NCBI GenBank assembly: GCA_003599275.1
Contig: QZJG01000052.1
Coordinates: 1-42,076 of the forward strand
Length of the DNA stretch: 42,076 nt
DNA from: Nitrospiraceae bacterium
Lineage (GTDB): Bacteria > Nitrospirota > Thermodesulfovibrionia > UBA6902
Direction of reading: 5' to 3'
Shown piece after piece: positions 1 to 42,076 of this stretch (positions are counted from its first letter, which is position 1; every line of letters starts with the position of its first letter). The notes beneath the pieces were generated by a model. That model worked only from the letters and a program-made list of their open reading frames with translations, made no database searches and had not been told where the DNA came from. The position numbers were made by a program, and so were the translations under genes.

Positions 1-99
1 ATTGAGGGCGAGCATCCCTATGTGTATTTGGATGGGATCGCGCTAAAGCGGAGCTGGGGCGGAGAGGTAAAGAATGTATCGGTATTGGTGGCAATCGGG
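1..99 (+). mobile_element. IS256-family (mutator-type) transposase remnant, both ends missing
   Basis: Frame 1 from the left edge reads through HPYVYLDGIALKRSWGGEVK and continues to VSVLVAIG. This matches the central conserved block of IS256-family DDE transposases, in which a Y-V-x-L-D catalytic-Asp segment is followed by a W-G-G segment and VLVAIG. The similarity stops abruptly after the glycine codon at 97-99, where the family normally continues for about 200 more residues. The frame then runs as unrelated residues to a stop at about 148-150. No terminal inverted repeat is visible at the junction. The left part lies outside the window, so it may or may not be intact upstream. The element looks dead at its 3' side. 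The family call comes from motif recognition only. Confidence 0.75.
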
Positions 100-101
100 A
101 C

Positions 102-575
102 CTTATTAAGAAGTACGGCAATGTTATTTTTATTGGTTCTAAGTCTTTAGAAATTATCATGCGCGACCCGGAAACTATATTTGCAGATATCCTTGATCGT
201 CAAAACCGGGAAGCAGTCCGGGGTGAAGCGCGGGCAATCTTTCAAAGTATGCTGAATCGAAAACTCTGGAGAAAAGATTATAAGGATATGAACTACTCGA
301 TAATGTACCCCATCAGTGAGCGGGTCTGCCTTTTCTATACCTTTGCGTTTGCGATCAGGAAGGTGCTGGACCTTGACCTTCCGGCTGTGTTTGACTCGCC
401 ATACGGAATGCTCGACTCAGAGATGAGACAAGGGGTTAGAGCATTCCTGAAAGAGCAATCTTGCCAGCAGATACTTCTTGGCAAAGAATCCGAGTTTAAA
501 GAAGATGAGAGCCCGCATTATATATTGGAATATAAATATACAGGAAGTTGTTCACGAATAAGGGATACCCACTAA
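102..575 (+). pseudogene. C-terminal fragment of an ABC/SMC-type ATPase (DndD/RecN-like tail)
   Basis: An open frame runs from the transposase junction at about 100 to a stop at 573-575. The first ATG is at 159, which would give 138 residues. The visible part has a degenerate signature-helix region (YPISERVCLFYTFAFAIRKV) followed by a Walker B and D-loop segment (LPAVFDSPYGMLD). This is the order seen at the C-terminus of SMC-like ABC ATPases such as those in DNA modification or repair systems. Walker A and the coiled-coil arms are absent. The gene therefore seems to have lost its 5' portion at the transposase boundary. It could be expressed from ATG 159, but a half ATPase would not hydrolyse ATP. 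No start with a Shine-Dalgarno is evident. The exact family is not settled. Confidence 0.55.
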
Positions 576-640
576 CTCTTATTGAATGCTATCAGTAATT
601 AGGCCGAAAACATGCAACAGGACTTGGTCAGAGGTGACAG

Positions 641-724
641 ATGATTGAGAGACGAGAATTAATTAAGAAACTTCTTTATGGAAGTGTTGTTTGGAGCATT
701 GCCGATCTTCAGCAGGTACATTGA
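641..724 (+). CDS. Possible 27-residue leader peptide overlapping the next gene
   Basis: An ATG at 641 is preceded by AGAGGTGACAG, which contains an AGAGGTG-like Shine-Dalgarno. It reads 27 codons to TGA at 722-724. The peptide begins MIERRELIKKLL. The stop shares its last base with an ATG at 724 in another frame (TGATG), an arrangement typical of translational coupling. The peptide may be a coupling leader for the downstream gene, or the degraded N-terminus of a lost protein. It resembles no family I can name. Confidence 0.3.
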   Translation: MIERRELIKKLLYGSVVWSIADLQQVH

Positions 725-1110
725 TGAGCATGCCTGGAAACGCAAGTCACAAACAGAATCGGGCAATTTACTGCGTTGTGGATAATCCGGAGCTGGAAGC
801 TGCATTAAAGACCTTCGCTGAAGAAATCAATTGTGAAATACTTTTTGATTGGCCCAATAGTATTGAGTTGATTTTAGAACATTATTTTATTGCTATTGTT
901 GACGGAAGTATTATAGATGAAGCTGTATGGAACATGTATGTCGAATTCTGCAACAATGGAGATATTAGAGTGCCGTGTTTGTTATTTGGCGACACCGGTC
1001 GACTTCAAATCCCGGAATACGGCAACGTATATCGCATAGCTTCAAATGATTATGGTGTTATATTGGACATTATAAAGAATATAAAATCCGGTTTGTTGAC
1101 ATCTGCCTGA
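724..1110 (+). CDS. Hypothetical protein, 128 aa
   Basis: I do not recognise this protein. The start at ATG 724 is chosen because it overlaps the stop of the preceding small frame (TGATG). An in-frame ATG at 691 would lie inside that frame and has no ribosome-binding site. The protein alternates hydrophobic strands and acidic helices (CVVDNPELEAALKTFAEEI, then HYFIAIVDGSIIDEAVW). This gives a faint resemblance to receiver-like alpha/beta domains, but the acidic pocket and Lys of true response regulators are not evident. No signal peptide or membrane segment is visible. The region is richer in A+T than the metabolic genes downstream and sits between an IS/ATPase remnant and an MNT/HEPN pair, so it is probably part of an acquired accessory patch. 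Confidence 0.55.
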   Translation: MSMPGNASHKQNRAIYCVVDNPELEAALKTFAEEINCEILFDWPNSIELILEHYFIAIVDGSIIDEAVWNMYVEFCNNGDIRVPCLLFGDTGRLQIPEYGNVYRIASNDYGVILDIIKNIKSGLLTSA

Positions 1111-1127
1111 ATTAAGCTGACCTGTCA

Positions 1128-1169
1128 GGCATCTTTTCACGCTCTCTTTGTCAGCAAAAGAGAGATGCC
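1128..1169 (+). terminator. Nested inverted repeat after the 724-1110 gene
   Basis: An inner stem CTCTCTTT (1142-1149) pairs with AAAGAGAG (1157-1164), and outer arms GGCAT (1128-1132) pair with ATGCC (1165-1169). A pyrimidine-rich run follows, but there is no clean T-tract. It could be a transcription stop or an mRNA 3'-end hairpin. The remainder of the gap to 1374 shows nothing I can support. Confidence 0.35.
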
Positions 1170-1374
1170 AACTTATTCTTTCCCCCCTTCGTATCACAAC
1201 GAATCACTTTATGCAGCAGATAGAAATCATTATTGTCAGGCGTTCATGGACTACCCAGGAATAAAAAGAAATAACGGGAAACAGACGAAACTCCTTTTTT
1301 TAACTTCCTCACAAACAAATACACCTTCACTCTTTTCCAGCAACCTGTTAGAATATACGCCATAAGGCTAATAT

Positions 1375-1698
1375 ATGACCCAACAATCTCTTGACGATAT
1401 TTTAAAAGAAACGATTCAACGCATCCTGTCTGTTGTACAACCTAAAAAAGTGCTGCTCTTCGGTTCAGCGTCTCGCGGAGAGATGCATAAAGACAGTGAC
1501 ATTGATATTCTTGTTGTGGTCCAATCGGGTATGCATCGACGTAAAACTGCTCAGAAGATTTATCGGAACATGATCGGATTAGGTTTTGCAGTTGATATAA
1601 TCGTGGTTACTGAAGACGACATAATGGAGTTTAAGGATAACCTCGGCATGGTAATTCGTCCGGCTCTTGAAGAAGGGAAAATATTATATGCCGCATGA
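1375..1698 (+). CDS. MNT-type nucleotidyltransferase (antitoxin of an MNT/HEPN pair)
   Basis: This is a 107-residue minimal nucleotidyltransferase. The signature GSASRGEMHKDSDID (the GSxxRG...SDxD pattern) gives the phosphate-binding GS and two catalytic Asp residues, and a third acidic position is plausible in FAVDIIVV. Standalone MNT proteins of this size sit beside HEPN proteins in toxin-antitoxin modules. In characterised examples the MNT enzyme AMPylates and neutralises the HEPN RNase. Here the HEPN gene overlaps it by 11 nt, so the two are translationally linked. An AAGG sequence about 9 nt before the ATG may serve as the ribosome-binding site. The family call is firm. Activity as an antitoxin is inferred from context. 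Confidence 0.85.
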   Translation: MTQQSLDDILKETIQRILSVVQPKKVLLFGSASRGEMHKDSDIDILVVVQSGMHRRKTAQKIYRNMIGLGFAVDIIVVTEDDIMEFKDNLGMVIRPALEEGKILYAA

Positions 1699-2095
1699 AA
1701 ACAAGAACGGACTCGGAACTCCTGAAGAATGGTTAAAAAGGGCCAAAAGTAATCTTGCGATTGCCAGGCTGCCTAAAACAAAAGATATTTTTTGGGAAGA
1801 TTATTGCTTTGAGCTTCAGCAGGCTGCAGAAAAAGCCTTGAAAGCCGTTCTTATGTCAAAGGGCATAAAGTTTCGCTTTGTCCATGATCTTGCTGAGCTC
1901 TTGACGCTCCTCGATCAGAATAGAATCTCTTTCCCCGATGAGCTTCGTACAGCCGCTGAGTTAACGGATTACTCTGTAGAATCCCGATATCCGGGACCAT
2001 TTGAACCGGTCACTGAAATTGAGTTTAAAGACGCCCTGAAGATTGCAGAGGCTGTAGTTAAATGGGCAGAGTCTGAAATCCTCCCGTCGGTTTAA
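1688..2095 (+). CDS. HEPN-domain protein (partner of the MNT gene)
   Basis: A 135-residue all-helical protein of the HEPN type. It shows an N-terminal helix (EEWLKRAKSNLAIARL), a central helix rich in Q/A (CFELQQAAEKALKAVLM), the VHDL segment and a C-terminal RYPG segment. The ATG at 1688 is preferred over the GTG/TTG-type start at 1667 because it begins directly at the family N-terminus and overlaps the MNT stop. Toxic HEPN RNases normally carry Rx4-6H. Here I see only R-F-V-H (two intervening residues), so a degraded or non-nucleolytic HEPN is possible. The pair lies at the edge of the accessory patch. Confidence 0.8.
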   Translation: MPHENKNGLGTPEEWLKRAKSNLAIARLPKTKDIFWEDYCFELQQAAEKALKAVLMSKGIKFRFVHDLAELLTLLDQNRISFPDELRTAAELTDYSVESRYPGPFEPVTEIEFKDALKIAEAVVKWAESEILPSV

Positions 2096-2166
2096 AGTTG
2101 TTTTTGACAATCTCTCAGAATTTTACACATGGCAGTTGCACTGGTCGCTCCCGGATATTATGTTTC

Positions 2167-2511
2167 TCAGAACCCCAGGGGTTCCCACTTCTTCATCAGC
2201 TCCACCTCATCACCGGGATAAGGAAGCCCTGCGATCTTCCACGCAACGATAGGCTCTATAAACTTGTCGGTCACGCAGCTCCTCGGCTGGTCAACGTTCT
2301 TGCAGACGTAGCGCAGGATGGGAAAGAACTTGTGCTCACTGTAGTATGAGCGCATGAATTTGAGGATGTCCATCCTGTCTTTGGTCAACTCCTCAATACC
2401 TGACTGCTCAGCCAATGCGCAGGCAACTTTATCATTCCAGTCTTCAAAGTTTACAAGATATCCATAATCATCCACATTGATCTTTATATCTGAATATTCA
2501 ATTACCGGCAT
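2167..2511 (-). CDS. DsrC/TusE-family protein lacking the C-terminal cysteine
   Basis: The 114-residue sequence follows the DsrC/TusE fold through FEDWNDKVACALAEQSGI, a central helix (DRMDILKFMRSYYSEHKFFP) and the typical KIAGLPYP segment. DsrC and TusE carry sulfur from sulfite reductase or in tRNA thiolation, using a penultimate Cys in a GLPKPxxC tail. Here that position is Glu and the chain continues about 10 residues (ending KKWEPLGF). The remaining cysteines are at about 31, 70 and 79, not at the canonical site. This is therefore a DsrC-like paralogue with a different or lost sulfur-carrier function, perhaps regulatory or a protein-binding scaffold. The start has a strong GGGGAGG ribosome-binding site. 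It lies 106 nt downstream of nifJ on the same strand and may be cotranscribed. Confidence 0.85.
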   Translation of the reverse strand: MPVIEYSDIKINVDDYGYLVNFEDWNDKVACALAEQSGIEELTKDRMDILKFMRSYYSEHKFFPILRYVCKNVDQPRSCVTDKFIEPIVAWKIAGLPYPGDEVELMKKWEPLGF

Positions 2512-2617
2512 TCCACAACCTCCCCATACATAAACTGTCTGTCATCTTTCCAAAGACGACCGTCTGTAAAAACCTGATAATAACTCTGTGATAATCTGTG
2601 TAATCTGTGGACAAATA

Positions 2618-5600
2618 TCATTCAGCGCCCCACTTTGCAAGATGGTTGAGAAATCTCCATCTCCTCTTTACATCAGCCTCGGCCTCTTTCATAAGCTCAG
2701 CCGCGAGCTCCGGATTGGCTGTACGAAGCTCCCTGTAGCGGTTTTCCCTGTAGGCATATTCTTCAAAAGTGATGGAGGGCCCGCTGCTGTCTATCGTTAA
2801 GGGAGGTTTTCCCTGCCTCTCAAGTTCAGGATTATACCGGTAGAGCGGCCAGTGTCCGCTTTGCACGGCCCTTTTCTGCTCCTCTATCCCCCTGCTCATA
2901 TCAATTCCCTGGGCAATGCAGGTGGAATATGCGACGATTAATGAAGGGCCGGTGTACGCCTCGGCCTCCATCATAGCCTTGACAGTATGTGCCGGATTAG
3001 CGCCGAAGGCGATCTGCGCCACATAAACGCTTCCATAGGTCGCCATAATCATGCCGATATTTTTCTTGGGCGTCCTCTTCCCTCCCGCTGCAAATTTTGC
3101 CATCGCTGCAAGGGGCGTTGACTTTGACATCTGCCCGCCGGTGTTTGAATATACCTCGGTGTCCAGTATCATGATGTTGATATTCTCGCCTGAGGCAAGG
3201 ACATGGTCGAGGCCGCCGTATCCAATGTCATAGGCCCATCCGTCGCCTCCGATTGCCCAGACGGATTTTTTTACGAGGTAATCGGCAAGGGAGAAAAGAC
3301 TTTTCGCATCAGGCGAATTGTCTCCTGCGAGCCTTTGCTTCAGCGCTTCAACATGCACTCTTTGCAGTTCAATGCCGGTCTGCGTTGACTGGTCTGCATT
3401 CCGGATTGAATCAAAAAGCTCTGCCGCGCCGGAATAAGCGGGACTTGCGCCGAGTCTTTCCATCAGCTCCAGTGCCTGCAAGTTGAACTTGTCCACTGTC
3501 TGCCTCATGCCTAATCCGAATTCCGCATTGTCTTCAAAGAGTGAATTCGACCATGCAGGCCCCCTGCCGTCTTCTCTTTTTGTATACGGGGTGGTGGGCA
3601 GGTTTCCACCATAGATTGATGAACATCCTGTTGCATTTGCGATAAGCAGCCTGTCGCCGAATAACTGGGTGACGAGTTTGATGTAAGGCGTCTCCCCGCA
3701 GCCTGCGCATGCACTGTGATATTCAAAAAGCGGCCTTGAAAGCTGTGAGCCTTTTACAGTAGAGATGTTGGACCTTGAGGGGTCTGTCTCAGGGAGACCC
3801 AGGAAGAAACTGTAATTCTCCGCTTCCACGCGGCGCACCGGCTCCTGCGGGCGCATGTTGATCGCCTTGAAGTCGGGTATCTTTTCGCCCCTCTCATCCT
3901 TTTTGTACGCAGGACACATATAAACACAAGAGCCGCATCCGGTGCAGTCCTCGGGAGCTACCTGTACCGTAAATTTGAGTCCCGCAAGGTCTTTGCCCTT
4001 TGCATTAATGGACTTAAATGAAACAGGCGCGCTCTTCAGAAAAGACGCCTCGTAAGCCTTTATCCTTATGGTTGCGTGAGGGCAGACAAAGGAGCACTGC
4101 CCGCATTGAATGCATATGTCCGGCTCCCATATAGGGACATGCACGCCGATGTTCCTTTTTTCATATTGCGTTGTGCCTGTGGGCCACGTGCCGTCGGAGG
4201 GTATGGCGGACACGGGAAGTGAATCGCCATTGCCCGCTATTATCTTAGCGGTCACCTTCTGAACGAATTCAGGCGCGTGCTCCGGGACAGGGGGCCGCAT
4301 GCGTATCCTGCCTGTTGCGCGTCCGGGAACGGTGACCTCCACGATGTTCTGTATCGCCCTGTCCACGGCTGCATAATTCATCTCGACAATCTGCGTCCCT
4401 TTTTTCATATACGTCTTTTCGATCTGCTGTTTTATCGACCTGACAGCGTCTTCTTTCGGGAGTATCCCGGAGATGACGAAGAACGCGGTCTGCATGATCA
4501 TGTTTATCCTCGAACCCAGCCCAAGCTCTTCGGCAAGCGCTATGGCGTCTATTATGTAAAATTTCATCTTCTTTGAAATGAGCCGCTCCTGGACCTCGAC
4601 CGGCAGCGTGTCCCAGACCCCGTCGCTATTGTGCGAGGTAGTAAGCAGAAATGTAGCGCCCTCCTCCGCATTGGACAGCATGTCGTATTTCTCTAAAAAT
4701 GAGGGGTTGTGGCAGGCTATGAATCCGGCCTTCGGCAGGAGATACGGATGGTGGATCTCCTCCTTCCCGAAACGCAGGTGCGATATGGTTATAGCGCCTG
4801 ACTTTTTGGAATCATACACGAAATACCCCTGCGCGTAGTTGTCGGTCCCGGACCCGATGATCTTGATGGTATTTTTATTCGCGCCCACCGTGCCGTCAGC
4901 TCCAAGACCGTAAAACATCGCGCGGTAGGTCCCGGTCTCGTCCAGCGTAAATGTCTCATCATATTTCAGGCTTGTATTTGCGACATCGTCATTGATGCCT
5001 ATCGTGAAATGGTTCCGGGGCTTCGGGTTTGCAAGGTTATCAATTACGCCTTTTACCATTGCGGGAGTAAAGTCTTTTGAACCGAGGCCGTAGCGGCCGC
5101 CCACGATTGTCGGATACCCCCTGAATCCCGTCATTCCCTTTTCCATTGCCTCACCGATTGCGGTCCGCACGTCAAGGTATAAAGGCTCCCCTATTGCGCC
5201 CGGTTCTTTGGTGCGGTCGAGGACGGCGATCGACCTGACGGTTGGCGGGATTTCCTTCACAAACGCCTCTGTCGAAAAAGGACGGTAAAGCCTCACCTGT
5301 AAAACTCCCAGCTTGTCACCGGCTGAGTTCAATGCCTTGACAGTGCTTTGTACTGTATCTCCCGCCGAGCCCATGATTATGATTATGCGTTCCGCATCAG
5401 GGTCGCCGGAGTAGTCAAAGAGTTTGTAGCGCCTGTCCGTAATGCCTGCAAATTTGTCCATCGCCTTCTGAACAATATCAGGGACCGCGTCGTAATATTT
5501 ATTGACCGTTTCCCGGCCCTGGAAATATACGTCGGGATTCTGCGCGGTCCCCCGGATGTTAGGACGATCGGGCGACAGCCCTCTCATGCGGTGCGCGATA

Positions 5601-6199
5601 ACAAGGTCATTGTCAATCATCGCGCGCATGTCGTCGAATGTCAGCTCCTCTATTTTCCGGATTTCATGTGAAGTCCTGAACCCGTCGAAAAAGTGCAGGA
5701 AGGGGACCCTTGATTCGAGGGTGGCGGCCTGCGCAATAAGCGCAAAATCCATTGCCTCCTGCACGTCCTTTGAACAGAGCATGGCAAACCCCGTAGACCG
5801 TGCGGCCATGACATCCGAGTGGTCTCCGAAGATGGAAAGCCCCTGGCAGGCGAGTGAACGCGCGGTTATGTGAAAAACGGTTGAAGTGAGCTCCCCTGCG
5901 ATTTTATACATGTTCGGTATTATCAGGAGGAGCCCCTGGGACGCGGAAACAGTCGCCGCCAGCGCGCCCGTTGTAAGCGAACCATGCACGGCCCCGGCAA
6001 CCCCGGCCTCGGACTGCATCTGGCTTACCCTTGGAACACTTCCCCAGATGTTGACCTGCCCCTTTGCCGATTTTTCATCGCAGATCTCCGCGATGGGGGT
6101 TGAAGGTGTAATGGGATAAATCGTTATTATCTCGTTTACCGCATGCACCACATGAGCGCATGACGTGCAGCCGTCGACCATTATCATTTTTCGTTTCAC
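2618..6199 (-). CDS. nifJ: Pyruvate:ferredoxin (flavodoxin) oxidoreductase, single-chain
   Basis: A full-length 1193-residue single-chain PFOR, which converts pyruvate, CoA and oxidised ferredoxin to acetyl-CoA, CO2 and reduced ferredoxin in the cytoplasm. The order of domains is: the N-terminal pyruvate-binding domain (YPITPSTP); the CoA-binding and middle domains; two 4Fe-4S motifs at about residues 690-760 (CIQCGQCSFVCP and CTGCGSCVYMCP); the proximal-cluster cysteines (CAGCGE); and the TPP domain (GGDGWAYDIGYGGLDH, then EVYSNTGGQMSKSTP). The start is GTG at 6199 with GGAGG 5 nt upstream. The ATG four codons in is less well spaced. It feeds acetyl-CoA to pta and ackA about 14 kb away. It diverges from ftsH across 188 nt. 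Confidence 0.98.
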   Translation of the reverse strand: MKRKMIMVDGCTSCAHVVHAVNEIITIYPITPSTPIAEICDEKSAKGQVNIWGSVPRVSQMQSEAGVAGAVHGSLTTGALAATVSASQGLLLIIPNMYKIAGELTSTVFHITARSLACQGLSIFGDHSDVMAARSTGFAMLCSKDVQEAMDFALIAQAATLESRVPFLHFFDGFRTSHEIRKIEELTFDDMRAMIDNDLVIAHRMRGLSPDRPNIRGTAQNPDVYFQGRETVNKYYDAVPDIVQKAMDKFAGITDRRYKLFDYSGDPDAERIIIIMGSAGDTVQSTVKALNSAGDKLGVLQVRLYRPFSTEAFVKEIPPTVRSIAVLDRTKEPGAIGEPLYLDVRTAIGEAMEKGMTGFRGYPTIVGGRYGLGSKDFTPAMVKGVIDNLANPKPRNHFTIGINDDVANTSLKYDETFTLDETGTYRAMFYGLGADGTVGANKNTIKIIGSGTDNYAQGYFVYDSKKSGAITISHLRFGKEEIHHPYLLPKAGFIACHNPSFLEKYDMLSNAEEGATFLLTTSHNSDGVWDTLPVEVQERLISKKMKFYIIDAIALAEELGLGSRINMIMQTAFFVISGILPKEDAVRSIKQQIEKTYMKKGTQIVEMNYAAVDRAIQNIVEVTVPGRATGRIRMRPPVPEHAPEFVQKVTAKIIAGNGDSLPVSAIPSDGTWPTGTTQYEKRNIGVHVPIWEPDICIQCGQCSFVCPHATIRIKAYEASFLKSAPVSFKSINAKGKDLAGLKFTVQVAPEDCTGCGSCVYMCPAYKKDERGEKIPDFKAINMRPQEPVRRVEAENYSFFLGLPETDPSRSNISTVKGSQLSRPLFEYHSACAGCGETPYIKLVTQLFGDRLLIANATGCSSIYGGNLPTTPYTKREDGRGPAWSNSLFEDNAEFGLGMRQTVDKFNLQALELMERLGASPAYSGAAELFDSIRNADQSTQTGIELQRVHVEALKQRLAGDNSPDAKSLFSLADYLVKKSVWAIGGDGWAYDIGYGGLDHVLASGENINIMILDTEVYSNTGGQMSKSTPLAAMAKFAAGGKRTPKKNIGMIMATYGSVYVAQIAFGANPAHTVKAMMEAEAYTGPSLIVAYSTCIAQGIDMSRGIEEQKRAVQSGHWPLYRYNPELERQGKPPLTIDSSGPSITFEEYAYRENRYRELRTANPELAAELMKEAEADVKRRWRFLNHLAKWGAE

Positions 6200-6339
6200 C
6201 GCATCCTCCCTGTTCTATTCAATGTGGACTCCATTCCACAGACATCGATCAAATACTCTGATTATCATTCTATCAAAAACAACAATATCTTCAACATATT
6301 ATCAGACAACGGGGAAATCCTCCCGGGGACAAAAATGTC

Positions 6340-6379
6340 TGATATAATTTTTACAGAGTTCAGTTAATTCATATATACT
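6340..6379 (+). promoter_or_regulatory. Two overlapping promoter candidates for ftsH
   Basis: An extended -10, TGATATAAT, lies at 6340-6348. A second promoter is TTTACA (6350-6355), an 18-nt spacer, then TATACT (6374-6379). The second would start transcription only one or two bases before the ftsH ATG at 6388. No Shine-Dalgarno is present before that ATG, so translation would be leaderless or nearly so. This is sequence inference only. Confidence 0.45.
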
Positions 6380-6387
6380 ATTGGTCC

Positions 6388-8271
6388 ATGAACGGCGATA
6401 TCAAAAAACCGGACAAGATGAAGTCCCCGCAGTGGAGACTGGGAATCGTAATGCTGTCAGGTTTCATTATTTTATTTCTCTGGAGCCAGTTTGCCAATGT
6501 AGACAACCGGAAAGAATATGTCATAAGCTACAGCCGGTTCATCGAGCAGCTTAACGCAGGCAACATCCATTCCGTTACCATCAAAAACCTGGAGGTCAAG
6601 GGAGAGTTCAGGGAAAAGATCAACATCAAGGTCCCCGATGTGACCGAAGAACAACCGGCAAAAAACTTTCAGACCTTTCTGCCGTCTTTTCAGGGTGAAG
6701 ACCTTCTCAAAGACCTCAGGGAAAAAGGGGCGATAATTAATGTCGAGCCATCGGAGCGGCTCTCCCCTTTCTGGCAATTTATAGTAGGGTTGCTGCCGTG
6801 GGTGCTGATCATCGGCATATGGGTGCTTGTCATGCGCAGCGCCCAGAGGATACAGGGCGGACCGGGCGGACTCTTCTCTTTCGGCACAAGCAGGGCCAAA
6901 CTGCACGACGCTGAAAAGTCCAAAGTAACATTCGATGATGTGGCCGGGATGGAGAATGTAAAAAAAGACCTTAAAGAGACGATAGAGTTTCTCAAGGACC
7001 CGACAAAATTCCGAAAGCTCGGCGCCAAGGTCCCAAAGGGCGTGCTCCTGATCGGCCCCCCCGGCACCGGAAAGACCCTGCTCGCACGCGCGGTGGCGGG
7101 CGAAGCAGGCGTGCCTTTTTACAGTATCAGCGCATCGGAGTTTATTGAAATGTTTGTCGGGGTCGGGGCAGCCCGGGTAAGAGACATGTTTCAGAAAGCC
7201 AAGGCCTCTCACCCGAGCATAATTTTCATAGATGAAATCGACGCTGTAGGACGTACCCGCGGCGCAGGACTGGGAGGCGGGCATGACGAGAGAGAGCAGA
7301 CCCTCAACCAGCTTTTGAGCGAGCTGGACGGATTTGAGCCGCACCAGGAGGTCATTGTCATGGCGGCCACAAACAGACCTGATGTACTGGACCCCGCCCT
7401 TCTCAGGCCTGGGCGCTTCGACAGGCACATTGTAATCGACAGGCCTACCCTTAAAGACCGCAAGGCGATCCTCGAAGTGCATATGAGGAACAAGACATTT
7501 GATGAAAGCGTCGATCCTGAAAAGATATCGAGAGGCACGCCCGGCATGTCCGGCGCGGACCTGGAAAATCTCGTCAACGAGGCGACGCTCGTCGCGATAA
7601 GAAAGAACAAGGACAAGATCGGGATGGATGATTTTGAGGAAGCAAGAGACAAAATCCTCATGGGCGCCGTTCGGGAGGAGACACTGAACGATATGGAGAA
7701 AAGGATAACGGCATATCATGAGGCCGGCCACACCCTTGTCGCGCGGGAGATCCCCGGCACGGACCCGATACACAAGGTCAGCATAATACCGCGTGGAATG
7801 GCGATGGGCGTCACGCAACAGCTCCCTGAGGAAGACAGGCACTATTATCCCAAAAAATATCTCACCGACAAAATAACCGTGGCCCTTGCAGGGAGGGTGG
7901 CCGAAAGGATAATTTTTAACGACGTGAGCACAGGGGCGCAGGATGATCTGAAGCAGGCGTCTTCCCTTGCGGAAAAAATGGTGGCCCAGTGGGGCATGAG
8001 TGACAAAGTCGGCCCTCTGAGCCTCGGCAGGGGTGAAGAGCATCCCTTTCTGGGAAGGGAGCTGGCACTGCCGAAACGTTACAGCGAAGACCTGGCGTGG
8101 CTTATGGACCAGGAGATACAGAAGATACTAAAAGAGGCGGAATCAAGGGCCGAAGAGATATTGACGAACAAACGGAATGTCCTCGATAAACTGGCCGGGG
8201 CGCTTTTGAAAGAAGAAGTGCTTGAGAGAGATGAAATAGAGAAAATAATCAGGGAAGCGTCCGGCATTTAA
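6388..8271 (+). CDS. ftsH: ATP-dependent zinc metalloprotease FtsH
   Basis: A 627-residue membrane-anchored AAA+ protease for membrane-protein quality control. Visible in order: a first transmembrane helix (about 18-36); a small extracytoplasmic domain; a second helix (about 128-148); Walker A GPPGTGKT (223-230); Walker B FIDEID (about 280); the second region of homology ([19 protein letters not shown]); and the zinc-binding HEAGH (444-448) followed by the peptidase domain. Length and domain order are normal for the family. No Shine-Dalgarno precedes the ATG (see the promoter entry). A long open frame on the opposite strand inside this gene is a shadow. The next gene follows after 57 nt containing a hairpin. 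Confidence 0.98.
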
Positions 8272-8281
8272 TGTCCGGAAA

Positions 8282-8308
8282 AAGCAGATGCGGCTTAGTT
8301 ATCTGCTT
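8282..8308 (+). terminator. Hairpin between ftsH and the aminotransferase gene
   Basis: AAGCAGAT (8282-8289) pairs with ATCTGCTT (8301-8308) over an 11-nt loop, followed by TAGTTT. The T-run is short, so this is more likely an attenuator or weak terminator than a full stop. It partly separates ftsH from the downstream genes. Confidence 0.35.
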
Positions 8309-8328
8309 AGTTTAAAATGGAGTCTGCT

Positions 8329-9468
8329 ATGGTACCTATTGACGCTAATGATGAATTTCAGCTTCGCAATGATGTGATATATCTCAATCACGCAGGGGTG
8401 TCTCCCTGGCCGATGAGGACCGCAAAGGCCGTCAGGGAGTTCGCGGAGGAAAACATGCGGGAAGGCTCCCTTCATTATCCTGCATGGCTGGGGGTCGAGA
8501 CTGAATTGAGGAGGCGCGCGATGCAGTTATTGAATGCGCCCTCGGAAGACGACATAGCATTGCTTAAAAATACCTCGGAGGCGCTTTCGGTCATTGCATA
8601 CGGACTTGACTGGAAAGACGGGGACAACATTGTCATCAGTAATCAGGAGTTCCCTTCTAACCGTATTGTATGGGAATCCCTCGCTCACAAAGGAGTGGAA
8701 CTTCGCGAAGCTGACCTGTCGGGTCCATCGACTCCTGAAAATGCGGTCATTTCCATGTCTGACGGGGACACACGGCTCATCTCTGTCAGCTCAGTGCAGT
8801 TTTCAACAGGACTGCGCATGGACCTCGAAGCCATAGGTTCATTTTGCAGGAGACGCGGAATCCTGTTTTGTGTCGATGCGATCCAGAGCCTGGGCGCGGT
8901 ACAGCTCGATGTACGGAATATCGACGCCGATTTTGTCATGGCCGACGGCCATAAATGGATGCTGGGCCCCGAAGGTCTTGCCGTATTTTATTCAAACCCC
9001 GAATCGAGAAACCACGTTAGGCTGAACCAGTACGGCTGGCATATGGTCGAAGACGCCGGGAATTTCGACCGCAGGGAATGGAGCATTGCCCGGACCGCGC
9101 GGCGTTTTGAATGCGGCAGTCCGAACATGCTGGGTATCCACGCGCTCAACGCGAGCCTTTCACTCCTCCTTGAGCAAGGTATGGACAACATTGAAAGGGA
9201 GGTTTTGAAAAGGAGCGAGTATCTTTTTGAAAAGATCAGTGCAAGGCCCGAACTGGAATTAATCACTTCAACCGGACCGGACCGCTATGCGGGCATCGTC
9301 ACTTTCCGCCGGCGTGATGCAGACCCTGCCCTGCTTTACAGGCATCTGATGCAGAACAATGTTGTATGCGCCCTGCGCAGCGGGGGCATCCGTCTGTCGC
9401 CGCATTTTTATACTCCTTATGAAAAACTCGACCATGTACTGGAGCTGGTCGAAGAATACCGGGTATGA
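8329..9468 (+). CDS. Class V aminotransferase-fold PLP enzyme (cysteine desulfurase-like)
   Basis: A PLP-dependent enzyme of the class V fold, about 379 residues. The N-terminal YLNHAGVSP segment, the SVQFSTG stretch, the cofactor Asp in CVDAIQSLG and the PLP lysine in DGHKWMLGPEG (about residue 213 if counted from 8317) are all present. The C-terminal part (SGGIRLSPHFYTP) matches SufS/NifS relatives that use R and H for substrate binding. I see no SufS/IscS-type catalytic Cys loop, so desulfurase activity is uncertain. An isopenicillin-epimerase-like or kynureninase-like role remains possible. The start at 8329 has GGAG 6 nt upstream and is preferred over the ATG at 8317, which has none. The beta-propeller pseudogene follows 5 nt later. 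Confidence 0.8.
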   Translation: MVPIDANDEFQLRNDVIYLNHAGVSPWPMRTAKAVREFAEENMREGSLHYPAWLGVETELRRRAMQLLNAPSEDDIALLKNTSEALSVIAYGLDWKDGDNIVISNQEFPSNRIVWESLAHKGVELREADLSGPSTPENAVISMSDGDTRLISVSSVQFSTGLRMDLEAIGSFCRRRGILFCVDAIQSLGAVQLDVRNIDADFVMADGHKWMLGPEGLAVFYSNPESRNHVRLNQYGWHMVEDAGNFDRREWSIARTARRFECGSPNMLGIHALNASLSLLLEQGMDNIEREVLKRSEYLFEKISARPELELITSTGPDRYAGIVTFRRRDADPALLYRHLMQNNVVCALRSGGIRLSPHFYTPYEKLDHVLELVEEYRV

Positions 9469-9473
9469 GTTAA

Positions 9474-10589
9474 GTGACAAAAAAAATACTGCTGCCCCTG
9501 GTCCTTTTCATTGTCCTGCTGCTCCTGCATATCAATTACTATGCGGACTATCAGACCACGCTCCTGCCCGGTGTTTACATCCAGGACGGGCAGTCTGACC
9601 TCGCATCTCTCAAATGGTCTGTCCCGCTCGTATACGACTGGGACGCCGACGGCAGAAAAGATCTCCTGGTCGGTGGCAATCATGTCACTTCTGCCAACGG
9701 AAACAGAATCGATCAGGGATATGTCGCTTTTTATAAAAATATCGGCCCCGATGCCGGACCGGAATTCAACGGCTTCACTCCTGTACAGTTCTGCAGCAGG
9801 GAATGCTCCAATATAAACGCCACTGCCTTTGGCTGACAGGGTTCATACCCTACAGTCGTGGACTGGAACAATGACGGGAGACACGATTTACTGGTCGGGG
9901 ACGCAAACGGCAACGTGCAGTTATATCTGAACACGAACAGCAATTCAGTGCCCTCATTGTCGGAAGGCAAATATATCCAGGCAGGCGGAACAATCCTCGA
10001 CACCGGTCAAAATGCAGCTCCAGATGCGGATGACTGGAACGGCGACGGAAGAAAAGATCTCGTCGTCGGGAATAAAGACGGCAACATAAAAATTTATCTG
10101 AACACGGGTACCGACGCTTCCCCTGTTTTGGCTTCTCCCTATAACCTTCAGGTAAACGGCAAAGACTTTGTTGCCCTCTCCAGAGCTGCTCCGAAAATAT
10201 ATGACTGGAACAGGGACGGCTTAAAGGATATCCTGACGGGAGATCTTGAAGGATATGTTTATTACCTTAAAAACGTAGGCTCAAACAAATCGCCCCTGTT
10301 TAAAAAATCCATCCGGCTTTTTCTCGGAAACGGAGATTTCCTGAGATACCCCGATCCGGCTATTGACGCACGTTCGCGTATCTTCGTAACTGACTGGAAC
10401 AACGATGGTCTCGATGATATCCTTGTCGGCGGGCTGAACGGCAGGATCATGCTGTATCTGTCGTCCCCTGCTTCTTCGCATTCACCGCTGGTTTTTGTGA
10501 AAAAGTTATGGACGCCTGTAAAAGCTGATCTGCTGAAACTCAGGAACAAACTCGAAGATAAATTCGCAAGATTGACCGGCCGGACTTAA
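9474..10589 (+). pseudogene. FG-GAP/VCBS-type beta-propeller protein with one in-frame TGA
   Basis: One continuous frame from GTG 9474 to TAA 10589 (371 sense codons) is interrupted only by TGA at 9834-9836. Homology continues in the same frame across it: ...NATAFG, stop, QGSYPTVVDWNNDG. The missing residue is probably Trp (TGG to TGA), since FG-W-QG fits the pattern. The N-terminus is a membrane anchor or uncleaved signal (KKILLPLVLFIVLLLLH). Five propeller blades each contain a calcium-loop-like DWNxDGxxDLLVG motif. The product would be an exported, calcium-binding surface or lipid-anchored protein. The TGA may be a true inactivating mutation, a strain-level variant or an assembly error. 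A second product could restart at GTG 9858. Function is unknown. Confidence 0.75.
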
Positions 10590-10597
10590 GAAAGCCG

Positions 10598-10771
10598 TCA
10601 CCCGGTCTCCCGGCAATTATCACCGCCGCAGGGGAAGTATACGGAAAAGGCCTTCTTCATCTTCTCGATGGCTTCCTCCTGTGTCCTCCCCTTCGCAGCA
10701 AAGCCCGGCATTTTGTCGCTTATTACCGTCCATTCACCGTTATCACTCTGATATATAGTCAATTCCTTCAT
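10598..10771 (-). CDS. Small HicB-like protein, 57 aa
   Basis: A 57-residue frame starts at ATG 10771, 9 nt after the stop of the HDOD gene on the same strand, and ends at TGA 10598. The sequence (GEWTVISDKMPGFAAKGRTQEEAIEKMKKAF) matches the partly folded beta-alpha core of HicB-type antitoxins: strand, PGxxxxGxTxEEAI, then helix. It lacks any C-terminal DNA-binding domain, and no HicA toxin gene is adjacent. It ends with two cysteines (FPCGGDNC). It is probably translated with the HDOD gene. A stand-alone HicB-like protein of unknown role is the safest description. Confidence 0.65.
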   Translation of the reverse strand: MKELTIYQSDNGEWTVISDKMPGFAAKGRTQEEAIEKMKKAFSVYFPCGGDNCRETG

Positions 10772-10780
10772 TGGTGAACG

Positions 10781-11620
10781 CTAATCAAATATCTCTTTTG
10801 AAAGATTTTCGCCCGCGATTTTCGCCTCTATCTCCTTCAAATCGTTTTCAGATATCCCAAGCACTTCGAGGGAAGCGGGGTCAAAGGGATAATTCGGGTC
10901 CCTTTTAGTGGGGCTGAAGATGTCCCTGGTCGTTATGTAGTCGGCAATATGTATCACAGCCACATATTTCAAATTCTTCTTCGCGAGTGACGGGACGTGA
11001 TGATATGCAATTGTGTCCGATACCGTACCGGGCAGGTTCCATTTGTCGGCAAGCCACCCGCCGATCTCGGCATGAGTAAATTCAAGGACCTTTTTTTCTG
11101 CGTCGAGAAGGGAGCCTTCCTTCTCAAACATCTCGATGACCTTCCGGTAATCCTCAATAAAATATCTGTTCATGATCAGATAACCTATGTCATGCAGCAG
11201 GCCGTTTATCAATATTTCACCCATAGTGTCCTGCCTGATATATTGAGAAAGCATCCCCGCGGTAAATCCGACCGACACGGAATGATTGAAAATCCTGTGG
11301 TAGTCGAATTCAGTGCCCCGTTTTCCGTCGTCAAACACAGTCATCAGAGATATACCCAGAGCTATGTTCCTGACGTTATTGAAGCCTATCCTGAGGATTG
11401 CGTTGCTCAAAGTCCTTGTGGGCGTCTTGGATTTGAAATAAGCCGAGTTGGCGACACTCAGGATTTTCGCGGATATGGCAGGGTCATTCTCGACGATCTT
11501 TTCGAGTTTGCTTACCGAAATCAAATCGTCCTTGATGAGGCCCAATACCTGCTGGGCAATGACCGGAACGGTCGGAAGATTTTTAATCTGCTGGACGCGG
11601 TGTTTTAAAGATTCACTCAT
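10781..11620 (-). CDS. HDOD-domain regulatory protein (copy 1)
   Basis: A 279-residue protein made almost entirely of an HDOD domain, a noncatalytic HD relative found in bacterial signalling proteins. Key segments are LPTVPVIAQQVLGLI, VENDPAISAKILSVANSAYF, LRIGFNNVRNIALGISL, an intact-looking LLHDIG pair and a later AYHH. No receiver, EAL or other output domain is attached. A near-equal-length paralogue lies at 31510-32349 on the same strand, with long identical runs such as LRIGFNN-like blocks and YPxDPxSLxxLGISENDLK. The start sits exactly 6 nt after a -10 box (see promoter), so the mRNA is probably leaderless. A HicB-like gene follows 9 nt downstream. Confidence 0.9.
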   Translation of the reverse strand: MSESLKHRVQQIKNLPTVPVIAQQVLGLIKDDLISVSKLEKIVENDPAISAKILSVANSAYFKSKTPTRTLSNAILRIGFNNVRNIALGISLMTVFDDGKRGTEFDYHRIFNHSVSVGFTAGMLSQYIRQDTMGEILINGLLHDIGYLIMNRYFIEDYRKVIEMFEKEGSLLDAEKKVLEFTHAEIGGWLADKWNLPGTVSDTIAYHHVPSLAKKNLKYVAVIHIADYITTRDIFSPTKRDPNYPFDPASLEVLGISENDLKEIEAKIAGENLSKEIFD

Positions 11621-11626
11621 AAATCA

Positions 11627-11655
11627 ATTATACTTGACGGCCCCGAACTTGGCAA
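11627..11655 (-). promoter_or_regulatory. Promoter of HDOD copy 1, predicted leaderless
   Basis: On the minus strand TTGCCA (11655-11650), a 17-nt spacer and TATAAT (11632-11627) are followed by 6 nt and then the ATG at 11620. The start of transcription would fall on the initiator codon itself, and there is no Shine-Dalgarno. The hexamers match 5 of 6 and 6 of 6 consensus positions. Confidence 0.6.
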
Positions 11656-11673
11656 TAATCACCAGAAACCCGA

Positions 11674-11810
11674 ATCCCGATATGGAAATTATTATGCCTT
11701 TATTTGCTTGTCATTGCGAGAACCCGAAGGGTCCGCGGCAATCTCCTCCTAATAAAGCAGGATTGCTTCGGTCGTATCGACCTCGCAATGACAAAATCCC
11801 ATATCGGGAT
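11674..11810. repeat. Intergenic palindromic repeat element (GTCATTGCGAG family)
   Basis: Outer arms ATCCCGATATGG (11674-11685) and CCCATATCGGGAT (11798-11810) enclose inner arms TCATTGCGAG (11711-11720) and CTCGCAATGA (about 11782-11791). Between them GCGGCAATCT faces GATTGCTTCG. This is a two-level inverted repeat with no coding content, like REP- or MITE-type elements seen in many environmental genomes. A decayed relative is at 29745-29814. Confidence 0.75.
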
Positions 11811-11848
11811 TTGGAGAAATCATCCTATGTAAATCATGCAGTTTTTTA

Positions 11849-11878
11849 TTGACATTCTATTTTTCGAAATGCCATTAT
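11849..11878 (+). promoter_or_regulatory. Promoter candidate for the cold-shock gene
   Basis: TTGACA (11849-11854), an 18-nt spacer and CATTAT (11873-11878). It would give a leader of roughly 165 nt before the cold-shock start codon, consistent with the long structured leaders of cold-inducible csp mRNAs. The leader also contains the repeat at 11943-11992. Confidence 0.4.
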
Positions 11879-11942
11879 ATTTTATTCTTTTTTAACATTT
11901 ACAGCGGCCTGGCGGCTTGAAATATCCAGGCCCCCTGCAGCA

Positions 11943-11992
11943 AGATTCCGGACAAGTTCGGTACGAATCTCTGACCGGAATGACAGAATGAG
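11943..11992. repeat. Short inverted repeat of the ATTCCGG...CCGGAATGAC type
   Basis: GATTCCGG (from 11943) faces CCGGAATGACA (to about 11992) around a GAATC core. The same half-element, with GATTCCGGACAAG conserved, occurs inside the repeat at 40943-41009. It lies in the presumed 5' leader of the cold-shock gene. Confidence 0.55.
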
Positions 11993-12050
11993 TGAATAAG
12001 GTCATTATAAGACTTTAGTATTTTTATAGTGAATAAGGAGGTAAACGAAG

Positions 12051-12254
12051 TTGGCTGACGGAAAAGTGAAATGGTTCAATGAAGCTAAAGGTTACGGCTT
12101 TATAACGAGTGAAGAGAGCGGCGATATCTTTGTCCACTATTCTTCCATCCAGGGCAACGGATTTAAAACCCTTGCCGAAGGGCAGGCTGTCAGTTTCGAT
12201 GTTGAACAGGGCCCCAAAGGCCCCAAGGCTGTTAACGTAGTTAAAATCGGTTAA
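12051..12254 (+). CDS. Cold-shock protein, CspA family
   Basis: A 67-residue single cold-shock domain that binds single-stranded RNA or DNA. RNP1 (KGYGFI) and RNP2 (DIFVHY) are intact, and the N-terminal [10 protein letters not shown] is canonical. The start is TTG at 12051, supported by AAGGAGGT 8 nt upstream. No ATG fits, because the next in-frame one would cut the domain. It is monocistronic, with a strong hairpin terminator immediately downstream. The long upstream leader suggests post-transcriptional control, as in other csp genes. Which csp paralogue this is cannot be told. Confidence 0.97.
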
Positions 12255-12267
12255 ATTCAATTACTGC

Positions 12268-12307
12268 AAAAGTCCCTCTGGAATAAATTTTTCAGAGGGA
12301 CTTTTTT
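12268..12307. terminator. Terminator shared by csp and glgP
   Basis: AAAGTCCCTCTG (12269-12280) pairs perfectly with CAGAGGGACTTT (12293-12304) over a 12-nt loop, followed on the plus strand by a T-run. On the minus strand the same stem is followed by TTTTGC, a weaker tail. The glgP stop codon (12292-12294) lies in the loop/stem boundary. Confidence 0.9.
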
Positions 12308-14742
12308 ATTTCCGTGTCTATCCCCCATATCTCTTTTGCGTATTCCTTTATGGTGCGGTCGCTTGAGAACCTTCCCATGTTCGCAACATTCAGAATGGAC
12401 TTTCTGGCCCATTCGTATTTGTCGTTATAGAGCCTGCCTACCCTCTCCTGACATTCAACATAAGATTCGTAATCAGCAAGCACCATGTATGTATCACCCT
12501 GATAGAGGATTGAATCAACTACCGGTTTGAAAAGTCCGGTATTCTCAGGAGAAAAATATCCATTCCCTATCATGTCCAGGACCTCTTTCAATTCGCTGTT
12601 CTTCTCATAATAGCTGTAAGGATCATAACCTGAGTTTTTCAGTCCCGTGACCTCCTCAGGGGTCATCCCGAAGATGAATATGTTGTCTCGTCCCACCTCT
12701 TCCATTATCTCAATGTTTGCGCCGTCAAGGGTGCCTATTGTCAATGCGCCGTTTAAGGACAGCTTCATGTTGCCTGTGCCTGACGCCTCTGTCCCGGCAG
12801 TGGAAATTTGCTCGGACAAATCAGCGGCAGGTATTATCCTTTCCGCCAGAGAGACATTGTAGTTGCTGAGGAAAACCACCTTCAATTTACCTCCCACCTC
12901 TTTGCTGTGATTGACAACATTTGCCACTGAATGGACCAGCTTGATTACAAGCTTTGCCATCCAGTACGAAGGCGCTGCCTTGCCGGAAAATATCACCGTG
13001 CGTGGAGCAGCATTCTCATCCTTGCCGCGTCTTATCCTGTTATACAGGGTCACAGCATGAAGGACATTCAGGAGCTGCCTCTTGTATTCGTGGATTCTCT
13101 TGACCTGCACGTCAAACATGGACCCGGCGTCAACCTTTATCCGGTCCTTTTTAAAGATGTACTCTGCGAGCCGTTTCTTGTTCTCTGTCTTGACGTCCAT
13201 CCATCTTTCCCTGAATTCCCGGTCTTCAGACAGCGGGACCAGTTTCTTCAGGTCGTCAAGATCTGAGATCCATCTATCGCCGATATGCTCTGTGATAAGT
13301 TCAGACAAGAGCGGATTTGCCTTTCTGAGCCACCTGCGCGGGGTAATGCCGTTTGTCTTGTTGTTGAACCTCTCAGGGTACATGTCGTAGAAGTCTTTGA
13401 AGAGCTGGTCCCTGAGTATCTCAGTGTGAAGCTTTGAAACGCCGTTGACGGAGTGGCTTCCCACAATAGCGAGATGTGCCATGCGTATCATCTTTTCATC
13501 AGCCTCTTCTATAAGCGACATCCTGTTCCTTTTTTCAGCATCTCCGGGGAAATGCCAGTTTATCTCTTCAAGAAACCTTCTGTTGATCTCATAGATTATC
13601 AGCAGGTGTCTCGGCAGCAGATTTTCAAACATTGAGACAGGCCATTTCTCAAGGGCCTCAGGCATGACCGTGTGATTTGTATAGCCGAAGGTCCCGACTG
13701 TAATGTCCCACGCATCTTCCCAGGAAAGCCCTTCGATATCAACCAGTATTCTCATAAGTTCAGGGATCGCAATGGACGGGTGGGTGTCATTGAGCTGCAC
13801 AGCCACTCTCTTTGTGAAATTATCAAAGCAAAGTTCATCCTTTTTATATCTCCTGATGATGTCCTGAAAGGTCGCGGAGACAAAGAAATACTGCTGCTTC
13901 AGCCGTAGAAGCCTGCCCTCCATAATGTGGTCCGCGGGATAAAGCACCTTTGAGATGCTTTCCGACTTTGCCTTGTTTTCAACCGCGTTGATATAATTTC
14001 CGCCGTTGAAAAAATGCAGATCAAAATCCCTTGAAGACTTAGCGGTCCAAAGCCTCATATTGATTACATTGTCGTTTCTGTATCCCGGGATAGGTGTGTC
14101 ACAGGCCATTGCCATGACTTCTTCGGTATCAACCCATTCATTTCTCAATATTCCGTTTGAGTCAGTATGCTGGTCTACCCTGCCATGGAAACGGACTGAG
14201 AAAAAATGTCCGTGCCGCGCTATTTCCCACGGATTGCCGTACCTCAGCCAGTTGTCAGGGGTCTCAACCTGATACCCGTCCTTGATCTTCTGGTAGAAGA
14301 GTCCGTACTCATACCTTATTCCATATCCGTAAGCAGGTATTCCAAGTGTTGCAAAGGAATCAAGAAAGCAGGCTGCGAGACGGCCCAACCCACCATTGCC
14401 AAGCCCTGCATCCCATTCCTGCTCCCTTATGTCCTCCATCTTGCAGCCCAGCGTCTCCATTGCCTGAGTGCATTCATTTTCAATGCCGAGATTCACCATG
14501 CTGTTGCCAAGCGTCCTGCCCACAAGGAATTCAAGGGAAAGATAATAGACACGCTTGGCCTTTGTCTTATAGTAAGACCTCTGCGTGGCAAGCCATTCCT
14601 CTATGAGCCTGTCCCGGATGGCATAAGCAAGCCCGACATAAAAATCAAAGATATGAGACCTCTCGCAGTCCTTGCCGAGATGGTGCTCTATGTAGTTCTT
14701 GACCGTTGATTCCAGCTTTTCGATTCTCTTAGTGTCTTCCAT
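12292..14742 (-). CDS. glgP: Glycogen/maltodextrin phosphorylase
   Basis: An 816-residue GT35 phosphorylase that releases glucose-1-phosphate from alpha-1,4-glucan using PLP phosphate. Conserved segments include YYLSLEFLVGRTLGNSM near the N-terminus, GLGNGGLGRLAACFLDS, VQLNDTHPS, and the PLP-lysine region EASGTGNMKLSLNGALTIGTLDGAN. Length and architecture are normal. The ATG at 14742 is chosen because AAGGA lies 7 nt upstream. The TTG nine codons earlier has no such site. It faces the csp gene and shares its terminator. With pyk, nifJ, pta and ackA nearby it supplies hexose phosphate for fermentation. No glycogen synthase is in the window. Confidence 0.97.
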   Translation of the reverse strand: MEDTKRIEKLESTVKNYIEHHLGKDCERSHIFDFYVGLAYAIRDRLIEEWLATQRSYYKTKAKRVYYLSLEFLVGRTLGNSMVNLGIENECTQAMETLGCKMEDIREQEWDAGLGNGGLGRLAACFLDSFATLGIPAYGYGIRYEYGLFYQKIKDGYQVETPDNWLRYGNPWEIARHGHFFSVRFHGRVDQHTDSNGILRNEWVDTEEVMAMACDTPIPGYRNDNVINMRLWTAKSSRDFDLHFFNGGNYINAVENKAKSESISKVLYPADHIMEGRLLRLKQQYFFVSATFQDIIRRYKKDELCFDNFTKRVAVQLNDTHPSIAIPELMRILVDIEGLSWEDAWDITVGTFGYTNHTVMPEALEKWPVSMFENLLPRHLLIIYEINRRFLEEINWHFPGDAEKRNRMSLIEEADEKMIRMAHLAIVGSHSVNGVSKLHTEILRDQLFKDFYDMYPERFNNKTNGITPRRWLRKANPLLSELITEHIGDRWISDLDDLKKLVPLSEDREFRERWMDVKTENKKRLAEYIFKKDRIKVDAGSMFDVQVKRIHEYKRQLLNVLHAVTLYNRIRRGKDENAAPRTVIFSGKAAPSYWMAKLVIKLVHSVANVVNHSKEVGGKLKVVFLSNYNVSLAERIIPAADLSEQISTAGTEASGTGNMKLSLNGALTIGTLDGANIEIMEEVGRDNIFIFGMTPEEVTGLKNSGYDPYSYYEKNSELKEVLDMIGNGYFSPENTGLFKPVVDSILYQGDTYMVLADYESYVECQERVGRLYNDKYEWARKSILNVANMGRFSSDRTIKEYAKEIWGIDTEIKKSL

Positions 14743-14884
14743 TGTTGTGTCCTTATGGTAAAATTTCAATAAAAAGCACTAAGATCATATCGTCATACGT
14801 GATAGAAAACTTAATTTCTTTCGTAAAGAAGCCGAAACTGTGAGTACAACAGGTAAATAATTATTAACCTGAAAAGCCGGTTGA

Positions 14885-15001
14885 GCCACAGAGAGCACAG
14901 AGGATTTAAGAATTGAAAATAGCAAATTGTAAATTTCAAATTTTTAATTTACAATCTTAAATCTTCAATCATAAATTTAATTTCTCTGTGTACTCTGTGG
15001 C
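14885..15001. repeat. Long imperfect hairpin upstream of pyk
   Basis: Terminal arms GCCACAGAGAGCACAGAG (from 14885) and CTCTGTGTACTCTGTGGC (to 15001) are inverted copies. Between them lies a second AT-rich inverted pair (ATTGTAAATT facing AATTTACAAT). No coding potential is visible. A single partial copy of the CTGTG motif series also appears after nifJ (about 2583-2612). Such intergenic elements may be mobile or structural. Here it sits in the glgP/pyk divergent region and could affect expression of pyk. Confidence 0.65.
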
Positions 15002-15034
15002 AATTGCCGTTTTTAGAATAAGAAAGGACAACAC

Positions 15035-16471
15035 ATGGCCCTGCCTTTAAATAAGACAAAAATTGTTTGTACCATAGGACCCTCATCCGAATCGCCGGAA
15101 ATTATGCTGCAGATGATACAGGCAGGGATGGATGTGGCTCGCCTGAACTTTTCTCACGGTGACTTTGACCGTCACGCAAAGGTAATGGAAGATCTCAGGA
15201 AGGCTTCGCTGACGGCCGGAAAACGAATCGCCGTTATGGCAGACCTTCCAGGGCCGAAGATGCGGATAGGGCGTCTCCTGAAAGAGCCTGTTGAATTAAG
15301 GCCGGGCGATTCTTTTACCCTTACAACCCTGGAAGGTATAAGCAGCGACAACAGGGTTTCAGTGACCTTCCCCCATCTCACAGAGGCAGTCAAAGTGGGA
15401 GATACCATCTTTCTTAATGACGGGCTTATCCAGATGAAGGTTGTTGAAGTAGAGGCAGATAATGTGCATTGCAAGGTAACTGTAGGTGGTGAACTCCGCT
15501 CAAAGAAGGGGATCAACATCCCGGGGATTGTCCTCGGCATCAGCGCCTTTACTGAGTATGATTACCAATGCCTGAAATTCGCACTTGAGCATGGGGTGGA
15601 TGCCGTAAGCCAGTCCTTCGTAGAAAAGGCATCAGATATTGACGCTGTCAGAAAGGCCGCTGCCGGGCTCGGTTATCATCCATTCATTATCGCAAAGATC
15701 GAGCGCTCCCGGGCGATTGATTATATACATGAGATAATTAATGCCTCAGACGGCATTATGATTGCCAGAGGAGACCTTGGCGTAGAGCTGCCCATAGAGC
15801 AGATGGCCATAGTGCAAAAACGCCTTATGCATCTGGCAAATATGTATGCCAAACCTGTGATAACCGCAACACAAATGCTTGAATCGATGACCAACAGCCC
15901 GAGGCCTACCCGCGCAGAGGCCACGGATGTATCAAACGCAATACTTGACGGCACGGACTGCGTAATGCTTTCCGGTGAGTCAGCTATGGGCGCCTATCCG
16001 GTTGAATCAGTGCAGATGCTTGCAAAGATTGCGGCTGCTGTTGAACCTCACCGCCGCCCTGTGACTGTTAAAGAGATGTTTCAGGGGATTGCAGCCGAAG
16101 GTATGATGGGGCCGGCGCATCTTATTGCAGTTGGTGTTGAGGCCAGTCTCGAATATGTCTCGCCTGCAGTAGTATTTGTTCCCTCACGCAGCGGCGATAC
16201 GGCAAGAAATATCTCCCGCTTTCGCCTCCCGGTATGGATCGTAGCCGTAAGCTCACAGGAGACTATGTGCAGGGCGCTCCAGTTCTCCTATGGAGTTTTT
16301 CCTGTGTTCGAGGCTGAAAATCCGGATAACTGGAATGACTATGTCAAAAGCTGGCTGCAACATAATGGTGTTGAAGGCAACCTTGTTGTCCTTACAATGG
16401 GACCGTCTGCCAAACATCCGGACGCCAATCACAGAATAGAAATCCTGGACCTTCAACCTAAAAAAAGTTAA
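15035..16471 (+). CDS. pyk: Pyruvate kinase
   Basis: A 478-residue pyruvate kinase that makes pyruvate and ATP from phosphoenolpyruvate. The N-terminal KTKIVCTIGPSS, the ARLNFSHG substrate segment, the catalytic Lys in IIAKIERSRAID and the MIARGDLGVELP metal-binding motif are all present, followed by a B-domain and a C-terminal alpha/beta domain. AAAGGA lies 7 nt before the ATG. Pta begins 10 nt downstream, so pyk and pta form an operon that links the last glycolytic step to acetate formation (via PFOR encoded elsewhere in the window). Confidence 0.98.
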   Translation: MALPLNKTKIVCTIGPSSESPEIMLQMIQAGMDVARLNFSHGDFDRHAKVMEDLRKASLTAGKRIAVMADLPGPKMRIGRLLKEPVELRPGDSFTLTTLEGISSDNRVSVTFPHLTEAVKVGDTIFLNDGLIQMKVVEVEADNVHCKVTVGGELRSKKGINIPGIVLGISAFTEYDYQCLKFALEHGVDAVSQSFVEKASDIDAVRKAAAGLGYHPFIIAKIERSRAIDYIHEIINASDGIMIARGDLGVELPIEQMAIVQKRLMHLANMYAKPVITATQMLESMTNSPRPTRAEATDVSNAILDGTDCVMLSGESAMGAYPVESVQMLAKIAAAVEPHRRPVTVKEMFQGIAAEGMMGPAHLIAVGVEASLEYVSPAVVFVPSRSGDTARNISRFRLPVWIVAVSSQETMCRALQFSYGVFPVFEAENPDNWNDYVKSWLQHNGVEGNLVVLTMGPSAKHPDANHRIEILDLQPKKS

Positions 16472-16481
16472 GAGGAGCTGA

Positions 16482-18575
16482 ATGCCGAAAGGGTTATACA
16501 TAACAGGAACAGTGCCCAGAAGCGGAAAGTCCGTAGTTGTGCTTGGAATAATGGAAATGCTTTCCGGTCATGGACGAAAACCCGGTTTTTTCAGACCTGT
16601 GATTTATCCCGGAGAAGACGGTGACAGCCTCCTCAGACTGATATCAACACGATATGCCCTTGAATGCGCTGCAGATGAAATGTTCGGCTGCACCTCTGAG
16701 GAAGTGCGGGAGTTCATTGCGGAGGGACGTATAAATGATCTCTACAGTCATGTCCTTGAGAAATATAAAAGACTTGAGGCCCGCTGCGACTTTATTGTCT
16801 GTGCGGGGACCGACTTCACTGCCATGGCAATCGGTTTTGAGTTTGAATTCAATATCGAGATGGCCAACCATCTCGGCATCCCGCTGCTCCCCGTAGTAAA
16901 AGGAGACGGGAGAGACTCAAGGGACATAGTGGAGTCCGTGCGGGTATTGGAAAAGTCCGTCAAAAATAAAAAGGGTGAGCTCCTTGCCGTTATCGTCAAC
17001 CGCGTTGCCGCTGATGAGCGCGATAATATCGAAGCGCGGTTGAGACAGGAGTTTATCAGCTCGTTTCCTGTCTATGTGCTTCCCGATCACAGCCTTTTGA
17101 ACAAACCTTCTGTCGGCGAAATAGCGAGGCTCCTGAAGGCGGAATTGATCAGCGGCGACATCGAGGGGCTTGACAGGGAGATCAGAAACTACAAGGTGGC
17201 CGCAATGGAATTGCCCCATTTCCTTGAGCATGTCGAAGACGGGAGCCTCATCATAACCCCCGGCGACCGTTCCGATATAATCCTGGGCTCCATCCTCGCC
17301 GATGCCTCCCGGTCCTACCCTCAGATAGCCGGGATAATTCTCACAGGCAACCTTAAACCTGCAAGCCAGATAGTCCGTCTGCTTTCAGGACTCAGGAGGT
17401 CGCCTGTGCCCATCCTGTCCATCCCTACCGATACTTTTACAACTGCAATGAATGTAAATGCCATTGAGGGCACCATGGCCCCGGAAAACAGGAGGAAGAC
17501 CGCCGCGGCCCTCGGCATAGTAGAGGCAAATATAAATTTCGGCGAAATTGAGCAGCGAATTGCCGTGGCCCGCTCCAGCCGTGTTACGCCGCTCATGTTT
17601 GAATATGAGCTGATTCAACGGGCACAGAAAGAGCGCAAGCGCATAGTCCTTCCCGAAGGCACGGATGAACGGATACTCAGGGCCTGTGAAATCCTTCTTC
17701 TCCGCAATGTGGCCGATATCACGCTGTTAGGAAATCCCGACGAAGTAGGCCGGAAGATCACGGACCTCGGTCTTTCGCTGGACCGGATACGCATAATTGA
17801 TCCGGCAACCTCGGAACTCCGGCAGACCTACGCGGAGACGTATTATGAACTAAGAAAACATAAAGGCGTCTCATACCAGACAGCTTACGATGCCATATCG
17901 GATGTGAGCTATTTCGGGACAATGATGGTGCATCTCGGTCATGCTGACGGCATGGTCTCAGGTGCGGTGCATACGACACAGCAAACCATTCGCCCGGCCT
18001 TTGAGATCATCAAGACGAAACCGGGCTGCTCCATTGTCTCCAGTGTCTTTCTTATGTGTCTTGCGGACCATGTATCTGTCTACGGCGATTGCGCGGTAAA
18101 TCCAAATCCTACAGCTCAGCAGCTTGCCGACATAGCCGTCAGCTCTGCGGACACGGCCCGCATGTTCTCTATCGAACCGTATATTGCCATGCTCTCCTAC
18201 TCTACAGGTGAATCGGGAAAAGGCGAGGATGTGGAGCGCGTCAGGGAGGCAACAGAGATAGTCCGCAGGCTGAGACCTGATCTGAAAGTTGAGGGGCCGA
18301 TCCAGTATGATGCAGCCGTTGACGCGAGCGTTGCCAAAACAAAGATGCCTGACAGTGAAGTGGCGGGCCATGCCACAGTCTTTATTTTCCCCGACCTCAA
18401 CACAGGCAACAATACATATAAGGCAGTCCAGCGGTCCGCCAATGCCGTGGCAATAGGGCCTGTATTGCAGGGACTCAGAAAACCTGTGAACGACCTCAGC
18501 AGGGGATGCACAGTTACTGATATTGTAAACACCGTCGCAATTACCGCAATCCAGGCGCAGGCGGCTGCGGTATAA
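16482..18575 (+). CDS. pta: Phosphate acetyltransferase, long form
   Basis: A 697-residue long-form Pta that converts acetyl-CoA and phosphate to acetyl phosphate. Three regions are visible: an N-terminal P-loop/BioD-like domain (ITGTVPRSGKSVVVLG, residues about 1-210); a DRTGG domain (about 215-330); and the PTA/PTB catalytic domain from about residue 375 (RIVLPEGTDERILRACE, later SYSTGESGKGEDVERVREAT and the FPDLNTGNNTYKAVQR signature). GAGGAG precedes the ATG. It sits 10 nt after pyk, and ackA follows after 238 nt. The N-terminal domains in this family are regulatory and control allosteric response, though their effectors here are unknown. Confidence 0.97.
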   Translation: MPKGLYITGTVPRSGKSVVVLGIMEMLSGHGRKPGFFRPVIYPGEDGDSLLRLISTRYALECAADEMFGCTSEEVREFIAEGRINDLYSHVLEKYKRLEARCDFIVCAGTDFTAMAIGFEFEFNIEMANHLGIPLLPVVKGDGRDSRDIVESVRVLEKSVKNKKGELLAVIVNRVAADERDNIEARLRQEFISSFPVYVLPDHSLLNKPSVGEIARLLKAELISGDIEGLDREIRNYKVAAMELPHFLEHVEDGSLIITPGDRSDIILGSILADASRSYPQIAGIILTGNLKPASQIVRLLSGLRRSPVPILSIPTDTFTTAMNVNAIEGTMAPENRRKTAAALGIVEANINFGEIEQRIAVARSSRVTPLMFEYELIQRAQKERKRIVLPEGTDERILRACEILLLRNVADITLLGNPDEVGRKITDLGLSLDRIRIIDPATSELRQTYAETYYELRKHKGVSYQTAYDAISDVSYFGTMMVHLGHADGMVSGAVHTTQQTIRPAFEIIKTKPGCSIVSSVFLMCLADHVSVYGDCAVNPNPTAQQLADIAVSSADTARMFSIEPYIAMLSYSTGESGKGEDVERVREATEIVRRLRPDLKVEGPIQYDAAVDASVAKTKMPDSEVAGHATVFIFPDLNTGNNTYKAVQRSANAVAIGPVLQGLRKPVNDLSRGCTVTDIVNTVAITAIQAQAAAV

Positions 18576-18813
18576 CCATGTTAGTAATCTTCAAACATCT
18601 TAAAATTTATTTAAGTTCTTTGCGCAGACATGAAAGCCTGTTTCAGAATCTCTATAATCGACAGGAAAGGCATATTACATTATTGCTTCGAGCTGTTTTT
18701 TTTATTTCTTTTTATCTAATCCCTACTCCCTGTCCCCTGATCCCTTTTCAATGGTGTCGTATAGAAATTCTTCACAGGCCTCCATGTCTGCAACCATTGG
18801 AACAGAGTTCAAT

Positions 18814-20022
18814 ATGAATGTCCTTGTAATCAATTCAGGCAGCTCCTCCATCAAATATCAGATATTCAATATGTCCGACAACAGCGTGCCTGCTTCAGGC
18901 GTCATTGAGCGCATCGGAGAACCCCAAAGCAGCCTGAAGCACAGATGGCTGAAGGCTGATGGGGAATATGCAGAAATATCTCTGACACAGTATGTTGCTG
19001 ATCATAAAGAGGGTTTTCAATGGATTACCGATGTATCGGAAGATACCGGTTTAACGAAGCAATTGAAGGAGCTCTTCGGCATAGGCCACCGCGTTGTGCA
19101 TGGAGGCGAAATTTTTCACGAGCCTACTGTAATAAATGAAAAAGTGATTGCAGCGATACGTGAAATGGTCCCACTTGCTCCGCTTCATAATCCTGCCAAC
19201 CTTGTCGCCATTGAAGCTGCCCTGAAAGCATACCCGGATGTTCCGCAGGTCGCTGTCTTTGATACGGCATTTCATCAAACCATGCCCCCGCATGCGTTCC
19301 ATTATGCAGTCCCTTATGAACTCTATAACAAATACAATGTCCGGCGTTACGGGTTTCACGGCACCTCGCACCAGTTTGTTTCCAGACAGGCGGCTGCTTA
19401 TCTTGGAAGGCCGCTGAAAGAGCTGGACCTGATCACCCTGCACCTCGGCAATGGCGCCAGTGCAGCGGCTGTCAAGGGAGGCAGAAGTATAGATACTTCG
19501 ATGGGACTGACCCCCCTTGAAGGCCTGATTATGGGGACACGGTGCGGAGATATTGATCCGTCCCTGCCTTTTTATATTGCACAGAGAAGCGGTATGTCCA
19601 TGAACGATATCGACAAAATGCTTAATAAAGAGAGCGGACTTAAAGGCATCTGCGGCGCAAACGACATGAGGGAAATTATCAGCCGTGCAGAGGAAAATGA
19701 TGTCCTGGCGGCGCTGTCTCTCGATATGTTCTGCTACCGCATAAAAAAATATATCGGCGCATACTATGCCGTCCTGGGCGGAACCGATGCCGTCATATTT
19801 ACAGGAGGCATTGGAGAAAACGCAGCGCTTGTAAGAAAGAAGTGCTGCGAAGGTTTAGATGGTCTGGGCGTAAGTATTGATACTGAGAAAAACAACTCCC
19901 CCTCAGGTGAGGCCCGTGAAATAAACCGGAGCGCTTCTCCTGTAAAAGTGCTTGTCATTCCTGCCAATGAAGAGCTTGAGATCGCTGTCCAGACTGTAGA
20001 GACGATCCTTGCAGCAAAATGA
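18814..20022 (+). CDS. ackA: Acetate kinase
   Basis: A 402-residue acetokinase that turns acetyl phosphate and ADP into acetate and ATP. The signatures NSGSSSIKYQIF near the N-terminus, HRVVHGG, VFDTAFHQTMP, GFHGTSHQFVS and LHLGNGAS are all intact. The ATG at 18814 is the family N-terminus. An in-frame ATG at 18751 would add 21 residues unlike any acetate kinase, and those extra codons lie in an intergenic stretch that is rich in C/T runs. The 238-nt gap after pta has no clear promoter. The Shine-Dalgarno is weak (AGAG about 10 nt upstream). Together with Pta it completes ATP-yielding acetate production. Confidence 0.97.
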   Translation: MNVLVINSGSSSIKYQIFNMSDNSVPASGVIERIGEPQSSLKHRWLKADGEYAEISLTQYVADHKEGFQWITDVSEDTGLTKQLKELFGIGHRVVHGGEIFHEPTVINEKVIAAIREMVPLAPLHNPANLVAIEAALKAYPDVPQVAVFDTAFHQTMPPHAFHYAVPYELYNKYNVRRYGFHGTSHQFVSRQAAAYLGRPLKELDLITLHLGNGASAAAVKGGRSIDTSMGLTPLEGLIMGTRCGDIDPSLPFYIAQRSGMSMNDIDKMLNKESGLKGICGANDMREIISRAEENDVLAALSLDMFCYRIKKYIGAYYAVLGGTDAVIFTGGIGENAALVRKKCCEGLDGLGVSIDTEKNNSPSGEAREINRSASPVKVLVIPANEELEIAVQTVETILAAK

Positions 20023-20163
20023 CCTGTATTCAGTATTACGTAATTGGTTTCGGACTATTGGAAAGTTAATGAATAACAAAAGTCAACTGAACAATTACTG
20101 CGCAATTTGACAAGGCAAGGTTGACAATGAAGGCCATGAAAATGTTACTTTATATGCACTTGA

Positions 20164-20238
20164 AGGCGCGTAGCTCAGTGGGAGAGCGCTTCCTTGACAC
20201 GGAAGAGGTCAGGGGTTCGATACCCCTCGTGCCTACCA
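20164..20238 (+). tRNA. tRNA-Val (anticodon GAC)
   Basis: The full cloverleaf can be folded by eye. The acceptor AGGCGCG pairs with CGTGCCT with one G-U, followed by the D arm GCTC/GAGC, the anticodon stem CTTCC/GGAAG with loop TTGACAC, the T arm AGGGG/CCCCT with TTCGATA, discriminator A and an encoded CCA (20236-20238). The anticodon GAC reads Val. A TTGACA at 20121 could be a -35, but a good -10 at the right spacing is not evident. Confidence 0.97.
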
Positions 20239-20254
20239 TTTTTTAGAATGATAA

Positions 20255-20327
20255 ATTAGGAATTAAGAATTAGGAATGGATTTTCCTCCTCAATTTTCAA
20301 TTCGTAATTACTAATTCTTTTAGGAGG
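20255..20327 (+). promoter_or_regulatory. thrS mRNA leader with an anti-Shine-Dalgarno segment
   Basis: CCTCCT (20285-20290) is perfectly complementary to the thrS ribosome-binding site AGGAGG (20322-20327), 31 nt apart. In addition, an AT-rich left arm (about 20255-20277, with AAGAATTAGGAAT) and a right arm (about 20291-20320, with TTACTAATTCTTTT) are inverted copies whose loop would expose CCTCCT. Two partly exclusive folds could therefore hide or free the ribosome-binding site. No T-box features are visible. Confidence 0.45.
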
Positions 20328-20332
20328 CTTAC

Positions 20333-22081
20333 ATTTTAGAAGAACCGCAAAACGATAAGGAATTTCTCAACACCTACCGCCACAGCACTTCACATATTAT
20401 GGCGCACGCGGTCAAAGAGCTTTTCCCGAACACAAAACTTGCCATCGGTCCCGCTATCCCTGACGGCTTCTATTATGATTTCGATTGCGATCATTCCTTT
20501 ACACAGGAAGACCTGCCGCGCATTGAAGAAAAGATGAAGGAAATCATAAAAGCCAATAAACCTTTCACACGAAAAGAGCTCTCGAAGGAAGAGGCCATAA
20601 AGTTTTTTCAGGAAAGCGGTGAAACGTATAAGGTTGAGCTGATAAGTGAAATTACAGACGAAACAGTGTCCCTTTACGAAGAAGATAATTTCATCGACCT
20701 CTGCCGCGGGCCGCACCTTGGATCAACCGGGAAGATAAAAGCCTTCAAACTTCTTTCAGTAGCGGGCGCGTACTGGAGGGGTAACGAAAAGAACAAGATG
20801 CTTCAGCGTATTTACGGAGTTTCGTTCACTACTAAAGATGAGTTAAAAAAGCACCTCGACTTCCTCGAAGAGGTCAAGAAAAGAGACCACAGGCGACTCG
20901 GTAAAGAACTTGATCTTTTCAGCATGAATGATGAAATCGGGCCAGGACTCGTCCTGTGGCATCCGAGAGGTGCGGCGATCAGAAGGGTAATAGAGAATTT
21001 CTGGCTCGATGAGCACCACAGGGCGGATTACCAGATACTTTACACCCCGCACATGGCGAAACTCGATTTATGGAAAAAGACAGGTCATCTTGATTTTTAC
21101 AGAGAGAACATGTACTCGCCGATGGAGATCGAGGGGCTTGAATATGAAATCAAACCCATGAACTGTCCGTTCCACGTGTCTATTTTTAAAAGTCATCTGA
21201 GAAGCTACAGAGACCTGCCGGTCCGGTTTGCCGAACTCGGCACCGTTTACAGATACGAGCGCTCCGGGGTGCTTCACGGCCTCCTCAGAGTAAGAGGTTT
21301 TACACAGGATGACGCTCATATATTCTGCAGGGAAGACCAGATCGAAGATGAAGTATTAAGGGTGCTGGAATTTACGTTGTTTATTCTTAAGACATTCGGG
21401 TTTTCCGATTACGATATCTACCTTTCAACAAGACCTGAGAAATATGTGGGAACAGATGAAGCATGGAAAAAAGCGACCGGGGCGCTTGAGAACGCCCTTG
21501 CGCATAAGGGACTGAATTATGAAGTTGACCCTGGTGAGGGTGTATTCTACGGTCCGAAAATTGATATCAAGGTAAGGGATTCCCTCGGACGTCAGTGGCA
21601 GTGCAGCACAATACAGGTTGATTTCAATGTGCCGGAACGACTGGATATCAACTACAGAGGCGCCGACAGCAAAGAGTACAGGCCGATAATGATACACCGT
21701 GCGCTGATGGGGTCCCTCGAGCGCTTTTTCGGCGTACTTATAGAGCACTATGGTGGCGCATTCCCGTTATGGCTGTCTCCAGTGCAAATATCTCTATTGA
21801 CTATTTCCGAAAGACATGTAGAATATTGCAGCGGGATACGGAAATCTCTGATCAATGAAGGATTCAGGGTTGACATGGACGAAGAAAATGAGAAAATAGG
21901 TTATAAAATAAGGAAAGCCGCTGTATTAAAAACGCCGTATATGTGTATAATAGGCGACAAGGAAATGGAAAATAATACGGTAAACATCAGAAAAAGAAAT
22001 GGAGAAAACATAGGGGAAATGTCGCTGGAAAAACTGACGGCGTTCCTCAGGGAAGAAATATCCATCAGGAGGGAATCATAG
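20333..22081 (+). CDS. thrS: Threonyl-tRNA synthetase, without TGS domain, ATT start
   Basis: The frame is closed by TAG at 20321-20323. The first ATG, at 20399, would remove the essential editing-site pair H17 and H21 of RHSTSH. Between them the only plausible start is ATT at 20333, exactly 5 nt after AGGAGG. The predicted 582 residues contain the editing domain (HxxxH plus CRGPH at about 124-128), class II motifs (RYERSGVLHGLLRVRGFTQDD), the MNCPFH zinc region and the C-terminal anticodon-binding domain. The enzyme charges tRNA-Thr. The usual N-terminal TGS domain of about 60 residues is absent, although the editing domain is present. infC overlaps its stop by 4 nt. Confidence 0.93.
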   Translation: MLEEPQNDKEFLNTYRHSTSHIMAHAVKELFPNTKLAIGPAIPDGFYYDFDCDHSFTQEDLPRIEEKMKEIIKANKPFTRKELSKEEAIKFFQESGETYKVELISEITDETVSLYEEDNFIDLCRGPHLGSTGKIKAFKLLSVAGAYWRGNEKNKMLQRIYGVSFTTKDELKKHLDFLEEVKKRDHRRLGKELDLFSMNDEIGPGLVLWHPRGAAIRRVIENFWLDEHHRADYQILYTPHMAKLDLWKKTGHLDFYRENMYSPMEIEGLEYEIKPMNCPFHVSIFKSHLRSYRDLPVRFAELGTVYRYERSGVLHGLLRVRGFTQDDAHIFCREDQIEDEVLRVLEFTLFILKTFGFSDYDIYLSTRPEKYVGTDEAWKKATGALENALAHKGLNYEVDPGEGVFYGPKIDIKVRDSLGRQWQCSTIQVDFNVPERLDINYRGADSKEYRPIMIHRALMGSLERFFGVLIEHYGGAFPLWLSPVQISLLTISERHVEYCSGIRKSLINEGFRVDMDEENEKIGYKIRKAAVLKTPYMCIIGDKEMENNTVNIRKRNGENIGEMSLEKLTAFLREEISIRRES

Positions 22082-22575
22082 AAAAAGAGTTACGAATAAA
22101 CAGGTGGATCCGGGCAAAAGAAGTAAGGGTAATAGACCATGACGGCGGCCAGTTGGGCGTTATGGATATCAGAAGCGCCATCAAGCGCGCACAAGAGCAG
22201 GAATTTGATCTTGTTGAAGTTGCACCCGGGGCAGCGCCTCCCGTGTGCAGGATAATGGATTACGGCAAATACCGTTACCAGCAGAGCAAGAAACATTCTA
22301 CAAAACAAAGGACCATATCCCTTAAAGAAATAAAACTGAGACCCCAGATAAATGAACATGATCTGCTTTTCAAACTGAAAAGCATAAAAAAATTTCTTGA
22401 ACATGGAGACAAAGCTAAAATCACGATGATGTTCAGAGGCAGAGAGATTGTTCATGCTTCAATCGGAAAAAAGGTTTTTGAGCGCATAATTGCAGAATTC
22501 TTATCGGCAGCGAATATAGAGCAACCGGCCAGAATGGAAGGCAACCGCATGACAATGGTCCTTGCCCCTAAATAG
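22078..22575 (+). CDS. infC: Translation initiation factor IF-3, ATA start
   Basis: IF-3, 165 residues, with both domains. The N-domain starts at ELRINRWIRAKEVRVID and continues DLVEVAPGAAPPVCRIMDYGK. The C-domain carries KEIKLRPQINEHD and GDKAKITMMFRGRE. No ATG, GTG or TTG occurs in frame for more than 60 nt upstream, and the next one downstream (TTG 22153) would delete the conserved N-terminal 25 residues. The ATA at 22078 sits 5 nt after AGGAGG (22067-22072) and overlaps the thrS stop as ATAG. IF-3 itself discriminates against noncanonical starts, and E. coli infC uses AUU for autoregulation, so an AUA start here fits that logic. rpmI and rplT, which normally follow, are missing: the next gene is on the other strand. 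Confidence 0.95.
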   Translation: MEKELRINRWIRAKEVRVIDHDGGQLGVMDIRSAIKRAQEQEFDLVEVAPGAAPPVCRIMDYGKYRYQQSKKHSTKQRTISLKEIKLRPQINEHDLLFKLKSIKKFLEHGDKAKITMMFRGREIVHASIGKKVFERIIAEFLSAANIEQPARMEGNRMTMVLAPK

Positions 22576-22585
22576 GGGCTCAAGG
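22560..22585 (+). terminator. Hairpin over the infC stop codon
   Basis: CCTTG-CCCCTA pairs with TAGGGG-CAAGG around a 2-nt loop, with a small bulge. It spans the infC stop (TAG 22573-22575) and is followed by AATTTCTTT. It is probably the transcription stop for thrS-infC. Confidence 0.5.
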
Positions 22586-22623
22586 AATTTCTTTCGATAA
22601 CACTTTGTCTTTGCAATAACCAA

Positions 22624-23139
22624 CTATCTCCCCCTGAACAGAAACGGTTCCCTGTGTTCCAGTTCCTGCTTCAGCCTTATCACGGCAATCACCTTGTTGT
22701 CGGTTATTCTGTAACTTGTAACGAGGATATCGGAGTTTCCGAATTCCGTGAGGTGATATAACGGTCTCAATTCATACCCGATAGTAATCCCTTCTTTATC
22801 GGAAATCCGTCTCAATACGGACTGCCGAAAAGCACGATGGGAGCCGACAAATTTTTCCGCCCTCTCCAGTGCTTCTCCTGCAGAGATATTTTTCATTACC
22901 GTGTAATCATATTCCGAAGCAAGTATCTCAAAGAAATACCTGTCTCCTTCTTTATCGAGGACAGCTACGTTCTCCACATCTTCACTATATCTGCCGCCAT
23001 GAAGTATGAGGGTGAAAGTCCCCGCGATTTCTTCAGGCGCTGCCTGCCCGGTTGCCGTGTATTTTCCCGGAGCACAGGAATAAAGGCCCGTCAAAAGCAG
23101 GATGACCGCAAGTGTCACGGATTTCTTAAATGTATTCAT
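22624..23139 (-). CDS. Putative lipoprotein, 171 aa
   Basis: The N-terminus is a type II signal peptide: KK, a hydrophobic stretch (VTLAVILLLTGL) and the lipobox-like LYSC, giving acylated Cys at about residue 22. The mature part starts CAPGKYTATGQ and is mostly beta strands (FTLILHGGRY, YELRPLYHLTEFG, YRITDNKVIAVIRLK). I do not recognise the domain. It lies 65 nt downstream of the Slp-family lipoprotein on the same strand, suggesting that the two work at the same envelope site. The convergent thrS-infC unit ends just downstream. Confidence 0.75.
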   Translation of the reverse strand: MNTFKKSVTLAVILLLTGLYSCAPGKYTATGQAAPEEIAGTFTLILHGGRYSEDVENVAVLDKEGDRYFFEILASEYDYTVMKNISAGEALERAEKFVGSHRAFRQSVLRRISDKEGITIGYELRPLYHLTEFGNSDILVTSYRITDNKVIAVIRLKQELEHREPFLFRGR

Positions 23140-23204
23140 GCCGTCCTCCTCTTAATTTGTTTTTTACGGAAACAACTGTTTAACGTACAGACCGGAAAAT
23201 CCGG

Positions 23205-23786
23205 TCAATACCACCATCGCCGCCCCGGATAATGTGGCTGATCAGGATAATAGGGATTATGACGGTAATAATACGGCGTATAATAGGGCGGGGGATAATA
23301 CGGATAAGGGGAATAGGAAGGATAATAATCCGCCCCCATATACTCCTGCCACAGATAAATGTCTTTAATCTCAAACAGCGGGTAGACATATTCCATTTCT
23401 TCTATATGTCCCTTCCGTGTTCCGATAAATTCACCTGCGATGGTAATCTCCCTCTTTTCGCTGTAAATGAGGGGGTCCAGAAGTTCTTTCCCTCTGTAAA
23501 TCGCCAAATATCTTCCGGCTGAAGTTTCATATCCCCTCAGATAACCGAGAGAATCCACAGGCGCATAAATGGCCTCTATAAGGGAGCCTTCCTTTGTCAC
23601 GGTTGTTTTGACTATGATGCCACCAAGGATAAAAAGCCTCCCCGTATTGGACTCCGGATTTTGTTTAATCTCCGACAGCCTGAAATTATAGATACCTCTC
23701 TTCATGAGGTCTTCATTGAGGACAGGAGCGCAGGACATAAAAAAGACTGAAAGGTACATCATGAAAATATATTTCTTCATTTGCAT
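23205..23786 (-). CDS. Slp-family outer-membrane lipoprotein with Tyr/Pro-rich tail
   Basis: A 193-residue lipoprotein with signal peptide MKKYIFMMYLSVFFMSC (lipobox FMSC). The mature body resembles the Slp (starvation lipoprotein) family: ILGGIIVKTTVTKEGSLIEAIYAPVDSLGYL, AGRYLAIYRGKELLDPLIYSEKREITIAGEFIGTRKG, then YPLFEIKDIYLW. Slp proteins sit in the outer membrane and are linked to stress or stationary phase. The last 45 residues are dominated by Tyr and Pro (YYPSYSPYPYYPPPYYTPYYY), an addition outside the core. AGGA lies 6 nt before the ATG. The second lipoprotein gene follows downstream. Confidence 0.85.
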   Translation of the reverse strand: MQMKKYIFMMYLSVFFMSCAPVLNEDLMKRGIYNFRLSEIKQNPESNTGRLFILGGIIVKTTVTKEGSLIEAIYAPVDSLGYLRGYETSAGRYLAIYRGKELLDPLIYSEKREITIAGEFIGTRKGHIEEMEYVYPLFEIKDIYLWQEYMGADYYPSYSPYPYYPPPYYTPYYYRHNPYYPDQPHYPGRRWWY

Positions 23787-23876
23787 CGACCATCCTGTTG
23801 TTACTAACTATCTAATACTACAAATTTCAAAGGAATGCAATATGAAATATTACATGTATATGCAAAAAAAGAATAA

Positions 23877-23906
23877 TTGACTTGCCGGATATTCAGCGGC
23901 TAAAAT
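23877..23906 (+). promoter_or_regulatory. Promoter of the FmdB-like gene
   Basis: TTGACT (23877-23882), an 18-nt spacer and TAAAAT (23901-23906). A GGGAGG ribosome-binding site (23921-23926) follows, then the ATG at 23932. Spacing and order are standard for a sigma-70 promoter with a short leader. Confidence 0.65.
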
Positions 23907-23931
23907 AATTGAAAACTTACGGGAGGCAACC

Positions 23932-24135
23932 ATGCCGATTTACGAATACATATGTCTTAAATGCAATCACAAGTTCGCCCTTCTGCAGGGGCTGAATTCC
24001 GAGAAGAATACAGTATGCCCCGGTTGTTCCTCAAAAGAAGTAAAAAAAGTCGTCTCTTCTTTTAGCTGCTCATCAGGTCCGGGCGGCGGCGCTTCCTCCG
24101 CGATGCCTGTCTCCGGCTTTGGCGGCGGCGGTTGA
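23932..24135 (+). CDS. FmdB-type zinc-ribbon protein
   Basis: A 67-residue protein starting MPIYEYICLKCNHKFALLQG, the hallmark of the FmdB zinc-ribbon family. Two Cys pairs (CLKC and CPGC) form one zinc site, and a Gly/Ser-rich tail ends in GFGGGG. The family is suspected to act as a regulator (from FmdB of methylotrophs), but most members have no proven role. It has its own promoter and a strong ribosome-binding site. It converges on the HD-GYP gene, from which its stop is separated by 76 nt. Confidence 0.92.
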   Translation: MPIYEYICLKCNHKFALLQGLNSEKNTVCPGCSSKEVKKVVSSFSCSSGPGGGASSAMPVSGFGGGG

Positions 24136-24211
24136 GGCGTCTCTCACTGCTGAACAGGAAGTTCGGCACACTTCAATAAAGCTCCGGGGATTTATCCAAT
24201 TTGGGGAGGCG

Positions 24212-26092
24212 TCAGTACGCCAACAGACTCCTCTTATGCTCCAATTCCCAAAAAGCTTTGACAATGCGGGGATCAAAGTTAATTCCTGAAAGCGACTCGA
24301 TATGTTTCATTGCCTTGTCCCTTGGCCATGCCTCACGATATGGCCTGTCGGAACATAGAGCATCACATACGTCAACAACTGCAAAGATCCGTGCTGCCAG
24401 CGGGATGTCCTCCCCCTTTAAACCGCGCGGATATCCTTTACCATCCCACCTTTCATGATGACAATAAGGAATATCGGTAGCAGGCTTCAAATAATCAATT
24501 TTCCGAAGCATATCAAGCGCAAAGCCGGGATGGCACTCCATTATCTGTCTCTCATAATGTGTTAACTTGCCGGGTTTCAGCAAAATACTGTCGGGAATAC
24601 CCATCTTGCCGATATCGTGCAGGAGGGCACCTCTTCTGATATGGACCATGTCCCCCTCTTCTACTCCGATCTCATGGGCAACACGAAGTGTCATTTCGGC
24701 GACCCTCTGCGAATGGCCTTCCGTTTCCCTGTCTCTCATGTCCAGAAAATGCGACCAGCCCTCGATGGTGCTGTCATAAGCGAGACTGATTTCAGCATAT
24801 GACCGCTGCAGCTCGTCAAAAAGGGCCGCCTTGTCTATAGCTGTGGCCGCCTGGTCCGCAATGGTATCAAGGAAGTCCAGCCAGTCCGGGTCCGGTTCAA
24901 GAGGAGAGCGATGAAAGAGTTCCAGTACCCCTTTTATTTCACCTTTGGCCAAAAGCGGGACGGCAAAATATGAGACAAATTCTTCCTCTGCAAAAAGCCC
25001 GGAACGTATAAAGTTACCCATATCTCCATTACCGAGATTTTTTAAGTATATGATATTCTGTTCACAGGCGGCCCGTCCCGCGTTGCCCTCTCCCAATTTG
25101 AGATGAGTATGCTTCAGCGCGTCTGAACGGAAACCCTTACTGACAACATAGTCCAAAAGCCGGGTTTGTTTATCCAGCAAAAGCAGGGACGCTGCGTCTA
25201 TCCCTAACTGGGTGGTGACCTGATCGACAAGGTGATCGAGCATGGAGCTGAGGTTCATAGCCGAATTAATGGACTTCTCTATTGAATGGAGCACGTTCAG
25301 ACGTTTAAACTGAAGGCTGCTTTTTTCCCTGGCGCGCCTGTGGTCGGTTATGTCCCTTGCAACGTGTATAATACCCAGGAAATTATTCTCGTTGTCGTAT
25401 CGCGGAACAGCCCTGATTTCAAGAAAGCTGTCGAGGTAAGGCTCATAAATCTCAAACTCTACCGGCTGCCTGGTCCTCAGGCAGTCGCAGCTTTGGCAAT
25501 TATCGGGAGGGGAGTTTTTTGAGTGGTAATACTTATAGCACTTGATTGCACCGCTCAATCCGGAAGCCGGCAGCTTTAGCGCCTTCCTGGCTGACATGTT
25601 GGCCCTGATTATATTGAAATCCCTGTCATGCACGGTAATTATGTCAGGGATGGTATCGAATGTATTTTCCCAGTCCAGCCTTGAGATGAGCAATAATTCA
25701 TGTGCCTGAAACCCATCGACAGCGCACCCGATATCACCCGCCCGGCCCGTGATATGCCGGTCGGCTTTCACTGCCGGTTTATTTACTTCAGGCCGTAAAT
25801 GCCGGAACATATAAATGCAGACAAGCGCAAGGACAATAACTGTCAACAATGCCGCGCCGGCAAGAAATTTTGCAGTCATTATGGCAGATGACAGGGTTAA
25901 AATGATAAACAAAGCGGATGTGATAAAAAATATAATGGCCACCCAGATAAAGAAGAGATGGACCGCACTGGAATAAGGATTTATATCGGCGTGTGTATTA
26001 TCAGCGCAGGGAAGTTTTTTTGACGTAGCAATAAAATGGTTATGTGAATCGACAAATCTTCTGGCAAATTCCAGGATGTTTTTAGTAGCCAT
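24212..26092 (-). CDS. Membrane PAS-GAF-HD-GYP sensor, likely c-di-GMP phosphodiesterase
   Basis: A 626-residue protein: two adjacent transmembrane helices (about 44-68 and 72-96); a PAS domain (about 140-250) with a cysteine cluster at 185-204 (C...CQSCDC); a GAF domain (about 265-420); and HD-GYP (about 430-615). The metal HD pair is at 492-493 (ALLHDIGKMGIP), and HERWDGKGYPRGL holds the GYP triplet (553-555). All catalytic hallmarks are visible, so c-di-GMP hydrolysis is likely. The Cys-rich PAS may bind a redox or metal cofactor. No Shine-Dalgarno is seen before the ATG. The radical SAM gene lies 116 nt upstream on the same strand, separated by an AT-rich stretch. Confidence 0.93.
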   Translation of the reverse strand: MATKNILEFARRFVDSHNHFIATSKKLPCADNTHADINPYSSAVHLFFIWVAIIFFITSALFIILTLSSAIMTAKFLAGAALLTVIVLALVCIYMFRHLRPEVNKPAVKADRHITGRAGDIGCAVDGFQAHELLLISRLDWENTFDTIPDIITVHDRDFNIIRANMSARKALKLPASGLSGAIKCYKYYHSKNSPPDNCQSCDCLRTRQPVEFEIYEPYLDSFLEIRAVPRYDNENNFLGIIHVARDITDHRRAREKSSLQFKRLNVLHSIEKSINSAMNLSSMLDHLVDQVTTQLGIDAASLLLLDKQTRLLDYVVSKGFRSDALKHTHLKLGEGNAGRAACEQNIIYLKNLGNGDMGNFIRSGLFAEEEFVSYFAVPLLAKGEIKGVLELFHRSPLEPDPDWLDFLDTIADQAATAIDKAALFDELQRSYAEISLAYDSTIEGWSHFLDMRDRETEGHSQRVAEMTLRVAHEIGVEEGDMVHIRRGALLHDIGKMGIPDSILLKPGKLTHYERQIMECHPGFALDMLRKIDYLKPATDIPYCHHERWDGKGYPRGLKGEDIPLAARIFAVVDVCDALCSDRPYREAWPRDKAMKHIESLSGINFDPRIVKAFWELEHKRSLLAY

Positions 26093-26208
26093 AAATTTAT
26101 ACGGCCGGATCTTCTGCAGCGCCGAAATTGATTTGTTGATTTAATTATATCTATTAAATTAAATATGGGAAGGGCTTGATAAGGTTATAAATAGATTTAA
26201 TGAATTAT

Positions 26209-27306
26209 TCAAAGAAAACACTGAGGGTCTTCGGACAGGAAATCAGCTTCCCCTTTCGCCATGGAACAGGCATATGCTATGGCCCTGCACCCCCTGCAGT
26301 TTGCCCATCGGCAGCAGGCTCCGCATTTACCTTTGTATTTACTCTTGTCTCTCAGGAGATTCAATACCTCCGATGTCGCCCAGACTTCCCTGAGCGAATC
26401 CTCCATGATATTACCGATTGGGATGTCAAGCCTTCTGCATGGATTAATCGTACCGTCCGGTCTGATCGTCAGGCCGGACACACCTGCTGCGCAGCCTCCA
26501 TATGCGGTACAGCCCGTGTCGGATGCGCCCTTTAAGTTCATCTGTGACGCGATGGGGTCGCCTGTAACAATATTAAGCCCCTTAACTTGAACAGATGATA
26601 ATGACAGGTACAATTTTTTTACTTTTTGCGCGTCCATCATTTCATTCAAAAGCGTCCCGCCTCTTCCGCAGGGGACCAGCCTCGAAAAACCGAGATTCTG
26701 CACCCCTGCCCCGGCAGCGAGGGAAACGAGCTCATGGATATACGGTCCGTTAAGATCGGAAAGCGTCGCATTCAAAGTAACGGTCATGCCCGCGTCAAGA
26801 AGATTTCCCGTACCCCTCATTGCCTTCGTAAAACTCCCCTCCCCTCTTATACGGTCATGGATTTCCAGAGGTCCTTCCACACTTATCTGGACCCCCTTTA
26901 CTCCAAGTCGTGAAAGCGCTTCCGCCCTTTCCTTATCAATCATCGTGCCGTTTGAAAGTATATATATATCGGCCCCGTCTTTCCTTATCTCCTCAAGTAT
27001 CTGAAAAAAGTCCCGGCGCAAAAAGGGTTCGCCGCCCGTTATATTGAAACCTGGAGAAAAGCCGATTTTGTAATTCTCCTCCCAGGCCCGCAATGTTTCC
27101 CTTATTTCCCCGATAACATCTTTAATCTCGATGAAAGATAATTCTTTATTGTCCGTTTCTTCCTGATAGCAGTGTATGCATCGGAGATTGCACCTTTCGG
27201 TAATATGCCACTGAAAGAAAAAATCATGTCTTACAGGCTCTTCGTTTATTGCATGTTCGGGGTTTTCCGATGTAAGAGGCGGGTCCGACAGATTGTTATA
27301 ATCCAT
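26209..27306 (-). CDS. Radical SAM protein with C-terminal SPASM-like cysteine cluster
   Basis: A 365-residue protein. CNLRCIHC at 39-46 binds the SAM-cleaving 4Fe-4S cluster, GGEPFLRRDFF follows at the SAM-binding position, and a TIM-barrel-like body runs to about 255. The C-terminal 100 residues contain about ten cysteines (GCTAYGGC, INPCRRLD, KCGACCRWANCRGCRAIAYAC), typical of SPASM domains that hold auxiliary Fe-S clusters in peptide-maturing or heme-pathway enzymes. The substrate is unknown. A 48-residue Cys-rich protein is encoded divergently only 29 nt away, which may be a partner. No clear ribosome-binding site precedes the ATG. Confidence 0.9.
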   Translation of the reverse strand: MDYNNLSDPPLTSENPEHAINEEPVRHDFFFQWHITERCNLRCIHCYQEETDNKELSFIEIKDVIGEIRETLRAWEENYKIGFSPGFNITGGEPFLRRDFFQILEEIRKDGADIYILSNGTMIDKERAEALSRLGVKGVQISVEGPLEIHDRIRGEGSFTKAMRGTGNLLDAGMTVTLNATLSDLNGPYIHELVSLAAGAGVQNLGFSRLVPCGRGGTLLNEMMDAQKVKKLYLSLSSVQVKGLNIVTGDPIASQMNLKGASDTGCTAYGGCAAGVSGLTIRPDGTINPCRRLDIPIGNIMEDSLREVWATSEVLNLLRDKSKYKGKCGACCRWANCRGCRAIAYACSMAKGEADFLSEDPQCFL

Positions 27307-27335
27307 GAAATCATTTTATCATATGAAAAACCGCC

Positions 27336-27482
27336 ATGAAAAAAAATCCCGGAAAACACAAGGACAATAAAATTCCGCCGGCAAAACAGGCCCCCTTTAT
27401 CTGCTTTAACAAAGATTGCAAGTTGAGAAGACAAAAATCCTGCAAGGGCTTTGAAGGATGTCCGGGGTTTAAGGGAAAGTGA
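27336..27482 (+). CDS. Small Cys-rich protein, 48 aa, divergent from radical SAM gene
   Basis: This short frame runs ATG 27336 to TGA 27482. The N-terminal half is Lys/Pro-rich (MKKNPGKHKDNKIPPAKQ), and the C-terminal half has four cysteines in CFNKDCKLRRQKSC and CKGFEGC, ending PGFKGK. The spacing suggests a small zinc or Fe-S site. No strong Shine-Dalgarno is visible, so expression is unproven, but the Cys pattern and the lack of stops argue for a real protein. It could be an accessory protein or a substrate peptide for the adjacent radical SAM enzyme, or unrelated. Confidence 0.55.
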   Translation: MKKNPGKHKDNKIPPAKQAPFICFNKDCKLRRQKSCKGFEGCPGFKGK

Positions 27483-27493
27483 AGCTAATATTT

Positions 27494-27940
27494 TTACACC
27501 GTCCTGGGGTCTTCAGGAGGGAGCTCTGTCTCATCAAAGGGCATAACCCCGAGCTGTGTCATGACCGATTCGCAGCCTTTGAGCATATCGGCATAGTCAT
27601 AAGAAGACATGTCCTCATATAACGACTTCTCGACGACTTCATTAAACGCATCATAATCAAAGCTCCCGTCAAGCACCCCGGAGCGTGTCAATATTTCAAA
27701 AACCTTCCTGTCGTCCCTCAGGTCCTCGCCTTCCCCGGCCTGAAAATTCATGGTGTGTTCCGGATTTGCGGTATACCACTGCATAGCTGAGATCAATGCG
27801 TCATAAAGCGTTATGATACCCAATGATATTTTCCCCTGACGCAGTCTTCTCCTGCCTCCCCTGATATGGAGTTTGGCCCTCATCAACGGTCCCTGGACCA
27901 GTCCGAGTGCGTTCTCATCCATTAATCCGAAATGCGGCAT
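27494..27940 (-). CDS. Hypothetical protein, 148 aa
   Basis: I do not recognise the family. The protein is soluble and mostly helical, with a basic N-terminal helix region (MRAKLHIRGGRRRLRQGK), a YDALISAMQWY helix, and an acidic second half ending TELPPEDPRTV. GAGGTGG lies just before the ATG. It lies 82 nt downstream of the second threonine synthase gene on the same strand and may be the last gene of that operon. The basic helical start is faintly HEPN-like, but that is not enough to name it. Confidence 0.7.
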   Translation of the reverse strand: MPHFGLMDENALGLVQGPLMRAKLHIRGGRRRLRQGKISLGIITLYDALISAMQWYTANPEHTMNFQAGEGEDLRDDRKVFEILTRSGVLDGSFDYDAFNEVVEKSLYEDMSSYDYADMLKGCESVMTQLGVMPFDETELPPEDPRTV

Positions 27941-28022
27941 AACAAACCACCTCGCAAAAATTCTATCAAAGAAGCAGACGGGTTACAATGCGGCAAAAGC
28001 AAATGCGGAAAGATATACGGGT

Positions 28023-29093
28023 CTATATGCAACAACCCCTAAGGACATTCTCCAATGCAGAGAGGTCGGCCTTTATCCTTGTAGGATTCAGGGAAATCTT
28101 TAAGGCGTTGTCAGGGTCTTTCAAACCGTGGCCGGTGAGGGTGCAGACAACCGTGTCGCCTTTTGAGAAATAATTCCGCTTCGAAAGCTTTATAACCCCT
28201 GCCAGAGAAGCGGCCGATGCGGGCTCGCAAAAAATCCCTTCGCGGGATGCGATGAATTTATACGCCTTCAGGATTTCCTCGTCCGTGACGGAATCTATTA
28301 CCCCTCCGGACTCGTCTCTTGCAGCCACCGCGGAGTTCCAGCTTGCGGGGTTGCCTATCCTGATGGCCGTGGCCAATGTTTCCGGTTCAGCAACCGGATG
28401 TCCCAAAACAATAGGCGCCGCGCCCGCCGCCTGAAATCCGAGCATCCCGGGCAGTGAGGTGGTCCTGCCCGTTGCATGGTATTCCTTATACCCTTTCCAG
28501 TAAGCAGTTATGTTGCCGGCGTTACCGACGGGAAGGGCATGGTAGACAGGCGCCTTACCAAGCTGGTCGCAGACCTCGAAAGCCGCGGTCTTCTGCCCCT
28601 CGATCCGGAAAGGATTAAGGGAATTCACAAGGGCAATGGGATGCCTGGCTACAACGTCTTTTACCATTCTCAACGCGTCGTCGAAATTGCCCTCGACCTG
28701 CAGGACCATCGCTCCGTGTATCATCGCCTGGGCGAGCTTGCCCATGGCAATTTTACCCTCGGGTATCAGGACGATGCACGATATATCGGCCTTTGCGGAG
28801 TAAGCGGATGCGGACGCAGATGTATTTCCCGTGGACGCGCAGATCACCGCCCTGGCCTTCTCTTCCGCAGCCTTGGAAATGGCTAACGTCATTCCGCGGT
28901 CCTTGAACGAACCCGTGGGATTGGTCCCTTCAAATTTAAAATAGAGGGTGATCTCCTGCCTGATTACTTCATGAATATGGGAAGCCTTTATCAAAGGGGT
29001 GTTACCCTCGTTAAGGGTAATGACTGGAGTATTTTCCGTTACAGGGAGAAAATTTCCGTATTGCTTAATCAGTCCGTTCCATGGCTGCATCAT
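28023..29093 (-). CDS. thrC: Threonine synthase, bacterial-type (ThrC2)
   Basis: A 356-residue fold-type II PLP enzyme. The lysine is in [11 protein letters not shown] (K64), the phosphate-binding loop is [18 protein letters not shown], and [19 protein letters not shown] and [10 protein letters not shown] are also typical of threonine synthase of the B. subtilis type. It makes threonine from O-phosphohomoserine. The start overlaps the NIL-gene stop by one base (TAATG), so translation is coupled. The paralogue ThrC1 is two genes upstream. One of the two may instead use a sulfur donor (see findings). Confidence 0.93.
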
Positions 29094-29329
29094 TATTCGA
29101 CTATATCGCCTTCCACAAGTTCTGCGTCAACGCCCTGCTGCCTCAGATATTCTATCCCCTTATCGATGTTTTCCTGCGGACCTTCGAGCTCGAGGATCAT
29201 TTCACCGACGGTTTCGGTCACACGGGCCCTCCTGATATTCGGCATAATGTCGTATTTCTTTGCCATTGCAAATATCACCGGTTCCCTGATGAGCTGCTGT
29301 GGAAATGTCAGTTTTACTCTCGTCTTCAT
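29093..29329 (-). CDS. NIL-domain protein, 78 aa
   Basis: A single NIL domain ([37 protein letters not shown], then [32 protein letters not shown]). NIL domains occur at the C-terminus of methionine ABC importers, where they sense methionine, and also as ferredoxin fusions in anaerobic homocysteine synthesis. Here it stands alone, without the ferredoxin. It is translationally coupled to ThrC2 by a one-base overlap and lies 106 nt downstream of the MoaD-like gene. Confidence 0.9.
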
Positions 29330-29435
29330 TATGAATGACTCCCCTTTTATCGTAACAAGTTACAGGTGACGGGCAGAAGAAGCAATCCGCTTGGATTATT
29401 ACTTCCTGTTACGCGTCATTGATTACTCGTCACCA

Positions 29436-29711
29436 TTAGTTCCCTCCTGCGATCGCAGGGACTATGGAAACCTCATCGCCGTCTTTGACCACGGTCTCTT
29501 CATTCTTGAGAAATCTCACGTCTTCCTCATTAACATAAACATTGACAAACCTTCTCAACTTGCCGCCTTCCGATATCCGTTCTCCAAGTCCGGGATATTT
29601 CTGCTCAAGATTGTTGATGAGCGAAATTATGGTCCCCGAATCCCCTTCGACTTCGTCTTTCCCCTGTGTCAGTCTCTGAAGGGGAACAGGTATTTTTACT
29701 TTTACAGCCAT
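29436..29711 (-). CDS. MoaD/ThiS-family sulfur-carrier-like protein ending in GGN
   Basis: A 91-residue beta-grasp protein starting MAVKVKIPVPLQRLTQGK with AAGGAGG upstream of the ATG at 29711. The longer frame from 29768 has no site and does not fit the family. The C-terminus is VVKDGDEVSIVPAIAGGN. MoaD/ThiS carriers are activated on a terminal Gly-Gly to a thiocarboxylate. Here an Asn follows the diglycine, so a peptidase (JAMM-type) would be needed to expose it, as described for HcyS in Wolinella. No activating E1 or JAMM gene is in the window. It lies between two threonine synthase homologues. Confidence 0.92.
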   Translation of the reverse strand: MAVKVKIPVPLQRLTQGKDEVEGDSGTIISLINNLEQKYPGLGERISEGGKLRRFVNVYVNEEDVRFLKNEETVVKDGDEVSIVPAIAGGN

Positions 29712-29744
29712 TAAAAATTCCTCCTTAATAAATTGATTCGTTAT

Positions 29745-29814
29745 GTCATCGTAAGCAAAGCGAAACAACCGTTCTCCATTGAGATCGCTTCGACACTATG
29801 TTCCTCGCAACGAC
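29745..29814. repeat. Degraded copy of the GTCATTGCGAG palindromic element
   Basis: GTCATCGTAAGCAAAGCGA (from 29745) faces TCGCTTCG... and CCTCGCAACGAC (to 29814). The layout matches the element at 11674-11810, but about a quarter of the positions have changed. It fills the gap between thrC1 and the MoaD-like gene. Confidence 0.5.
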
Positions 29815-29828
29815 CGAAATAAATACAT

Positions 29829-31067
29829 TCATTTTTCATTTATCTTCTTCAGCGTTTCTTCAAAGGCCTTCATGTTGGGTGAAATGTGATAAGGTTCACC
29901 TGTATGTCCCATGATAGCTTCCTTTGTCTTGAGACCATTGCCTGTGATGCAGAGAACAGTCAGATCGTCTTCTTTTATATAACCTTCTTTTATCAATTTG
30001 ATTGCAGAGGCAAGCGTTACACCGCCTGCAGTCTCGGCAAATATTCCTTCGGTCCCGGCGAGAAGTCTTATTGCATCGACAATCTCCGGGTCGGACACGT
30101 CCTCTCCAAAGCCGCCGCTTTCCCTGACGACATTAGTCGCATAATAACCGTCGGCCGGATTTCCTATCGCGAGTGATTTTGCAATAGTATCGGGCTTTAC
30201 CGGTTTTATAACATCCACGCCGGACTTGATGGCGGTAATGATAGGCGAGCAGCCCGTCGCCTGGGCGGAAAACACCTTTGTATTTAATTCATCGATCAAT
30301 CCGAGCTGCTTGAATTCCTTAAAACTTTTCCATATCTTCGTAAGCAAAGAACCGCTTGCAGAAGGAACAACAACGGCATCCGGGGCCTTCCATCCGAGTT
30401 GTTCCAGGATTTCATATCCCTGGGTCTTTGAGCCTTCCGCATAAAACGGTCTGATATTGATATTCACAAAAGCCCAGCGATACTTGTTTGCGATCTCGCT
30501 GCACAGCCTGTTGACATCATCGTAATTTCCGTCAACAGCGATGAGATTCGGTCCGTACACGAGTGAAGCGACTATTTTGCTGCGTTCAAGGCTTGCAGGG
30601 ATAAAAATGAATCTCTTGAAACCTCCTGCCGCACCGTGGGCCGAAACCGAATGAGCCAGGTTGCCGGTGGATGCGCAGGCTACTGTATCAAATCCGAACT
30701 CCCTCGCCTTTGAAAGCGCAACCGCAACCACCCTGTCCTTGAAAGAAAGCGTCGGATGGGTGACCGTATCGTCTTTAATGTAGAGCTCCTTTACCCCTAT
30801 GACCCGTGCAAGCTTGTCCGCCCTGACAAGAGGCGTGAACCCGGAATTAAGACCGCTTGTCGGCTCGCCGTCTATCGGCAGAAGCTCCTTGTACCGCCAC
30901 AAATTCTGCGGCCTTGAAGTGATCCGGTCTCTTGTTAAAATCCTCTTTATTCCTTCATAGTCGTAAGCGACTTCAAGAGGACCAAAGCAGAATTCGCAGA
31001 CATATATAGCGTCAACGGGATATTCCCTTCCGCATTCCCTGCATTTCAGTCCATGCACAAAACCCAT
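29829..31067 (-). CDS. Threonine synthase homologue with N-terminal zinc-ribbon (ThrC1)
   Basis: A 412-residue PLP enzyme. An N-terminal zinc-ribbon-like region, CRECG...CEFC (C9, C12, C24, C27), precedes the fold-type II core. The lysine is in HPTLSFKDRVV (K110), followed by CASTGNLAHSVSAHGAAGG and CITGNGLKTKEAI. The longer type with an N-terminal ribbon resembles archaeal-style threonine synthases. Two ThrC copies within 3 kb imply that one has a different substrate. GGAGG lies 7 nt before the ATG. The MoaD-like and NIL genes and ThrC2 follow downstream on the same strand. Confidence 0.9.
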   Translation of the reverse strand: MGFVHGLKCRECGREYPVDAIYVCEFCFGPLEVAYDYEGIKRILTRDRITSRPQNLWRYKELLPIDGEPTSGLNSGFTPLVRADKLARVIGVKELYIKDDTVTHPTLSFKDRVVAVALSKAREFGFDTVACASTGNLAHSVSAHGAAGGFKRFIFIPASLERSKIVASLVYGPNLIAVDGNYDDVNRLCSEIANKYRWAFVNINIRPFYAEGSKTQGYEILEQLGWKAPDAVVVPSASGSLLTKIWKSFKEFKQLGLIDELNTKVFSAQATGCSPIITAIKSGVDVIKPVKPDTIAKSLAIGNPADGYYATNVVRESGGFGEDVSDPEIVDAIRLLAGTEGIFAETAGGVTLASAIKLIKEGYIKEDDLTVLCITGNGLKTKEAIMGHTGEPYHISPNMKAFEETLKKINEK

Positions 31068-31258
31068 TTATAAGCCTCCGTAATGATGTTTGTCATCCCT
31101 CTGTTTCAGGACACTATTCAGTTTTTATCGCAAGAAAAAATCATGGGAAACACCAGTATCCAACCCTCAGGAAATGACATGAGTAATTTCCATGAGTCTG
31201 TATTATGCTTTAAGTTGTGAAATTTATTCAAGGAGTTGGGGCCGGTATTTTATCTTCT

Positions 31259-31492
31259 TTAAATCAGGGACAAATCTTTCAACTCTTTGACCATCTGCTC
31301 AAACTCGGCAGGCGCCTCCCGCCCTAACAAAATAATCGCGTCGTAAGGCTCCATTTGTACGAACGGATCAACCGGCAAAAGGTATCTTCTGAAGATACCA
31401 AGAAACAGATTTCGCTTATCTGTCTCAAAAAAGAGGTCCTCATAAGCAAAGCTGATTTTTTGCGTGATCTGTTCTATATTTTCAAAATCCAT
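31259..31492 (-). CDS. Hypothetical protein, 77 aa
   Basis: Not recognised. It is a soluble acidic protein (MDFENIEQITQKISFAYEDLFFETD) with a hydrophobic centre (LFLGIFRRYLLPVDPFV) and a C-terminal amphipathic helix. GAGG lies just before the ATG, and it begins 17 nt after the end of HDOD copy 2 on the same strand, so the two are probably cotranscribed. The 190 nt from here to thrC1 contain no gene I can support. Confidence 0.65.
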   Translation of the reverse strand: MDFENIEQITQKISFAYEDLFFETDKRNLFLGIFRRYLLPVDPFVQMEPYDAIILLGREAPAEFEQMVKELKDLSLI

Positions 31493-31509
31493 TTGACCTC
31501 ACGATGCTT

Positions 31510-32349
31510 CTACGAGAATATTTCATCGGCGAAAGGCACGCCGCCTATGGACTCTTCCATGTCCTTCAGGTCGTTTTCGGATATGCCGAGGATATCAAGC
31601 GACGACGGGTCGAGCGGATAGTTGGAATCCTGTTCGATGGGACCCATAATGTTTCTGGCCGTAATATAATCGGCAACATGTATCATCGCTACATGCTTTA
31701 AGTTCTTTTTTGCCTGGGAGGGCATGTGATGGTATAAAATCGTATCTCTCACAGTATCGGGCAAATTCCATTTCTCCGCAAGCCATGAACCGATATCGGA
31801 ATGAGTAAACCCCAAAACCTTTCTCTCCGCGTCAAGCAGGGAATTTTCCGCTTCCAATGCGATTAAGACCTCCTGGTACTTCTCGGAAAAATATTTGTTC
31901 AGGACCAGGTATCCTATATCATGCAAGGTGCCGTTGACCAGGACTTCTTCAGCGATATCAAGCTTGAGGTTCCTTGATAAGAGCCTTGCGGTAAACCCTA
32001 CGGCTACGGAATGGTTGAATATGCGCTGGTAATCAGAGGCCTTCCCGCTTTTCCCGTCGTTAAGGATGGTAATCAGCGATATCCCGAGGGCAATATTCTT
32101 CACGTTATTAAAACCTATTCTCATAATCGCCATGCCCAGGGCGTCCGAGTGTACTTTAAAGCCGAAAAAGGCTGAATTGGCCACGCTGAGGACTTTTGCA
32201 GAAATGGACGGATCATTCTCCACTATCTTTTCGAGGTTTTCCACTGTAAGCAGGTCGTTGCCGAGAAGACGCAGAATTTCCTGGGCAATGACAGGTATAG
32301 TGGGAAGCTCTTCGATTTGCTCTACGTAAGATTTTAACGAATCAATCAT
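31510..32349 (-). CDS. HDOD-domain regulatory protein (copy 2)
   Basis: Also 279 residues and collinear with the copy at 10781-11620: both contain LPT(V/I)PVIAQ, VENDP(A/S)ISAK(I/V)LSVANSA, MRIGFNN or LRIGFNN, LHDIGYL, YHH and a matching C-terminal block LGISENDLK. The HD pair is retained. No other domain is present. The upstream region has a CATACT -10-like box 6 nt before the ATG and no Shine-Dalgarno, so this copy may also be leaderless. It is followed by an unrelated small gene (the HicB-like gene follows copy 1). It diverges from the 1100-residue kinase/nucleotidyltransferase gene. Confidence 0.9.
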   Translation of the reverse strand: MIDSLKSYVEQIEELPTIPVIAQEILRLLGNDLLTVENLEKIVENDPSISAKVLSVANSAFFGFKVHSDALGMAIMRIGFNNVKNIALGISLITILNDGKSGKASDYQRIFNHSVAVGFTARLLSRNLKLDIAEEVLVNGTLHDIGYLVLNKYFSEKYQEVLIALEAENSLLDAERKVLGFTHSDIGSWLAEKWNLPDTVRDTILYHHMPSQAKKNLKHVAMIHVADYITARNIMGPIEQDSNYPLDPSSLDILGISENDLKDMEESIGGVPFADEIFS

Positions 32350-32488
32350 ATTTGCAGTATGACGTTTCCTTTTTATATAACCATTAAACCTGTTTCAAAA
32401 ATACTTATCGTCTTTTGACTTCGGTTCCTTAAATATTTAAAACAGGGTCATCAACCAATTCTATATGTTAAAATAACAAATCTCAACT

Positions 32489-35400
32489 ATGCCTAACGAG
32501 CTGATCCAAACGATAATCAGTGACGATGAAGCCCTCCGCAACCGCTCAATCAACTCTCTGCTGCAGGGCAAAGGCAATGATGAACTCATGAAGCTTGCCG
32601 AAGGACTTGAGACCTTCAGGAAATCCTCGAACAACCTCTATCATAAGGTCAGGGCATCATTATTTCTCTTTGTAATTTACGGGCATTATCTCCAATCAGG
32701 TAAAGAAACACTTCAGTTCGGTAAAATTCCTTTTGAAGGCGTAAAAGCGGCATTTGGAAGGGATTTCGAGGGGGCCGTAAGCAATTATCTTTCAGAAATC
32801 AAAAACAGCGGCGGCTGTAACAGCGCGTTATTCAGCGCGTTATCAGAAGCATACTACAGCCTGTCATTCAGACACCTCCTCGATCAGGTCAAATTGTCCA
32901 TCAGTCATTGCAGGGGAAACCATCTCCTTTTCAATATCAACGGGCTTGATGATTATCCATATTCTGTTTCGGGAGAATTAACAACTCCTGATGCGGATAC
33001 GGGCATATATCCCATAGGAATGGATACATCTCCGGTAAGACTCGATCCTTCGCACAGCGGCTGGTCCGACATATTTTTTCTCGGAATGGATTTTCCCGAA
33101 GGCGCACGTGTCGTGAATCTTTCTGTAAATCTGAGAATTCGCGGAAACGATGGACCGATACTCCCCCCATGCGAATGCTATACCCGTTTTATAGAAGAAC
33201 CTGTTATTTATCTGAAATCAATTGACCTCAAATCATCAAAAAAGATTTACACCCTTCGTGAACTCTTTAATTTCGGAAACGATTACCTGTCGCTTCTGAA
33301 AGCCGGGGTCGCAGCATCGGGGATTGTTCCACCGTGCTTTGAGAACAGGGACATAGCATTGAAAGATATTTTGCACAAACTGTTAGGCAAACCCGGCGGA
33401 ATAGAGATAGTGACAAAGGTCAACGGGATCCCCAAAGGGTCGCGCCTGGCCGTAAGCACAACGCTTTTGTCGACGATCATAACGCGACTGATGCGGTTCA
33501 GCGGTCAGATAAAGGACCAGACCGGCACATTGACCGATGAAGAAAAAAGGACTGTGGCATCACGCGCAATATTGGGTGAATGGCTCGGCGGTTCAGGAGG
33601 AGGCTGGCAGGACTCGGGAGGACTGTGGCCCGGTATAAAAGTAATTACCGGGAAAACTGCCTGTGCCGGCGATCCTGAATTCGGCGTAAGCAGAGGATGC
33701 CTGCTGCCTGAGCATAGTGTATTTTCAGAGAGTGACTTGTCCGAAGGGGGGGAACAGAAAATACTCGATTCTATGGTCCTGGTGCACGGCGGTATTTCAC
33801 AGGACGTCGGGCCTGTCCTTGAAATGGTGACGGAAAAATATCTCCTCAAATACGAAAAAGAATGGAAGGCACGGCTGAAGGGAATTCAGTTGTTCGACAA
33901 AATCGTTGAAGCATTGAAAACCGGCGACATGAAAGAGTTAGGCAGATTGACGACGGAGGACTGGGAAGAGGCGATCCAAAAAGTTATTCCCTGGGTCAAT
34001 AACGCCTTTACAGAAGATCTGATCAAAATGGCAAGAGACGAGTACGGGTCCGGCTACTGGGGGTTTTTAATGTTAGGCGGCATGTCGGGCGGCGGCATGG
34101 CGTTCATTGTGGATCCGGAGATCAGGGACAATTTCAAAAGCAGGATTGCAATGATTATGAATGAGCTGAAACAAAAATACGGCCATTCCCTGCCCTTCAT
34201 CATTGATCCGGTTGTGTATGATTTCGAGATCAACCATGAAGGTATTGTCGCAAAGTTGTTTAAGGGGAAAGAGGCAAAAATGCCGTCTATAGATGAGATT
34301 CCATCAATGTCATTGATAGAAGCATCAGCGACGAAGCAATCACTGAACAAAGAGATTGCCGCGCACCCTTCCGGTGCCCGCAATGACAAAAATGCGTTAT
34401 CAGATGAAAACAAAATCAAGACCCGATACGGTTTTGACACGAGATCGCATGAACACATGAAAGCCCTCCTGAAAAACAATGATATAGGTCTTGCTAAAAA
34501 CCGCCTTCCTTTGACAACGAGAATAGAGGATGTTGAATATGATGAAATTCCTCATTTTGAGGAAGAAGATTATCTTACCGCTCCTTCAACTCAGGCAGCA
34601 CGTTATGCACTGTATGAAACAGGCGCCGGCGCCCTCAGCAACAACGAAATCGCCGTCGTCACTTTTGCGGGAGGCATGGGCAGCAGATGGTCGAGCGGCG
34701 CTGCCGTCGTGAAGCCGGTCAATCCCTTTGTCAGGATGAACGGAAAGTACAGGACCTTCATCGAAATGCATCTCGCAAAAAGCAGAAAGACGGGACTTTT
34801 ATTTGGGCATCATGTGCAGCATGCCTTCACAACAAGTTATCTGACACATGACGTAATCGCCGGATATCTTGAAAAATATGCTCGTTTCAACTATAAAGGC
34901 AGGACCTATCTTTCCCTGGGAAAATCCATAGCACACAGAGTTTACCCTATGGAGAGGGATTTACGTTTTTACTGGGAGGAGCAGTTGCGGCAAAAAATGG
35001 ACGAGAATGTTCAGAAGGTGCAGGATGATGCGCACAGGGCATTGATTGAATGGGCCAAAGCAAAAGGAGAGGGCGAAGATTATTGTGAGAACAAACCCAT
35101 TTTAAGATTCAACCCCCCCGGACACTGGCATGAAATACCCAATCTTATAAAATCCGGCATACTTGCGCGGATGCTGAAAGACAACCCGCATTTAAAGTAT
35201 CTGCTCTGCCACAATATCGATACAATGGGTGCATATATTGAGCCGGCAATTCTCGGTCTTCATATCAATACACAGGCGCGCATGACATTTGAAGTAACGC
35301 CGAGGCGTATAGAAGACAAAGGCGGCGGGCTTGCCAGGGTTGACGGGTATGTCAGGCTTGTCGAGGGGATGGCCCTCCCCCGTGAAGAAGACGAATACAA

Positions 35401-35791
35401 TCTAAGCCATTACAATACCAATACCTGCTGGATATCCGTTGATTCCCTGCTTGATTACTTCGGACTCGGAAGGGGTTTAATTATAGAGGCTGCGGACGAC
35501 CATGGCAAACAAAATGTTATATACGACGCAATATATAAAATCGAGAAAACGATGCCTGCGTATGTCACACTAAAGGAAGTAAAATATGTATGGGGAAGCG
35601 GACAGGAAGATACATATCCCGTCGTCCAGTTTGAAAAACTGTGGGGCGACATGACAGGGCTGAAGGACCTGAGAGCAGGTTATATATCGGTTTCGAGATT
35701 CAGAGGGCAGCAATTAAAGGCGCCTGCTCTGCTTGACAGATGGGTCACTGACGGATCGTTTGATTACGTGAGGGACAAATGCAGTTTTTAG
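32489..35791 (+). CDS. Fusion of a GHMP sugar kinase-like and a UTP-sugar pyrophosphorylase-like domain
   Basis: A 1100-residue protein. Residues about 150-580 are fucokinase-like GHMP kinase: DIFFLGMDFPEGARVVNLSV, then PKGSRLAVSTTLLSTII (motif 2), GGSGGGWQDSGGLWPG (367-382) and LMLGGMSGGGMAF (527-539). Residues about 640-1100 resemble UDP-glucose/UDP-GlcNAc pyrophosphorylase: FAGGMGSRWSS (726-736), KPVNPFVRMNGK, and NTNTCWIS. Such proteins would phosphorylate a sugar and then attach a nucleotide. FKP-type enzymes have the two activities in the opposite order. The true substrate is unknown. The N-terminal 140 residues are not recognised. There is no Shine-Dalgarno. DUF362 follows 8 nt downstream. 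Confidence 0.8.
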   Translation: MPNELIQTIISDDEALRNRSINSLLQGKGNDELMKLAEGLETFRKSSNNLYHKVRASLFLFVIYGHYLQSGKETLQFGKIPFEGVKAAFGRDFEGAVSNYLSEIKNSGGCNSALFSALSEAYYSLSFRHLLDQVKLSISHCRGNHLLFNINGLDDYPYSVSGELTTPDADTGIYPIGMDTSPVRLDPSHSGWSDIFFLGMDFPEGARVVNLSVNLRIRGNDGPILPPCECYTRFIEEPVIYLKSIDLKSSKKIYTLRELFNFGNDYLSLLKAGVAASGIVPPCFENRDIALKDILHKLLGKPGGIEIVTKVNGIPKGSRLAVSTTLLSTIITRLMRFSGQIKDQTGTLTDEEKRTVASRAILGEWLGGSGGGWQDSGGLWPGIKVITGKTACAGDPEFGVSRGCLLPEHSVFSESDLSEGGEQKILDSMVLVHGGISQDVGPVLEMVTEKYLLKYEKEWKARLKGIQLFDKIVEALKTGDMKELGRLTTEDWEEAIQKVIPWVNNAFTEDLIKMARDEYGSGYWGFLMLGGMSGGGMAFIVDPEIRDNFKSRIAMIMNELKQKYGHSLPFIIDPVVYDFEINHEGIVAKLFKGKEAKMPSIDEIPSMSLIEASATKQSLNKEIAAHPSGARNDKNALSDENKIKTRYGFDTRSHEHMKALLKNNDIGLAKNRLPLTTRIEDVEYDEIPHFEEEDYLTAPSTQAARYALYETGAGALSNNEIAVVTFAGGMGSRWSSGAAVVKPVNPFVRMNGKYRTFIEMHLAKSRKTGLLFGHHVQHAFTTSYLTHDVIAGYLEKYARFNYKGRTYLSLGKSIAHRVYPMERDLRFYWEEQLRQKMDENVQKVQDDAHRALIEWAKAKGEGEDYCENKPILRFNPPGHWHEIPNLIKSGILARMLKDNPHLKYLLCHNIDTMGAYIEPAILGLHINTQARMTFEVTPRRIEDKGGGLARVDGYVRLVEGMALPREEDEYNLSHYNTNTCWISVDSLLDYFGLGRGLIIEAADDHGKQNVIYDAIYKIEKTMPAYVTLKEVKYVWGSGQEDTYPVVQFEKLWGDMTGLKDLRAGYISVSRFRGQQLKAPALLDRWVTDGSFDYVRDKCSF

Positions 35792-35799
35792 GGGGTAAC

Positions 35800-36831
35800 A
35801 TGAATCAAAATAAAAAGGTGGCATTAATCAGGGGGGACAACAGGAAAGAAAATATCAGAAGGTGCCTCGAACTGGTCAGGGAAGACCTTGCTCCTGTAAA
35901 GAAGGCAAAGAATATTCTGGTCAAGCCCAATCTCGTTGCTCTCAAGCCGGACTTTGCCAATACACACGTCGAAGCGATTGAGGCGGTCATTGAGTTTATC
36001 AGAATGCTCGCGCCCGATACCCCGATTACTGTCGGCGAAAGCTCCGCCTCAGCCTTTTACAGGGGACTGCCCACGACAAAGGTGTTTGAAGATTATGACT
36101 ATTACCGGCTTGTGAAAAAATACTGCAATGTCTCCTTGACCGATTTCGACGACGACAAAGAAGTCCTGCACAGCCCTATTCTCTCAGTTGTCGGCGACAC
36201 GCATCTGAGAATTACGAAACGCGCGCAGGAGTTCGACTACAAAATTTCACTTGCGATACCCAAAACACACAATTTCGCGATCGCAACCTTCGGTATAAAA
36301 AACATGGCGGGACTGGTATTAAGACAGGACATGGCAATGATACACGGAATGAAGGGCGGGGTCGAAGTTGACGCCCCGAAGACACTCCTTGACAGGCTGC
36401 CTCCCGGAACGGTGTCAAAGGCAAGAAGGAAACTCCCTCCGTGGCTTATAAATTTTCTCTTCAGGCAATATCCCGCCTACCGCAAAAGCGTTAAGATGAT
36501 ACACAGGAATATTGCGGAATTAGCAACAAGGACATGGCCCGACCTGGTAATCCTTGACGGTTTTGTGTGCATGGAAAACAACGGCCCTGTGGATGGGACC
36601 CCTGTTGACATGAAAATAGCGGTCGCCTCCGCCGATCCTGTAAAGGCTGACGGCGTTGCAGCGCGTGCAATAGGATTCGAGCCTCAGGAAATCGGTTATC
36701 TGTACTATTTGCAGAATGAAGAGCGCAGAGGAGAATATTCTCTCGAAGGTCTTGTCGGCGACGATTTAAATCAGGTGAAGAAAAAATTCAAACGCCACGG
36801 AACGTATGATATCCAGTGCCAGTGGAAATAA
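35800..36831 (+). CDS. DUF362-family protein
   Basis: A 343-residue protein of the DUF362 type: KKVALIRGDNRKENIRRCLELV, ILVKPNLVALKP, then PITVGESSASAFYRGLPT, IPKTHNFAIATFGIKNMAGLV and ADPVKADGVAARAIGFEP. There is no ferredoxin CxxCxxC extension, which some DUF362 proteins carry. Function is unknown. The start at 35800 is chosen because AGGGGGTAAC precedes it; the ATG at 35779 lies inside the upstream gene. The operon position between the sugar kinase/nucleotidyltransferase and a methyltransferase suggests a shared pathway. Confidence 0.88.
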   Translation: MNQNKKVALIRGDNRKENIRRCLELVREDLAPVKKAKNILVKPNLVALKPDFANTHVEAIEAVIEFIRMLAPDTPITVGESSASAFYRGLPTTKVFEDYDYYRLVKKYCNVSLTDFDDDKEVLHSPILSVVGDTHLRITKRAQEFDYKISLAIPKTHNFAIATFGIKNMAGLVLRQDMAMIHGMKGGVEVDAPKTLLDRLPPGTVSKARRKLPPWLINFLFRQYPAYRKSVKMIHRNIAELATRTWPDLVILDGFVCMENNGPVDGTPVDMKIAVASADPVKADGVAARAIGFEPQEIGYLYYLQNEERRGEYSLEGLVGDDLNQVKKKFKRHGTYDIQCQWK

Positions 36832-36842
36832 ATGAATCTCCG

Positions 36843-37508
36843 ATGAAACGCATTCCGGAACCTGATTTAATGGATGACGTTGTGCAGGCAAAGGCCTATG
36901 CGGAAGCCGACTTTTCGGAGCCTCATGAGGCCTTTGTCAATCACTTTAAGCTGCGCTACCCTGATTTCATGAGCGGCGAAGTCCTGGACTTAGGGTGCGG
37001 CACGTGCGACGTTATCATGCGTTTCGCGCGTGTCTTCCCTCAGGCGACGATATTGGGCGTCGACGGCGCAAGGGCGATGCTTGACATCGGAATGCAGGAA
37101 GTAAACAGAAAAGGTCTTGTGCGCCGGATCAAATTGAAAAAATGCAAGCTGCCCTGTCCGGAATTATCAGGAATGAGATTTGATGCGGTGATCTCCAACA
37201 GTCTTCTGCATCATCTTGCCGATCCGCTTGTGTTGTGGCATACAGTCAGCAAATACGCAAAACCGGACGCCCCGATTTTTATTATGGACTTGTTGCGTCC
37301 AAATACTGTAGAATTGGCGAAGGGCTTTGTACAACAATACGCTGCCGATGCCGCACCTGATCTTCAGAATGATTATTACAACTCCCTTCTGGCAGCTTAC
37401 AGAGTGGAAGAAATCCGTCAGCAGCTCGACATAACAGGTTTCAGATATCTGAACGTAGAGGTCGTCAGCGACCGGCATGTATTGATCTGGGGAAAAAACC
37501 GTGAATAA
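36843..37508 (+). CDS. Class I SAM-dependent methyltransferase
   Basis: A 221-residue methyltransferase. Motif I is VLDLGCGTCDVIMRFARVFP, followed by the acidic D of ILGVDGARAMLDIGM and a later ISNSLLHHLADP segment. The substrate is unknown. The ATG at 36843 is 11 nt after the DUF362 stop; an in-frame GTG at 36816 would overlap the upstream gene, and neither has a clear ribosome-binding site. It overlaps the inositol phosphatase gene by 8 nt, so the two are translated together. Confidence 0.9.
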   Translation: MKRIPEPDLMDDVVQAKAYAEADFSEPHEAFVNHFKLRYPDFMSGEVLDLGCGTCDVIMRFARVFPQATILGVDGARAMLDIGMQEVNRKGLVRRIKLKKCKLPCPELSGMRFDAVISNSLLHHLADPLVLWHTVSKYAKPDAPIFIMDLLRPNTVELAKGFVQQYAADAAPDLQNDYYNSLLAAYRVEEIRQQLDITGFRYLNVEVVSDRHVLIWGKNRE

Positions 37509-38313
37509 CGAAAAGAGCGAATTTTTAGGGACCGCATTCAGGGCCGCTATGCTTGCCGGTGATATCATATTAAGCAAACTCGGCAAACTCTCCCGTGAGA
37601 ATATAGACGTTAAGCAGGCGTCTGATTTCGTTACATCCGTTGACAGGGAATCGGAGCTGATCATAATAGAAACGATACGGAAAAAATTCCCCGGTCACCG
37701 TTTTCTTGCGGAAGAGTCTCTCAGGGAAGTTGAAGACGCGAATTACCGCTGGATAATCGACCCTCTTGACGGCACAACGAATTACATCCACGGATATCCG
37801 GTTTTCTCTTTGTCCATTGCGCTTGAATTTAACGGAGAAATTATACTCGGCGTCATCTTTGATCCTCTAAGTGATGAAATATTTACGGCAGAAACCGGCA
37901 AGGGGGCCTTTCTGAACGGAAAGCCCGTAAGAATCTCTACTCTCACTGATTTGACCGACAGCCTGCTGGCGACCGGTTTTCCATTCCGCAAAAGAGATTT
38001 AATTGACCCTTATCTGAAGCTTTTCAAAAACATATTCAACCGGGTCAGCGACATCCGGCGGGCCGGATCAGCCGCGCTCGACCTGGCTTATGTCGCATCA
38101 GGAAGATGCGAAGGATTTTTTGAAATAGGCCTCGGGCCATGGGACATAGCAGCAGGCAGCCTGCTTATTAAGGAAGCGGGAGGTATAGTGACCGATTTTG
38201 GGGGAGGAAATGACTTTCTCCTGACAGGCAACATAGTCGCCGCTGCACCTGCTATTCATGGAGAGATACTTAAAGAAGTAAAAGCAGTCTTTCAGGGAGC
38301 AATAGACCGGTAG
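37501..38313 (+). CDS. Inositol monophosphatase family protein
   Basis: A 270-residue IMPase-family enzyme. Key metal motifs are AEES, then WIIDPLDGTTNYIHGYP (the two-metal site DPLDGT) and GPWDIAAGSLLIKEAGG near the end. Members dephosphorylate inositol-1-phosphate, fructose-1,6-bisphosphate or related sugars. GTG at 37501 is used as the start, with GGGG about 8 nt upstream. It is the last gene of the 32489-38313 operon, which makes a sugar or inositol phosphate substrate likely. Confidence 0.93.
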   Translation: MNNEKSEFLGTAFRAAMLAGDIILSKLGKLSRENIDVKQASDFVTSVDRESELIIIETIRKKFPGHRFLAEESLREVEDANYRWIIDPLDGTTNYIHGYPVFSLSIALEFNGEIILGVIFDPLSDEIFTAETGKGAFLNGKPVRISTLTDLTDSLLATGFPFRKRDLIDPYLKLFKNIFNRVSDIRRAGSAALDLAYVASGRCEGFFEIGLGPWDIAAGSLLIKEAGGIVTDFGGGNDFLLTGNIVAAAPAIHGEILKEVKAVFQGAIDR

Positions 38314-38332
38314 CCGTCAAAGCAACCTCGGG

Positions 38333-38650
38333 TCAGTTCAGGTGCTTTAAAATTTCCTTGTATGTCAGCGGCGGGTCTATGATCTTCATGCCTACGAGCA
38401 ATGTCTTGTCTTCAGGGGAAGTTTCCAGGAACCACATCAGCTCACAATTTAAATTCAATGTTTCACCCGTTGGGGCCTGAAAATTAATATTGACCAGCTT
38501 GCTTGGTATAAGGTCTCCCGACGCCTTGATAAAAGAGGTAATAAAATATTCCAGGCCGTCTTCAGACACGCTTTCAATGGTCCCGTCGAATATCCTGCCG
38601 CCCGATACTACCTTTGCGTTCAGAGGTGCTTTGTTAGAATTTTTTTCCAT
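38333..38650 (-). CDS. PilZ-like small protein
   Basis: A 105-residue beta-rich protein. The GRIFDGTIESVSEDGLEYFI stretch matches the second part of PilZ domains ([D/N]xSxxG-like), and a C-terminal LMWFLETSPEDKTLLVGMKI strand pair is also typical. The N-terminal RxxxR c-di-GMP binding arginines are not visible, so ligand binding is doubtful. The ATG at 38650 is chosen; a TTG two codons earlier is possible. No Shine-Dalgarno is seen. It converges on the IMPase gene with 19 nt between the stops. Confidence 0.6.
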   Translation of the reverse strand: MEKNSNKAPLNAKVVSGGRIFDGTIESVSEDGLEYFITSFIKASGDLIPSKLVNINFQAPTGETLNLNCELMWFLETSPEDKTLLVGMKIIDPPLTYKEILKHLN

Positions 38651-38656
38651 AACCAA

Positions 38657-38997
38657 GCCAAAAACCTGCCAGGGTCTTAATAATTATGATCAAAAAATTA
38701 CTTCTGCAACACTCACAAATACCTTTTGCGAGAAGACTTGCAAATTTTATGCCCCATTTTTCTTAAGTTGAATGCATTTTAATTTCAAAGGGTTATCTAA
38801 CTCAATAAAAAAGAGTAAATTGAGAAATGTAATATATTTCGACTCTTAGACTGCCGGGAAAATAAATAATGTAAATTTTTCCGACTTGACAGGCCTTGCT
38901 GCCTGTATTTCTTTCACCCCTGCAAAAGGGCAGTGGACTTTGTTTGATATAATGAGGTTATTAACCTTTTATCTGTTTCACTGCTGTCTGAAATACT
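38657..38997 (+). promoter_or_regulatory. 341-nt intergenic region with an extended -10 for the histidine kinase
   Basis: AT-rich, noncoding. An extended -10, TGATATAAT (38945-38953), would start transcription about 38 nt before the kinase ATG. No matching -35 is seen. An ACAGGC/GCCTGT inverted repeat (38889-38894 and 38901-38906) overlaps a TTGACA at 38886, but that TTGACA has no -10 at proper spacing. I see nothing coding in the region. Confidence 0.45.
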
Positions 38998-40899
38998 ATG
39001 AGAAAAATTTTTGAGCCGGCCGTCAGATTGATGGACCGTCTGGGGTACCCCCGGAAGTTTGCCCTGATGGCAATTGTAATCTCACTGCCGGTCCTTGCCT
39101 TTTTATTTCTGCTGATAAGTGAAATAAACAGAGATGTGTCTTTCGCAAAAAAGGAGCGTCTCGGGGTAAGGTTCAACCATGCGGTCATGAAATTTTTTCA
39201 GGACCTTCAGCAGCACCGCGGAATGGCAGCCGCCTTTATTGAGGGTGACGCCTCATTCAGGGAAAAAATCCTGGAAAGACAGTCTCACATTGCAAACGAC
39301 ATCAGGGCCATCGATGCGCTCAATAATGAATACGGGAAGGCAATCGGCATCACAGGGGAATGGAGCTTAATAAAGGAAAAATGGGACGCCCTCGGAGCAC
39401 GGGTATTCAGTATGCTCAGCGCCAGAGAAAGCTTTGATATGCATACGGAGTTAATCAATGATACCCTTTCATTGATGGTCCGCATTGCCGACATATCAAA
39501 TCTGACGCTTGACCCTGAAATTGACAGCTTTTACCTGATGGATACGGTAGTGAATAAACTTCCGGCGGCTGCCGAATATGCGGGACAGCTCAGGGGTCTG
39601 GGAATGAGCGTAATTATGCTGCCGGGAGACATCACAACCGGGGAAAAAACCCATCTGATCGTTCTGTCAGGCCTGTGTAAATCCGCAGTGGTAAAAATAA
39701 CCGAAAGCATGGAGAAAGTCTTCAGAACGAATCCGGGACTTAAACAGATGATTGAAACACATCTTACGCATAATAACGCTTCCATCTACCACGCACTTGA
39801 GATACTCGAAAGCCGTGTCATCAATCCGGCGAAAGCCCATATCGGTCCCGAAGAGTATTTCGATGTTTTTACCAAAGCCGGCAACTCAATCTTTACACTC
39901 CACCTGTCTGTATCAGCCGCCCTTGAGGGGGTCCTGCAAAACCGCATTGACGGCCTGACGGGCAAAAGAAGTCTTATCGGAGCGTTTGCCGCGTTGATGC
40001 TTCTGATCATGGCTTATCTTTTTGCAGGCAGTTATTTGTCGGTAATGGATTCCCTGTCAAATCTTATGAATGCGTTAAAGCGTATGGGAAGCGGGGAGAT
40101 GAATACAGTGGTTTCGCTCAAGACCAGAGACGAGATGAAACTTGTGGCCGACAGCTTCAACGAGATGGCGAAGAAACTGACCGGGGTCATGGAAGAATTG
40201 AAGCGTTCAAATGAAGAGCTTGAGCACTTCGCCTATCTGGCCTCGCACGACCTCAAGACCCCGCTCCTCACCGTGGGAAGCAACCTGAAACTATTTCACA
40301 GAAGGTACGCAGAGAAGCTTAATGAGGAAGCCGACCGGTTTATTGCCGATGCGATAAAAAGTACGATAAGAATGGAAAAGCTTATCAGTGACATACTCGC
40401 GTACTCGCGCGTTGGGACACATGGAAACCCCTTCGGTCCGGTCGATTGTTCCGAAGCGTTGAGTATCTCTCTCGAAAATCTGAAGATCGATGTCGAACGA
40501 AGCGGCGCGGAAATTACTCACGACAGCCTGCCCGCAGCAACCGGCGACCCTGTTCAGCTCGTCCAGTTATTTCAGAACCTGATAGGGAACGCCCTCAAGT
40601 TCCGGGGTGAAGAAAAACCGCATATTCATCTGTCTGCCGAAAGAAAGGGAAAGGAATGGGTCTTTTCCGTCCGTGACAACGGTATCGGCATTCCTGAGGA
40701 ACAGACCAAAAAAGTTTTTGAGATCTTTCATCGTTATCATGGTGAAAAATATCCGGGCACCGGCATCGGTCTGGCAACCTGCAAGAAGATCGTGGAGCGA
40801 CATGGAGGACGCATCTGGGTCGAGTCGGAGCCGGGCAGAGGATCGACATTCTACTTCACGCTTCCGGCGACAGACAAACGGAACGGCGAGGCTGCATGA
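38998..40899 (+). CDS. Membrane sensor histidine kinase with NIT-like sensor
   Basis: A 633-residue kinase. A first transmembrane helix (about 22-42) is followed by a periplasmic helical domain (about 45-325) resembling nitrate/nitrite-sensing (NIT) domains: FFQDLQQHRGMAAAF and NLTLDPEIDSFYLMD. Then come the second helix (about 326-348), a HAMP linker, a HisKA helix with the phosphorylated H417 (FAYLASHDLKTP), and the ATP-binding domain (N box QNLIGNALKF, G1 RDNGIGIP, G2 GTGIGLATCKKIV). No cognate response regulator gene is adjacent. The ligand is unknown. No Shine-Dalgarno precedes the ATG. Confidence 0.93.
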   Translation: MRKIFEPAVRLMDRLGYPRKFALMAIVISLPVLAFLFLLISEINRDVSFAKKERLGVRFNHAVMKFFQDLQQHRGMAAAFIEGDASFREKILERQSHIANDIRAIDALNNEYGKAIGITGEWSLIKEKWDALGARVFSMLSARESFDMHTELINDTLSLMVRIADISNLTLDPEIDSFYLMDTVVNKLPAAAEYAGQLRGLGMSVIMLPGDITTGEKTHLIVLSGLCKSAVVKITESMEKVFRTNPGLKQMIETHLTHNNASIYHALEILESRVINPAKAHIGPEEYFDVFTKAGNSIFTLHLSVSAALEGVLQNRIDGLTGKRSLIGAFAALMLLIMAYLFAGSYLSVMDSLSNLMNALKRMGSGEMNTVVSLKTRDEMKLVADSFNEMAKKLTGVMEELKRSNEELEHFAYLASHDLKTPLLTVGSNLKLFHRRYAEKLNEEADRFIADAIKSTIRMEKLISDILAYSRVGTHGNPFGPVDCSEALSISLENLKIDVERSGAEITHDSLPAATGDPVQLVQLFQNLIGNALKFRGEEKPHIHLSAERKGKEWVFSVRDNGIGIPEEQTKKVFEIFHRYHGEKYPGTGIGLATCKKIVERHGGRIWVESEPGRGSTFYFTLPATDKRNGEAA

Positions 40900-40942
40900 T
40901 GAGGCATAAGCCTTCAGTTATGGGTGCAATACTGCCGAAGTT

Positions 40943-41009
40943 GTCATTCCCGCAAGCGAAGCGCGTCGGGAATCCTCTATGAAGAAGATTCCGGACAAGC
41001 CGGAATGAC
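40943..41009. repeat. Palindromic repeat (GTCATTCCC...GGGAATC / GATTCCGG...CCGGAATGAC)
   Basis: Two nested hairpins in the 247-nt gap: GTCATTCCCG...CGGGAATC and GATTCCGGACAAGCCGGAATGAC. The outer arms TGCCG/CGGCA extend the symmetry. The second half is nearly the repeat at 11943-11992, and the GTCATT/AATGAC ends recall the element at 11674. Noncoding. Confidence 0.65.
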
Positions 41010-41146
41010 GGCAACCCCCCCCAGTAACTGAGCGGTTACGATGAGGCAACAATTTTTATTGCAACCTGTATTTTGATTATGTATCATATCTCATGCTTGC
41101 AAACCGAAACAATTTGTGATATATCTTTTTTACACGGGGAGCGTTT

Positions 41147-41539
41147 ATGCCAGAGACAAATTTTTTATGGGGTATTATTGCAGGTGCGGTAATCGTATTG
41201 ACAGCATTCCTTGTTCCTGCCGTTTTGCAGATTACAAAAACTGCAAAGGCCGCTGAGAATTTAATCAGGACCACGCAGGAATCATTAACCCCTCTCATCG
41301 TAAAGCTCCATGAAACAGTGGACAAAACAAACCAGATCGCCTCACAACTGAACGAATCAATCGGCAATGTTCAGAAATTAACAAAGGCGGCAGGTGAGAC
41401 AGGGGCCGTACTTAGTGATGTGAATGATTTACTCAGAAAGGCCGGAATGTTTTTTTCGGTCACAACATCGAGCTTCGGCAGCGGCATAAAAACTGCCCTG
41501 GGCGTTCTTGCGCAGGGGCTTATAAAAAAAGGAGGATAA
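41147..41539 (+). CDS. DUF948-like membrane-anchored protein
   Basis: A 130-residue protein with a single N-terminal transmembrane helix (WGIIAGAVIVLTAFLVPAVL) and a long helical, probably coiled-coil, cytoplasmic part (about residues 30-100). GGGAG lies 5 nt before the ATG. DUF948 proteins frequently stand next to YtxH proteins, as here (2-nt spacing). They are thought to act in envelope stress, but the molecular role is unknown. Confidence 0.8.
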   Translation: MPETNFLWGIIAGAVIVLTAFLVPAVLQITKTAKAAENLIRTTQESLTPLIVKLHETVDKTNQIASQLNESIGNVQKLTKAAGETGAVLSDVNDLLRKAGMFFSVTTSSFGSGIKTALGVLAQGLIKKGG

Positions 41540-41541
41540 AA

Positions 41542-41853
41542 ATGAACGACGATAGAGGATTTTCAGCAGGCAGCGTTCTTCTTGCTTTTGTACTGGGAGG
41601 TATCGTTGGGGCGGGGGTGGCTTTACTTACGGCGCCGCAGTCGGGAAGAGAGACACGGGAGAAGCTGAAAGAGCTTGCCGACGAAACAAGAAAAAAGGCT
41701 TCCGAATACGCCGGGCAGGCAAAGGACACATTCAGCCATGCCATTGAGAGCGGCAAACATTACGTTGAAGAGAAAAAGTCATTGATCTCTACGGCCATTG
41801 ACGCCGGCAAAGAGGCCTTCGAAAAAGAGAAGGAAAAATTGTCGAAAGGATAA
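41542..41853 (+). CDS. YtxH-domain protein
   Basis: A 103-residue protein. The glycine-rich transmembrane segment VLLAFVLGGIVGAGVALL followed by TAPQSGRETREKLKELA is the signature of the YtxH (gas-vesicle-related GvpP-like) family. The C-terminal half is a lysine/glutamate-rich helix with repeats (EKKS, KEAFEKEKEK). It lies 2 nt after the DUF948 gene. Function in the family is unclear, with links to stress. Confidence 0.88.
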   Translation: MNDDRGFSAGSVLLAFVLGGIVGAGVALLTAPQSGRETREKLKELADETRKKASEYAGQAKDTFSHAIESGKHYVEEKKSLISTAIDAGKEAFEKEKEKLSKG

Positions 41854-41963
41854 TTCGAAACGCTGACAATGACATCCATCGATGACAGAAAAGGGCCTGA
41901 CAAGACCGAGGGTAAAGTAAAATCAGTAAGGCAAGTCTGTGAAGAAATAAGGTAAGCGCCCTG

Positions 41964-42076
41964 ATGAAGAGATTCATAGGACTGGACGCAGGCTCTGTAA
42001 GTGTAAAGCTTGCGGTCCTGAACGCTGAAGGAAATATCCTCGAAACCAGATATGTCAGACACAAGGGGGACCCCCT
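41964..42076 (+). CDS. Start of a BadF/HgdC-type ATPase (2-hydroxyacyl-CoA dehydratase activase-like), partial
   Basis: The 5' end of a frame that continues past the right edge. The 37 visible codons begin MKRFIGLDAGSVSVKLAVLN, the phosphate-1 motif of the ASKHA-fold ATPases that activate 2-hydroxyglutaryl-CoA dehydratase and benzoyl-CoA reductase. An AAGG about 10 nt before the ATG is a weak ribosome-binding site. The C-terminal part, including cluster-binding cysteines, cannot be seen, so the subfamily is open. Confidence 0.75.
   Translation, partial: MKRFIGLDAGSVSVKLAVLNAEGNILETRYVRHKGDP

Follow-up and report, generated by a model that had tools for sequence, protein, structure and literature searches.

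The window, by which we mean the whole stretch of 42,076 nucleotides that was analysed, carries on its forward strand a tRNA-Val gene followed by thrS and infC, the genes for threonine-tRNA ligase (ThrRS) and translation initiation factor IF-3 (IF3), respectively (Table 1). A sequence-only reading of this DNA had proposed that both genes start at rare codons, thrS at ATT and infC at ATA, each five nucleotides behind the Shine-Dalgarno (SD) sequence AGGAGG. Reading the letters directly confirmed both starts, the spacers between AGGAGG and start codon being CTTAC for thrS and GAATC for infC. Throughout, ATG, GTG and TTG are grouped as NUG, and ATT, ATA and ATC as AUH.

Table 1. Features of the thrS-infC region, with positions in the window
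Feature	Position	Strand	Basis
tRNA-Val (GAC) gene, immediately 5' of thrS	20164..20238	+	ARAGORN; Rfam RF00005, 67.1 bits
TAG stop in thrS frame, four codons before ATT	20321..20323	+	sequence
Shine-Dalgarno AGGAGG of thrS	20322..20327	+	sequence; SD run 6, spacing 5 to ATT
ATT start codon of thrS	20333..20335	+	sequence; same codon in 9/10 genus genomes
thrS, threonine-tRNA ligase, 582 aa	20333..22081	+	TIGR00418, 761.6 bits (cut-off 383.65), and Pfam
Shine-Dalgarno AGGAGG of infC, 5 nt before ATA	22067..22072	+	sequence
ATA start codon of infC, overlapping thrS stop (ATAG)	22078..22080	+	sequence; ATA in 9/9 genus genomes with data
infC, translation initiation factor IF-3, 165 aa	22078..22575	+	TIGR00168, 208.6 bits (cut-off 60); IF3_N and IF3_C

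The thrS and infC starts in the window and its genus

The in-frame TAG shortly before the thrS ATT rules out any earlier start in this frame. The first in-frame ATG, at 20399, is codon 23 and lies past R16-H17-S18-T19-S20-H21, in agreement with the earlier claim that a start there would cost H17 and H21 of the RHSTSH editing motif. The product begins just ahead of the editing domain, a profile search gave no match to the TGS domain in the window ThrRS, and the gene is the sole full-length match within its own genome. For infC, the region without an in-frame NUG had been put at 60 nt upstream of the start, which understates it, as no NUG occurs over the 102 nt from the upstream stop codon TAA (21973-21975) to ATA. 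The first NUG downstream of ATA is TTG 22153. The thrS stop codon TAG (22079-22081) has the bases TA in common with the infC ATA, and because of this overlap translation of infC may be coupled to that of thrS in the window and in some relatives.

Each of the nine other genomes of the genus contains one thrS. In all ten genus genomes the frame from the upstream stop to the thrS editing motif is free of NUG codons, and in nine of them ATT stands at the same codon, the tenth (G001) starting at ATA, or at an ATT that immediately follows the SD. The infC ATA is found at the same codon in nine out of nine genomes; the contig of the tenth ends before it. In-frame stops precede the thrS ATT by 3 to 57 bases, hence no longer ThrRS is common to the genus. 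Canonical starts at other positions in close relatives had been named as the observation that would speak against the rare starts, and what the nine congeners examined carry favours ATT and ATA.

By eye, tRNA 3' halves were also seen upstream of thrS in a different genus of the same family, in family f7 and in one outgroup genome from Nitrospirota (L113, L120, L174, L287), and the tRNA-Val/thrS arrangement may be old and co-transcribed. The gap between the two genes (20239-20320) seems, again by eye, to hold inverted or tandem repeats of short units that differ from congener to congener (also L006, L007, L009, L012). Promoter and terminator scans matched the shuffled expectation. On the other side, rpmI lies 3' of infC in eight congeners of the control set (sequence read in three). 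In the window's genome rpmI-rplT is found on another contig (L294, G000:C45) with a differing upstream region, indicating that the operon is split after infC there.

AUH starts across the class and in outgroups

We drew 150 genomes of the class evenly from a larger set and found thrS in 145 of them, the loci coming from 32 genomes retrieved by searches and from 115 fetched stretches, with two genomes present twice. The sampled Nitrospirota class is probably Thermodesulfovibrionia, since a Thermodesulfovibrio MAG (L014) is 69% identical in the best segment and a class of this name exists in Nitrospirota; in this MAG thrS was called ATT and infC ATA. Starts were called with a loose rule, which gives NUG and AUH equal rights and ranks candidates by SD match, and with a strict rule, which demands an SD run of at least 5 at a spacing of 5-9 and a smallest distance to the editing motif of 9 codons in the class and 5 elsewhere.

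Under the loose rule thrS was AUH in 125 of the 145 genomes (84 ATT, 21 ATC, 20 ATA), NUG in 11 and without call in 9, and infC was AUH in 130 of 137 (118 ATA, 12 ATC), NUG in 2 and without call in 5. Where both genes were called, 113 genomes combined AUH with AUH, ten had a NUG thrS with an AUH infC, and two had an AUH thrS with a NUG infC. Under the strict rule thrS was AUH in 116, NUG in 5 and without call in 22 of 143 genomes, two lacking data. Between the upstream stop (or the beginning of the stretch) and the thrS motif 55 of these 143 genomes contain no NUG at all, and for 93 of the 125 AUH calls none occurs between the upstream stop and the AUH codon. The SDs are strong: the thrS run is 5-8 in 116 of the 122 AUH genomes tallied, and all 130 AUH calls of infC have a run of 6-8 at a spacing of 5-9.

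The same evidence bears on whether thrS is translated from another site: from a NUG further downstream, from a codon outside AUH, or from upstream sequence by way of a frameshift or an assembly error. We consider this extremely improbable, as a downstream NUG would cost the window protein its RHSTSH motif, an in-frame stop lies within five codons upstream in 23 of the 125 AUH calls, SD spacing is 5-9 in 120 of the 122 AUH genomes tallied, and the pattern recurs in separate assemblies from 16 of the 21 families sampled. Some latitude comes from infC, where ATA is preceded by the codon ATC (22075), leaving an uncertainty of one codon in the exact start.

AUH starts occur on ThrRS forms of different length. 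Taking the number of codons between upstream stop and motif as a proxy, with forms of at least 62 codons termed long, AUH was called in 63 of 72 long and 62 of 73 shorter forms, and some long forms, e.g. in G138, G096, G132 and G064, are devoid of NUG over about 65-90 codons before the motif. By this proxy the length class changed about 13 times on the tree, in one case within a single genus (L144 versus L131, L135 and L138). We also considered whether the long forms bear a TGS domain. PF02824 was detected in E. coli ThrS, in none of four whole long forms and in none of four of their N-terminal parts; thus, we claim only a TGS-length extension.

Outside the class the strict rule gave a different picture for thrS. 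Among 20 genomes of other Nitrospirota classes it called no AUH and one NUG, with 19 lacking a call, and among 77 named-record loci (L017-L093, mostly other phyla) it called 3 AUH and 18 NUG, with 56 lacking a call. A thrS without any NUG was found in 0 of the 20 and in 0 of the 77. Given the few NUG calls, the strict rule here indicates absence of AUH combined with an SD and does not prove where the outgroup genes start. The loose rule had suggested AUH for 7 of the 20; in six of these the SD run is 4 and in the seventh it is 5 at a spacing of 11, and not one of them survives the strict rule. For two loci, L080 (titled Stahlbacteria) and L038 (titled Kiritimatiellia), an AUH start of thrS was indicated in the presence of NUG codons; these may be independent cases or errors of the caller. 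The strict rule called infC AUH in 13 of 20 (7 without call) and in 25 of 49 outgroup cases (1 NUG, 23 without call). As AUH is frequent for infC in the outgroups and infrequent for thrS, the AUH start of infC is general and that of thrS is not.

As control within the class we used rpmI, a gene of the same operon in the congeners, which under the like loose rule was NUG in 113, AUH in 12 and without call in 2 of 127 genomes, putting the error of the loose caller near a tenth. A second control comprised 100 ortholog groups from 785.7 kb of nine genus genomes, of which only 24 have at least three members and 76 have two. Testing aligned codons, we found 67 groups with NUG and an SD, 27 with NUG and a weak SD, and 4 with neither, in addition to thrS and infC. 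Among the 24 groups with at least three members only thrS (ATT in 8/9) and infC (ATA in 9/9) show an aligned AUH behind a strong SD. Three two-member groups with an aligned AUH and strong SD were dismissed, since two of them simply start at ATG and the frame of the third is doubtful. A first filter had flagged 12 of the 100 groups, which besides thrS and infC have an ATG slightly downstream (e.g. rpmI) or resemble antisense or non-gene frames. Calling by SD only was uninformative on these groups, as intragenic SD-like runs and codon ambiguity left 53 of them, thrS and infC included, as 'other'.

If start choice were relaxed throughout the class, thrS would be just one of many AUH genes. The restriction of aligned AUH with strong SD to two genes and the predominance of NUG in rpmI argue against this, as do initiator tRNA stems and IF3 proteins that look ordinary (see below), and we regard it as highly unlikely, even though the ortholog comparison covers only 786 kb of nine genus genomes with 24 of 100 groups having three or more members.

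Origin and maintenance of the thrS start

We mapped the start codons onto a FastTree ThrRS tree of 163 sequences, with the states of 18 class members set by eye and 20 outgroups labelled NUG. AUH versus NUG requires six changes, one gain and five losses, while 200 shuffles of the labels gave 31 changes on average and 25 at the least. Dropping the hand settings in the class raised the count to ten (one gain, nine losses), and the strict rule lowered it to five (one gain, four losses). AUH thrS occurs in 16 of the 21 families of the sample; by eye f6, f7, f10 and f12 look NUG throughout, with f5 left open, and in f6, which was judged ATG by eye, the strict rule calls AUH in two genomes.

The third base of the thrS start changed 29 times among T, A and C and only rarely to G (3 of 32 changes; p = 0.0012). 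The expected share of changes to G, derived from 72 fourfold columns of thrS, is 34%. Machine calls alone gave 3 of 34 (p = 0.0006) and the strict rule 1 of 26 (p = 0.0003), all p-values being approximate, as they rest on parsimony counts on one tree with support values set aside. AUH is one mutation away from AUG, yet G is seldom reached, suggesting selection for a weak start or against AUG. Taken with the tree, these comparisons point to an AUH thrS start that arose once and was kept in most of the sampled members by selection against AUG. For comparison, one ancestral reconstruction counts a single switch from AUG to AUU among 61,358 ancestral AUG starts, according to the part of that study consulted (PMC5622118).

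Selection against AUG would equally be expected if the AUH starts were real and did no more than throttle synthesis to a fixed level, the role proposed for the start of E. coli pcnB, with ThrRS held low against a strong promoter and IF3 varying too little to regulate thrS. The pcnB AUU start is termed translationally limiting in a title cited in the reference lists of PMC13009471 and PMC1780047. For a fixed low setting a weak SD would serve as well, yet the SDs are strong, and it leaves aside that thrS lies directly before a mostly AUH infC in the 132 genomes with both genes measured on the same strand, where infC overlaps the end of thrS in 17 (one of these, at -326, is probably a mis-call), follows within 60 nt in 94 and is farther away in 21. 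We therefore hold a fixed throttle to be possible but rather unlikely.

In eight of the 145 genomes no infC turned up in the sequence following thrS; three of these end at a contig edge, and in five the sequence runs on (G048, G051, G054, G143, G019). In G048, G051 and G054 thrS is NUG. Of the 11 class members whose thrS was called NUG, ten have an AUH infC, suggesting that control of thrS is dispensable in places. Conversely, infC was called ATG or TTG beside an AUH thrS in two loci, L182 (G104) and L136 (G096).

IF3 as a candidate regulator of both genes

The machinery for discriminating between start codons appears to be present, as IF3 is ordinary and initiator-type stems are found. The window IF3 matches TIGR00168 and both domain families, IF3_N and IF3_C, and 12 IF3 sequences of the class can be aligned with that of E. 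coli, beginning at residue N8. The initiator-type tRNA stem GGGCTCATAACCC was present in all seven class genomes tried. ARAGORN identified tRNA-Met in five of the seven stem loci scanned; G000 and G096 gave variant hits, so that for these two the stem alone is known. The stems, the ARAGORN loci and the IF3 alignments gave no sign that an odd initiator tRNA or a broken IF3 has relaxed initiation, and we discarded this idea.

In E. coli thrS is controlled by a translational operator and in Bacillus by a T-box. With both systems window thrS would share control of the ThrRS level after transcription starts, and it differs from them in that the start codon itself is the candidate control point. No T-box was found before the window thrS at E-values up to 1, the tRNA being the only hit above the Rfam gathering cut-off. 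In comparison with the E. coli-type operator, a tRNA mimic that goes with an AUG start, the window start is not AUG, and the leader upstream of the SD is, by eye, not conserved even within the genus. The fold of the window leader has a z-score of -2.42, and we claim no regulatory leader structure because of this lack of conservation.

IF3 makes 30S complexes on non-NUG codons unstable, which is how E. coli infC (ATT) controls itself, and it represses Streptomyces sigR, which starts with GTC (PMC5472188). According to excerpts of the respective papers, the infC genes of E. coli and B. subtilis start with AUU, that of S. aureus with AUA and that of Streptomyces with ATC (PMC5472188, PMC13009471, PMC1805508), and in vitro more IF3 lowers the share of full-length product from AUU read by CAU (PMC10158994). 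The literature searched yielded no measurement of IF3 acting on AUA or AUU in Nitrospirota. The sequence comparisons demonstrate the start positions, their conservation, the selection against AUG and the gene adjacency. We infer that initiator tRNA decodes the thrS AUU and the infC AUA as fMet, each codon following a strong SD. The infC start would be an old and widespread device of IF3 self-control, and early in the class thrS, located beside infC, would have exchanged its NUG start for AUH. Free IF3, by destabilising 30S complexes on AUH, would then repress both genes, and whenever ribosomes exceed IF3, ThrRS and IF3 would both be made faster.

By analogy with infC of E. coli and sigR of Streptomyces, IF3 likely limits the synthesis of both ThrRS and IF3, and the sequence-only proposal that IF3 sets the dose of both proteins is plausible. 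We consider it probable that thrS initiates at AUU and infC at AUA, that the AUH start of thrS is kept by selection, and that IF3 most likely represses both genes. With somewhat less assurance we favour thrS-infC as one IF3-gated unit in which the ratio of ribosomes to IF3 sets both levels, and which, having arisen once, selection preserved in most of the class even as the length of the ThrRS N-terminus changed repeatedly. ThrRS is required in bulk, and in combination with the low yield of AUH starts this means that strong transcription would be needed, which counts against IF3 repression of thrS. In S. aureus AUU and AUA reporters reach about 10% of AUG, and ccpN up to 30% in rich medium, in the sections of PMC13009471 consulted.

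Few bacterial genes are known to have non-NUG starts. That of infC is long known, and the window infC resembles the self-controlled examples in having AUA behind AGGAGG directly after thrS together with an ordinary IF3. E. coli K-12 differs in that its thrS, as read from L295, has an ATG start, whereas in the window the thrS start is weak as well. The closest parallel outside infC is Streptomyces sigR, which has a non-NUG start, an extensive SD and conservation in the genus, and for which the cited passages report IF3 control. Unlike thrS, however, sigR encodes a stress regulator and uses GTC, whereas thrS is the gene of a housekeeping synthetase beside infC, with AUU, AUA or AUC across most of the class. 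Near-cognate starts are likewise described for S. aureus ccpN (AUA) and cvfC1 (AUU), in both of which the SD is extended and the yield reduced (PMC13009471, in part), for pcnB, and for lepA, where AUU was proposed in two species (PMC1780047, in part). These cases concern single species or staphylococci, and the portions of the sources consulted do not describe them in an operon with infC. In the literature searched, which was mostly open-access, no non-NUG start of thrS is described; an arXiv survey from 2020, which deals with genes that prefer starts other than AUG, may list thrS.

Across most of the class, then, an essential synthetase gene keeps an AUH start and avoids AUG. If IF3 controls thrS, the IF3 regulon would extend past its own gene within a conserved operon. 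For annotation, gene callers restricted to NUG likely misplace the starts of thrS and infC in these genomes, trimming the ThrRS editing domain or the N-terminus of IF3.
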